This document shows positions 1 to 35,764 of a stretch of DNA of 35,764 nt, piece by piece; the stretch's first letter is position 1, and every line of letters starts with the position of its first letter. The notes under the pieces were generated by a model. The model made no database searches and was not told the DNA's origin. It saw nothing but the letters and a program-made list of their open reading frames with translations. Source of the stretch: a virus. Location of the stretch: the IMG/VR virus record IMGVR_UViG_3300005532_000155, positions 1-35,764 of that record. One strand, given 5' to 3'. The translations under genes were made by a program, and so were the position numbers.

Positions 1-30
1 GATTTACTCGTACGATTATAATGATTCAGC

Positions 31-115
31 GCGAAAGTGGCGGAATTGGCAGACGCGCCAGACTTAGGATCTGGTCCCGCAAGGGGTGGGGGTTCGAGTC
101 CCCCCTTTCGCACCA
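31..115 (+). tRNA. tRNA-Leu (anticodon UAG)
   Basis: The acceptor stem GCGAAAG (31-37) pairs with CTTTCGC (105-111), followed by discriminator A112 and an encoded CCA at 113-115. The anticodon stem CCAGA/TCTGG (58-62 and 70-74) holds the loop CTTAGGA with anticodon TAG at 65-67. A long variable arm and the GGTTCGAGTC T-arm fit the class II leucine tRNA. It is the only recognisable host gene in the window and lies about 6 bp outside the inferred prophage left end. No copy of its 3' end is seen at the right end, so it does not look like an integrase attachment site. Confidence 0.97.
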
Positions 116-121
116 ACCTTA

Positions 122-310
122 TGACTGTGCATGGTTGGTGGCCATTGGTGGGGGTTGGAGGTGGTTGTAAGTCGTTGAAAATGTGAGATGGCCGTTTGAG
201 GTGCCGTCATAATTCGTGGCCACTGGTGGCACGATGTCCAGGTGAAAATAAGTCGAACTCGGCAATGCGTGAACGAAGAATCAATAACTTAGGCATGGTT
301 CGTGGCCATT
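122..310 (+). repeat. Left-end transposase-binding-site array (L1-L3, inferred)
   Basis: Three copies of a motif centred on GTGGCCA occur at 138-144, 216-222 and 302-308, about 80 bp apart. The middle copy (CATAATTCGTGGCCACTGG, 208-226) is nearly identical to the reverse complement of the right-end copies. L1 is the most diverged, but bases 124-144 match the reverse complement of the right terminus at 15 of 21 positions. Widely spaced sites on the left and compact sites on the right resemble attL/attR of Mu. The role as transposase binding sites is inferred from position and symmetry. Confidence 0.7.
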
Positions 311-464
311 TCACATGGACATCCACCTGGACATCGTTTATGCATAATTGGTGAATGTCTGGAAGTTACTGACAACGCAAACAAAAGTCACATGGACATC
401 GCGCTAAATTGAGCGATTATGCAAAAATCCACCTGGACGTTTATGCAAAATCCACCTGGACATG
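233..464. repeat. Five direct plus one inverted copy of a CACMTGGACATC repeat
   Basis: A 12-bp unit CAC(A/C)TGGACATC occurs at 312-323 and 324-335 in exact tandem, at 389-400, and with 3' variation at 430-441 and 453-464. An inverted copy lies at 233-244. The last two copies are preceded by TTATGCAAAA-type sequence, giving a longer unit repeated at about 418-440 and 441-464, and a TTTATGCAT follows the tandem pair. The motif differs from the GTGGCCA terminal motif. It may be a regulatory protein array, part of the phage end, or the remnant of an IS21-like terminus. No gene is visible between 116 and 480. Confidence 0.65.
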
Positions 465-480
465 GTTTTTTTAAGTCGAC

Positions 481-852
481 TCAGCCGCGGCGGGATGGAT
501 GGTTTCTCCGAGCTGCCCCGATTATCCACAGGGCCAAGCCTCCGGAACCGATAACGAGGCCGACAGGAAGCATCCAGAGCGATGTGAGGAAACCTACAAA
601 GAAGACTACCGCCCCGGCGATGGCCATGCCGTCGTCCTGCCGGGCTGGTGCAACATTATTATTATACGTCGGCGCGGACTCGCAAGCGGGTCCATCCCAG
701 AATCGAGTGACAAAGTTCGATACGCCAGGAGGCTCCAGGCCGGCGCCGGCCGCAGGGGCCGGCCCTGGTGGCTGCGAGGTCAAGCGTGATCCGCAACTGC
801 GGCAGAATGCATCAGTCGGGTCGATAGGTCGTCCGCACTTAGGGCAAAACAT
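481..852 (-). CDS. Zinc-ribbon membrane protein
   Basis: This 123-residue protein opens with a four-cysteine zinc ribbon (C3, C6, C17, C20), followed by a Pro/Ala/Gly-rich linker. A hydrophobic stretch at roughly residues 75-110 is long enough for one or two membrane segments, and the end is basic. The ATG at 852 has a good AGGGAGG ribosome site just upstream on the minus strand. It is the last gene of the leftward operon that begins with the repressor, so it is probably expressed in the lysogen. A role in superinfection exclusion or host conversion is possible from position alone. The zinc-ribbon/membrane layout is generic and also common in bacterial housekeeping proteins, so the function is unknown. 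Confidence 0.65.
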   Translation of the reverse strand: MFCPKCGRPIDPTDAFCRSCGSRLTSQPPGPAPAAGAGLEPPGVSNFVTRFWDGPACESAPTYNNNVAPARQDDGMAIAGAVVFFVGFLTSLWMLPVGLVIGSGGLALWIIGAARRNHPSRRG

Positions 853-873
853 TCTAGCCTCCCTGGCCAGTGC

Positions 874-1083
874 TTACTCGATCCTCCTGGAAACAAGGCA
901 ATCATATCGCCGCAGCGTGGCGCGCATGGGTGCCTGGCAGGCGGCGGCCGTGCTTCCATACCGGCGAGCGCGCTCAGCGATTATCTTAAGAAATTCCCTT
1001 GCAACTGGTGACCCGGAGTCTGCCTGCTCCTTAAGTATCTTCAAGCCCAAGAGAGCGGTTTCCTCATCATCGTTAAGAGGCAC
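874..1083 (-). CDS. Small helical protein downstream of repressor
   Basis: The reading frame is open from 1146, but the GTG at 1083 is preferred because AGGGGG lies 5 nt upstream; the earlier ATG has no ribosome site. The resulting protein has 69 residues and is predicted helical and charged. Its central part (VAREFLKIIA) resembles the C-terminal part of the neighbouring repressor (VAAEMLRSIA), and both are preceded by an acidic NDDEE/NDEEL stretch, so it may be a detached copy of that oligomerisation-like module. It lies 21 bp before the zinc-ribbon gene in the same leftward operon. Function is unknown. Confidence 0.5.
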   Translation of the reverse strand: MPLNDDEETALLGLKILKEQADSGSPVAREFLKIIAERARRYGSTAAACQAPMRATLRRYDCLVSRRIE

Positions 1084-1172
1084 TTCGTCCCCCTGTTTAC
1101 CTAAAGGTGATGAGTGAAATATACACGGGAGAAGACGTACGACCAATGAGACTTTAGTACCAAGACCTTCGT

Positions 1173-2027
1173 CTACTCGATGATCTTCTCAAGCCTCCTG
1201 ATCTCCTCTTCAATAATCCTTGCTCTGCGAGCTTTCGACATCCCGGGTTCCGTGGCCAGGCCGGCAGCTCGAACCACGCTCTGAGCAATCGACCTGAGCA
1301 TCTCCGCAGCGACCTTATTGCCGGCGCGCTTCTGCTGTCCCAGGAACCTGACGACGTCCTGGGCCTGCTTGTACCACTCACGCAGTTCTTCGTCATTGCC
1401 TTCTTTCATAAAACCCTCCGGTTCGAGCGAGTAGGTTTCGTTCTTCCTGGCTTGCGTAGTTTTCGATTCCTTGAGGTGCGTAAGCTCCAGGCCGAAGGCT
1501 TCCAGCGAGTCGGCGTCAGGGCAGAGCCGCATGATTTTTATAAGCCATTCGCCAGACGGTGATCGCCGGCCTGATTCCCACTGCCTATAGGCGGCGAAAG
1601 TGCAGCCAATCCGCGCCGCCATGGCCTCTTGTGAGAGATTCAGCTTCCGCCGGAGGCCGCGGACCGCCGCCGACAAAAAATCTGTGGAAATCTCAACTGT
1701 TTCCCCCGCCTGTTCGCAGATTGCAATGCTCGCGCTGGGATGCTCGTCTGTCCTCCTTGTGCCTTCCGCCCCAAGAACCGCTTTTTTATGGTCCAGAATC
1801 AGCGCGGCGAGGTCGAGCTTTCGTGCTCCTTCCTCCGATGCAATAGCCTGTATCCTCGCCAGCTTCGTGGCGGGTGGGGCGTGCACGCCTGCCTCCCAAT
1901 ACGCATAGGTGCGGAGCGAGACGCCGATCGTGTCTGCCATCTCAGCCTGTGTCTTGCCGAGGATTTCTCGGAGCTGCCGCAACGGCTCTGAAAAAAGTGG
2001 GGCCGGCTTCAATTTTTGTCTTGACAT
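1173..2027 (-). CDS. Tandem-HTH phage repressor (Mu c / CI-like role)
   Basis: The 284-residue product contains two lambda-repressor-type (XRE) helix-turn-helix domains, at about residues 14-62 (KTQAEMADTIGVSLRTYAYW) and 118-168 (LSQEAMAARIGCTFAAYRQW). A charged linker and a helical C-terminal region ending in an Arg/Glu-rich helix follow. It is transcribed leftward and divergently from the Ner-like gene and the transposase, the position of the Mu lysogeny repressor. The frame is open to 2159. ATG 2027 is chosen because a likely leftward promoter (-10 at 2056-2061) would start transcription near 2049. ATG 2042 has a better AGGA but would be almost leaderless. The two DNA-binding domains differ in sequence and may recognise different half-sites. 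Confidence 0.8.
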   Translation of the reverse strand: MSRQKLKPAPLFSEPLRQLREILGKTQAEMADTIGVSLRTYAYWEAGVHAPPATKLARIQAIASEEGARKLDLAALILDHKKAVLGAEGTRRTDEHPSASIAICEQAGETVEISTDFLSAAVRGLRRKLNLSQEAMAARIGCTFAAYRQWESGRRSPSGEWLIKIMRLCPDADSLEAFGLELTHLKESKTTQARKNETYSLEPEGFMKEGNDEELREWYKQAQDVVRFLGQQKRAGNKVAAEMLRSIAQSVVRAAGLATEPGMSKARRARIIEEEIRRLEKIIE

Positions 2028-2050
2028 GCAAGTTTCTTTCATGCAATATT
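2021..2050 (+). promoter_or_regulatory. Rightward early promoter
   Basis: A perfect TTGACA -35 box (2021-2026) is followed after 18 bp by AATATT (2045-2050), preceded by an extended -10 TG at 2042-2043. The predicted start is about 2057, 2 bp before the ATG of the Ner-like gene. It overlaps the 5' end of the repressor gene and faces the leftward promoter. Confidence 0.6.
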
Positions 2051-2057
2051 CCTGCAT
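2025..2057. promoter_or_regulatory. Candidate operator
   Basis: An inverted repeat ATGCA-N7-TGCAT (2041-2045 and 2053-2057) covers the rightward -10 element, and a further CATGCA lies at 2025-2030, 15 bp upstream. Sitting between the two facing promoters, these are plausible binding half-sites for the repressor or the Ner-like protein. This is inferred from symmetry and position. Confidence 0.4.
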
Positions 2058-2084
2058 TATGACGGTAAACCAGAGTTCAGTGAA
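2056..2084 (-). promoter_or_regulatory. Leftward repressor promoter
   Basis: On the minus strand, TTCACT (2079-2084) and CATAAT (2056-2061) are separated by exactly 17 bp, giving 4/6 and 5/6 matches to the sigma70 consensus. The predicted start is near 2049. It would drive the repressor operon and overlaps the rightward promoter, so the two could interfere with each other. Confidence 0.6.
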
Positions 2085-2385
2085 CGCTAGTACACGGAAG
2101 AAAGATAACATCCCAGGCTGCAGGATTCCAGAGCGAATCTCCCGCCGCATCTTGAGCACGCCTGGCGCTTCCGCGAGGATCGCGAGGATTGCGGGGTGCT
2201 CGAAGTCCTACGTGTCCGCGGCCCTTAACGGCCACGCAAGCGCGAGCGATCGGCTGATCGATGCCATCATCTCCTATTCCGAGGCGATCCACAGGGAGAC
2301 GGTCTACGGGCTTGCTTACGCGCAGATTGTCCCCTGGCTTGATGATTTGCAGGAGCAGCGGTCTCGCAAACCTAAATCGCAGTGA
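2059..2385 (+). CDS. Ner/Cro-like HTH regulator
   Basis: The 108-residue product carries a helix-turn-helix at about residues 36-58 (ARIARIAGCSKSYVSAALNG), followed by a helical tail. It is the first rightward gene after the divergent repressor and precedes the transposase, the position of Mu ner, whose product dampens early and repressor transcription. The frame is open upstream to 1909, but that would overlap both promoters. ATG 2059 is chosen. It has no ribosome binding site and lies about 2 nt after the predicted transcription start, so translation may be leaderless. A GTG at 2080 is an alternative. Confidence 0.65.
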   Translation: MTVNQSSVNASTRKKDNIPGCRIPERISRRILSTPGASARIARIAGCSKSYVSAALNGHASASDRLIDAIISYSEAIHRETVYGLAYAQIVPWLDDLQEQRSRKPKSQ

Positions 2386-2401
2386 TGCATGGAGGTGATT
2401 T

Positions 2402-2530
2402 ATGGCACAGATGCTTTTTGATTCGATCAGACAATCAGCGCAGGGCTCGATGGATTCCGCAGTGCTGGCCCTGCTGGTAGTCGGGCTGTCGATCCTGGCG
2501 GGCCGGCTGGTGTTCTGGCTCCTGGAATAA
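2402..2530 (+). CDS. Small single-pass membrane protein
   Basis: This 42-residue ORF begins at an ATG preceded by a strong GGAGGTGA (2391-2398). Residues about 19-41 form one hydrophobic helix (LALLVVGLSILAGRLVFWLL). It lies in the early operon between the Ner-like gene and the RHH-like gene. No family is recognised. The strong ribosome site and the membrane segment argue that it is real. Confidence 0.55.
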   Translation: MAQMLFDSIRQSAQGSMDSAVLALLVVGLSILAGRLVFWLLE

Positions 2531-2584
2531 CTTTGGGAGGGCACGAGACCGCCGGGATCAATCGTCTCACCGCGTGGGGGCGAA

Positions 2585-2917
2585 ATGGACCCAGAGATGG
2601 CTGAAGACCTGAAACTACTATCCACAGTCGCCGCAAAAGTCAGCGAGAAGACGGCGCGACGAATCCGGGCCATAGGGCTGGCCACCGGACTGAGCGACGG
2701 CCAGGTGGCGCGGCTGATCCTGGACCGCGCGATGGAACTGTTTGAGCACTGGGACCCGAGCATCAACCCTCGCTATTTCCTCAGCAAAATCCAAATCAGC
2801 GAGCAACAGCTTAACCTCTTTTCTCTTCACCGCGAAGGTTTTGAACGTTTAGAACGTTTAGCCGGTTCATGCGAGGAAACAAAAGACCAGACAAGGGACG
2901 ATTACAGGGATGAATGA
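2585..2917 (+). CDS. Ribbon-helix-helix-like small protein
   Basis: The product has 110 residues. Its first half (roughly residues 18-50, with SEKTARRIRAIGLATGLSD then a long helix) looks like a ribbon-helix-helix or other small dimeric DNA-binding fold, and the C-terminus is acidic. The 3' end overlaps the transposase start by 8 bp, which suggests translational coupling. The GGGGG upstream of ATG 2585 is a weak ribosome site. It could modulate early transcription or assist transposase loading, but this is inference from position. Confidence 0.6.
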   Translation: MDPEMAEDLKLLSTVAAKVSEKTARRIRAIGLATGLSDGQVARLILDRAMELFEHWDPSINPRYFLSKIQISEQQLNLFSLHREGFERLERLAGSCEETKDQTRDDYRDE

Positions 2918-4907
2918 TTGGATTTCAGTAGAAGAGGTTGCGGAGTACGAGCGGATCAGCACGAAGCAGGTGCGGCGCCGGTGCAGAATGGGCGCGCAGC
3001 CGGCGCTGGTTGCGAGGTACGAGGAGCGCAAGTCCGGTTGTCCGGTTCTGAGGATCGACCCGCGGTCGATGACATTCGAGGCGCAGCAGCGGTATCGCGA
3101 GGCCATGCTTCGCCGGATCGCCAGCGAAGCAGACCATGCCAAAGAGGAGAAGCCGCCGGCCAGCCAGGCGCTTTTTCCGGAGACTCCGCTTGACCAGGCG
3201 GTGTGCGCTGCGCGCGCGGAGCTTCCGCCGAGCCAGTTCAGCGTGGCAATGCAGCGGTTCAAAATCATCCAGCCGCTCGTGAACCACGACTTTATGGCGG
3301 TGTCATTCGACCAGACGGGATTCGCGCGGAAGATGGATTACAGCATGGCCATGGCGCGCGCGGCGGGAGTGAGCTACAGGAGCATACGCAGGTGGCGGCA
3401 TGAATTTGAGGAAGTACTAAAATCCGCCGGTCCCAAGGAAGCCTTCATCGCCTTGGCAGACGAGCGGCCGGGGCCGGAGCGCGGAGCGAGGACGCTCGAC
3501 GCGTCCATGAAGGCATTCATCCTGGACTGCTGGATCAACAGAAAGCTGAGCCGAAGGCAGACGTACAAGGCGCTCTGCCAGTACCTCGAAGAAAAGCAGC
3601 GCGGGTGCGGGGCGCGCTGGGCCTACGAGATACCGAGCGAGTCCACGGTGCTCCGCTTTATCAACGCGCCCGAGCCGTACGGTCTGGGCGGCGATGACAA
3701 CCCGCTGCGGGGCGGACCTGAAGCTATTAAAGAAGCCTGCGGCTACATCGACCAGTTCTACGACCACGAGCAGGCTGGTGACGCCTGGATCATCGACGAG
3801 AAAGAGATCGACGGGGTCTTTTACAACCCGGCCCGGCACCGTGAAATCTTCTGGTCAATCTACGTGGTCAGTGTGATTGACGAGCGCACGACGAAGATTC
3901 TGGGATGGAAGCTCGCCTACCGCCTGAACGCCGACACCGTCCTCGACCTGCTGGAAGAAACCCTGCGCAGCTATTTCCTTCCGAAATTCCTTGTCAGCGA
4001 CCGCGGCGGCCACTTCCGCGGCAAGGTTCTGCGCCGCACGACAGTGAGATCGCGCGGTGCGCTGATTGACCGGGCGATCGGTGCGATGGATTTCTTCGGC
4101 GTCGAGGCGCGCCAACCCCGCGACAAGAACCCGCGGGCCAGCCGGATCGAACGGATTCACCGGATTTATTCCGATCTCGCGCAGCGCGACTTCGGCCCAT
4201 CCTGGCGCGGGCGCAACGTGGAAGAGCGGAAGATGACCGGCATTGACGAGCGCGCCGAGCGGCACCTGCGCGAGCACTGCAAGGAAGGCACGAGCGGCCC
4301 GCTATTGCTTTCAACCGCAGACGCCGAGCGGCTGATCGCGCGGTGGGTCGAGGAAATCAACCTTGCAGAAACCGACGCCAAGGGATGCGCGGGGATGAGC
4401 CGTCAGGCGGCCTTTGAAGCCTTCAAGCCGAGCGCAGAAGAGATTGCGCGCCGGCGCGTGACGCAGGCACAGATTGATGAGGCGTTCGCAGAGCGCGATG
4501 AGCGGGTGATCCGTACCGGCGGCATCATCGAGGCCGCTGACGGCCTGCGCTACAGCTCGCCGGAACTAATCGGGCGTGCAGGGGAGAAGGTGACATTTGC
4601 CAGGCTGCGCCGCGACCGGACCAGGATTTACGTCGAGATCGATGGCCGGGTGGTGGTTGCCACGCACCGCGTGCCGGCGCCGAAAGGTGACGCCGCGGCC
4701 GCAGCGCGCGAGGCGGAAAAGCTGGCGAAGATACAGCGGCTCTACACGCGGCTCGGCGGCGTCCCCACCTTGGAGAACGCACCTGAGCACGAGACGCCAG
4801 AGCGGGAAGAACCGAAATCTGTTGCGGCCTCGGTCGAGGTGGCTGAGGCGATTCCCGCCGTGCCGGAGCCGGCCGAAAGGCTTATCGGGTTTGCTGACCT
4901 GGAGTAG
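2910..4907 (+). CDS. A: MuA-like DDE transposase
   Basis: The 665-residue product matches the Mu A transposase plan and length (663 in Mu). An N-terminal winged-HTH of the Mu DNA-binding type (ISVEEVAEYERISTKQVRRR) is followed by further DNA-binding helices. The catalytic RNase H-fold core comes next, with D296 (WIIDEKEID), D364 (LVSDRGGHFRG) and E414 (ASRIERIHRIY), spaced 68 and 50 residues. A beta-barrel-like Mu-type C-terminal region ends in a charged tail. The enzyme should cut and join the prophage ends for replicative transposition, acting on the terminal motif arrays with the ATPase encoded downstream. Start ATG 2910 is coupled to the upstream gene, with an AGGG just before it. Confidence 0.93.
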   Translation: MNDWISVEEVAEYERISTKQVRRRCRMGAQPALVARYEERKSGCPVLRIDPRSMTFEAQQRYREAMLRRIASEADHAKEEKPPASQALFPETPLDQAVCAARAELPPSQFSVAMQRFKIIQPLVNHDFMAVSFDQTGFARKMDYSMAMARAAGVSYRSIRRWRHEFEEVLKSAGPKEAFIALADERPGPERGARTLDASMKAFILDCWINRKLSRRQTYKALCQYLEEKQRGCGARWAYEIPSESTVLRFINAPEPYGLGGDDNPLRGGPEAIKEACGYIDQFYDHEQAGDAWIIDEKEIDGVFYNPARHREIFWSIYVVSVIDERTTKILGWKLAYRLNADTVLDLLEETLRSYFLPKFLVSDRGGHFRGKVLRRTTVRSRGALIDRAIGAMDFFGVEARQPRDKNPRASRIERIHRIYSDLAQRDFGPSWRGRNVEERKMTGIDERAERHLREHCKEGTSGPLLLSTADAERLIARWVEEINLAETDAKGCAGMSRQAAFEAFKPSAEEIARRRVTQAQIDEAFAERDERVIRTGGIIEAADGLRYSSPELIGRAGEKVTFARLRRDRTRIYVEIDGRVVVATHRVPAPKGDAAAAAREAEKLAKIQRLYTRLGGVPTLENAPEHETPEREEPKSVAASVEVAEAIPAVPEPAERLIGFADLE

Positions 4908-4910
4908 GCA

Positions 4911-5321
4911 ATGAAGGACCTGACAAGGCGACTGCGGGCAGCGCCGCTGGAAGCGGCGACAGAGATGATACGCCGCTCGTGCTTTCCACGCGCCGAGCTG
5001 GAGCAGCTTTACAGGTCGCTTCTCCACGACGAGGAGAAGGCGGCGCTGCGCAGCGTGATCGCCATGTGGCTCCACGGCAGACGGCCAGAACCGCAGCCGG
5101 CGTGGCTGGCGGCGCTGGCGAACGGCGACCGGCAGCTGGCGATCCATGCGGTGATCAACGCCGGGATGAGCGACTCCGAGCTTCAGAGATTCGACCGGCT
5201 CGTGAAACTGCAGCCGGATGGGCATCTGGTGAGGCAACTGCGGGCTGCAATCGAGCTGGAACAAAAAAGGAGGGAAATCGGTGGCAAGCGTGGCTCCAGA
5301 AATCGTATCACGCGGCGCTGA
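4911..5321 (+). CDS. Hypothetical protein between transposase and ATPase
   Basis: A 136-residue, predicted all-helical protein starting 3 bp after the transposase stop. Its C-terminus is strongly basic (KRREIGGKRGSRNRITRR), suggesting nucleic-acid binding. The last 41 bp overlap the start of the MuB-like gene, so the two are probably translationally coupled. No family is recognised. By position it may be an accessory factor for transposition. Confidence 0.65.
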   Translation: MKDLTRRLRAAPLEAATEMIRRSCFPRAELEQLYRSLLHDEEKAALRSVIAMWLHGRRPEPQPAWLAALANGDRQLAIHAVINAGMSDSELQRFDRLVKLQPDGHLVRQLRAAIELEQKRREIGGKRGSRNRITRR

Positions 5322-6042
5322 GGGCGGCGTCGTTGTCAACTCGGTTGTGAAAAATCTCACGACCCTGGCGAGGAAGGCTTACCAGGGCAGGTGCATAGTC
5401 GCGTACTCCAGCAGGACGGGGGTCGGGAAATCGCGCGCGGTGGACTACCTGGCCGCGACGCTGATGTATCCGCACCGGATCGTCAGATGCAAGCAGACAA
5501 CGTCTCTCGTGTCGCTGGTGCGGTCCATCGCGCTTGACGAGGACTTTAAGGTCACAAAGTCCCACCACGCGATCCCCAATACTGCGGCGCTTTACGAGCG
5601 CGCGGTAGAGCGCGCCAGGAGCTCGCCCTACCTGCTGGTGATCGACGAGGCGGACCGGCTGAAGGCCAACTGCTTCGAGATGGTGCGAGACCTGTGGGAC
5701 GATGCGCGGATTGGCATCCTGCTGGTCGGAAACGAAATCCTGGAAGCGATCATCAACGAGCGGCACGAGCGCCTCAGCCGGCGGATTCGCGTGCGGTACG
5801 TCCAGCCGGAACTGAAGCGCGACGCGCTGCGCGAGGTGCTCGAAGCGATGGGCTTCGAATTCACCGACGAAGAGTTGTCGCTGATCTACGAGAAGGCAGG
5901 CGGCTCGCCGGGCTGGGCGGAATCCCTCTTGAACACGCGCAACGACATTGCCGAGTCGCACGGAAAGAAGCCTGACATCGAGTTCCTGCGCGGCGCCCTG
6001 CAATACTTCCCGACGCTCGCGCAGAAGGGGAGGAAGCAATGA
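5281..6042 (+). CDS. B: MuB-like AAA+ ATPase, transposition target protein
   Basis: The 253-residue ATPase has a Walker A motif SRTGVGKS (residues 44-51), a Walker B LLVIDEAD (118-125), a sensor-like LLVGNE, and an arginine-rich HERLSRRIR stretch likely to contain the arginine finger. MuB proteins bind DNA as ATP-dependent filaments, select targets, protect the element from self-insertion and stimulate MuA. It is the second large gene of the transposition operon, as in Mu. The GTG start at 5281 is supported by AGGAGG (5268-5273). It is shorter than Mu B (312 residues) because a clear N-terminal HTH extension is missing, as in many MuB/IstB relatives. Confidence 0.88.
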   Translation: MASVAPEIVSRGAEGGVVVNSVVKNLTTLARKAYQGRCIVAYSSRTGVGKSRAVDYLAATLMYPHRIVRCKQTTSLVSLVRSIALDEDFKVTKSHHAIPNTAALYERAVERARSSPYLLVIDEADRLKANCFEMVRDLWDDARIGILLVGNEILEAIINERHERLSRRIRVRYVQPELKRDALREVLEAMGFEFTDEELSLIYEKAGGSPGWAESLLNTRNDIAESHGKKPDIEFLRGALQYFPTLAQKGRKQ

Positions 6043-6128
6043 TCGAGAAATCGTGGGCGAACGGCGTGAAGGAAATCCTCTCGCGGCCGGCGAGGAAGGA
6101 AGGAAGCAAAAAGTCATGGAGCAAGTAG
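6039..6128 (+). CDS. Very small basic protein
   Basis: A 29-residue basic ORF begins with an ATGA overlap with the ATPase stop and has GGGGAGG just upstream. It overlaps the next gene by 13 bp. The overlapping chain and ribosome site suggest it is translated, possibly mainly as a coupling leader. No function can be assigned. Confidence 0.35.
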   Translation: MIEKSWANGVKEILSRPARKEGSKKSWSK

Positions 6129-6409
6129 CCGACACGATCACCAGCCTGAACGACGATCTGCTGAACGCTGTGATTGAAGATGTGTGCAACCGCGACGACG
6201 ACGCGGCGATCCAGCTGCTCAGGAACTGCCCGATGGGAATGACGCGCATCATCGGTGGCATCTTCGAGCGGCTGCAGAAAGGCAAGAAGCTCGCGGACGT
6301 GGCGATGGCGGTATCCGTGGCCTTTGAGATCGGATGGCGCGCCTGCGAAGCGGTCCGCGAGTGCCAGGCGCTCGAAAGGATGAATCATGAAAATCCTCAT
6401 TGTAGATGA
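6116..6409 (+). CDS. Hypothetical early protein
   Basis: The product has 97 residues from ATG 6116, downstream of a GGAAGGAAG ribosome-site region; the frame is open to 5948 but that would overlap the ATPase. It is predicted helical, with an acidic N-terminal half and a moderately hydrophobic helix near residues 60-80. It overlaps the receiver-domain gene by 23 bp, so the two are probably co-translated. No family is recognised. Confidence 0.55.
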   Translation: MEQVADTITSLNDDLLNAVIEDVCNRDDDAAIQLLRNCPMGMTRIIGGIFERLQKGKKLADVAMAVSVAFEIGWRACEAVRECQALERMNHENPHCR

Positions 6410-6893
6410 CGATCAGTCGCTGCGGGAGACGCTGGCGCACCTGCTGCGCAACGAAGGCGACATCGAGACGCTCGAAGCCGGCTCACTCGACGAGGCGCGC
6501 GAGCTGCTGCCGGAAGCCGACGCGGTGCTGAGCGACGGGAGCTTCCCGACGCATCCAGGCCGCTTCGACGTGCTGACGGTCCACGATTCGAACTGGGCGC
6601 CGCTGCGCATGGACTGCGAGAAGGCCAGGATTCCATTTGTGCTTTTGAGCGGGAATGAGGTGCTGGTTGAGCGCCTGCGCGAGGCGGGCGGCGAGGCCTT
6701 CGCCAAGCCCCAGGGAGCCGTTGCAGCCGTGCGGCGGGTCTGTGTGCTGGCGAGGATTCACGCGGACGAGGCGGTGAGGCCGGAAGACCCCAGGGTCCAG
6801 CTTGCTGATATCAGAAATTCCCAGGGCGATGTCCTGGACGCCGAGGAGCGCGACACGGTTGCGCGATCCTGGTGGAAAACGTTCAGGAGGTGA
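6387..6893 (+). CDS. Stand-alone response-regulator receiver (CheY-like) protein
   Basis: The 168-residue protein opens with MKILIVDDD and has every residue of a phosphorylatable receiver: acidic pocket D7/D8/D9, phospho-acceptor D50 (VLSDGS), the switch Thr/Ser position S88 (FVLLSG) and K107-P108 (AFAKP). About 20 extra residues lie between the D50 loop and the next strand (PTHPGRFDVLTVHD). A charged tail of about 45 residues follows, with no recognised output domain. It sits inside the overlapping early operon, with AAGGA before ATG 6387, so it is a phage gene and not host flank. No histidine kinase is encoded in the window. It could intercept host phosphorelays or sense host state, which is inference. 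Confidence 0.8.
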   Translation: MKILIVDDDQSLRETLAHLLRNEGDIETLEAGSLDEARELLPEADAVLSDGSFPTHPGRFDVLTVHDSNWAPLRMDCEKARIPFVLLSGNEVLVERLREAGGEAFAKPQGAVAAVRRVCVLARIHADEAVRPEDPRVQLADIRNSQGDVLDAEERDTVARSWWKTFRR

Positions 6894-6896
6894 TGT

Positions 6897-7034
6897 ATGG
6901 CATGGCTCGGTTTCTTGCTTGGACTCTGGACCGGGGCGATCTTCACGGCGCTGGCTATCGCAATCTGCCAGTCCGCTAAGGAGGCCGACGAGGCCATCGA
7001 ACGGGAGGCTGTCCGTGGAAGCGATCCTCTGTGA
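6897..7034 (+). CDS. Small membrane protein
   Basis: A 45-residue ORF with a strong AGGAGGTGA ribosome site. Residues 2-24 are a hydrophobic helix (WLGFLLGLWTGAIFTALAIA) and the C-terminal tail is acidic then polar. It overlaps the next gene by 20 bp. It is probably an inner-membrane peptide of unknown role. Confidence 0.55.
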   Translation: MAWLGFLLGLWTGAIFTALAIAICQSAKEADEAIEREAVRGSDPL

Positions 7035-7305
7035 AACGTGCCTTGAGCGCGGGCGGCGGCGGCCGGCGACGCACCTTGAACTTCGGATGTGCCACGACTG
7101 CTTCAGCGGCAAGCCGTTCTCGCATGACGAGCTGCTCGGCGAAGTTCCGCCCCAGGGCAAGCGGCGCTCGGTGCGCGACCTTACGCCTGATCAGCGCGAA
7201 CGCCAGCGCGAGGCGTGGCGGCGCTGGAAGCAAAGGAACCGCGAGGCAGTGAACGCCGCCAACAGGGAGCGCAAGCGCCTGCGGCGGCTGCTTGGAACAA
7301 TCTGA
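7015..7305 (+). CDS. Small zinc-finger protein
   Basis: GTG 7015 is chosen because GGGAGG lies 6 nt upstream; the frame is open further upstream but would overlap two genes. The 96-residue protein has a four-cysteine cluster (C6, C9, C26, C29), followed by a long, very basic helix (QREAWRRWKQRNREAVNAAN and onwards) that probably binds nucleic acid. It belongs to a group of zinc-ribbon genes in this middle region. No specific family is recognised. Confidence 0.6.
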   Translation: MEAILCETCLERGRRRPATHLELRMCHDCFSGKPFSHDELLGEVPPQGKRRSVRDLTPDQRERQREAWRRWKQRNREAVNAANRERKRLRRLLGTI

Positions 7306-7317
7306 TGGAGGGCTGAG

Positions 7318-7539
7318 ATGAAGACATGGCAGGAGGCAATGGAGGAAATCGCTCAGGCGATGGACCGGGAAGCTGCTCCGGACGCGATACCGCTGGGCGA
7401 AGCGGTATTCTGCGCCGATTGCGACGTGATATCGCGGCGTACGCCGACCATGCGGTGCCTGGTGTGCGGCAGCGAGGCGACGCTTGACCTTGCGAAGGTA
7501 CTCAACCGCGAAGAGAAGGAGGTTGGAAGCAGGCTATGA
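7318..7539 (+). CDS. Small zinc-ribbon protein
   Basis: The 73-residue product has an acidic helical N-terminus and then a zinc ribbon with C32, C35, C47 and C50 (FCADC and RCLVCG). ATG 7318 follows GGAGGGCTGAG. Its stop overlaps the Gam start as ATGA, indicating coupled translation. The role is unknown; a transcription or replication accessory is possible. Confidence 0.6.
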   Translation: MKTWQEAMEEIAQAMDREAAPDAIPLGEAVFCADCDVISRRTPTMRCLVCGSEATLDLAKVLNREEKEVGSRL

Positions 7540-8039
7540 AAAACCAAGAAATCCATTCCTGGGAAGAGGCCGACCGCGCCATGGAGGCTCTCGCGAAGGT
7601 TTCCATCACACGGCGCGCAACGCAGGCGGAAATCGACGCCGAAATCGCCTCTGTGCACGAGACCTATCGCGGCAGGCTCAGCCGGCTGGAAGAAGAAATC
7701 GAAAGTCTCGAGGCCGCCCTGGCGAAGTTTGCGAAGAAGCGGAAGAGCGAATTCAAGCCGGACTCTGAAGGCGGCCGCAGCCATGAGCACGCGGGGGTGG
7801 TTCTCGGCTTCCGGCTGACGCCGCCCGCCGTGCGGATCGAGAACGAGCCGCGGGCGATTGACTTCCTCTCGCGTTTCGAGGGCGGAGTTTATCTCCGCGT
7901 GAAGGCGGAGCCAGACCGGCAGGCGCTGGCGGAAGCGCTGAAGGACGATTCCAGTCCGATCGTCGAAAAGCTCGCGGCGCACGGAATCACGCTGCAGCAG
8001 AAGGACAAGTTCTTTATCGAGGTGAAGGAGGTGAGATGA
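7536..8039 (+). CDS. gam: Gam-like host-nuclease inhibitor
   Basis: The 167-residue product resembles the Mu Gam family (174 residues in Mu): an N-terminal helix with SWEEADRAMEALAKV, a coiled coil at about residues 25-72, and an alpha/beta C-terminal part. Mu Gam is related to Ku and binds double-stranded DNA ends, protecting them from host RecBCD-type exonucleases. Its place after A and B and before the other middle genes is the usual one. ATG 7536 overlaps the preceding stop, with GAAGGAGG upstream. Confidence 0.85.
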   Translation: MKNQEIHSWEEADRAMEALAKVSITRRATQAEIDAEIASVHETYRGRLSRLEEEIESLEAALAKFAKKRKSEFKPDSEGGRSHEHAGVVLGFRLTPPAVRIENEPRAIDFLSRFEGGVYLRVKAEPDRQALAEALKDDSSPIVEKLAAHGITLQQKDKFFIEVKEVR

Positions 8040-8548
8040 AGTGCATCGACTGCAGCGCCGCTGGCATTGACGCGCCGGCAACGCGCATCGTTGACGGCAA
8101 GGGCTACTGCTCGTCGCACGCGCGGAAGTATTTCCCTCCGGGCGCGACGCTGCCGCCGGAGCTGTCAGAGAGCGTCACAAGGGAAGGAACAAGCATGAGA
8201 ACCAAGATCGATGTTGACGGGATTGTGGCGGACTACAAGGCGGGGACGCCGGTGATGGACCTGGCGGAGAAGTACGGATGCCACCACACGTACGTTCGCG
8301 GGGTGCTCAAGAAGCATGGCATCTATGGAACGATGCCGGCGCAAAGGCGCGGGCGAGTTCCCAGAGATATCGCCCCGCGAAAGGATGCGGCCGTTACTGC
8401 GGTTCCGGCGGGATCGGTGGAGATTTCAGAGCAGCAGCGCGGCCAGGCGCGGTGTCGTGTGGCCATGTTTGAGGTGGAGGGCGATGCCACCAGCGTGCAG
8501 CACGCCGTGGACGCGATCAAGGCGGCGCTCGAATCGAGGTTGTCATGA
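8036..8548 (+). CDS. Zinc-finger/HTH protein, putative regulator
   Basis: The 170-residue product has an N-terminal zinc-binding motif (C3, C6, C25, H28) of the type seen in small phage proteins. An HTH at about residues 63-96 (VMDLAEKYGCHHTYVRGVLK) resembles resolvase- or sigma-type HTHs. A C-terminal beta-alpha stretch of about 40 residues completes it. An in-frame ATG at 8195, preceded by AAGGAAC, could give a shorter product containing only the HTH part. It lies where Mu encodes its middle/late activators (Mor, C), so it is a candidate activator, but no Mor family signature is recognised. Confidence 0.6.
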   Translation: MKCIDCSAAGIDAPATRIVDGKGYCSSHARKYFPPGATLPPELSESVTREGTSMRTKIDVDGIVADYKAGTPVMDLAEKYGCHHTYVRGVLKKHGIYGTMPAQRRGRVPRDIAPRKDAAVTAVPAGSVEISEQQRGQARCRVAMFEVEGDATSVQHAVDAIKAALESRLS

Positions 8549-9159
8549 GCTGCGAAATCTGCGGAGGAAGCGGGTGGATGCATGTGCGCGCGAACCACGC
8601 GAGTGGAAGCGCGACGGCCGTGGCGCGATGCGTCTGCCGGACGCGAGCGAAGGCGGAAGAGGAAAAGCAGCATCCGGGCGGATTTCTGCCGTTTGGCGAG
8701 ATTGCGATGAGCGGCGTGGCCCGGGCGGTCGAGGAAGCGCGGGAACGCATCGAGGCCCTGGGCGATCCCGACCGCGAGATTGCGCGGATCATCATTGAAC
8801 GCAGAGGGAAGGCGCATGCCGTTTCCATTGGAGAAATCTGTAAGCTGATGTGGCCGAGCGCCTGGTACGGCGGCGGCAGCGCGGACGCGGCGGAGCTGCA
8901 CAGGCGGCGGAACCTGCTGGCGCGGACCGTGAAGTCGAGCGTGGAGCGCATCCGGAGCGAGGCGCGGCTGCCGATTGCCGCCACGAAGGGATCGCCCGGC
9001 GGTTACTACATTCCCGTGACGGCCGAGGAGTGCGATGAGTGCTACCGGCGGCTGTTTGGCGAAGGGGTGAAGCTGATTCTGCTGTCGAGGCTGTTTCGCC
9101 CGGAGGCCGACATTGTGGCGGAGCTGCGCGGGCAACTGCGCCTGGTGAACCATGAGTAA
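8545..9159 (+). CDS. Zinc-ribbon/winged-helix protein
   Basis: This 204-residue protein begins with a DnaJ-like half-ribbon (C3, C6 in CEICGGSGW, then C29 and C31), similar to phage replication-accessory proteins. The central and C-terminal region, roughly residues 75-165, looks like a winged helix (SIGEICKLMW, then a helix and the hairpin GSPGGYYIP). It overlaps both neighbours by 4-8 bp. It could bind DNA in replication or transcription control. No named family is recognised with confidence. Confidence 0.6.
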   Translation: MSCEICGGSGWMHVRANHASGSATAVARCVCRTRAKAEEEKQHPGGFLPFGEIAMSGVARAVEEARERIEALGDPDREIARIIIERRGKAHAVSIGEICKLMWPSAWYGGGSADAAELHRRRNLLARTVKSSVERIRSEARLPIAATKGSPGGYYIPVTAEECDECYRRLFGEGVKLILLSRLFRPEADIVAELRGQLRLVNHE

Positions 9160-9538
9160 GACAAAGGGAAATCCGCCGGACCCGCGCCACCATCGGCTGA
9201 TGGTGGAACTCGACCGGATGTATCGCGCCTACAACGACGGACTGCCGCTGCCGAATCCTGGGCGCGTGGCGAAGCGCCTGGCGGAATTCCTGAAGGCGAA
9301 CCCGCAATGGCCGCTCGAGCGGCTGCGGTGCGCGGTGTGGTTCCGGTTTGCCACGATGGAGGCGAATCCGGCGGAAGACCCTGCGCTTTGGATCATGCGC
9401 CTGCCGAATTACGCCGCCGGACCGCTGGGGAAGTTCGGCGTGGTGCTGCAGCATCGGGCGCGTGAGATTGCCGAATATTGGATCAGCCATCCAAGGGAAC
9501 CGAGAAGAGAGGATGGCAAAAGCTGGGAGGCCGTATGA
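9152..9538 (+). CDS. Hypothetical middle-region protein
   Basis: The product has 128 residues, is basic and predicted helical, and is rich in Trp/Arg (NPQWPLERLRCAVWFRFAT). It overlaps the previous gene by 8 bp and the next by 4 bp (ATGA), so it is part of the same translationally coupled chain. No family is recognised. Confidence 0.6.
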   Translation: MSKTKGNPPDPRHHRLMVELDRMYRAYNDGLPLPNPGRVAKRLAEFLKANPQWPLERLRCAVWFRFATMEANPAEDPALWIMRLPNYAAGPLGKFGVVLQHRAREIAEYWISHPREPRREDGKSWEAV

Positions 9539-10020
9539 CGAAGGGCCACGGGCGCGTGACGCGGAAGACGCTTGCCGCGATGTTCGCGGAGTGGCGGAAG
9601 CTGAGTCCCGACCAGGCCTTCGAAGGCAGCGAGCGCGACGCCAGGCTGGAATACGCTCGGGCACACCTGCCGCGCTTTTCAAAGAGCGGAGCAGCGCCGG
9701 CGTCGTGGACCGACCTCAGCGAGCGCGAGGGGCGACTGCTGCTGAAAGCGATGCGGGAGGAATCGGGCGAAGGTCCGGCCTGGCGCGCGCAGCTGATCGC
9801 GCGGCTTGGACAGGAGCTTTTCGGCGCGCCGTGGGACCGCCTGCTGGCGGACCGAATGGCCGCGCGGTTCGGTGTGCATCGGCTCGAAGACCTTACGCCG
9901 CGGCACGCGCACGAATTCATCGAAGAACTGATCTCGCGCATTGCTCGCCGCGACGGCGTGAGCATCGAGGAAGCAAGAGTAAGGCACGCCCTCAGGATGG
10001 CCCGGCATGAACCGAAATGA
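9535..10020 (+). CDS. GemA/gp16-like protein (DUF1018-type)
   Basis: The 161-residue product, read from ATG 9535 (GGGAGG upstream), has a C-terminal half resembling Mu gp16/GemA-type proteins: WRAQLIARLGQELFG, then a helix ending MAARFGVHRLEDLTP and an EFIEEL helix. Its place in the middle region of a Mu-like genome agrees. GemA is reported to affect host gene expression and DNA gyrase function in Mu. The assignment rests on this partial pattern and gene order, so it is tentative. Confidence 0.5.
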   Translation: MTKGHGRVTRKTLAAMFAEWRKLSPDQAFEGSERDARLEYARAHLPRFSKSGAAPASWTDLSEREGRLLLKAMREESGEGPAWRAQLIARLGQELFGAPWDRLLADRMAARFGVHRLEDLTPRHAHEFIEELISRIARRDGVSIEEARVRHALRMARHEPK

Positions 10021-10414
10021 CGACAGTCTCGCCCAGCGCTGTCGACGGTTGTTCAAAGCGCTGTTTCCGGCGCTCAAGGAGCGGGCGAGGCTCGATGGTT
10101 ACGCTCTGCTCTGGCACGGAAGCCTGGCCCGCGACATCGATCTTGTCGCTTGCCCGTGGACCGAGGCGTGCGTTGACCAGGCGGATCTCGCCGAGCATCT
10201 CCGAAAAGTGGCAGAGGCTGTCACAGGCTGCTGTTTCGCGGCCCCGCACGACAACGTGCCCGTAAAAAAGCCGCACGGCCGGCTGGCTTGGGAGTTTCAT
10301 TTCGGCGGCGGACCGTATATCGATCTATCGGTGATGCCGGTGGCTAGAAGTGACAAGCAGTCATTCAAGATCATCTTGCCGAGGCCGTCCGCCGGCGAAA
10401 CGGAGGAAGGATGA
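10007..10414 (+). CDS. Nucleotidyltransferase-fold protein
   Basis: The 135-residue protein contains the core signature of DNA-polymerase-beta-type nucleotidyltransferases: HGSLARDIDLVACP with G38-S39 and D43-x-D45, and a third acidic strand residue D106 in YIDLSV. This would give a minimal one-domain nucleotidyltransferase that could move NMP onto a protein or RNA, or an inactive relative. It overlaps the GemA-like gene by 14 bp and the next small ORF by 4 bp. The substrate is unknown. Confidence 0.6.
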   Translation: MNRNDDSLAQRCRRLFKALFPALKERARLDGYALLWHGSLARDIDLVACPWTEACVDQADLAEHLRKVAEAVTGCCFAAPHDNVPVKKPHGRLAWEFHFGGGPYIDLSVMPVARSDKQSFKIILPRPSAGETEEG

Positions 10415-10488
10415 GAAAAAGGGAACAGCCCGAAGGCCGAAACGAAGAAAACATGCGGCCTGCCGCTGTGTGGAGGATTGCACGATGA
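10411..10488 (+). CDS. Short basic leader-like ORF
   Basis: A 25-residue ORF with a canonical GGAGGAAGG immediately before its ATG. It overlaps the nucleotidyltransferase-like gene by 4 bp at its start and the HNH gene by 4 bp at its end, so it links the two in a coupled chain. It may be only a translational bridge. Confidence 0.3.
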   Translation: MRKREQPEGRNEENMRPAAVWRIAR

Positions 10489-11021
10489 TGCCAGGGGAAG
10501 TGACAAGATTCAAAAAAGGGCATGTGCCATGGAACGCAGGCCGACGTATGCCGGGCTACCAGCGCGGGCGCATGGCCGAAACGCAGTTCAAGAAGGGGCA
10601 ACGGCCGCACACATGGCTGCCCGTGGGGACCATCGTCAGGGACCGCAACGGCTACCTGAAGATGAAGGTCCGCGACGATCCGCAGGAGATCGCTGGCGTC
10701 GGCTCAAGTTCGACGAACTGGATGTACGTTCATCGGATGGTGTGGGAGTCTGCGCACGGGCCTGTTCCGCCGGGACATAAAGTCTGCTTCAGGGACGGGA
10801 ACAAGGACAACTGCCAGCTTGAAAACCTTGTCCTGGTCAGCGACGCGCAGCGGATGAGGGCGAATTCAATCCACCGCCTGCCGCCGGAGCTTGAGCAGGT
10901 GATCCATCTTCAAGGGGCTTTGAAACGAAGGATAAGGAGGCTTGAACGTGGCAAGGAACCACTGCGAGGACCTGCGGAACCATCTGTTCGAAACACTGGA
11001 ACGGCTGAAGGACAAAGATGA
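10485..11021 (+). CDS. HNH homing-type endonuclease
   Basis: ATG 10485 is chosen for the GGAGG at 10472-10476; the frame runs further upstream over the preceding ORFs. The 178-residue product has an N-terminal NUMOD-like basic motif repeated twice (RFKKGHVPWNAG and QFKKGQRPHTW). A beta-beta-alpha-metal HNH nuclease motif follows at about residues 80-117 (YVHRMVWESAHG, GHKVCFRDGNKDNCQLENL). HNH genes at this place are common in Mu-like siphophages. The usual second His of the H-H/N pair is replaced around KVCFRDGN, so activity needs checking. Confidence 0.8.
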   Translation: MMPGEVTRFKKGHVPWNAGRRMPGYQRGRMAETQFKKGQRPHTWLPVGTIVRDRNGYLKMKVRDDPQEIAGVGSSSTNWMYVHRMVWESAHGPVPPGHKVCFRDGNKDNCQLENLVLVSDAQRMRANSIHRLPPELEQVIHLQGALKRRIRRLERGKEPLRGPAEPSVRNTGTAEGQR

Positions 11022-11193
11022 GCCGATGGACATCGAGCGCGCCAGGGCGATCTGCGAAGTTTCGCAGCAGCTGATCAACCTGGCAAAGGCCGAAACCCAG
11101 CACGCGCGGATGCTGGTGGACATCACGGGCCAGGAAGCGAAGCTGGGGAGCGATTTCTTCCAGACCAGCAAGGCGCTGCCGGAGGCGGAATGA
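10948..11193 (+). CDS. Small helical phage protein
   Basis: GTG 10948 is chosen because AGGAGG (10935-10940) lies 7 nt upstream. A TTG at 10942 is too close to it. The 81-residue protein is an amphipathic helical bundle (RNHLFETLERLKDKDE, then AICEVSQQLINLAKAE). Similar small helical proteins follow HNH genes in other transposable phages, but no function is known. It overlaps the HNH gene by 74 bp and the next gene by 4 bp. Confidence 0.6.
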   Translation: MARNHCEDLRNHLFETLERLKDKDEPMDIERARAICEVSQQLINLAKAETQHARMLVDITGQEAKLGSDFFQTSKALPEAE

Positions 11194-11639
11194 TCTGCCA
11201 CCGAGCGATTTGCAGCAGGGAGTTTCATCCGAAGAGAAGACACCAGAAGTACTGCTCGGCCTATTGCCGGCGCAAGGCCTTTGACGACAGGGTGCCGCTG
11301 AGGCGGGTGCGTCGGCGCGCAGATGGCACTTCCTCGCGGCGGAAAAGCGTCGTACGACGCTTTAAGTCGGTCGATGGCATCCCTGTGGCCTACCGGACGC
11401 GGCAAGCCCCCCTGCAGGCCGATTCTGGGTTTACGTGGCAGGCGCCGCCGGCGAGCCTGAAGGGCGCGCTGACAGAGATGGCGCTGCGGTCGCCGGACGC
11501 GATGCTGCGCCTCGCGGCCGCCATAAGAGAAGATGCGGAAGCGCGGCCCTGCTGCCGAGGCTGCCGTTTTGCCTGCGCCGATGGCGAGCCGTGCCGGATT
11601 CTGGGCGCAAATGCACTTGCGCCCAACAACAATCCATAG
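11190..11639 (+). CDS. Zinc-finger protein
   Basis: The 149-residue product begins with a four-cysteine finger (C3, C8, C22, C26: CHRAICSREF, QKYCSAYCRRK) of the type found in phage HTH/zinc-finger proteins. A basic linker follows, and a second Cys-rich cluster lies near the C-terminus (CCRGCRFACADGEPC). It starts with an ATGA overlap. It is probably a nucleic-acid-binding protein of the last middle gene group before the lysis cassette. Confidence 0.6.
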   Translation: MICHRAICSREFHPKRRHQKYCSAYCRRKAFDDRVPLRRVRRRADGTSSRRKSVVRRFKSVDGIPVAYRTRQAPLQADSGFTWQAPPASLKGALTEMALRSPDAMLRLAAAIREDAEARPCCRGCRFACADGEPCRILGANALAPNNNP

Positions 11640-11666
11640 TAGGTTCCACTGCGAGAGGCGCAAGCC

Positions 11667-11813
11667 ATGGTGTTTCGCGGGTCTCACCAGCTCAAAACCG
11701 CGAGCGCTCAAGCAGAGCGCAAACTCAAAGCGAGGGCCGTCCGCTCGACTTCTCCCCGGCGGCCTTCCGAGGCGGCGGGACCTGTCGCCCGCCGCCTCAT
11801 TGATCGAGATTGA
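11667..11813 (+). CDS. Small basic protein spanning a perfect hairpin
   Basis: A 48-residue, Arg/Ala/Ser-rich ORF with GAGAGG about 7 nt before its ATG. Its TGA overlaps the TTG start of the endolysin (TTGA), which would couple translation of the lysis gene to it. The hairpin at 11769-11798 lies inside its 3' half. The composition is low complexity, so it may be a regulatory leader peptide and not a working protein. Confidence 0.35.
   Translation: MVFRGSHQLKTASAQAERKLKARAVRSTSPRRPSEAAGPVARRLIDRD
11769..11798 (+). terminator. GC-rich hairpin before the endolysin
   Basis: A perfect 11-bp stem GAGGCGGCGGG / CCCGCCGCCTC (11769-11779 and 11788-11798) with an 8-nt loop. No U-tract follows, so intrinsic termination would be weak. 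It could be an attenuator or translation brake ahead of the lysis genes. Confidence 0.4.
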
Positions 11814-12445
11814 CTGAGAAACAGCTTGCATTCCTCAAAACCGTTACGCCGCCCGCGCTCGAAACCGAGCGAGGCTACGGCATCCCGGCGGCAGTCACGA
11901 TAGCCCAGGCGATCCTCGAATCCGCGGGGCGGGTGGCCGGGCATTGGGAGTGGGGAGCAAGCCCGCTGTTCCGCCTGGCAAACAATCCTTTCGGCATCAA
12001 GTATTCCGACACTTCGCCCGACGCGGTTTACGGCGAGCACGATGTGGCTACGCACGAATTCATCAGCAACCACGAGCAGATCGTCGTGGCGGGCTTCCAG
12101 CACTTTCCATCTCTCACAGAAGCATTCCGGCAGCACGCCCTGCTGCTGCTCCGTCCGCGCTACGCTGCGGCATGGCGGCACAGGAACGATCCGCGGGCTT
12201 ACGCGATCTGCCTCGGACCGCGCACGGCGGACAATCCCGACGGCTGCGGCTACGCTACGGACCCGGATTACGGCCGGAAGCTCGTGGCACTGATTGACCG
12301 CTGCGACTTGACGCGCGCGGCGGAGCTTTATGGAGCTTCGCAGGCTGGACCGCAGCAGCCTGCGCATGCCGAAGCGGAGGCCGATTTAAGCGCTGTTCCG
12401 CCCCAACCAGCGCCGGCCTCCGCCCCTCCAGGAGGCCAATCATGA
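11810..12445 (+). CDS. Glucosaminidase-type endolysin (GH73/FlgJ-like)
   Basis: The 211-residue product has the GH73 pattern: GIPAAVTIAQAILESAG with the likely catalytic E37, then WGASPLFRLANNPFGIK, and a closing CGYATDPDYGRKLVALI. This fold cleaves the glycan chain of peptidoglycan to release progeny. A Pro/Ala-rich tail of about 45 residues follows. No signal peptide is seen, so export should need a holin, and small membrane proteins follow. The TTG at 11810 is the only start that keeps the fold complete. It overlaps the TGA of a 48-residue ORF, which favours coupled initiation despite the poor ribosome site. Confidence 0.85.
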   Translation: MTEKQLAFLKTVTPPALETERGYGIPAAVTIAQAILESAGRVAGHWEWGASPLFRLANNPFGIKYSDTSPDAVYGEHDVATHEFISNHEQIVVAGFQHFPSLTEAFRQHALLLLRPRYAAAWRHRNDPRAYAICLGPRTADNPDGCGYATDPDYGRKLVALIDRCDLTRAAELYGASQAGPQQPAHAEAEADLSAVPPQPAPASAPPGGQS

Positions 12446-12636
12446 GGCGAGGATTTATTGTCCGACTCACCCTGCTGGCAGCGGCATTGAGCGCAGCATG
12501 TGGCGGCTTTGTCCCGCTGCTGCGGGCGGCGACGATTGACGGGTCGCTGACCTATGTTTACGCCACCGGCACGCAGCCTGATGCGGGCAATAACTGGCCG
12601 GCGTGCACGGCGACGCTGACGATCAAGGTGCAGTGA
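12442..12636 (+). CDS. Small exported protein in the lysis cassette
   Basis: The 64-residue product begins with a typical signal sequence (RRGF, then LTLLAAALSAACGGF). A short mature part of about 34 residues follows, rich in Thr/Ala with one cysteine. CAGGAGG lies 6-12 nt upstream of the ATG, which overlaps the endolysin stop. It could be a spanin-like lipoprotein, but the LSAAC site is a poor lipobox. Confidence 0.5.
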   Translation: MRRGFIVRLTLLAAALSAACGGFVPLLRAATIDGSLTYVYATGTQPDAGNNWPACTATLTIKVQ

Positions 12637-12809
12637 TGAAAAACTGGAGAACAACGACTCTCGGCGTGCTGACGATCCTGGCAGCGCTCTGCCACGCCGG
12701 GATCGCGCTGCTGCAAGGCCAGCCGGTCGAGTGGAGCACGCTGTTTGCCGCGGCGACCGCCGGGATCGGGTTGATCCATGCAGCGGACGCCAAAGGCTCG
12801 GCAAAGTGA
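12636..12809 (+). CDS. Putative holin
   Basis: A 57-residue protein with two predicted membrane helices (about residues 8-26 and 33-48), a short polar N-terminus and a charged C-terminus: the size and layout of small two-helix holins. It follows the endolysin at a distance of one small gene and starts on the preceding stop (TGATG). Assignment is by topology and neighbourhood. Confidence 0.55.
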   Translation: MKNWRTTTLGVLTILAALCHAGIALLQGQPVEWSTLFAAATAGIGLIHAADAKGSAK

Positions 12810-12898
12810 CGCTGGATATTTTCTATACCGCGGTTTGGTGCATCGTGATCGTCCTGATGGCGATTTCGATTCTGCTGCTGGTAGGACGCGATGACTGA
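12806..12898 (+). CDS. Tiny single-pass membrane peptide
   Basis: A 30-residue ORF from GTG 12806, overlapping the holin-like stop (GTGA) and ending within the next gene (ATGACTGA). Nearly the whole peptide is one membrane helix (VWCIVIVLMAISILLLV), followed by GRDD. The double overlap and hydrophobicity suggest a real lysis-associated peptide, perhaps a holin modulator. Confidence 0.45.
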   Translation: MTLDIFYTAVWCIVIVLMAISILLLVGRDD

Positions 12899-13229
12899 AT
12901 CTGTTGATGCAGCCCGCTACGAGGCCCAGGCGGTCCGGCAGCCCTACTGGCGCCGGGCGCTTGGCCAGCTCGATGTTTTCATCAACGTGCTGGCCGGCGG
13001 TGCGCCCGACGACACGATCTCGAGCCGGATGCAGCGCTGGAAAATCGGCGATGTCCCAAAGCCGAACAGCGCGAAGCGGGCGGTGGGCAGCTTTATGTGC
13101 TGGTGGCTTGGCAAGCTGCAGAAGGACCACGATGTCAAGGCCAACGCCGGCGATCTGGGCCGCGCGGAGGCGGAAGAATCGCGCACGCGCCGCACGCTCG
13201 AGAAGAGCGGCGCGGAGGACGTTCGCTGA
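12891..13229 (+). CDS. Hypothetical protein of the lysis/pre-terminase region
   Basis: A 112-residue protein with an aromatic N-terminal helix containing LDVFINVLAGGAPDDTISSR and a C-terminal charged region. The FINVLAGG-DDTISSR pattern resembles a small phage protein found near lysis genes in many tailed phages, whose function is not known. AGGA precedes ATG 12891. It overlaps the next gene by 1 bp. Confidence 0.55.
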   Translation: MTESVDAARYEAQAVRQPYWRRALGQLDVFINVLAGGAPDDTISSRMQRWKIGDVPKPNSAKRAVGSFMCWWLGKLQKDHDVKANAGDLGRAEAEESRTRRTLEKSGAEDVR

Positions 13230-13549
13230 TGCTGGACCTCGGGATCGGCGGGCTGTTTACCGGGCCGGTGGACGCGCTGCTGCACGTCGGCGACGACAAG
13301 CTGCAGCGGCAGGCGATGAAATCGGTGCTGAGCGCCGGCTACTCGGCAGCCATCACGGCGCTGTTCGAGACGGGCAGGAAGGGGCTGCTCGGCGAGGGCC
13401 ACGCACTGCAGCAGACCGCGCGCGCGCTGTGGCTGAGCCTGCAGCCGATGGTAGAAAGCGGCCTGCTCGACCTGAGCGTTCCACAGGACCTGCTCAATCC
13501 CGATGAGCTGGCCAGATTTCAGACAGCCTACAACAGCAGGAGGCTTTAG
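13229..13549 (+). CDS. Hypothetical helical protein
   Basis: A 106-residue protein read from ATG 13229, which overlaps the previous stop (TGATG). It is predicted helical with amphipathic, moderately hydrophobic stretches (AGYSAAITALFETGRKGLLG). It has no signal peptide and no recognised domain. It lies between lysis genes and the exported protein gene. Confidence 0.5.
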   Translation: MLDLGIGGLFTGPVDALLHVGDDKLQRQAMKSVLSAGYSAAITALFETGRKGLLGEGHALQQTARALWLSLQPMVESGLLDLSVPQDLLNPDELARFQTAYNSRRL

Positions 13550-14065
13550 ATGAAGACATTCGTGATTGCTCTGATCCTCTTTCCTGCAGCGCTTGCTGCG
13601 CAGACGCAGACGAAATTCTCGATCAGCGGGAAGGCGCTGGGCTTTTCCGCCGGCGGGACAGGCGTTGCGGCCGCTGATGCGGTGAGCGCGGTGCAGATAT
13701 CGCCGAACCTTACGGTGCGGAATGACAACATCATTCTGAGTGATCCGTCTTCGCCCTCGATTGCCGCGTTTGAGCTGGGAGGCGCACAGTACGATCTGCC
13801 GCTCAGCGGCGTGCTGAAGAAGACCTTCCTCGATCCGGCGAAGTACAAGCTTTACGCCGTGGCCGAGGGCGGGATTGTGACCAGTTCGCTCGGGCAATCG
13901 CCCGCGGCGAGCGCCGGGATCGGGCTGAACTACTATCCGCAGTCCGCGCCGGCTGTGGTGATCAATCTGTTCGAAGCGCGGTGGATCAACGGCCGCGTGC
14001 CGGTTTCGGCAGCGCGCACGGCGACGAACGGCATCGCCGTATCGATCGGCCTGACGTTCAAATGA
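13550..14065 (+). CDS. Exported beta-rich protein
   Basis: The 171-residue product has a clean signal peptide (MKTFVIALILFPAALAAQ, cleavage about residue 17), followed by alternating hydrophobic beta segments and glycine-rich turns. The end, GIAVSIGLTFK, resembles a terminal outer-membrane strand. It may be a small outer-membrane or periplasmic protein, for example a disruptor of the outer membrane in lysis or a lysogenic conversion factor. It sits between cytoplasmic-type phage genes with start and stop abutting, so it is part of the phage operon. No family is recognised. Confidence 0.55.
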   Translation: MKTFVIALILFPAALAAQTQTKFSISGKALGFSAGGTGVAAADAVSAVQISPNLTVRNDNIILSDPSSPSIAAFELGGAQYDLPLSGVLKKTFLDPAKYKLYAVAEGGIVTSSLGQSPAASAGIGLNYYPQSAPAVVINLFEARWINGRVPVSAARTATNGIAVSIGLTFK

Positions 14066-14412
14066 GCCCGCTTGAAACGATTTTGGCGGTGACGGCGCTG
14101 GTCGGCTTCCTTCTGACCTGCCTGACGTTCATCGCCGGCGTCTGGAAGCTGAGCTGGGCGGTGAGAGGCTGGGTGGAGGCGCAGCAGATTCACGCGCAGA
14201 ACACGAGAGAGGTGACGGGAATCCTTCGCGACTTCGTGGAGGTCCAGAAGGACGCGAACCGCCAGCTGCATGCGAGCGTGCTGAGTCTGAACGAGCGGCT
14301 GGAGCGTTTTGACTCGGAGCGCGAGGACCTGCACCGCGCGGTCCGAGCCGTCAACAGAAAGCTCGTCTATCTCGAGGGTGAAAATGCCGAGGTCCAAAGA
14401 CACGCTACGTGA
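14062..14412 (+). CDS. Membrane-anchored coiled-coil protein (Rz-like or terminase-associated)
   Basis: The 116-residue product has one N-terminal membrane helix (about residues 8-30) and then a long coiled coil (residues about 38-108). This is the topology of an inner-membrane spanin (Rz), and the neighbouring exported proteins could be partners. It begins at ATG 14062 overlapping the previous stop and overlaps the next gene by 29 bp. Other anchored coiled-coil phage proteins have the same shape, so the lysis role is inferred. Confidence 0.55.
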   Translation: MSPLETILAVTALVGFLLTCLTFIAGVWKLSWAVRGWVEAQQIHAQNTREVTGILRDFVEVQKDANRQLHASVLSLNERLERFDSEREDLHRAVRAVNRKLVYLEGENAEVQRHAT

Positions 14413-14692
14413 AGTGATACGCGGAGAGATTCTTCGCCAGGCGGTGGAGTTCTATCCGAAGTGGGTGACGCGCAGGTCGCTCCTGAACCTTCTCGACATG
14501 GCGGGCTACCCGGTGCTCGAGGAAGACCTGGACTTCCACCTCGAGTACCTCAACGGAAAAAACCTGCTGGAACTCAGGATTGACGATGCCGGCGTCGGCA
14601 GGCCGAAGACAATCTCGATGGTGCGGATCACGACCACCGGCATCGACGTGCTGGACAACCGCCGGCGAGGCGAACTCGGCGTGAGGCTTTAA
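14384..14692 (+). CDS. Winged-helix protein next to terminase
   Basis: The 102-residue product looks like a winged helix: helix-turn-helix at about residues 27-62 (VTRRSLLNLLDMAGYPVLEE, FHLEYLNGKNLLEL), then a wing with GRPKTISMVRITTTG. It is placed like Mu gp26, just upstream of the small terminase. GAGGGTG precedes ATG 14384. It may assist DNA packaging or regulate the late operon. Confidence 0.6.
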   Translation: MPRSKDTLREVIRGEILRQAVEFYPKWVTRRSLLNLLDMAGYPVLEEDLDFHLEYLNGKNLLELRIDDAGVGRPKTISMVRITTTGIDVLDNRRRGELGVRL

Positions 14693-14695
14693 TGC

Positions 14696-15289
14696 ATGGC
14701 GCGCTCACAGCAAACGCGGGTCGAGGAGCTGGACAGGACCAAGCCCGGCCTCCGGCAGTTCATAGACCTCTGCCTGGACGGCATGAAGCCCCTCGAGCAT
14801 ATCCACGAAGAGGTCGAGAAGAAATTCGGCGAGCGGATTGCCGTCTCAACCCTCTCGAGCTACAAGCAGCGGCGATGGCTGCAGCAGAAGCGGCGCGTGC
14901 AGGAGATCAAGGCGCACGCGCAGGCGATCCTGGAGCTGCTGGCCGGCGGGCGCGCGATTTCCGACATTCAGCAGGCGCTGCTCTTCGAGCGCGTGCAGAG
15001 CGCCATGGACGCCGGCGCGGAACTTGATCCGCACTTTCTGATGGCGGAGCAGCGGAAGTGGGCGCAGATCGAGCTGAAGCGCGCGGAGGTCGAGCAGGCC
15101 AAGGCGGCGCTCGAGCTGAAGCTCGAAGAAGTGAAGCGGCAGCGCGAACGCGAGCGGCGCGAAGTGGAGGAAGCTGTTGAATACGCAAAAGACCCGCGCG
15201 AGATTATCGCGCGAATCCGCGAAATCTACGGCATCGCTGGCCGGAGCGGTGAAGCTGCTGCCGTACCAGCTGGCGTGGATCAACGATGA
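14696..15289 (+). CDS. Terminase small subunit (Mu gp27-like, DUF3486-type)
   Basis: The 197-residue product has an N-terminal HTH (VEKKFGERIAVSTLSSYKQR), a helical core, and a long charged coiled coil (residues about 115-165), matching the plan of Mu gp27-type small terminases. It would recognise the packaging site in headful packaging of the transposed genome. It sits directly upstream of the large subunit, with which it overlaps by 113 bp. Confidence 0.75.
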   Translation: MARSQQTRVEELDRTKPGLRQFIDLCLDGMKPLEHIHEEVEKKFGERIAVSTLSSYKQRRWLQQKRRVQEIKAHAQAILELLAGGRAISDIQQALLFERVQSAMDAGAELDPHFLMAEQRKWAQIELKRAEVEQAKAALELKLEEVKRQRERERREVEEAVEYAKDPREIIARIREIYGIAGRSGEAAAVPAGVDQR

Positions 15290-16586
15290 CGCTCGGATGA
15301 AGATCGTGGTGAAGGGACGGCAAACCGGATACAGCTTTGCGGCAACGCTGCGCGCTGTCCTCAACTGCCTGGAGCGCCGGCTGACCTGGATTTTCCTCTC
15401 GAAGGGCGAGAGGCAATCCCGGCTGCTGATGGAAAAGGTGGCGGACCACGCGCGCGCAATCGGAGCAGCGCTGGAATTTCACGACTCGGAATTTATGGAA
15501 GGGACTCTGATCAAGCAGCTTGAAGCGCGGTTCCCGAACGGCTCGGTGATCTACGGGCTGCCCGCCAACCCTGACACGGCGCGCGGCTACACGGGCAATG
15601 TGACGCTGGACGAATTTGCGTTTCACCAGGATGCCGCGAAGGTTTATTCCGCGCTGTTCCCGACCATCACGCGCGGCTTCGGGATCGAAATTATCTCGAC
15701 TCCGGCGGGCCAGCAGGGCAAGTACTTCGAAATTGCGAAGAGCGCCGGGCTGGTGGACGGCTACCCGCGCGAGGCAGGATCGCCATGGAGCGCGCACCGT
15801 GTGGACATCTTCGAGGCCGTGCGCCAGGGCCTGGCGGAGCAGGCGGGGATGAGCGGCGATCAGATGATCGCCCAGCTGCGCGCCGGCTGCGAGGACGAAG
15901 AAGCGTGGCTGCAGGAATACTGCTGCCAGTTCCTCTCTGATGCGGCGAACTACATCCCGATGGAGATGATTTTCAGCTGCGTCAGCGAGCAGGCCTCGAC
16001 CGAATGGCCGATTGAAGATCTGCGCGGCAAGGAGTGGTATCTCGGGATTGACATCGGGCGGAAGCGCGACCTGACGATTGCCTGGGCGTTTGAGAAGCTC
16101 GGCGACACGCTCTGGAGCCGCAAGCTGCTGGCGATGTCACGCGTGCCGTTTGAAGAGCAGGAAAAGGCGATTGCCGATATGCTGGAAGCCGGACCGCGGC
16201 GCTGCTCGATTGATCAGTCGGGGCTTGGCATGATGCTTGCCGAGCGCCTGGCGCGGCGCTACCCGATGGTCGAGCCGGTGCAGTTTACGGCGCAGGTGAA
16301 AGAGCGCCTGGCGCCGCTGGTGAAGGCAGCGTTTGAGAATCGCACGGTGCGCATTCCCGACAACCGCGAGATTCGCGGAGACATCAATGCTGTCAAGCGG
16401 TTTGTGACGCCCGCGGGAAACATCCGCTTTGACGCTGAGCACACGGACAAGGGGCACGCGGACCGCTTCTGGGCGCTGGCGCTCGCGCTCGATGCGGCCT
16501 CGCAGCCGGCGCACCACATGACCGACGCTTTCCTGGCCGGCGAGCCGCGCGCAGCGGAATTTGAGCTTGAGCCGATGGCGATCTGA
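15177..16586 (+). CDS. terL: Terminase large subunit (Mu gp28-like)
   Basis: The 469-residue motor has a Walker A variant (KGRQTGYS, residues 46-53) and a Walker B LDEFAF (D145, E146). A C-terminal RNase H-like nuclease carries D292 (GIDIGRKRDL), D346 (CSIDQS) and D429 (GHADRFWA). It cuts and pumps DNA into the prohead. The TTG at 15177 has GGAGGAA 5-6 nt upstream and is used here, giving an unusually long overlap with the small subunit. A GTG near 15249, at VKLLPYQ, is an alternative that would still keep the whole ATPase domain. Confidence 0.9.
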   Translation: MNTQKTRARLSRESAKSTASLAGAVKLLPYQLAWINDDARMKIVVKGRQTGYSFAATLRAVLNCLERRLTWIFLSKGERQSRLLMEKVADHARAIGAALEFHDSEFMEGTLIKQLEARFPNGSVIYGLPANPDTARGYTGNVTLDEFAFHQDAAKVYSALFPTITRGFGIEIISTPAGQQGKYFEIAKSAGLVDGYPREAGSPWSAHRVDIFEAVRQGLAEQAGMSGDQMIAQLRAGCEDEEAWLQEYCCQFLSDAANYIPMEMIFSCVSEQASTEWPIEDLRGKEWYLGIDIGRKRDLTIAWAFEKLGDTLWSRKLLAMSRVPFEEQEKAIADMLEAGPRRCSIDQSGLGMMLAERLARRYPMVEPVQFTAQVKERLAPLVKAAFENRTVRIPDNREIRGDINAVKRFVTPAGNIRFDAEHTDKGHADRFWALALALDAASQPAHHMTDAFLAGEPRAAEFELEPMAI

Positions 16587-19500
16587 TGGCCTGGAGAGAC
16601 ACAATCCGAAGGATGCTGCACGGAACGAACGGTACGGCGCTCGCCGAGCCTGACTTTGCCGAGCGCGGCGTAGACACCTCCGAATTTGTCGGGCCGGCGG
16701 GGATGCCGCAGAAGCCGGTCCCGAAGCCAAAGGAACAGGCGCAGACGAAGCTGGAAGTTGATGAGAGCGTGCAGGGGCTTCCGGGTACGGCAAACCTGGC
16801 GGGTTTTGTCCAGGACATCGGCGAATACGATTCAAAGCTGATCGGCCTGGGCGCGATCCGAATCTATCAGAAGATGCGCCGCAACGACCCGACCGTGGCG
16901 GCGCTTGAGCTTGCCCGCACGCTGCCGATCCGCGCCGCGGACTGGGACATCGTGCCGGGCATCGACCAGACGCAGCCTGGCTACGCGCTCGCGAAAGAAA
17001 TTGCGGACATGGCGCGGGAGAACTTCTTCGGCGGCCTTGAGCGCACCACCGCGGCAGGCGAAAAGCGGACACAGACATTCGAGAGCGTGATTGAGAACGC
17101 GCTGCTTTCGGTGCTCGGCTGCGCTGCGCACGAGGACATCTGGGAAGTCGATAAGGACAAGGGGCGCGTCAGGCTGGCGAGGCTCGCGCCGCGGCTGCCC
17201 GACACCTTCTATCAGTTCGTCACGGAACCGGACGGCGAGACGCTTTACGAGCTGATTCAGTTTGGTTATCGCGGCCCCGCCATCGAGCTGCTGCCCATCA
17301 AGGCCAGCAAGCTGGCGTACTTTGTGCTAAACCGCGAGGGCGCGAACTTCTACGGCCGCTCGATTTTCCGCCCGTGCTACACCCCCTGGTACTTCAAGCA
17401 GCACCTGATGAAGATCGAGGCGGTGGCCGTCGAACGCAACGGCCTGGGCATCCCAACGATTGAGCTTGGCCCGAACGCGAGCGACGACGACAAGCGCGCA
17501 GCCTGGGACTACGCTTCGAAGCTCTCGACGAACGAACGCTCCGCAATGGTGCTCCCGAACGGATTCACGTTCGCGCTGACCGGCATTAAGGGGCGCGTGC
17601 TTTCGGCCCGGGAGGCCATTCAATACTACGACCAGCAAATCCTGATCGCGGGGCTTTCCTCCTGGCTGCTGCTGGGCCAGACATCCACCGGAACGCGTGC
17701 GGTCGGCAGCGTGCAGAAGGATTTCTTCCTGCTGGCTGAGGAAGCGTTTGCGCAGATGGTCGCGGATACGATCACCACGACCAGCCTGCGCCGCCTGGTG
17801 GATTTCAATTATCGCGCCAAGCCCGGCGAGGTGCTGCCCTATCCGAAGCTGGTGTGCAGCGATATCCGCATGGTGGAGCTTGAAACCGTGCTCAACGCAG
17901 TGCGCGAACTCGCCGCGCAGGACGTGGACATGCTGCGGCCGACGCCGGAGCGAGACGACGCCGTCGCGGAGATGCTGGGTCTGCCGAAGCTCTCGAAGGG
18001 CGAGCGCGGACCGCGCCTTGCGCCCATTGTCACGCGGCAGAACCTGGCCAACGAAGTCGTGGAGGGAACCGGGGAGCACATCTCACCGGCAACGCCCAAG
18101 GGCGGCGAGAAGCGCACCGATGTGGTAGTGAAGGAAACCTCGAGCGACGGAAGCAAGCGGAAAGAGGACGTCAAACTTTCAGAGGGCGGACCTCACCCGA
18201 CGGTGTACTTCATCCGGCACGCGCACACGGCGCTGAACAAGGACACCGACCCGGCGGACGAGAAGCTGAAGGGTCAGACCGACGTGCCGCCGGACGCCGA
18301 GGGCCTCGAACAGGCCCGGCGCGACGCAGAACAGTTCCGCGGCAAGAAGGTCGACGATATCTTCACAAGCCCGCTGAGCCGCGCGCGGGCGCTGGCCGAT
18401 GCCATCGCCACGGTGACCGGAGCCGCCGTCCATGACGATCCCGACCTGCTGCCGTGGGATTACCACAAGCTGGTCGGCATGACGCGCAAGGCCGCAGAGC
18501 CGCTGCTTGACGAGGCGCGGGCCCATCCGGATTCTGACCTTGTCGGCGAACCCTATGCCGATTACCTCGAGCGGTGGAAGCGGGGCGTGCAGCACGCCAT
18601 CAGCCACGCAAAGGCCGAGGGCAGAAGCGTCGCGGTGGTTACGCACTCGCCCAACCTGAAGGACCTTGATTACGCGCTCGGGCGCGGCCCTGCGGGCGCC
18701 GACGAGGCCCCGGAAACTGGAGGCGTCGTGAGCGTGAGGCTTGATGACAGGGTCCCGGCCGACCCGACCATCGGCCACTGGGTGACGATTAACGGGAACC
18801 ACGTCTTTATTGACGAATCCGGCTCAGTGCTCAAGGGGCCTCGGGAACTCGTCGGCAAGAGGTTCGGTGATGAACCGATTGTAAGAGGAACGGCGGATGC
18901 TGTTGCGGACCGCCTGCGCGGGATGGGATACGACACCCGAGTGCAGCACTCCGGCAGCGCCTACGGTCCCAGCTCGTACGTCTATTTCAGGCGGGCGGAC
19001 CAGAAGGGCGTTGAATACTACGCCAGGATCAGCACGCACGACCACAACCCGCGCGGGATAGAAAACGGTGAAGTTGGCTCCTACCACCCTTATCACAACA
19101 CTGCGGAGGAGATCGCCAACGATGCGCACGCGACGGCGTCAAGGTATGAGGATGCGAAGGCGCGCGCCAGGACGAGGGCCGAGGCGGAGTCCATAAGAAG
19201 GTCGAGGCTGACTCCCGAGGAGCGGGCGCGCGAGGACAGAATGGGCCGCCAGCGGCAGTACATCCAGACGATCAAGAATCCTTCCAAGAGAGCTGCGGCG
19301 ATTCGAGATTTTGAAGCGCGGTGGGGAGAGAAATTTGCAGAGGGCGGCCAAACCCACCGCGACGCTGCATCGACCTGCGTAAGCTGTGTATCTCAGCAGC
19401 CGGAGCGCGTCGCTGCTGGCCATGTGCCTGAGGATAAGGCCGCCCGCATCGATGATACCGTTTTCCTCGCCGATGTCAAGAGGCCCCGGACGCTGCAGAG

Positions 19501-20359
19501 TCCGTTCTGGCGCGAGGGCCACGATCCGTCGCTTCGGCTGGTGCATCCGCACGAGATGCACGTCGACTTCCCCGCGCACCAGGCGAAGATGGACGCCGCC
19601 GAGCTGAAGGTGAAGCACATCCTGCTGCGCGCACGGCGCAAACTGCTGCGCGACGCTGCAGCGCGCGGCGCTGACATTCTACAGCGCGGAGCAAGCGTCA
19701 CAAGCCTTACCGTGGCTCCGCCCATTGAAGTGAAGCCTGAGATCGAGCCGCTGCTCGCTGCAATCTATCAATACGCGCGCGAGGAGTTCAGAAACGAGCA
19801 CAACCGCCTGGCGGCGTCCGCTCCGGTGGCGCTGGCTGAGGACAGCCGGCCGGCATCCGATCGGCCGGACCCCAGCCCGCTGCTGGCCGAGATCGCGCTC
19901 GACCGCTACGCGGGAGAGATCGCGAACGGGGTGCGGCGCGTGGTCAATAACATCCGCACCGGAGCCGTAACGATCGCGGATCTGCCGCGCAACCCGGATG
20001 GCAGCTACGATCTGACCGGCCTCAGCAAAAACGAGCTTGCGGACCTGATCTGGGAAGAGGCCCAGCAGCAGCAGTCGGGCATCCCGGCCATCAGTCCAAA
20101 CCTTGAGGACAATATCGCCGCCGGAGCGGTGCGCGACGCCTTCCGGCGCGGCCGCAGCCAGGAGGCGCAGCAGATCATTGAAGCGCTCGAGCGCGCCGGC
20201 GCGAAGGTGCAGATCATCCGGGTCGCGATGCTCGACAAGAACGTCTGCGGGCCGTGCGAAGCCGCCGACGGCAAGCCGTGGCCGCTCGACGTGCCCGTGA
20301 GCGTGATCTGCGAGGGCGGCGACCTGTGCCGCTGCGAACCCGTGGAAGTGAGGGACTGA
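16586..20359 (+). CDS. Portal - histidine phosphatase - MuF head protein fusion
   Basis: One uninterrupted 1257-residue frame. Residues about 60-480 are a DUF935/Mu gp29-type portal. Residues about 540-725 form a histidine-phosphatase (phosphoglycerate mutase-like) domain: RHAH with catalytic H545, SPLSRAR (595-601), and the second histidine in VVTHS (H687). A strand-rich segment GHWVTINGNHVFID (730-743) and a basic helical stretch follow. The C-terminal 270 residues resemble Mu F/gp30-type minor head proteins and end in a zinc-like cluster (CGPC at 1221-1224, CRC at 1248-1250). In Mu, portal and F are separate genes of about 500 and 430 residues. The product should form the portal ring at the capsid vertex. 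The phosphatase part could act on an ejected or encapsidated substrate, or be structural. The start overlaps the terminase stop (TGATG). Confidence 0.85.
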   Translation: MAWRDTIRRMLHGTNGTALAEPDFAERGVDTSEFVGPAGMPQKPVPKPKEQAQTKLEVDESVQGLPGTANLAGFVQDIGEYDSKLIGLGAIRIYQKMRRNDPTVAALELARTLPIRAADWDIVPGIDQTQPGYALAKEIADMARENFFGGLERTTAAGEKRTQTFESVIENALLSVLGCAAHEDIWEVDKDKGRVRLARLAPRLPDTFYQFVTEPDGETLYELIQFGYRGPAIELLPIKASKLAYFVLNREGANFYGRSIFRPCYTPWYFKQHLMKIEAVAVERNGLGIPTIELGPNASDDDKRAAWDYASKLSTNERSAMVLPNGFTFALTGIKGRVLSAREAIQYYDQQILIAGLSSWLLLGQTSTGTRAVGSVQKDFFLLAEEAFAQMVADTITTTSLRRLVDFNYRAKPGEVLPYPKLVCSDIRMVELETVLNAVRELAAQDVDMLRPTPERDDAVAEMLGLPKLSKGERGPRLAPIVTRQNLANEVVEGTGEHISPATPKGGEKRTDVVVKETSSDGSKRKEDVKLSEGGPHPTVYFIRHAHTALNKDTDPADEKLKGQTDVPPDAEGLEQARRDAEQFRGKKVDDIFTSPLSRARALADAIATVTGAAVHDDPDLLPWDYHKLVGMTRKAAEPLLDEARAHPDSDLVGEPYADYLERWKRGVQHAISHAKAEGRSVAVVTHSPNLKDLDYALGRGPAGADEAPETGGVVSVRLDDRVPADPTIGHWVTINGNHVFIDESGSVLKGPRELVGKRFGDEPIVRGTADAVADRLRGMGYDTRVQHSGSAYGPSSYVYFRRADQKGVEYYARISTHDHNPRGIENGEVGSYHPYHNTAEEIANDAHATASRYEDAKARARTRAEAESIRRSRLTPEERAREDRMGRQRQYIQTIKNPSKRAAAIRDFEARWGEKFAEGGQTHRDAASTCVSCVSQQPERVAAGHVPEDKAARIDDTVFLADVKRPRTLQSPFWREGHDPSLRLVHPHEMHVDFPAHQAKMDAAELKVKHILLRARRKLLRDAAARGADILQRGASVTSLTVAPPIEVKPEIEPLLAAIYQYAREEFRNEHNRLAASAPVALAEDSRPASDRPDPSPLLAEIALDRYAGEIANGVRRVVNNIRTGAVTIADLPRNPDGSYDLTGLSKNELADLIWEEAQQQQSGIPAISPNLEDNIAAGAVRDAFRRGRSQEAQQIIEALERAGAKVQIIRVAMLDKNVCGPCEAADGKPWPLDVPVSVICEGGDLCRCEPVEVRD
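18173..19347 (+). repeat. Imperfect direct repeat bounding the phosphatase cassette
   Basis: Bases 18173-18189 (AAACTTTCAGAGGGCGG) and 19331-19347 (AAATTTGCAGAGGGCGG) agree at 15 of 17 positions. Both lie in the same codon phase, encoding KLSEGG (from residue 530) and KFAEGG (from residue 916). The offset is 1158 bp, exactly 386 codons, so the segment between them can be gained or lost without a frameshift. It contains the phosphatase domain. Confidence 0.7.
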
Positions 20360-20377
20360 ATATTGCGAGGTGATACG

Positions 20378-21913
20378 ATGGTGACGAAAAAGGAAGCAGA
20401 CGGCGAGCATCCCAGCTCGCACTACCTTGTGGTTGAAGACCCGGAGAAGCCGACCACCTGGCACCTGAGAGTGAAAGGGACGGACGGCAAGCCGGACCAC
20501 CGCCTGATGGGCGCGGCCTGGGCGGCGCTGCACAAGGGCTACCGAGGGAACAAGTACGAAGGGCCGAACAAGGCAGAAGCGCTGCGCAAGCTGACGGCCA
20601 TGTACCACGCCGAGGGCCTCGACCTGCCCAGCGAGACCTCCAGCGAGGACCCGCGCCAGGTCTTCGAGCTTTCCGACCTTGCCGCGCACGCGCGCATCCC
20701 CATCGCAGTGACGGGAGAATGGGTGAAGAGCGGGAGGAAATTCTCGATCACGCCGAAGCACCTGGCAGAGATCAAGCGGAACTTCGAACGTCGGCAGGTG
20801 CCGATCAATGTGGACTACGACCACGCGAGCGAGCAGCCGGAGGTCGCACTGGGCGGGCCGATCCCGAGCGCCGGCGAGCTGGTGGCCATCGAGGGCCCCG
20901 AGACCTACGTTGACCCGCGCGGAAACACCCGGCAGATTTTGTGGGGCCGGTTCGATCCGACCGACCGGGCCCGAGCGCTGGTGCGAGCGCGGGAATACCG
21001 CTACGTCTCCCCGGCCATTGACTTCAACGCGAAATCGAAGGAAACAGGAGAGCCGCTGGGTGCTGCGCTCACTACCGTGGCCCTGACCAATCGGCCATTC
21101 CTCGAAGAAATGCCGCAGGTGCGGCTGAGCGACCCGGAATTCCAACTGATGGATTCAAACATCGTCCATGTACCCGGAAACATCTCAAGCCCGCAATCGG
21201 CGGGAAAAGGAGGCAAGGTGAAAACCTACAAAGTGAAGAAGCTCGCCGACGGCGAGCACAAGGGCAAGTACGCGGTCTTCGAGGCTGACGGCGGAGAGCC
21301 GCTCGGCCTGGCAGAGGTCGAGCCGGACGAAGACGACAACCAGAAGGCGAGCGAGGCGCTGCTCAGCGAGATCGGCTGCGCCGGACTGAAGCTCTCCGAG
21401 GTCAAAGCACTGGTCGAGCGTGGAGCGGCGGTCAACCACGAGACCAAACTGCTCAGCGAGATCGTTGACGCGAAGGGCAGGATCGAGGTCCGCAAGCTGG
21501 ACGAACTGACCGACAGCGGGAAGGTGAAGCCCAGCGCGACGCGCCGGGCGCTCGAAGCCGAGAAGAAGGCCCAGGATGCCTTCGCCGCGGGCAAGATCAA
21601 GGCCGCAGATCTGCAGGCGGCGACGCGGCTCGCGCTGAGCGATGCAGACGCTTTTGACCGCTTCATCGCCAACGCCGCAGCAGCCGTGCCTCTCGGCGAG
21701 CAGGGAACGGCCGGCGAGAGCGCTTCAGGGGCCGCAAACGCAGCCTGGAGCGAGAAGCTCGAAAAGCGCGCGGCGGAGCTGCTGAATCTGGGCAAGGCCA
21801 AGGACCCGGAGAGGGCGCTGCAACTCGCGGAGTACGAGCTGATCCACACGCCCGATGGCCTCCAGCTCTACGAGATGGCACGCAAGGAAAGGATCGAGGC
21901 CGCAAAGCGCTAA
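20378..21913 (+). CDS. Mu I-like prohead protease with C-terminal scaffold
   Basis: The 511-residue product starts at ATG 20378, with GAGGTGA 5 nt upstream. Residues 10-75 form an N-terminal accessory domain (WHLRVKGTDGKPDHRLMGAA). The protease domain follows, at about residues 95-250, with the Mu I-type INVDYDH motif (D146-H149) and RYVSPAIDFN. From about residue 281 the protein is acidic and helical, as in scaffolds. It should process the prohead and direct capsid assembly. Residues 258-266, MDSNIVHVP, are identical to the start of the major capsid protein. An internal GTG at 21218 probably makes the scaffold alone. Confidence 0.8.
   Translation: MVTKKEADGEHPSSHYLVVEDPEKPTTWHLRVKGTDGKPDHRLMGAAWAALHKGYRGNKYEGPNKAEALRKLTAMYHAEGLDLPSETSSEDPRQVFELSDLAAHARIPIAVTGEWVKSGRKFSITPKHLAEIKRNFERRQVPINVDYDHASEQPEVALGGPIPSAGELVAIEGPETYVDPRGNTRQILWGRFDPTDRARALVRAREYRYVSPAIDFNAKSKETGEPLGAALTTVALTNRPFLEEMPQVRLSDPEFQLMDSNIVHVPGNISSPQSAGKGGKVKTYKVKKLADGEHKGKYAVFEADGGEPLGLAEVEPDEDDNQKASEALLSEIGCAGLKLSEVKALVERGAAVNHETKLLSEIVDAKGRIEVRKLDELTDSGKVKPSATRRALEAEKKAQDAFAAGKIKAADLQAATRLALSDADAFDRFIANAAAAVPLGEQGTAGESASGAANAAWSEKLEKRAAELLNLGKAKDPERALQLAEYELIHTPDGLQLYEMARKERIEAAKR
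21218..21913 (+). CDS. Scaffold protein from internal start (Mu Z-like)
   Basis: Inside the protease gene and in the same frame, AAAGGAGG (about 21206-21213) stands 4-5 nt before GTG 21218, a ribosome site better than those of many whole genes here. The 231-residue product begins MKTYKVKKL, then is acidic and helical (residues about 60-230), typical of scaffolds. In Mu and many phages the scaffold is produced from an internal start of the protease gene, so free scaffold exceeds protease. Confidence 0.65.
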   Translation: MKTYKVKKLADGEHKGKYAVFEADGGEPLGLAEVEPDEDDNQKASEALLSEIGCAGLKLSEVKALVERGAAVNHETKLLSEIVDAKGRIEVRKLDELTDSGKVKPSATRRALEAEKKAQDAFAAGKIKAADLQAATRLALSDADAFDRFIANAAAAVPLGEQGTAGESASGAANAAWSEKLEKRAAELLNLGKAKDPERALQLAEYELIHTPDGLQLYEMARKERIEAAKR

Positions 21914-21967
21914 CGCGCCGGTGGCCTGAAAATCTAATCCCGCCGACTGGCGGAAGGAGAAGAAACG

Positions 21968-22456
21968 ATGGCTGAATTCCAAGGTGAAAGTTACCGTTAC
22001 GCCGGCACCGTGCAGGTCGGCGAGCTGAGCGCGGTGGTGGCGGACAGCACGATCTACGCGGACGGCTTCACGCTGCCTGCCGGAGCAAACGCTGTACCGC
22101 TCGGGATCGTGCAGAAGGGCGTCGTGCCCAAGGGCGGCCCTTCCGACACCTACAGCGCCGGCGTGATCGACGGTATCAGCGGCACGGCCTGGCCTGCCAA
22201 CTCGCTGCCCGCCTCACCGAAGGGCCAGGCGCGCAGCGTGCGGCGGTTCGGACGGAGCGGCTTTATCGCCGCGGCGCCCATCAACCGCGGCGACGCGCTG
22301 GTGATTGCCGACGCCAGCGGACGGCTGGAGAGCGTGACGACACTCGCGCCCTCCGCAGGGACCCTGGTGAACGTGATCGGCTTTGCAGACACGGCGGTGG
22401 CGGCGGCCGGCGAAACCGGCTTCGTCTGGCTGGCGCCGTTCCAGTACAAGGCGTAA
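21968..22456 (+). CDS. Capsid decoration protein (DUF2190-like)
   Basis: The 162-residue product is beta-rich with many Gly/Ala residues and the layout of small capsid cement proteins: a strand-rich core with VQVGELSAVVADSTIYADG and a C-terminal VIGFADTAV segment. It lies between protease/scaffold and major capsid, a usual place for decoration proteins. ATG 21968 follows GGAAGGAGA. Assignment is from size, position and partial pattern. Confidence 0.6.
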   Translation: MAEFQGESYRYAGTVQVGELSAVVADSTIYADGFTLPAGANAVPLGIVQKGVVPKGGPSDTYSAGVIDGISGTAWPANSLPASPKGQARSVRRFGRSGFIAAAPINRGDALVIADASGRLESVTTLAPSAGTLVNVIGFADTAVAAAGETGFVWLAPFQYKA

Positions 22457-22463
22457 CGCGCCG

Positions 22464-22483
22464 CGGGCAGCCGCCCCTGCCCG
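22464..22483 (+). terminator. Hairpin before the major capsid gene
   Basis: A 7-bp stem CGGGCAG/CTGCCCG (22464-22470 and 22477-22483) with a 6-nt loop directly after the decoration gene. No U-tract follows. It may protect mRNA 3' ends or partly uncouple capsid expression. The remaining 22484-22575 shows only the ribosome site GAGGAGG. Confidence 0.3.
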
Positions 22484-22575
22484 TTGATCGAGTCTCAGTG
22501 TTCCGCAAGCGGGCGGCATAACGGAGATGCTGAGCCGGCGGCGGCCATTCCCGCCGCTCGACTACGAGGAGGTCT

Positions 22576-23529
22576 ATGGACTCCAATATTGTCCACGTTC
22601 CCACGCTGGACACTCGGATCAGCGTCGCGTACCGCAACCGCGCCTTTGTCGCCGACCAGGTCTTCCCGATCGTGGCCACCGACAAGGACACGGGGAAGTA
22701 CGCGAAGTACTCCAAGCAGGCGCTCCGTGCCGTGGTGGACACGCTCGATGAGGGCGGCTATCCCCGGCGCTATCGCCTGAACCAGGAACCCTATGGGTTC
22801 TACGATTGCCAGGGCCACGGGGTAGAGGTCCTGCTGACGGACCGCACCCGAAAGAACGCCGACAACCCGGCGGAGGTGGACCTGGTCCACCGCGACTTCG
22901 TGCAGGGGCTCATCGCCATGGGCCGCGAACTCGAAGTCATCAACCTGATCAACGCCACCAACATTCCGCAGAATGTCACGCTGTCCGGCACGTCGCAGTG
23001 GTCGAACAGCGCGAGCGATCCGATTGCCGCCATCATGGCGCAGATCGAAACGATCCTGCAGAACGTGCCCGGCTCGCAGCCGGAACAGATGCGGCTCCTG
23101 CTGCCCCGCAGCGTGTGGCGCACGATCAAAACCAACACGGCCGTCAAGGACTACTACAAATACACGCTGAACATCGGCGTGGATGCGAAGCGCCTTGACA
23201 CGGGCTGGCTGGCCGCCGCTCTGGGGATCGAGAAGGTCGTGATCGCCGACAACGTCGGCCTGACCTCGCAGCCCGGCCAGACCGACACGCTGGCATTTAA
23301 CTGGCCGTCGGCCCCCGGCAACAGCATCGCGCTGCTCTACTACACCACCGGAACGCCTGCGCCGCTGACGCCGAACTTCGGCTACATCTTCCGCAGCCGG
23401 ATCGATTTCTACCCGCTGCGCGAGGTCCGCGACGAGCACGGCCTGGGCACGCTGATCATCAGCCAGGAATCGCGCGACACGCTGATGATCGAACCCAACG
23501 CCGCTTTCCTGTGGGTGAACCCCATTTAG
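22576..23529 (+). CDS. Major capsid protein
   Basis: The 317-residue product has the order and style of an HK97-fold capsid protein: an N-terminal arm (MDSNIVHVP), a region with FPIVATDKDTGKYAKYSKQA, a central helix (HRDFVQGLIAMGRELEVINL), and C-terminal strands ending LRTL-type IEPNAAFLWVN. A strong GAGGAGG precedes ATG 22576, and a perfect palindrome follows the stop, as often seen around the most expressed head gene. It forms the icosahedral shell with the decoration protein. Its length fits the capsid size of siphovirus-type transposable phages. Confidence 0.8.
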   Translation: MDSNIVHVPTLDTRISVAYRNRAFVADQVFPIVATDKDTGKYAKYSKQALRAVVDTLDEGGYPRRYRLNQEPYGFYDCQGHGVEVLLTDRTRKNADNPAEVDLVHRDFVQGLIAMGRELEVINLINATNIPQNVTLSGTSQWSNSASDPIAAIMAQIETILQNVPGSQPEQMRLLLPRSVWRTIKTNTAVKDYYKYTLNIGVDAKRLDTGWLAAALGIEKVVIADNVGLTSQPGQTDTLAFNWPSAPGNSIALLYYTTGTPAPLTPNFGYIFRSRIDFYPLREVRDEHGLGTLIISQESRDTLMIEPNAAFLWVNPI

Positions 23530-23553
23530 TTCGCCCTGACCCGGCTGCTCAGC

Positions 23554-23581
23554 CTCCAGGGCGGCGCGCGCCGCCCTGGAG
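23554..23581 (+). terminator. 28-bp perfect palindrome after the capsid gene
   Basis: Bases 23554-23581 are perfectly self-complementary: the left half CTCCAGGGCGGCGC is mirrored by GCGCCGCCCTGGAG. It lies 25 bp after the capsid stop. The next bases are A-rich on the plus strand (CCAAAAGAAAGG), not U-rich. As RNA it could only fold with a strained loop, giving roughly 12 bp of stem. It is a likely transcript stabiliser or partial terminator that separates capsid from connector expression. Confidence 0.5.
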
Positions 23582-23602
23582 CCAAAAGAAAGGACAAATC
23601 AA

Positions 23603-23833
23603 GTGGCTGACAAACGCAAGAAAGTTGAGCTGGTCCACCCGATTTCGCACGACGGAAAGCTCTTCACGCGCGGTCTGCACGACCTCGACGAAGACCTTGC
23701 CGGGCATTTCCTCAACCTCAAAGACCCGATCACCCGCGAGCCGATTGCGCGCGTGCCGGTTGAGAAGAAAGTCGAGGCTGGGAAGGTGGAAGACGATCCA
23801 GCGGCAAAGGAATCGCTGAAAGGTAAGAAGTAA
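23603..23833 (+). CDS. Small charged head-region protein
   Basis: A 76-residue, lysine-rich protein starting at GTG 23603, with AAAGGAC about 8 nt upstream. It contains a beta-like HDGKLFTRGLHDLDEDLA segment and a disordered Lys/Glu C-terminus. Small proteins at this place between capsid and connectors are common in Mu-like phages, but their function is not defined. Its stop overlaps the next start (TAATG). Confidence 0.55.
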   Translation: MADKRKKVELVHPISHDGKLFTRGLHDLDEDLAGHFLNLKDPITREPIARVPVEKKVEAGKVEDDPAAKESLKGKK

Positions 23834-24297
23834 TGGGCTACTGCACGGTTGACGATGTGGCGGCGGAGTTTCCGTCATTCGTCAGGAACGCTGACATCCA
23901 GGACGCGCAGATCCAGGCGTGGATCGACCGCGCTGCAGCGGCGATTGCCGCTGCGCTCGTGCAGCGCGGCTTCGATCCTGACGCCCCGCCGCTGCCGCTG
24001 ACCACTCGCCAGAGCGCGCTGCTTTCCGGTCTGAACGCCGCAGCGGTGGTGCGGCAGCTGGGCGACGTGCTCGCCTCGCGCGTGTCGCTGCAGACGGGCG
24101 AACCGGCGGTGGCCGGAGCGCGCGGCCAGGCGCTCACCACGATCCTGAAGGATATCCGCGCCGGCGCGTACGATCAGTTTTTTGGAATCCAGTCGCGCTT
24201 CCGCGACAGCAACGCCTTTGCGGGCGCCGACACGGACGGCACCACGCCGGAAGACCGCCAGGAGAATCGCGCCTTTGGCATGAATCAGGATTTATAA
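23833..24297 (+). CDS. Head-tail connector protein (gp36/DUF1320-like)
   Basis: The 154-residue helical protein begins MGYCTVDDVAAEFPSF, the typical start of gp36/DUF1320-type adaptor proteins, followed by helices (WIDRAAAAIAAALVQRGF) and a disordered end. It would form the adaptor ring beneath the portal. Its place after the capsid and before the virion morphogenesis protein matches Mu-like genomes. Confidence 0.7.
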   Translation: MGYCTVDDVAAEFPSFVRNADIQDAQIQAWIDRAAAAIAAALVQRGFDPDAPPLPLTTRQSALLSGLNAAAVVRQLGDVLASRVSLQTGEPAVAGARGQALTTILKDIRAGAYDQFFGIQSRFRDSNAFAGADTDGTTPEDRQENRAFGMNQDL

Positions 24298-24298
24298 G

Positions 24299-24970
24299 AT
24301 GCTGCGCTTCACGCTCCAGATTAAGAACGCCGACCAGGTTGATTTCGCGCTTGCGGGCCTGCGCGGCGACCTGGACAACTACTCGCAGGTGTGGCCGGCG
24401 GTGACCGAAGAAATCGAGAAGGAGGAAGCGGCGCTGTTTGTCACGCGCGGAGCCGTCGGCGCGCACGGTCCCTGGGCGCCGCTGACGGAGAAATACCTGG
24501 AGCGGAAATATAAGAAGTACGGCGAGCAGCAGATTGAGGTGGCGACAGGACGCCTACGACGCGCGCTGACGGACTCCACCTCAGGCGATGCGATCCGGCA
24601 GTATCTGCCGCGGTCGATGCGCTTCGGGACAACGCTGCCCTACGCCGTCTATCAGCAGACGGGATGGCGGCCGTCGCACCTGGGGTGCTTTGGCCTGCTT
24701 GGAACCATCGTGGACCGCATGGTGGGGAAGAAAAAGCCGCGCGAGCGGTTTGCAGAAGGATTCGTTCCGCCGCGGCGCGTGATTGACCCGACGCCTGATC
24801 TGGGCACGGCCATCCAGCGCGCGATGATGAAGGCCATTGACACGATGGCGCGCCGGCGCGGGTTCGCCGCGGCAAGCGCGCTTGGAATCACAAACATGGG
24901 TCCGGGCCAGGCCCGCACCACGGGCTACGGGATTCTCACCGGCCAGCTTCTCGGGGAGGGGATAAGCTGA
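24299..24970 (+). CDS. Virion morphogenesis protein (Mu G-like)
   Basis: The 223-residue product resembles phage virion-morphogenesis/tail-completion proteins of the Mu gpG type: an N-terminal beta-alpha part, a central charged segment with WAPLTEKYLERKYKKYG and ATGRLRRALTD, and a YAVYQQTGW motif typical of the family. It helps join head and tail. Its stop overlaps the next ATG (TGATG). Placement after the connector is as in siphovirus-type transposable phages. Confidence 0.7.
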   Translation: MLRFTLQIKNADQVDFALAGLRGDLDNYSQVWPAVTEEIEKEEAALFVTRGAVGAHGPWAPLTEKYLERKYKKYGEQQIEVATGRLRRALTDSTSGDAIRQYLPRSMRFGTTLPYAVYQQTGWRPSHLGCFGLLGTIVDRMVGKKKPRERFAEGFVPPRRVIDPTPDLGTAIQRAMMKAIDTMARRRGFAAASALGITNMGPGQARTTGYGILTGQLLGEGIS

Positions 24971-25524
24971 TGCCCTGGCAGCCGGCCTATAACGCCTTCG
25001 GAGCCGAGCCGCTGATCCGCCAGATGCTGGCACTCGTCTACCGCGACATCCAGGCCGCGCTGGACTTTGTAAGCGGCGCGCCAGGAAGCCTGCCGCCGTT
25101 TACCGTCTATCAGCTCGCAGAGTCCGTGACGCCGAACTTCCCAGCGATTCTGATGGTGCCGCAGTCGCAGACTTTCGACCCTTCGCAGGCGAACGTGGCG
25201 CACGAGACGGTGCGAATCTTCTGCGCCGTGGCAGCTGCCCACCAGGACCCGAACGCTGTGGCCGTGCTGGTGCAGCGCTACGCGATGGCGGTGTGGCACG
25301 TTCTGACCGCGGCGTTCGAGAAGACCTCGGGAGATTTTCTGCTTCCGGGCCTGGCGCTGCCGGCATCTGCCTACGGCAGCGGCGCAATGACTTCCGGGCT
25401 GCCGGGCGGAGCGCTCAAAAGGCTGTTTGTCGCTCAGCCGGAATACGCCGAGCTGCGGCAGGCGAAGAGCATGTTCGTGAAAGCCGCAGGGCTTGCTATA
25501 GAGGCAGACTTGTTCGAAGCATAG
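24970..25524 (+). CDS. Tail terminator / neck protein
   Basis: The 184-residue protein is of alpha/beta type with strands such as FPAILMVPQSQTF and VRIFCAVAAAH. It lies directly before the tail tube gene, the usual place for the tail-terminator protein that caps the tail tube and binds the neck. GAGGGGAT precedes ATG 24970. Assignment is mainly by position and size. Confidence 0.55.
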   Translation: MPWQPAYNAFGAEPLIRQMLALVYRDIQAALDFVSGAPGSLPPFTVYQLAESVTPNFPAILMVPQSQTFDPSQANVAHETVRIFCAVAAAHQDPNAVAVLVQRYAMAVWHVLTAAFEKTSGDFLLPGLALPASAYGSGAMTSGLPGGALKRLFVAQPEYAELRQAKSMFVKAAGLAIEADLFEA

Positions 25525-25536
25525 GAGGAAAAACCA

Positions 25537-26466
25537 ATGCCCGTAGATGCAACAAAAATCCATCAGGGACCGGGAGTAATCTGGCTGGGCGTAAAGGTGC
25601 CGCAGGCCGGAAAGCGCCTGGTGATCGACGCGAACGGCAATCCGACCGAGACCGGCACCGTCCCCACGCCGCCCGCGCCGATTTTGTCAAGCGTGCCCGG
25701 CGGAACACTCACCGCGCAGACGCCCTTCGTGAAGGTCACGTACGTGAATCCAAGCGGCGAAACCGACGCCTCGCCGGAAGCATCATCGAACGTCGCGGCG
25801 AACAACTACCTTGTGGTGCAATCGCCGCCGCCCGCGGCAAACGCCATCGGCTGGAACGTCTACGCCAGCGAGACGGCAGGGACCGAAGTGCTGCAAAACG
25901 CCGCGCCGATCCCGATCGGCCAGAACTGGACGCAGAGCGGCGCGCTCGCGACCGGCACGGCCGCGCCCCCGGCGACCAACAGCACCACGGCTGTCTATGG
26001 CGGAGCGATTGACGGAGCGACCACCTTCGCGCTCGAGCCAAAGCTCAGCCCGATCAAGGCCGACCAGATTTTCGGCGCGATTGATTACCGACCCGTGGAC
26101 GCCGACGGCATGATCGAGGTCACCCTCGAAGAGACCAACCTCGAGAAGCTGAACTTCATGCTGCCCGGCTCCTCGTACTCGACCGGCACCGACACTGCGC
26201 TGCCGCCGGGGTTCCAGAACTACCACCAGCTCACATACGGCGGCCTGTTCCTGGCCCCTGGGGTGAGCGTCGCCGTGATCTCGCCGCGCACGAACTATCC
26301 TGGAAAGTTCGTCGTGGCGCAGCTCTACAAGGCGATAGTGACCAAGCCGCCGCAGCTCGCCTTCAGCAAGGAAAAGCCGACGCTGGCCAAGATCACGATG
26401 AACGCCATCGCGGACCCCACCCGGCCGGCCGGTGACCAGCTGGGTTCGATCTACTGGCAGATTTAG
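25537..26466 (+). CDS. Major tail tube protein with inserted Ig/Fn3-like domain
   Basis: The 309-residue product has an N-terminal strand (IHQGPGVIWLGV), then at about residues 45-135 a fibronectin/Ig-like beta-sandwich (TPFVKVTYVNPSGETDASPE, IGWNVYASETAGTEVL). The remaining tube domain includes FGAIDYRPVDADGMIEVTLE and a beta-rich end. Ig-like insertions are known in siphophage tail tube proteins and face outward on the virion. GGAGG precedes ATG 25537. The 109-bp gap that follows (26467-26575) shows only a weak inverted repeat. Confidence 0.75.
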   Translation: MPVDATKIHQGPGVIWLGVKVPQAGKRLVIDANGNPTETGTVPTPPAPILSSVPGGTLTAQTPFVKVTYVNPSGETDASPEASSNVAANNYLVVQSPPPAANAIGWNVYASETAGTEVLQNAAPIPIGQNWTQSGALATGTAAPPATNSTTAVYGGAIDGATTFALEPKLSPIKADQIFGAIDYRPVDADGMIEVTLEETNLEKLNFMLPGSSYSTGTDTALPPGFQNYHQLTYGGLFLAPGVSVAVISPRTNYPGKFVVAQLYKAIVTKPPQLAFSKEKPTLAKITMNAIADPTRPAGDQLGSIYWQI

Positions 26467-26575
26467 CCCCTGTTGCGTTTGTGTGCGGCGCTGGGCTTTT
26501 TAGCTCGCCAGCTTCCTGGAAATCGCAGCAAGGCCCAAAAGCGCGCGAGCGCGAGGGCAATAAAGAGAGGCAGTG

Positions 26576-27034
26576 ATGAGCGATCGGAAAACCAACGGGC
26601 ACAGCAAGCTGGAAGATTTCCTGCTTCCCGAGTTCCCAGAAACCGAAGAAGCCACGCTGCCGAGCGGCCTGCGGGTGCGCCTGCGGCCGCCGGTCGGGCT
26701 GGAATTCTGGGCGCGCGTGGGCGACCTGCCCGGCTCGCTGGCGGCCGCCGCGCGCGGGGAAAAGGCAGAGAAGCCCTCGGCGGACGAGCTGATCGCCTGG
26801 AGTTACCAGCTGATCTGCGCTCTGATCGCTGAGCCGAAATTCAGCCGCGAGCCGAAGGAGGGTGAGTTCCATCCACGGCGGCTGAGGCCCGAGGACCGCG
26901 CCTGGCTGGTGCAGTACTACAACCGCTACACGGCAGGAGGTGGCGGCGCTGCTCTCGAATCCTTTCGCGACGCGGCGGGAGAACCTGCTGGCGCTCGACC
27001 GGGTGGCGAAGCGGTACGGGAAGGCGCCGAGTGA
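26576..27034 (+). CDS. Tail assembly chaperone, upstream ORF
   Basis: The 152-residue product reads from ATG 26576 (GAGAGG upstream; a GTG lies at 26573). It is alpha/beta with a Pro/Leu-rich segment (LPSGLRVRLRPPVGLEFWAR) and a helix (LIAWSYQLICALIAEP). It precedes the tape measure gene, where the paired chaperone ORFs lie in tailed phages. Its last 95 bp overlap the next ORF. After residue about 120 the sequence becomes Gly/Ala/Arg-rich, as expected of frame read-through past the shift point. Confidence 0.7.
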   Translation: MSDRKTNGHSKLEDFLLPEFPETEEATLPSGLRVRLRPPVGLEFWARVGDLPGSLAAAARGEKAEKPSADELIAWSYQLICALIAEPKFSREPKEGEFHPRRLRPEDRAWLVQYYNRYTAGGGGAALESFRDAAGEPAGARPGGEAVREGAE

Positions 27035-27161
27035 TTATTTCCCATCGCTCACGCCGGCGTGGAAGTGGGAGCTTGACCTCGCCTGCTTCGTAGCCGGCTG
27101 CGAGCAGGACGCCAAAGACATTGAGGCTGCGGGCCACCGCAGCGACGTGATCAACCTCTGA
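26940..27161 (+). CDS. Tail assembly chaperone, downstream (frameshift) ORF
   Basis: This frame is open from 26886 and reads about 73 residues from 26940 (LLSNPFATRRENLLALDRVA, FPSLTPAWKWELDLACFVAG). It lies in the +1/-2 frame relative to the upstream chaperone ORF and ends on the tape measure start. Mu is known to use a -2 shift here. The GTG at 26940 immediately follows AGGAG and is too close to be a normal start. A CTG at 26949 has good spacing. A fusion by frameshifting is more likely than free initiation, but no clear slippery site was identified. Confidence 0.65.
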   Translation: MAALLSNPFATRRENLLALDRVAKRYGKAPSDYFPSLTPAWKWELDLACFVAGCEQDAKDIEAAGHRSDVINL

Positions 27162-29308
27162 TGGCGGACAACATTCTCCAACTCGCACTTGAAATCGTCG
27201 CCAACCCCAGCCAGGCGATGCAGGCCATCGAGGACTTCCGCGCGCAGGCCAAGGCCGCAACCGCAGACGTTCAGACGGCCAACCAGGCCGCCGAACAGGG
27301 CGCGGCCGCGGCGGCCGGCGCCATGGAGCAGGTGGCTGCAGCGCAGCAGGAAGTTAATCTGACCGCCGAAGCCATGCGGCGCACCATCGCCGCCTCGCTC
27401 CAGATGCAGGGAGCGACGGCCGAAGAGGCTGCCGAGGTGTATCGCCAGCTGGGGATTAACGCCACGCAGGCAGCGGCGGAGATCAAGGCGGCGTTTGGCG
27501 ACGCCTCGAGCACCGCGCAGGCTGCCTCCGCAGAAGCCCAGGCGGCCACAGGCGGAATCCGGCAGTCAATGAATGAGCTGTTCCTCTTCCGCCGCGCGCT
27601 CTCCGCCACGCTGGGCCTTGCGGCGCTGGGGTTCTACATCACGGAGTGGGGCCGCGTCGCCGAAGCCATCAAAGACGCGGCGCTCGCGCTCGGCGGCTAC
27701 GACGAGGAGATGCGGGCCGTCGAGGAGGACGCCCGCAAAGCGAGCGAGGCGGCGCTTACCAGTTTTGGCGAGCTTGACGCCGCGACCCGCCTGCGGCTCT
27801 CGCTGATTGCCGACAGCGACCAGCGCAGCAAGGAGACCCTGCAGCTTGAAATCCAGCGGACCGAGCAGCAGCTGCGCGATCTCCGCTCGCAGATCGACTC
27901 GGTCAACCGCCTGAAGCAGGCCAAGGAAGACCTGCACGCACTCGAAGTCAGGATGTCGTCAGAAGCGGTCAGCGGGATCGCCGGCAGCCCCGACGAACTC
28001 GCGCGCCAGGCGGAGCTGATCAAAGAAATTTCCGGACTTGAGTCGCAGCTTGGCGATAAGGTCACCAAGGACCTCGGCAAATCGATTGCCTCGCTCCAGG
28101 ACGATCTCGACAAGGGCAACAAGGCCCTGGTCAACTATCAGGTCCAGCTGAACGAGCTGAACGAGAAGCCGCAGAAGGCCGCCGCCTCCATCGACAAGGC
28201 TGCGCAGGCTCAGGAGCGCTGGGCCAACGCCATCGCCACGGCGCGCGTGCACCTGCCGCCGTACATCGCAGAAATCGACAGGCTGCGCGAAGCGATTGCC
28301 CAGCAGGAAAGCGGCGTGGCCGGCACGCTGCAAATCCTGAAGGAATACGAGAAGACCGTCCGCGAGATGGCGGAGACGCCGCGGCAGTTGGGCTTTTCGA
28401 TCCCCGAGGGCGGCGCTCCGATCTCAACGCAGATCCAGCAGGTTCACCAGCTGACCGAAGCAGAACGCGAGCAGCTGCCCACGGAGCGCGAGATTTCGCT
28501 GGCAGTTCAGGAGCTGACCCGCGAGTATCCGAACCTGACGAATGCCGAGCGGCAGGAGTGGGCGATGGTCATGCTCACCTCGCAGGCCTACCGGCAGCAC
28601 ATCGATCAGATCGGACACGCCGACGACGCGCACAAGAAGTTTATCGCCAGCCTGCACAGCCTGACCGGCGTCTGGGGCGTGCTGGCCACGCTCGGCAACA
28701 GCACCTACGAGCGCCTGGCGCAGGAAGCCCAGAACTGGGCAAACACCAGCGTGACTGCGCACCAGCTGGTGATCGGCGCGATGACTGCGGAAGTCGCCAT
28801 GATGGGCATCGCCGCAGCCACGGGCGAGCAGGCCTACAAGCTGATGCTGCGCCAACTGGCTGAGTACCTCGAGAGGAAAGCCGAGGTGAAGGCCGCCGAG
28901 CAGGTGGCCGAGGCCCTGAGCTCCTGGCCGAACGCCGCAGCCATGGCAGCGCACTTTGCAGCAGCAGCGGCATGGATGGCGCTGGGCGGTGCGGCCGCCG
29001 CGGCTGCGAGCGCCGTGGGTTACGGAAGCACGATCGGCCACAGCTCCGGCACGAAGGCCGCGACCAAGGCGCAGACATCGGCCACGGCGGCAACGGCTAC
29101 GACGACCCCGCCGGCGCTTGCTGCGGGCGCGGCCAGCGCCCAAGCCGCCCAACAGAACACGGAGCACACGATTCAGGTGATCTTCCAGGGGCCGGTGTAC
29201 GGAGGCCGGGCGGCGACGCAGGAGATCATCAACAACATCAACGCCGCGGTGAAATATAACCGGCAGCAGCTCTTTGCCAGCCACAACCCGACAGGAGGGT
29301 CGCTCTAG
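27161..29308 (+). CDS. Tape measure protein
   Basis: The 715-residue product has a long Ala/Gln/Glu-rich coiled-coil N-terminal region, hydrophobic segments near residues 144-166 and 585-616, and further coiled coil between them (QLEIQRTEQQLRDLRSQIDS). This is the standard composition of a tape measure, which sets tail length and may cross the membrane during DNA ejection. By the usual rule of about 1.5 angstrom per residue, the tail would be near 100 nm. It follows the chaperone pair, overlapping it by 1 bp. Confidence 0.85.
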   Translation: MADNILQLALEIVANPSQAMQAIEDFRAQAKAATADVQTANQAAEQGAAAAAGAMEQVAAAQQEVNLTAEAMRRTIAASLQMQGATAEEAAEVYRQLGINATQAAAEIKAAFGDASSTAQAASAEAQAATGGIRQSMNELFLFRRALSATLGLAALGFYITEWGRVAEAIKDAALALGGYDEEMRAVEEDARKASEAALTSFGELDAATRLRLSLIADSDQRSKETLQLEIQRTEQQLRDLRSQIDSVNRLKQAKEDLHALEVRMSSEAVSGIAGSPDELARQAELIKEISGLESQLGDKVTKDLGKSIASLQDDLDKGNKALVNYQVQLNELNEKPQKAAASIDKAAQAQERWANAIATARVHLPPYIAEIDRLREAIAQQESGVAGTLQILKEYEKTVREMAETPRQLGFSIPEGGAPISTQIQQVHQLTEAEREQLPTEREISLAVQELTREYPNLTNAERQEWAMVMLTSQAYRQHIDQIGHADDAHKKFIASLHSLTGVWGVLATLGNSTYERLAQEAQNWANTSVTAHQLVIGAMTAEVAMMGIAAATGEQAYKLMLRQLAEYLERKAEVKAAEQVAEALSSWPNAAAMAAHFAAAAAWMALGGAAAAAASAVGYGSTIGHSSGTKAATKAQTSATAATATTTPPALAAGAASAQAAQQNTEHTIQVIFQGPVYGGRAATQEIINNINAAVKYNRQQLFASHNPTGGSL

Positions 29309-29676
29309 TGGCCAACCCGAAGATCGTGTACAACTCGGTCACGCTGAACTTCAGCTATCCGCCGCGGCAGGTGCCGAACTACGACAAGGAGACTGTGCGG
29401 CACATCAACGTCGCTTCGAGCGGCAAGGTCGAGCAGGTGTACGAGCGCACCGATGCCTTCCTGGAGATCGCCGTGGAGGATATCCCCGATCCGGATGCTG
29501 CAGCCTGGTCGGCGTTCCTCGACTGGGCGAACCAGGGCCTGACGTTCAACTATTATCCCGATGCAAGCGCTCCGGGATTTACAACCTACACGCTCGAAAC
29601 GCTGAAGGTGAAGCTGGCCTGGAAGTCGCCGGGGCTCTGGACCGTCGGCACGCTGAAGTTCAGGACGGTGGTTTAA
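29308..29676 (+). CDS. Distal tail protein-like
   Basis: A 122-residue beta-rich protein from GTG 29308, with AGGAGGG 8 nt upstream, overlapping the tape measure stop (TAGTG). Its position directly after the tape measure and the pattern of short strands (IVYNSVTLNFSYPP, FLEIAVEDIPD, YTLETLKVKLAW) fit the distal tail/baseplate initiator of siphophages. No specific family is confirmed. Confidence 0.55.
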   Translation: MANPKIVYNSVTLNFSYPPRQVPNYDKETVRHINVASSGKVEQVYERTDAFLEIAVEDIPDPDAAAWSAFLDWANQGLTFNYYPDASAPGFTTYTLETLKVKLAWKSPGLWTVGTLKFRTVV

Positions 29677-29679
29677 GCG

Positions 29680-29859
29680 ATGATCGTTGGGAATTCAACC
29701 TGGGAAACAGAGCTGGCGGCGGCGCAGAAGCGGCCGCTCTACTACCTGGTGATTGACTCGTTGCAGATTTATGTCACCAGCTTCGAGCCCGGCGATGTGG
29801 ATGTAATCACCTCGGGCGGCTACGGCACAGCGTATGGCAGCGGCTACGGGACGGAGTAA
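29680..29859 (+). CDS. Short tail protein, likely N-terminal hub fragment
   Basis: A 59-residue ORF: an N-terminal helix and strand (WETELAAAQKRPLYYLVIDS), then a Gly/Tyr-rich end (GGYGTAYGSGYGTE). This looks like the start of a longer tail hub protein that now ends at 29859, while the next ORF begins 33 bp later with an unrelated domain. Its ribosome site is weak. It may be a remnant, or a working small subunit that reassembles with the hub. Confidence 0.5.
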   Translation: MIVGNSTWETELAAAQKRPLYYLVIDSLQIYVTSFEPGDVDVITSGGYGTAYGSGYGTE

Positions 29860-29892
29860 CCCCCAGGCCGCAACGTTTTCTGAAAGGCTCAA

Positions 29893-31992
29893 ATGGCAGT
29901 TACGTTTGTCAACTGGAATGGGACGACCGTCCTCAATGCCAACACGCTAACCTTCGGCATGCCGTCTGGCACGCAGCCCGGCGACACGCTCGTGGTGCTG
30001 CTGCGCGAGCACGTCGCCTCGTGGACTGTCAAGCGGACTGTGACCTTCTCGCCTGGCAGCATCAGCGACACCTTCGGCAACAACTATATTCCCGTTATCT
30101 TCAGCTATGGGACCTTTACCGCCTCCTGGGCCTGGGTGTGCCTCGGAACAGTGGGTGACAGCTCCGGCTCGATCACGGTGACAGGGCCCTGCGACCCTGG
30201 CGGCGGAACCCAGGAAAGCGCCGGAGATGTTTCGGCCTTCCGCGGCGTGGGAGGATACGGCGTTGATGCTGCGGCCGCCTACCCTATGGGCGCCGCCGGC
30301 GGCGGCACGTTCTACACGCCGACGCTCACAACCACTTCCTTGAACGACCTGCTGATCGCCTACTCGTACGCGATGGACCTTTTCGTCAATGTGACCGCGA
30401 ATCCACAGCACCCGACGCTGGTCTATACCCTCGACAGCATCTGGGACCCTATCGTGGCCTACGCGACCGGCGGCGTGGGGATTAATCAGAACGTCGATGT
30501 GTGGGCCGCGGTCACCAGCACCAATGGCAAGTACAATGCGCAGATCAATCTCTCAGGCGGCAGCGGCACTGACGCCGACTGGCAACTCGGCCTGATCGCT
30601 TTAAGGGCCTCGCCGCAGCTGCCGCCACCGCCGCCCGAGGTATTGCCTTATCTGATTATCCCTTCCGGTGAATCGCAGACGGTAAACGAGCTGGACGGCC
30701 ACTCGAGCGTCGGCCAAATTGATGCGGAGGCCATTGATCCCACGGGCGACCTGCGCGCGCTTGCTGCCACCCCAGGCACGGCGGGGCTGACGGCGCGCGT
30801 CTGTCTCGGCTTCCCCAACATGAATCTCCAAGCGTTTCAGACGCTCCACACGATGCAGCTGCTTTCGATGGACCGCAGCCCGGAAGGTCTGATCCGCTTC
30901 CACCTGGCTGATCCGCAGCGCTTCCTCATGAAGCAGGTGTGGACGAGCGGCGGTCCGTCGGCCTGGCAGCCGGGCGATGACACGCCTCCGCCGCCTACTA
31001 CCACGGCATTCATGTTCAACGGCTGGCCCGTCAGCGACAAGAACCCGCGCTACGTTCAGGGCAACCCTATCGACATTCTGCTGGTCGCCTGCCAGAACGA
31101 GCTGGGCCTGGGGCAGGACCCGTCGCTGCCGCCCAACCTGTGGCGGATGTACTCGCCGGGGCGCGATTCCACCCTGATCAATCCCAACCCCTGGCTTGAC
31201 ATTCCGGGAGCGCTCGCACTGCGCGATGGGCAGTTCAGCGGCGTGCGCTTTGAATTCAAGATCACTTCGGCGCAGGACGGCAAGCAGTGGATTGAAGACC
31301 AGATTCTGAAGCCGCTGGGCCTCTACTGGGTGGTGCGCGCAAACGGCCAGCTCTCGCTGAAGTCGATGAAGCAGCCGGTCTCGGTAAGCCCGTTCGCACT
31401 GAACGACGATAACATCATCGGCACGCCGGACACCGAGCGTTGGCCCATCGTCAACGTCCTCCGGGTCACGCCGGGCACGGACGACAGCCGGCCTATACCG
31501 ATCGAGCTTGTTGACGCGGCAAGCAACGCCGTCTTCAACCAGCAGTACGAGCAGGATGTGCAGGCTGACGGCCTGCGCTACGGCTGGGGCGCGTTCCTGA
31601 TCGCCGGGCTTCTTGCCGATAAGGTCTTCCGCCGCCATGCTTCGAACACCCCGGTGTATTCCATTCAGGCGTTCCTGGCGGCGGTGAAGGTCGAGGTCGG
31701 CGATTTCGTGACGCTGACGCACCGGCTGATGCTCGATCTCGAAACAGGCGCCATCGGGGTCAGCAATGTGTTGTGCGAAGTGATCGACCGCAACCCGGAC
31801 TATTCGCAGGGCAGGGTGGTTTTGAAGGTCGCAGACACGCGGTTCATGAAATTCAACACGCCGGCACAGATCGCGCCCTCGGGCACGCCGGCCTGGGGTT
31901 CCGCCACGGCGGCGCAGCGCGCCCAGTACATGTTTATCGCCAGCAGCAGCGGGCTGAATCCCGACGGATCAGCCGCCAACGTGATCTTTTGA
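29893..31992 (+). CDS. Tail hub/baseplate protein with N-terminal beta-sandwich domain
   Basis: The 699-residue product opens with a beta-sandwich of about 240 residues (SGTQPGDTLVVLL, then Gly/Ser/Thr-rich strands), the style of phage carbohydrate-binding or lectin-like modules. It continues after a proline run (LPPPPPEVLPY, about 243-253) with the tail hub part: YLIIPSGESQTVNELDG, VEVGDFVTLTHRLMLDLETG, and NPDYSQGRVVLKVAD. It would sit at the tail tip and contact the host surface. GAAAGGC lies about 7 nt before the ATG. Confidence 0.7.
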   Translation: MAVTFVNWNGTTVLNANTLTFGMPSGTQPGDTLVVLLREHVASWTVKRTVTFSPGSISDTFGNNYIPVIFSYGTFTASWAWVCLGTVGDSSGSITVTGPCDPGGGTQESAGDVSAFRGVGGYGVDAAAAYPMGAAGGGTFYTPTLTTTSLNDLLIAYSYAMDLFVNVTANPQHPTLVYTLDSIWDPIVAYATGGVGINQNVDVWAAVTSTNGKYNAQINLSGGSGTDADWQLGLIALRASPQLPPPPPEVLPYLIIPSGESQTVNELDGHSSVGQIDAEAIDPTGDLRALAATPGTAGLTARVCLGFPNMNLQAFQTLHTMQLLSMDRSPEGLIRFHLADPQRFLMKQVWTSGGPSAWQPGDDTPPPPTTTAFMFNGWPVSDKNPRYVQGNPIDILLVACQNELGLGQDPSLPPNLWRMYSPGRDSTLINPNPWLDIPGALALRDGQFSGVRFEFKITSAQDGKQWIEDQILKPLGLYWVVRANGQLSLKSMKQPVSVSPFALNDDNIIGTPDTERWPIVNVLRVTPGTDDSRPIPIELVDAASNAVFNQQYEQDVQADGLRYGWGAFLIAGLLADKVFRRHASNTPVYSIQAFLAAVKVEVGDFVTLTHRLMLDLETGAIGVSNVLCEVIDRNPDYSQGRVVLKVADTRFMKFNTPAQIAPSGTPAWGSATAAQRAQYMFIASSSGLNPDGSAANVIF

Positions 31993-31999
31993 GGTCGCT

Positions 32000-32479
32000 A
32001 TGTCGCAGCTTACATTCAGCTCGATCCCAGGGTTCTTCGATATCCAGGACAGCGCCATCGCCGCCGGCCAGCCGCTCACGGACGATTCGATACAGAAGAT
32101 CAGCCACAACGCCAAGGCGGGGGCGGTGCGCAATGAGCGGATTTACATGGGTTTCTTCAAGAACGGCGATGTGGTCCCCGTTCCGACCAGCCCCGTGGAC
32201 GGGTACCAGTATTCACGGAGCGAGGTGCAGTACGACTTTGTGCGTTACTCGATCCGCGCGCCAGCCGCCGGGTTCGTGTCCGGGCAGGCGGCGCGGCCGC
32301 CGCAGGCAAATTCCCAGCCCGCCGGCGTGTACTGGTTTGTCACCGACATCGACGACTCCACCGGCCAGGTGTTTATGCAGACCAGCTACTGGGACGGCTC
32401 GCACGAAACCATCACGAATGACGGCGTGGTTAAGGTTTATGCCGTCTGCCAGCGCCTGAGCGTGAACCAGGCAAACTGA
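32000..32479 (+). CDS. Tail tip accessory protein
   Basis: The 159-residue beta-rich product (MGFFKNGDVVPVPTSPVDGY, then GVYWFVTDIDDSTGQVFMQT) begins 7 bp after the hub stop, with GAGG just upstream. It lies between hub and fibres in a siphovirus-type tail region and is probably a structural tip protein. No family is recognised. Confidence 0.55.
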   Translation: MSQLTFSSIPGFFDIQDSAIAAGQPLTDDSIQKISHNAKAGAVRNERIYMGFFKNGDVVPVPTSPVDGYQYSRSEVQYDFVRYSIRAPAAGFVSGQAARPPQANSQPAGVYWFVTDIDDSTGQVFMQTSYWDGSHETITNDGVVKVYAVCQRLSVNQAN

Positions 32480-32487
32480 GGTTGACT

Positions 32488-33627
32488 ATGGCGAATCCGC
32501 GAACTGTTCTTCCGCGAAAGGGCTTGATCCAGCCGCTGGACGGCGCTCCGTGGTCCGCGGACGGCGATGCCAACTGGGCGCTGCTCGACGCGAACGTGGC
32601 GTTTATGTCGGACCTGCCTGCGGCCTCGCAATACGTCTCCACGCCCGGCAGCGGCCTGACGCTCAACCTCAGCGCCGGCGCCATACTGGTGGCCGGAGTG
32701 CTTTCGAGCTACGCCGGCGGCACGCTCACCATGACCGACGCCAGCACGAATTACGTCTATCTCGATCCCGGAGCAAATTATCAGCCGGCGTCGAACACCA
32801 CGGGCTTCCCCGCTGGAGCCATTCCACTGGCGCAGGTGGTCACCGCCGGCAGGACCATCAGCAGCGTGACTGACAAGCGGCCAGAATTTGCGATGCCCTT
32901 CGCGGCCGTCCCTGCCAACCAGGTGATCGCCGGGCCGAGTTCCGGCGCCGCCGCCGTGCCGGGACCGCGCGCGCTTGTCGCGGCGGACCTGCCGGTGATG
33001 GTCGGAGACTCCGGCTCCGGCGGAACGCAGGGAGCCGTTCCGGCTCCAGCAGCCGGCGACTCGGCAGCCGGCAAGTATCTGAGCGCCTCGGGCGCCTGGT
33101 CTGTGCCAGGCCAGGGCGGAGTGAACACACAGACCGGCACGACATACACTCTTGCCGCGACGGACAATAAGAAGCTGGTTCGTTTCACGAGCGCCTCGGC
33201 GGTGGCACTGACGCTGCCGTCGGCATCGTCGCTCGGATCAACCTTTGCCTGCGCGATTGAAGACTCCGGCGCAGGCGACGTCACACTGACGCCGGCGAGC
33301 GGCACAATCGACGGCGCGGCGAGCCTGACAATTCACACCAATCAGGGCCTGTTTCTTTACTCCGACGGGTCAAACTGGTTCACCATGCGCGGCTCGGCGG
33401 GTGCTGGAGGCGTGCCGAACTTTGCAGACGCCGAGGTGCCCTCGGGCGGCGCTGGAACGTCATTTACGCTGGCCCACGCGCCCAACCCGGCGGCCTCGCT
33501 GATTCTCGTCTGGGACGGCCTGGTGCGCAAGGCAGGCGTGGACTACACCCTAAGCGGGAACACGATCACGACTTACACGAGCGTTAACCCTGTGGGTTCG
33601 AACCTTCAGGCGTGGTATAGATACTGA
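32488..33627 (+). CDS. Tail fibre protein 1
   Basis: The 379-residue product, read from ATG 32488 (GAGG 7 nt upstream), has an N-terminal tail-attachment-like part (LIQPLDGAPWSADGDANWAL). Repetitive Gly/Ala/Ser/Thr-rich strands follow, with a module at about residues 230-305 ending in SDGSNWFTMRG that is shared with the next gene. The C-terminal domain contains FTLAHAPNPAASLILVWDGL. Such proteins form trimeric fibres that bind the host. The stop overlaps the next start (TGATG). Confidence 0.7.
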   Translation: MANPRTVLPRKGLIQPLDGAPWSADGDANWALLDANVAFMSDLPAASQYVSTPGSGLTLNLSAGAILVAGVLSSYAGGTLTMTDASTNYVYLDPGANYQPASNTTGFPAGAIPLAQVVTAGRTISSVTDKRPEFAMPFAAVPANQVIAGPSSGAAAVPGPRALVAADLPVMVGDSGSGGTQGAVPAPAAGDSAAGKYLSASGAWSVPGQGGVNTQTGTTYTLAATDNKKLVRFTSASAVALTLPSASSLGSTFACAIEDSGAGDVTLTPASGTIDGAASLTIHTNQGLFLYSDGSNWFTMRGSAGAGGVPNFADAEVPSGGAGTSFTLAHAPNPAASLILVWDGLVRKAGVDYTLSGNTITTYTSVNPVGSNLQAWYRY

Positions 33628-34628
33628 TGGCAGTCAGCCAGATTGACCTCACCACCGACGTGCGCAACGTGCTGCCTGTGTCGAACGGCGGCGCCGGCGG
33701 CGGCGTGCGCGTTGTCACCAGCACGACCGACACAATTGCCGGTGCTGACGCGCGCAAGCTGGTGGTTTACAACAGCGGCTCTCCGGTAGCTGTCTCGCTG
33801 ACGTCTCCGGCGACGCTGGGCAACCTGTTTGTTTGCTGGGTGGAGAACATCGGCGCGGGCGCCGTCACGCTGACACCGGCGAGCGGCACGATTGACGGCG
33901 CGACGTCGCTCGCGATCAATGCGAACCAGGGCGCGGTAATCTGGTCGGATGGAACGAACTTCTGGACCGAGCGCGGGATGGGATCTGGCGGGGCCGGCGC
34001 GGGAGTGGCGAGCCTCGACGGAATTACCGGTCCGGTGAGCTTAGTGGCCGGGTCAGGCATCACCATAACGGACAACAGCCCGAGCGCCGGCAATATCAGC
34101 ATAGCAGCTTCATCCGGCGGTGGAGGGTTGACACTGATCTCTGAGGTGAAAGTGTCAACTGCCACGCCCAGCATCACCTTCTCCAACATCCCGCAGACCT
34201 ATCGCCATCTCCTTCTGGTTTCTTTGGCTACAGTCTCGGACGCCCTCACGCGTCAGGATATCGGCCTGCAGCTTAACGGCGACACTGGCGGAGACTACGA
34301 CAGAGTCTGGCTCGGAAGCCTCGGCAGCGGAAACACCGTTGCCGACAACAAGTTTGCTTACATGTGGACGAACGGCGCCAGTGCTTCGCCGAATACGCCG
34401 ACCACTTCCGAGCTGTGGATTTATTACTACACCAACACGACCTGGTGGAAGATAATGAAAAGCACCACAAACGGGTTCAGCATCACGGGGAACAGCTCGA
34501 ACTATGACATACAGATTTTCAGCGCCCAATGGAGGAGTACGGCGGCGGTGACATCGCTGACCCTCTTCGACACCGGGACCGGAAACATCAATGTCGGAAG
34601 CGTCTTCGACCTGTACGGCGTCCCCTAG
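33627..34628 (+). CDS. Tail fibre / receptor-binding protein 2
   Basis: The 333-residue product has the fibre module shared with the upstream gene (about residues 44-117, VTLTPASGTIDGATSLAINA), then a Gly-rich collar (ITGPVSLVAGSGITITDNSP). A distinct C-terminal domain (about 165-333) contains ITFSNIPQTYRHLLLVSLAT and ends NVGSVFDLYGVP, a style typical of receptor-binding tips. It is the last structural gene. The start is coupled to the upstream stop. Confidence 0.7.
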   Translation: MAVSQIDLTTDVRNVLPVSNGGAGGGVRVVTSTTDTIAGADARKLVVYNSGSPVAVSLTSPATLGNLFVCWVENIGAGAVTLTPASGTIDGATSLAINANQGAVIWSDGTNFWTERGMGSGGAGAGVASLDGITGPVSLVAGSGITITDNSPSAGNISIAASSGGGGLTLISEVKVSTATPSITFSNIPQTYRHLLLVSLATVSDALTRQDIGLQLNGDTGGDYDRVWLGSLGSGNTVADNKFAYMWTNGASASPNTPTTSELWIYYYTNTTWWKIMKSTTNGFSITGNSSNYDIQIFSAQWRSTAAVTSLTLFDTGTGNINVGSVFDLYGVP

Positions 34629-34733
34629 GCTCCGCACGGCGTGCTTTCGCCTCGGAGAGGAGTTGCGTCGGGCCACGTCGAGTGCGTGGAAGACATTCGC
34701 AGGTGCAGATGGTTGATACCACAGGAGGTGTGG

Positions 34734-35555
34734 ATGCTGAGAAGTCCGTTGGGATGGTTGGGCGGAAAATCAAAGCTGCGCGCGGAAATCATCAGCCGCA
34801 TCCCGCCGCATACGACCTACGTCGAAGTCTTTGGCTGCGCGGCCTGGGTGCTGTTCGGAAAGCCGCCTGAGACCTCAAAGGTGGAGGTGCTGAACGACCT
34901 GGATGGCGAGCTGATTAACTTCTGGCGGGTTCTGAAGCACCGCCCGGCCGAATTCGCCGAGGAAGCTGCGTCACTTGTGGCATCGGGCGAGCTTTGGCAG
35001 GGATGGCGCGCGCTGCCTGCACAGGGCAGCGAGGTCGAGCGGGCGATCCGCTTCTTGGCCGTCTTGAAACTCGGATTCGGGGCTAAACGGATTTCAACGG
35101 CTTTTGGCAGCCACCGACTGAGGCCTCCGAAACACGTCCACATAGCATCGCGCGCGGATTTCGGCAGGATCATAGCAAGGCTCCGCACGGTGTGGATTGA
35201 GCGCCTTGATTGGCGTCGCTGTATCGAAAAATACGACGCGAGCACGACGTTCTTTTACCTCGACCCGCCCTACCGCTGCCCAGGCGCTAAAGGCTACGCA
35301 TTCTCGTTCACGGACGAAGACCACCGGGCGCTCGCCGATGCCCTCCGCGGCGTCCGCGGCAAATGGATGCTGTCATATAACGACGATCCCTGGATCGCGA
35401 AGATTTACGAGCGTAGGGGATGGTACATTGAGAGGCTAAATTCGCTTTGGACTGTGAACGGCAGCGGTCCCCTCCGGACGCAGGAATTGTTGATCAGTAA
35501 TTTCAAACCGGCCACCGCGAAGCCGCATGAGGCTGCGTCCAAGCTCGGGCCGTGA
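34734..35555 (+). CDS. Dam-like DNA adenine-N6 methyltransferase
   Basis: ATG 34734 follows a perfect AGGAGGTG ribosome site; the frame is open to 34641 without support. The 273-residue enzyme has the D12/Dam order: LGGK (residues 9-12) and VEVFGCAAW (30-38) for SAM binding, NDLDGELINFW (54-64), and the catalytic DPPY (177-180). A C-terminal segment ends in RTQELLISNF. It methylates adenine in a short target and could shield phage DNA from restriction. It occupies the place of mom at the right end of Mu. The usual F-x-G-x-G of motif I is altered to FGCAA, so activity should be confirmed. Confidence 0.88.
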   Translation: MLRSPLGWLGGKSKLRAEIISRIPPHTTYVEVFGCAAWVLFGKPPETSKVEVLNDLDGELINFWRVLKHRPAEFAEEAASLVASGELWQGWRALPAQGSEVERAIRFLAVLKLGFGAKRISTAFGSHRLRPPKHVHIASRADFGRIIARLRTVWIERLDWRRCIEKYDASTTFFYLDPPYRCPGAKGYAFSFTDEDHRALADALRGVRGKWMLSYNDDPWIAKIYERRGWYIERLNSLWTVNGSGPLRTQELLISNFKPATAKPHEAASKLGP

Positions 35556-35575
35556 CGGGAGCTCTTGTTGTGCCT

Positions 35576-35595
35576 GGCAGGCGTTAAACGCTGCC
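35576..35595 (+). terminator. Hairpin after the methyltransferase
   Basis: GGCAGGCGT and ACGCTGCC (35576-35584 and 35588-35595) pair with one bulged base around a 3-nt TAA loop, 20 bp after the last stop codon. No U-tract follows. It is the only hairpin at the end of the late transcript. Confidence 0.4.
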
Positions 35596-35683
35596 CTGGG
35601 ACCGCCGCCAGACATTTCGAGTCGCCAGTGCGCCTCTGCCGGGTATCCTCGGCGGCGCCCCGCAGCGGTGTCCCTTCCCACTG

Positions 35684-35764
35684 TAGTGGCCACGAATTAT
35701 GAAGATGCCACGCCAGTGGCCACGAATTCTGCAGGCGACTGGCCACGAATTCTGCACGCTCACA
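35684..35764 (-). repeat. Right-end transposase-binding-site array (R1-R3, inferred)
   Basis: Three copies of TGGCCACGAATT occur at 35687-35698, 35717-35728 and 35740-35751, in orientation opposite to the left-end copies. The outer two share TGGCCACGAATTCTGCA. Intervals are 30 and 23 bp, so the sites are contiguous or nearly so, as at the Mu right end. The likely terminus is CA at 35761-35762. A run of short repeats like this is also typical of IS21-family ends, which is the main alternative. Confidence 0.7.

Follow-up and report, generated by a model that had tools for sequence, protein, structure and literature searches.

Inhibition of the kinase CckA has been described for the single-domain regulator Osp (PMC9430884). 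DifD serves as a phosphate sink, and EpsW, once phosphorylated (EpsW~P), activates EpsZ, a phosphoglycosyl transferase (both PMC12802240). Among phage proteins, PIT4 binds to several kinases of the host (PMC10714779). Thus, such modes of action have precedents in bacteria, and binding of host kinases by a phage protein is known as well. A search of the open-access literature found no paper on phage-encoded response regulators, nor any description of transposable phages with a dedicated and conserved lineage of receivers. The locus analyzed here appears to represent such a lineage.

The window, i.e. the whole IMG/VR record of 35,764 bases, is apparently a complete Mu-like prophage of an acidobacterium, given the combination of Mu genes (MuA, MuB, Gam, Mu portal protein and Mu-like protease), Mu-type TG...CA ends (assigned by sequence) and a tRNA-Leu match. 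The tRNA-Leu (31-115) is identical in 16 Acidobacteriota/Terriglobia genome contigs, and the 12 of these contigs that could be placed to genomes all fall in one order (40 genomes). The phage DNA apparently extends from about position 126 (TGTGCATGGTTGGTGGCCA) to the last base (reverse complement TGTGAGCGTGCAGAATTCGTGGCCA), and GTGGCCA-type motifs are repeated at both phage ends, as expected for MuA-type ends. Across 1-126 and 35678-35764, the tRNA-Leu flank gives way to Mu-like TGTG ends, and on the right the record and the phage end together. Separately from the GTGGCCA repeats, a CACCTGGACAT-type motif occurs several times near the left end (231-466), in direct and inverted orientation; these may be transposase or repressor sites. 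The record also encodes an HNH endonuclease domain between the early genes and the endolysin (10350-11021; PF13392, E = 3e-16) and, near the right end, a D12-class adenine-specific DNA methyltransferase (34641-35555; PF02086, E = 1.4e-16).

In phage Mu, the stretch between MuB and Gam carries accessory, host-modulating early genes. The receiver gene of the window lies in the same interval:

2910-4907, + strand: MuA-like transposase (phrog_310, E = 5e-46)
5281-6042, + strand: MuB-like transposition ATPase (phrog_296, E = 1e-25)
6116-6409, + strand: small ORF upstream of the receiver, with a 32% identical homologue at the same place in prophage L065
6387-6893, + strand: receiver protein, a single-domain response regulator of 168 amino acids with an ATG start (ORF and profile matches)
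6897-7034, + strand: single-transmembrane mini-protein of 45 amino acids directly after the receiver, with one strongly hydrophobic stretch
7536-8039, + strand: Mu Gam-like protein (PF07352, E = 1.6e-19)

The initial annotation had placed the gene in an overlapping early operon, and the arrangement bears this out: the receiver start overlaps the upstream ORF by 23 nt, and only 3 nt separate its end from the ORF of the mini-protein, which has its own AGGAGGT ribosome-binding site.

All residues of the phosphorylation site that had been named in the initial annotation (D7 to D9, D50, S88 and K107) are found in the translation of the ORF. The features of the protein, with counts over the eight members of the family described below, are:

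6405-6413, + strand: acidic pocket D7-D8-D9; D8 in 7/8 members, Gly in L066
6534-6536, + strand: phospho-acceptor D50, followed by G51-x-F53; D50 and F53 invariant (8/8)
6549-6593, + strand: the 'extra loop', an insert of variable length between D50 and W70 (family alignment)
6594-6596, + strand: W70, an invariant Trp 18 residues N-terminal of the conserved Ser/Thr (family alignment)
6648-6650, + strand: S88, the receiver-pocket Ser/Thr, conserved in 8/8
6705-6710, + strand: K107-P108, invariant; the residue three before the Lys is Ala104, not the switch Tyr/Phe (family alignment)
6729-6890, + strand: C-terminal tail, residues 115-168, matched at full length only in the nearest relative, L065

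The Pfam receiver model PF00072 covers only residues 3-56, the N-terminal half of the protein (E = 3.2e-5), with a score below the cut-off (24.5 bits vs. a gathering threshold of 30.2), and the window protein as query had no match among solved structures (phmmer, E 0.001) or in 50,697 phage records. A profile of the eight family members aligns with the PhoB receiver structures over the whole domain (E = 1.6e-5), and hhalign against 10 ordinary receivers gives a probability of 99.2 over 113 columns. The profile match thus extends across the domain, and the acidic pair, phospho-Asp, Ser/Thr and Lys are all present in the window protein, supporting the prediction of a receiver fold. No further Pfam or NCBIfam domain is present in the 168 residues, the last 54 of which form the tail. 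On the evidence of these profile and residue matches, the window gene encodes a receiver-family protein with retained phospho-site residues.

The search for relatives, which started from a 34-35% match in genome G009, was extended with a two-sequence profile that retrieved L042 and L043 from IMG/VR and with a four-sequence profile that retrieved L063, L064, L065 and L066, from the same taxonomic order as the tRNA-Leu matches. Altogether, seven relatives were found (30-58% identical). The closest, L065, belongs to a closely related Mu-like prophage and is 55-59% identical over its length; this prophage shares MuA, MuB, Gam, several early and most late genes with the window, in the same order and on one strand. 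L042 and L043 belong to two further, more distant Mu-like phages, and the receiver occupies the MuB-Gam slot in all four (window, L065, L042 and L043). L041, L063 and L064 are short contigs with phage-type genes (endolysin or repressor relatives), in which the receiver is followed by a transmembrane protein and a zinc-finger-like ORF. The remaining relative, at 10010-10465 of L066 in an Acidobacteriota genome, is a diverged receiver that has lost one pocket acid and adjoins helicase-like and methylase-like ORFs. Extending the search to 399 genomes of the class, with at most nine candidates scored per genome, yielded only the same five genomes.

The suggestion that stand-alone receivers are unusual in phages holds: an ordinary receiver query matched 158 of the 50,697 phage records, of which many look like host fragments, and the present family matched none. 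A PF00072 search of the host genome G434 returned 55 receivers without the prophage receiver among them, so that the family is easily overlooked by annotation. The gene is not universal, given that a blastp search (E 0.01) of the fetched Mu-like loci of five Acidobacteriota genomes revealed no receiver relative. Gam-bearing Mu-like loci were detected in 5 of 396 Acidobacteriota genomes. Scans of IMG/VR with the window transposase and MuB found no close relatives, a terminase scan gave one partial contig, a transposase search across the phylum gave one match, and a second conserved early gene, when searched against IMG/VR, again retrieved only L042 and L043.

When compared with 35 receivers of one host genome, the family shows both strong retention and consistent departures. 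None of the eight members has lost the phospho-Asp, F53, W70, the Ser/Thr or the Lys-Pro (the position of the Trp, 18 residues before the Ser/Thr, was counted by hand in L066), at identities as low as about 30%. The extra loop that had been noted after D50 is real, with 38 residues from D50 to S88 in the window protein and 34-41 between the equivalent positions in the family vs. 27-32 in the host receivers. From the Ser/Thr to the Lys, by contrast, the distance is 19 residues in 8/8 members vs. 22 in 33/35 host receivers, and, in the alignment with PhoB, the three missing residues map to the Asp-Asp-Tyr that precedes the Lys. The residue three before the Lys, which corresponds to the switch Tyr106 of CheY, is Ala in 7/8 members and Val in one, compared to Tyr or Phe in 31/35 host receivers and Val in 4/35; the family thus lacks the aromatic residue of the canonical Thr-Tyr switch. 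The dN/dS ratio is about 0.22 for the window-L065 pair, with dS near saturation, and 0.14-0.29 for the other computable pairs, with high dS throughout and one pair saturated, indicating purifying selection. The alpha-1 helix, the usual kinase contact, varies among the members and indicates no single host kinase; an attempt to identify the target kinase by alpha-1 similarity gave inconsistent answers and was abandoned.

In six of the seven loci examined (window, L065, L041, L063, L064 and L043), a small single-transmembrane protein is encoded directly 3' of the receiver; at L042, no transmembrane protein adjoins the receiver. One type of this protein is shared by the window and L065, and the L043 protein matches the type found in L041, L063 and L064 (E = 1.5e-5, four-sequence set). 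The two types follow the receiver tree, in which the window receiver is sister to that of L065, and L043 falls in a group with L041, L063 and L064. Short transmembrane proteins are common in phage early regions; the joint occurrence and divergence at these loci suggest that the receiver and the transmembrane protein form a two-gene unit.

No histidine-kinase or HPt domain was detected by Pfam in 40 reading frames of the window, which comprise all but a few small ORFs, in line with the original proposal that the phage encodes no kinase. A histidine-phosphatase fold in the same prophage had been offered as a thematic link to the receiver. This domain (PF00300, E = 2e-22) spans residues 540-690 of a 1257-residue Mu-type portal/head protein (16586-20359) and sits in an extra segment of about 470 residues to which the portal proteins of related phages do not align; the 885-residue portal protein of a relative aligns only to residues 48-468 and 968-1256. 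In addition, the phages of the two IMG/VR receiver relatives lack the domain. The histidine phosphatase was therefore rejected as a signalling partner of the receiver, being part of a structural portal protein. Thus, the initial interpretation stands with respect to the stand-alone receiver, its complete site, its early operon and the lack of a kinase, and fails with respect to the phosphatase.

The reading that we favor, with confidence slightly short of even, is that the gene product is a single-domain response regulator, phosphorylatable and belonging to a phage-specific lineage, that acts on the host by competing for, draining or inhibiting a two-component pathway. Retention of the Asp, Ser/Thr and Lys speaks for phosphorylation coupled to a conformational response, and the absent Tyr/Phe together with the new Trp speak for an altered output surface. 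A host histidine kinase or phosphotransfer protein would very probably donate the phosphoryl group to the phage receiver or dock it; the donor is assigned to the host because the scan of the phage revealed no kinase, and the 55 PF00072 matches in G434 imply that the host should contain kinases to engage. Most likely, the receiver would then compete for, drain or inhibit the host pathway during takeover, perhaps being held at the membrane by the adjoining transmembrane protein. The early accessory position favors action on the host over feedback on the phage or a scaffolding role. Several observations weigh against this reading: L066 lacks one pocket acid, L042 lacks the adjoining transmembrane protein, and the alpha-1 helix, as noted above, singles out no host kinase. 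Moreover, with the switch Tyr/Phe missing and the stretch before the Lys three residues short, the response to phosphorylation may be altered or lost. A more specific proposal, which we put forward only tentatively, is that the re-engineered receiver and the small membrane protein constitute a two-gene module that links Mu-like phages of Acidobacteriota to host two-component signalling by way of a switch lacking the customary Tyr/Phe.

Alternatively, the receiver could be a sensor: phosphorylated by host kinases, it would control a phage product (the transmembrane mini-protein, the repressor or transposition) and so couple the choice between lysis and lysogeny to the state of the host. We regard this as possible, with a probability well short of even: the Ser/Thr and Lys required for a conformational switch are kept along with the Asp, the gene is tightly packed among phage early genes and the transmembrane gene co-diverges with it, but the protein has no output domain, the switch Tyr/Phe is missing, and the repressor is expected to silence the early operon, such that the receiver may be absent from the lysogen, in which the decision is made. 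The altered spacing and the missing switch residue in 8/8 members, along with the loss of a pocket acid in L066, could also be taken to indicate a phosphorylation-independent, pseudo-receiver-like binding scaffold; this appears unlikely because the Asp, Ser/Thr and Lys are invariant in 8/8 members despite about 30% identity, which a scaffold would not require. Recent capture of a host response regulator as a passenger gene is highly improbable: receivers abound in host genomes, but the eight members form one clade with 100/97 support and a long stem, apart from the 35 host receivers, and the gene occupies the same slot in divergent phages. The search of other Mu-like phages that had been proposed beforehand thus located the gene at the same place and points away from a recent host copy. 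Equally improbable is membership in the cRec family, a described phage-borne divergent receiver linked in jumbo phages to NAD+/ADP-ribose processing (PMC7824862), given that the eight members match Pfam only as PF00072 and one stray HAD at E-values up to 10 (which counts to the extent that this Pfam copy includes a cRec model), that no NAD or ADP-ribose gene was found among the neighboring frames scanned, and that the two-component Lys-Pro is retained.

If host kinases phosphorylate the receiver on which the favored reading centers, it would be a direct example of a virus that enters two-component signalling of bacteria with a switch of its own; on present evidence, the virus probably taps or disturbs host signalling through this protein. 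The odd switch geometry would provide a natural test of how receivers transmit signals without the usual aromatic residue. With cRec, the family shares a receiver-like domain in a phage; Pfam returned no cRec match, and no NAD+/ADP-ribose neighbors were seen. PIT4, an early protein of Pseudomonas phage LSL4, acts on the two-component signalling of its host, as is likewise proposed for the receiver, and has been shown to bind kinase domains (PMC10714779). The PhoB receiver (PDB 1zes, 1b00), the best match of the family profile among solved structures, belongs to a protein with a DNA-binding domain, which the family lacks; compared to PhoB, the family has an insert of about nine residues and three fewer residues around the Asp-Asp-Tyr before the Lys. 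The family also resembles single-domain response regulators such as CheY, Spo0F, DivK, EpsW and Osp, which likewise consist of nothing but a receiver, carry the phospho-Asp, acidic pair, Ser/Thr and Lys-Pro, have no output domain of a known type and depend on partners provided in trans. The family differs from all of these in being phage-encoded, in the longer post-Asp segment with its invariant Trp, in the shortened spacing (19 vs. 22), in the Ala or Val at the position of Tyr106 and in scoring below the Pfam cut-off.

Follow-up and report, generated by a model that had tools for sequence, protein, structure and literature searches.

Why would a phage carry a histidine phosphatase between two proteins of its own head? 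The question is raised by one open reading frame in the window, by which is meant the whole stretch of 35,764 nucleotides that was analysed (IMG/VR virus record IMGVR_UViG_3300005532_000155). This ORF (16586-20359, + strand) runs from an ATG start without interruption and encodes 1257 residues, in which a portal, a histidine phosphatase, an unnamed domain and a MuF-like end follow one another. Judging from the surrounding genes, all on the same strand, the 35.8-kb record is a Mu-like transposable phage. It encodes a transposase, which is a marker of such phages (2910-4907; phrog_310, E 5e-46), a DNA transposition protein (5281-6042; phrog_296, E 1e-25), a terminase large subunit (15177-16586; PF03237, PF17289), a Mu-like head protease, or I protein (20363-21913; PF10123, E 6e-24), and a major capsid protein (22576-23529; phrog_1005, E 1e-45). 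The first base of the ORF is also the final one of the terminase stop codon.

The first-pass annotation of this DNA described an uninterrupted chain of 1257 residues, and this is confirmed. Third-position GC lies between 0.69 and 0.95 in every 100-codon block along the 1257-codon frame and the periodicity is steady. Nothing therefore points to separate genes having been joined by a frame error, which that annotation had named as one way in which its reading might fail. The architecture that it proposed, of portal, phosphatase and MuF head protein, stands for the first two parts on Pfam evidence, the only matches above cut-off being Portal_Mu (residues 92-454) and His_Phos_1 (residues 540-690). 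The third part is recovered by alignment with relatives, while the Pfam search of the window protein gave no Phage_Mu_F (PF04233) match. The Mu-type portal core (residues 92-454; 16859-17947) matches PF06074 at E 1.1e-41, covering profile positions 2-324 of 336, and the portal family phrog_113 at E 1e-60. It is followed by a linker (residues 481-534; 18026-18187), delimited by Pfam and the AlphaFold2 model, in which model confidence is mostly low.

A scan of viral contigs with a portal alignment returned 80 loci, five of which align with the portal as well as with the far C-terminal end of the window protein, their chains being 706-784 residues long. These portal-MuF fusions (L017, L066, L039, L042 and L023) likewise hold a portal N-terminus and a MuF-like C-terminus in one chain; however, they are about 500 residues shorter and lack both the phosphatase and the middle domain. 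The nearest portal relative, L017, is a 737-residue fusion without the insert and has 39% identity. Its portal match extends to residue 459 and its C-terminal match begins at 477, where the window protein has about 500 residues between the two. The extra residues thus appear to have been inserted at the portal/MuF joint. Several relatives join portal and MuF without a phosphatase, so that such a fusion is in itself nothing unusual; by these alignments it is common in this portal branch, and the window protein stands out by the approximately 500 additional residues at the joint. Another enzyme was observed on the same portal type in L093 (1478-3916), where Portal_Mu and an ADP-ribosyltransferase exoenzyme domain (PF03496, E 8e-15) form one chain of 813 residues.

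The MuF-like C-terminus itself (residues 985-1255; 19538-20350) was delimited by alignment with L017, L066 and other portal-MuF fusions. In a 16-row alignment of MuF-like C-termini, C1221, C1224, D1228, C1248 and R1249 are conserved, forming a Cys/Arg motif that spans C1221 to R1249 (20246-20332). The aligned relative L017 has a Phage_Mu_F match at E 9e-6 and 26.8 bits, just under the Pfam cut-off of 29.6. Between phosphatase and MuF-like end, a small beta-rich domain is predicted at residues 731-816 (18776-19033), which has the sequence WVTINGNHVFID...YARISTHDH and shows the same strands in two separate models. Pfam, PHROGs and NCBIfam gave no family match for this domain, and a DNA pattern scan for the WVTINGNHVFID motif found no match. 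The model of residues 728-1257 has a mean pLDDT of 68, and Foldseek finds no PDB match for it at E <=0.001, hence no name is given to the middle domain.

The phosphatase domain (residues 535-727; 18188-18766) matches PF00300 at E 2.2e-22, with a His_Phos_1 score of 80 bits against a cut-off of 21.7 over residues 540-690. Structure prediction had been chosen beforehand as a check on which the first-pass reading could fall, and the region gives a histidine phosphatase fold at Z of about 20. With 34 phage homologues as input, AlphaFold2 gives a model of residues 500-961 whose pLDDT is about 95 over the phosphatase. It aligns at Z 20.5 with the phosphoserine phosphatase 4ij6 (181 residues, 2.5 A) and at Z 19.7 with PhoE 1h2e. 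The catalytic motifs lie where they had been claimed, at R544-H545 (18215-18220), S595-P-L-S-R599-A-R601 and T686-H687. Across 52 non-redundant phage sequences, R544, H545, R599, E655 and R663 are invariant, R599 (18380-18382) being the second phosphate-pocket arginine, and the second catalytic histidine, H687 (18644-18646), is kept in 51. Such near-invariance is as expected of a working enzyme.

By its RH motif, pocket Arg and His residues, predicted fold and profile match, the window domain is assigned to branch 1 of the histidine phosphatase superfamily (PF00300). The phage family shares the fold, the RH motif, the second Arg and the second His with the branch 1 phosphatases PhoE 1h2e, PspA 4ij5 and CobC. 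However, the LRE glutamate of that group is replaced by proline in 45 of the 52 phage members, followed by tryptophan and then Asn, Asp or His (PW[N/D/H]xG), and the window copy reads PWD at this position. A glutamate proton donor of the PhoE type (LRE) is not universal across the superfamily. In view of this proline, only superfamily membership is claimed, with no PhoE-type mechanism or named equivalog. Several named phosphatases in NCBIfam were matched, but with scores so far under their cut-offs that none of their substrates can be assigned to the window phosphatase. The window copy is also divergent within its family. It has RHA in place of RHG, and position 627, which is glycine in 51 of the 52 sequences, is histidine in this copy alone. 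Given this His and a long branch in the tree, the putative activity of this particular copy may have drifted. The family corresponds to phrog_12933, whose profile matches the window at E 1e-13 and the relatives scanned at 1e-14 to 1e-24, and for which the PHROGs entry gives no function and no head association.

How this family is placed in other phages was examined by scanning viral contigs with a four-sequence phosphatase alignment, which returned 78 loci. Several of these loci encode fusions to head proteins. The phosphatase follows a Phage_portal_3 domain in L124, L128, L129 and L169 (L129 being a copy of L128 from a second metagenome), a SU10-type portal in L141 and a MuF domain in L146, while it precedes an XkdF head protease in L103 and L127. 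In L120 (4382-7437) it precedes a C-terminal piece of a further portal family; the stop of the upstream portal ORF overlaps the start of this ORF at GTGA, and the phosphatase seems to sit inside a split portal gene, with a frameshift there possible. The family is linked repeatedly to unrelated head proteins, namely the Mu-type portal, Phage_portal_3, the SU10-type portal, the further portal family, MuF and the XkdF protease. Other chains were also found. L123 (5041-8499) has the phosphatase in a 1153-residue protein with a polyvalent-type ADP-ribosyltransferase segment, and in L131 (5929-12561) it opens a chain, at least 2211 residues long, that contains repeats and segments resembling zinc ribbons; of this chain, the phosphatase part alone matches PDB sequences. 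In L159 (5583-6857), the phosphatase is followed by an apparent head protease of the DUF2213 type, as judged by eye only. When the phosphatases of the window and of L118 served as queries, no fusion closer to that of the window was found.

With the window excluded, the phosphatase is fused to a head protein in 7 of 51 non-redundant loci, and in 26 further loci a gene for the terminase large subunit or the portal lies no more than about 4.3 kb away (17 identified by local profiles and 9 by PHROGs). Together, at least 33 of the 51 loci are head-fused or near a terminase or portal gene, a lower bound because several contigs are cut and not every neighbouring gene was scanned. Among the unfused non-redundant loci, 19 of 44 have a terminase or portal gene within 1 kb, where the rough expectation for such a position is perhaps 3 kb of a 45-kb genome, which is our own estimate rather than a computed control. 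In the tree, 53 phage sequences are split from 14 bacterial sequences with support of 100/98. The head-fused members are scattered among stand-alone ones; parsimony needs at least seven changes of head fusion, and the partners are non-homologous. The window copy lies on a long branch (2.73) near L118, L119, L147 and L150, its exact placement being unsure.

Nearly all that is seen of the family here comes from contigs of uncultured viruses. Among 50,697 public phage records, three family members used as queries gave distant matches only, mostly at 25-40% identity, and these lie in contigs that lack annotation or in genes resembling those of hosts. The phosphatases in GenBank phage records (L002-L007 and later matches) were considered as phage evidence and rejected, as, at 20-40% identity, they resemble genes of bacteria that lie in contigs labelled as phage. 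The records of L002-L007 and of Listeria phage LM 4-14-1 hold several ordinary bacterial-looking phosphatase genes and are possibly host DNA.

The single frame, the fold, the catalytic residues and the repeated linkage to head genes and proteins are computational results; from them we infer, with somewhat better than even confidence, that the ORF is a real portal-phosphatase-MuF protein whose active phosphatase would be held on the portal ring in the head and delivered with the DNA, the activity, position, delivery and substrate being the inferred elements. A phage-type histidine phosphatase would have entered the joint of a portal-MuF fusion in a Mu-like transposable phage, and the domain, most likely active, would sit on the portal ring, facing no further out than the head interior. 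This placement is suggested because the C-terminal side of the portal and MuF both belong to the head interior. In tailed phages, portals, MuF proteins and head proteases are generally taken to have in common a location in, or at, the interior of the head. From there, the phosphatase would probably reach the host cell with the DNA, either as the whole chain or as a piece freed by the adjoining head protease, and would remove phosphate early in infection from a metabolite, a nucleotide signal or a phosphoprotein. Such delivery would resemble that of other head enzymes, for instance T4 Alt (discussed in PMC5512222). The twelve phosphatase copies per portal suggested by the first-pass annotation would follow from portal stoichiometry, and cleavage by the adjoining head protease could change that number. 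Its suggestion of a delivered phosphate-removing activity gains strength from the separate fusions to unrelated portals, MuF and head protease, both the activity and the delivery being putative.

Other explanations account for parts of these observations. The phosphatase might act in the producing cell, in head assembly or late metabolism, for instance by freeing phosphate or trimming nucleotides, having been joined to head proteins only because head genes are expressed late, and would then not be delivered. Many members do stand alone beside terminase and portal and could be just late genes, and a lysis amidase gene (L105) and a ribonucleotide reductase gene (L145) lie within 6 kb of family members. 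A cytosolic late enzyme, however, needs no repeated fusion to portals and MuF proteins that end up in the head, which leaves this explanation a secondary one with perhaps a modest chance of being right. It is improbable that the fold has a purely structural, non-catalytic use on the portal, either as a spacer or as a module that contacts DNA. The change of G627 to His and RHA for RHG in the divergent window copy would fit such a use, but the window copy, like the family, retains every residue of the pocket, and a structural need common to unrelated partner proteins is hard to see. The new structural use of the fold that had been offered as an alternative is accordingly disfavoured, the catalytic residues being essentially invariant in 52 diverse homologues.

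The one fusion of the phosphatase to a LigD phosphoesterase and an ATP-dependent ligase domain, in L143 (5860-8613), hints at other roles for the family and is the source of a further explanation, in which the enzyme heals nucleic-acid ends, of phage DNA or host RNA, together with ligases. As L143 is a single case and the nearest relatives of solved structure have small phosphorylated molecules or phosphoserine as substrates, such a role is very unlikely for the family. Least probable of all is that the fusion is an artefact in which a lost stop or an assembly join placed separate genes in one frame. The protein does come from a single contig, exact 8-mer full-length scans of viral and genome contigs having found no close relative and no second copy, but its three parts share one frame with steady third-position GC, an independent fusion of Phage_portal_3 and phosphatase is present in two metagenomes (L128 and L129), and relatives already join portal and MuF.

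Enzymes joined to head proteins are a known class. Polyvalent proteins and portal- or MuF-effector fusions carry RNase, 2H phosphoesterase, RelA/SpoT, ADP-ribosyltransferase and Nudix domains on portal, MuF or head protease, and their packaging and injection are predicted (Iyer et al., 2017, PMC5512222; PMC9503650). The 2022 NAD-ADPr survey placed Nudix domains on the same three partner types (PMC9503650). The window protein resembles this class in having its enzyme domain in one chain with head proteins. The MuF polymorphic toxins likewise place a MuF domain in a multi-domain protein of the packaging module, but their toxin domains follow MuF, whereas the window enzyme lies between portal and MuF and Pfam finds no toxin domain in the protein (PMC5576092). 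A histidine phosphatase was not found among the fusions described: the main text of PMC5512222 has no occurrence of 'phosphatase', that of PMC9503650 none of 'histidine phosphatase', and 'phosphatase' is absent from the text of PMC5576092. A full-text literature search for histidine phosphatase with phage and portal protein returned one phage paper, which lists both as separate genes, and one on food bacteria.

Head-carried phage enzymes are thus a known but thinly sampled class, to which the present family suggests an addition, in that phages may carry a histidine phosphatase inside the particle and perhaps into the cell. The separate linkage of one enzyme family to unrelated head proteins that have in common a place in or on the head interior is strong indirect evidence for packaging. 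More tentatively, at a little under even confidence, we propose an undescribed family of virion-carried histidine phosphatases that has been attached several times to unrelated head proteins. Together with the DNA it would enter the host and there dephosphorylate a signal or protein that serves in defence or at the start of infection. The findings supply phrog_12933 with a testable function. If active and delivered, these enzymes would bring phosphate removal into the first minutes of infection, and there would be a defined family in which to seek the substrate.
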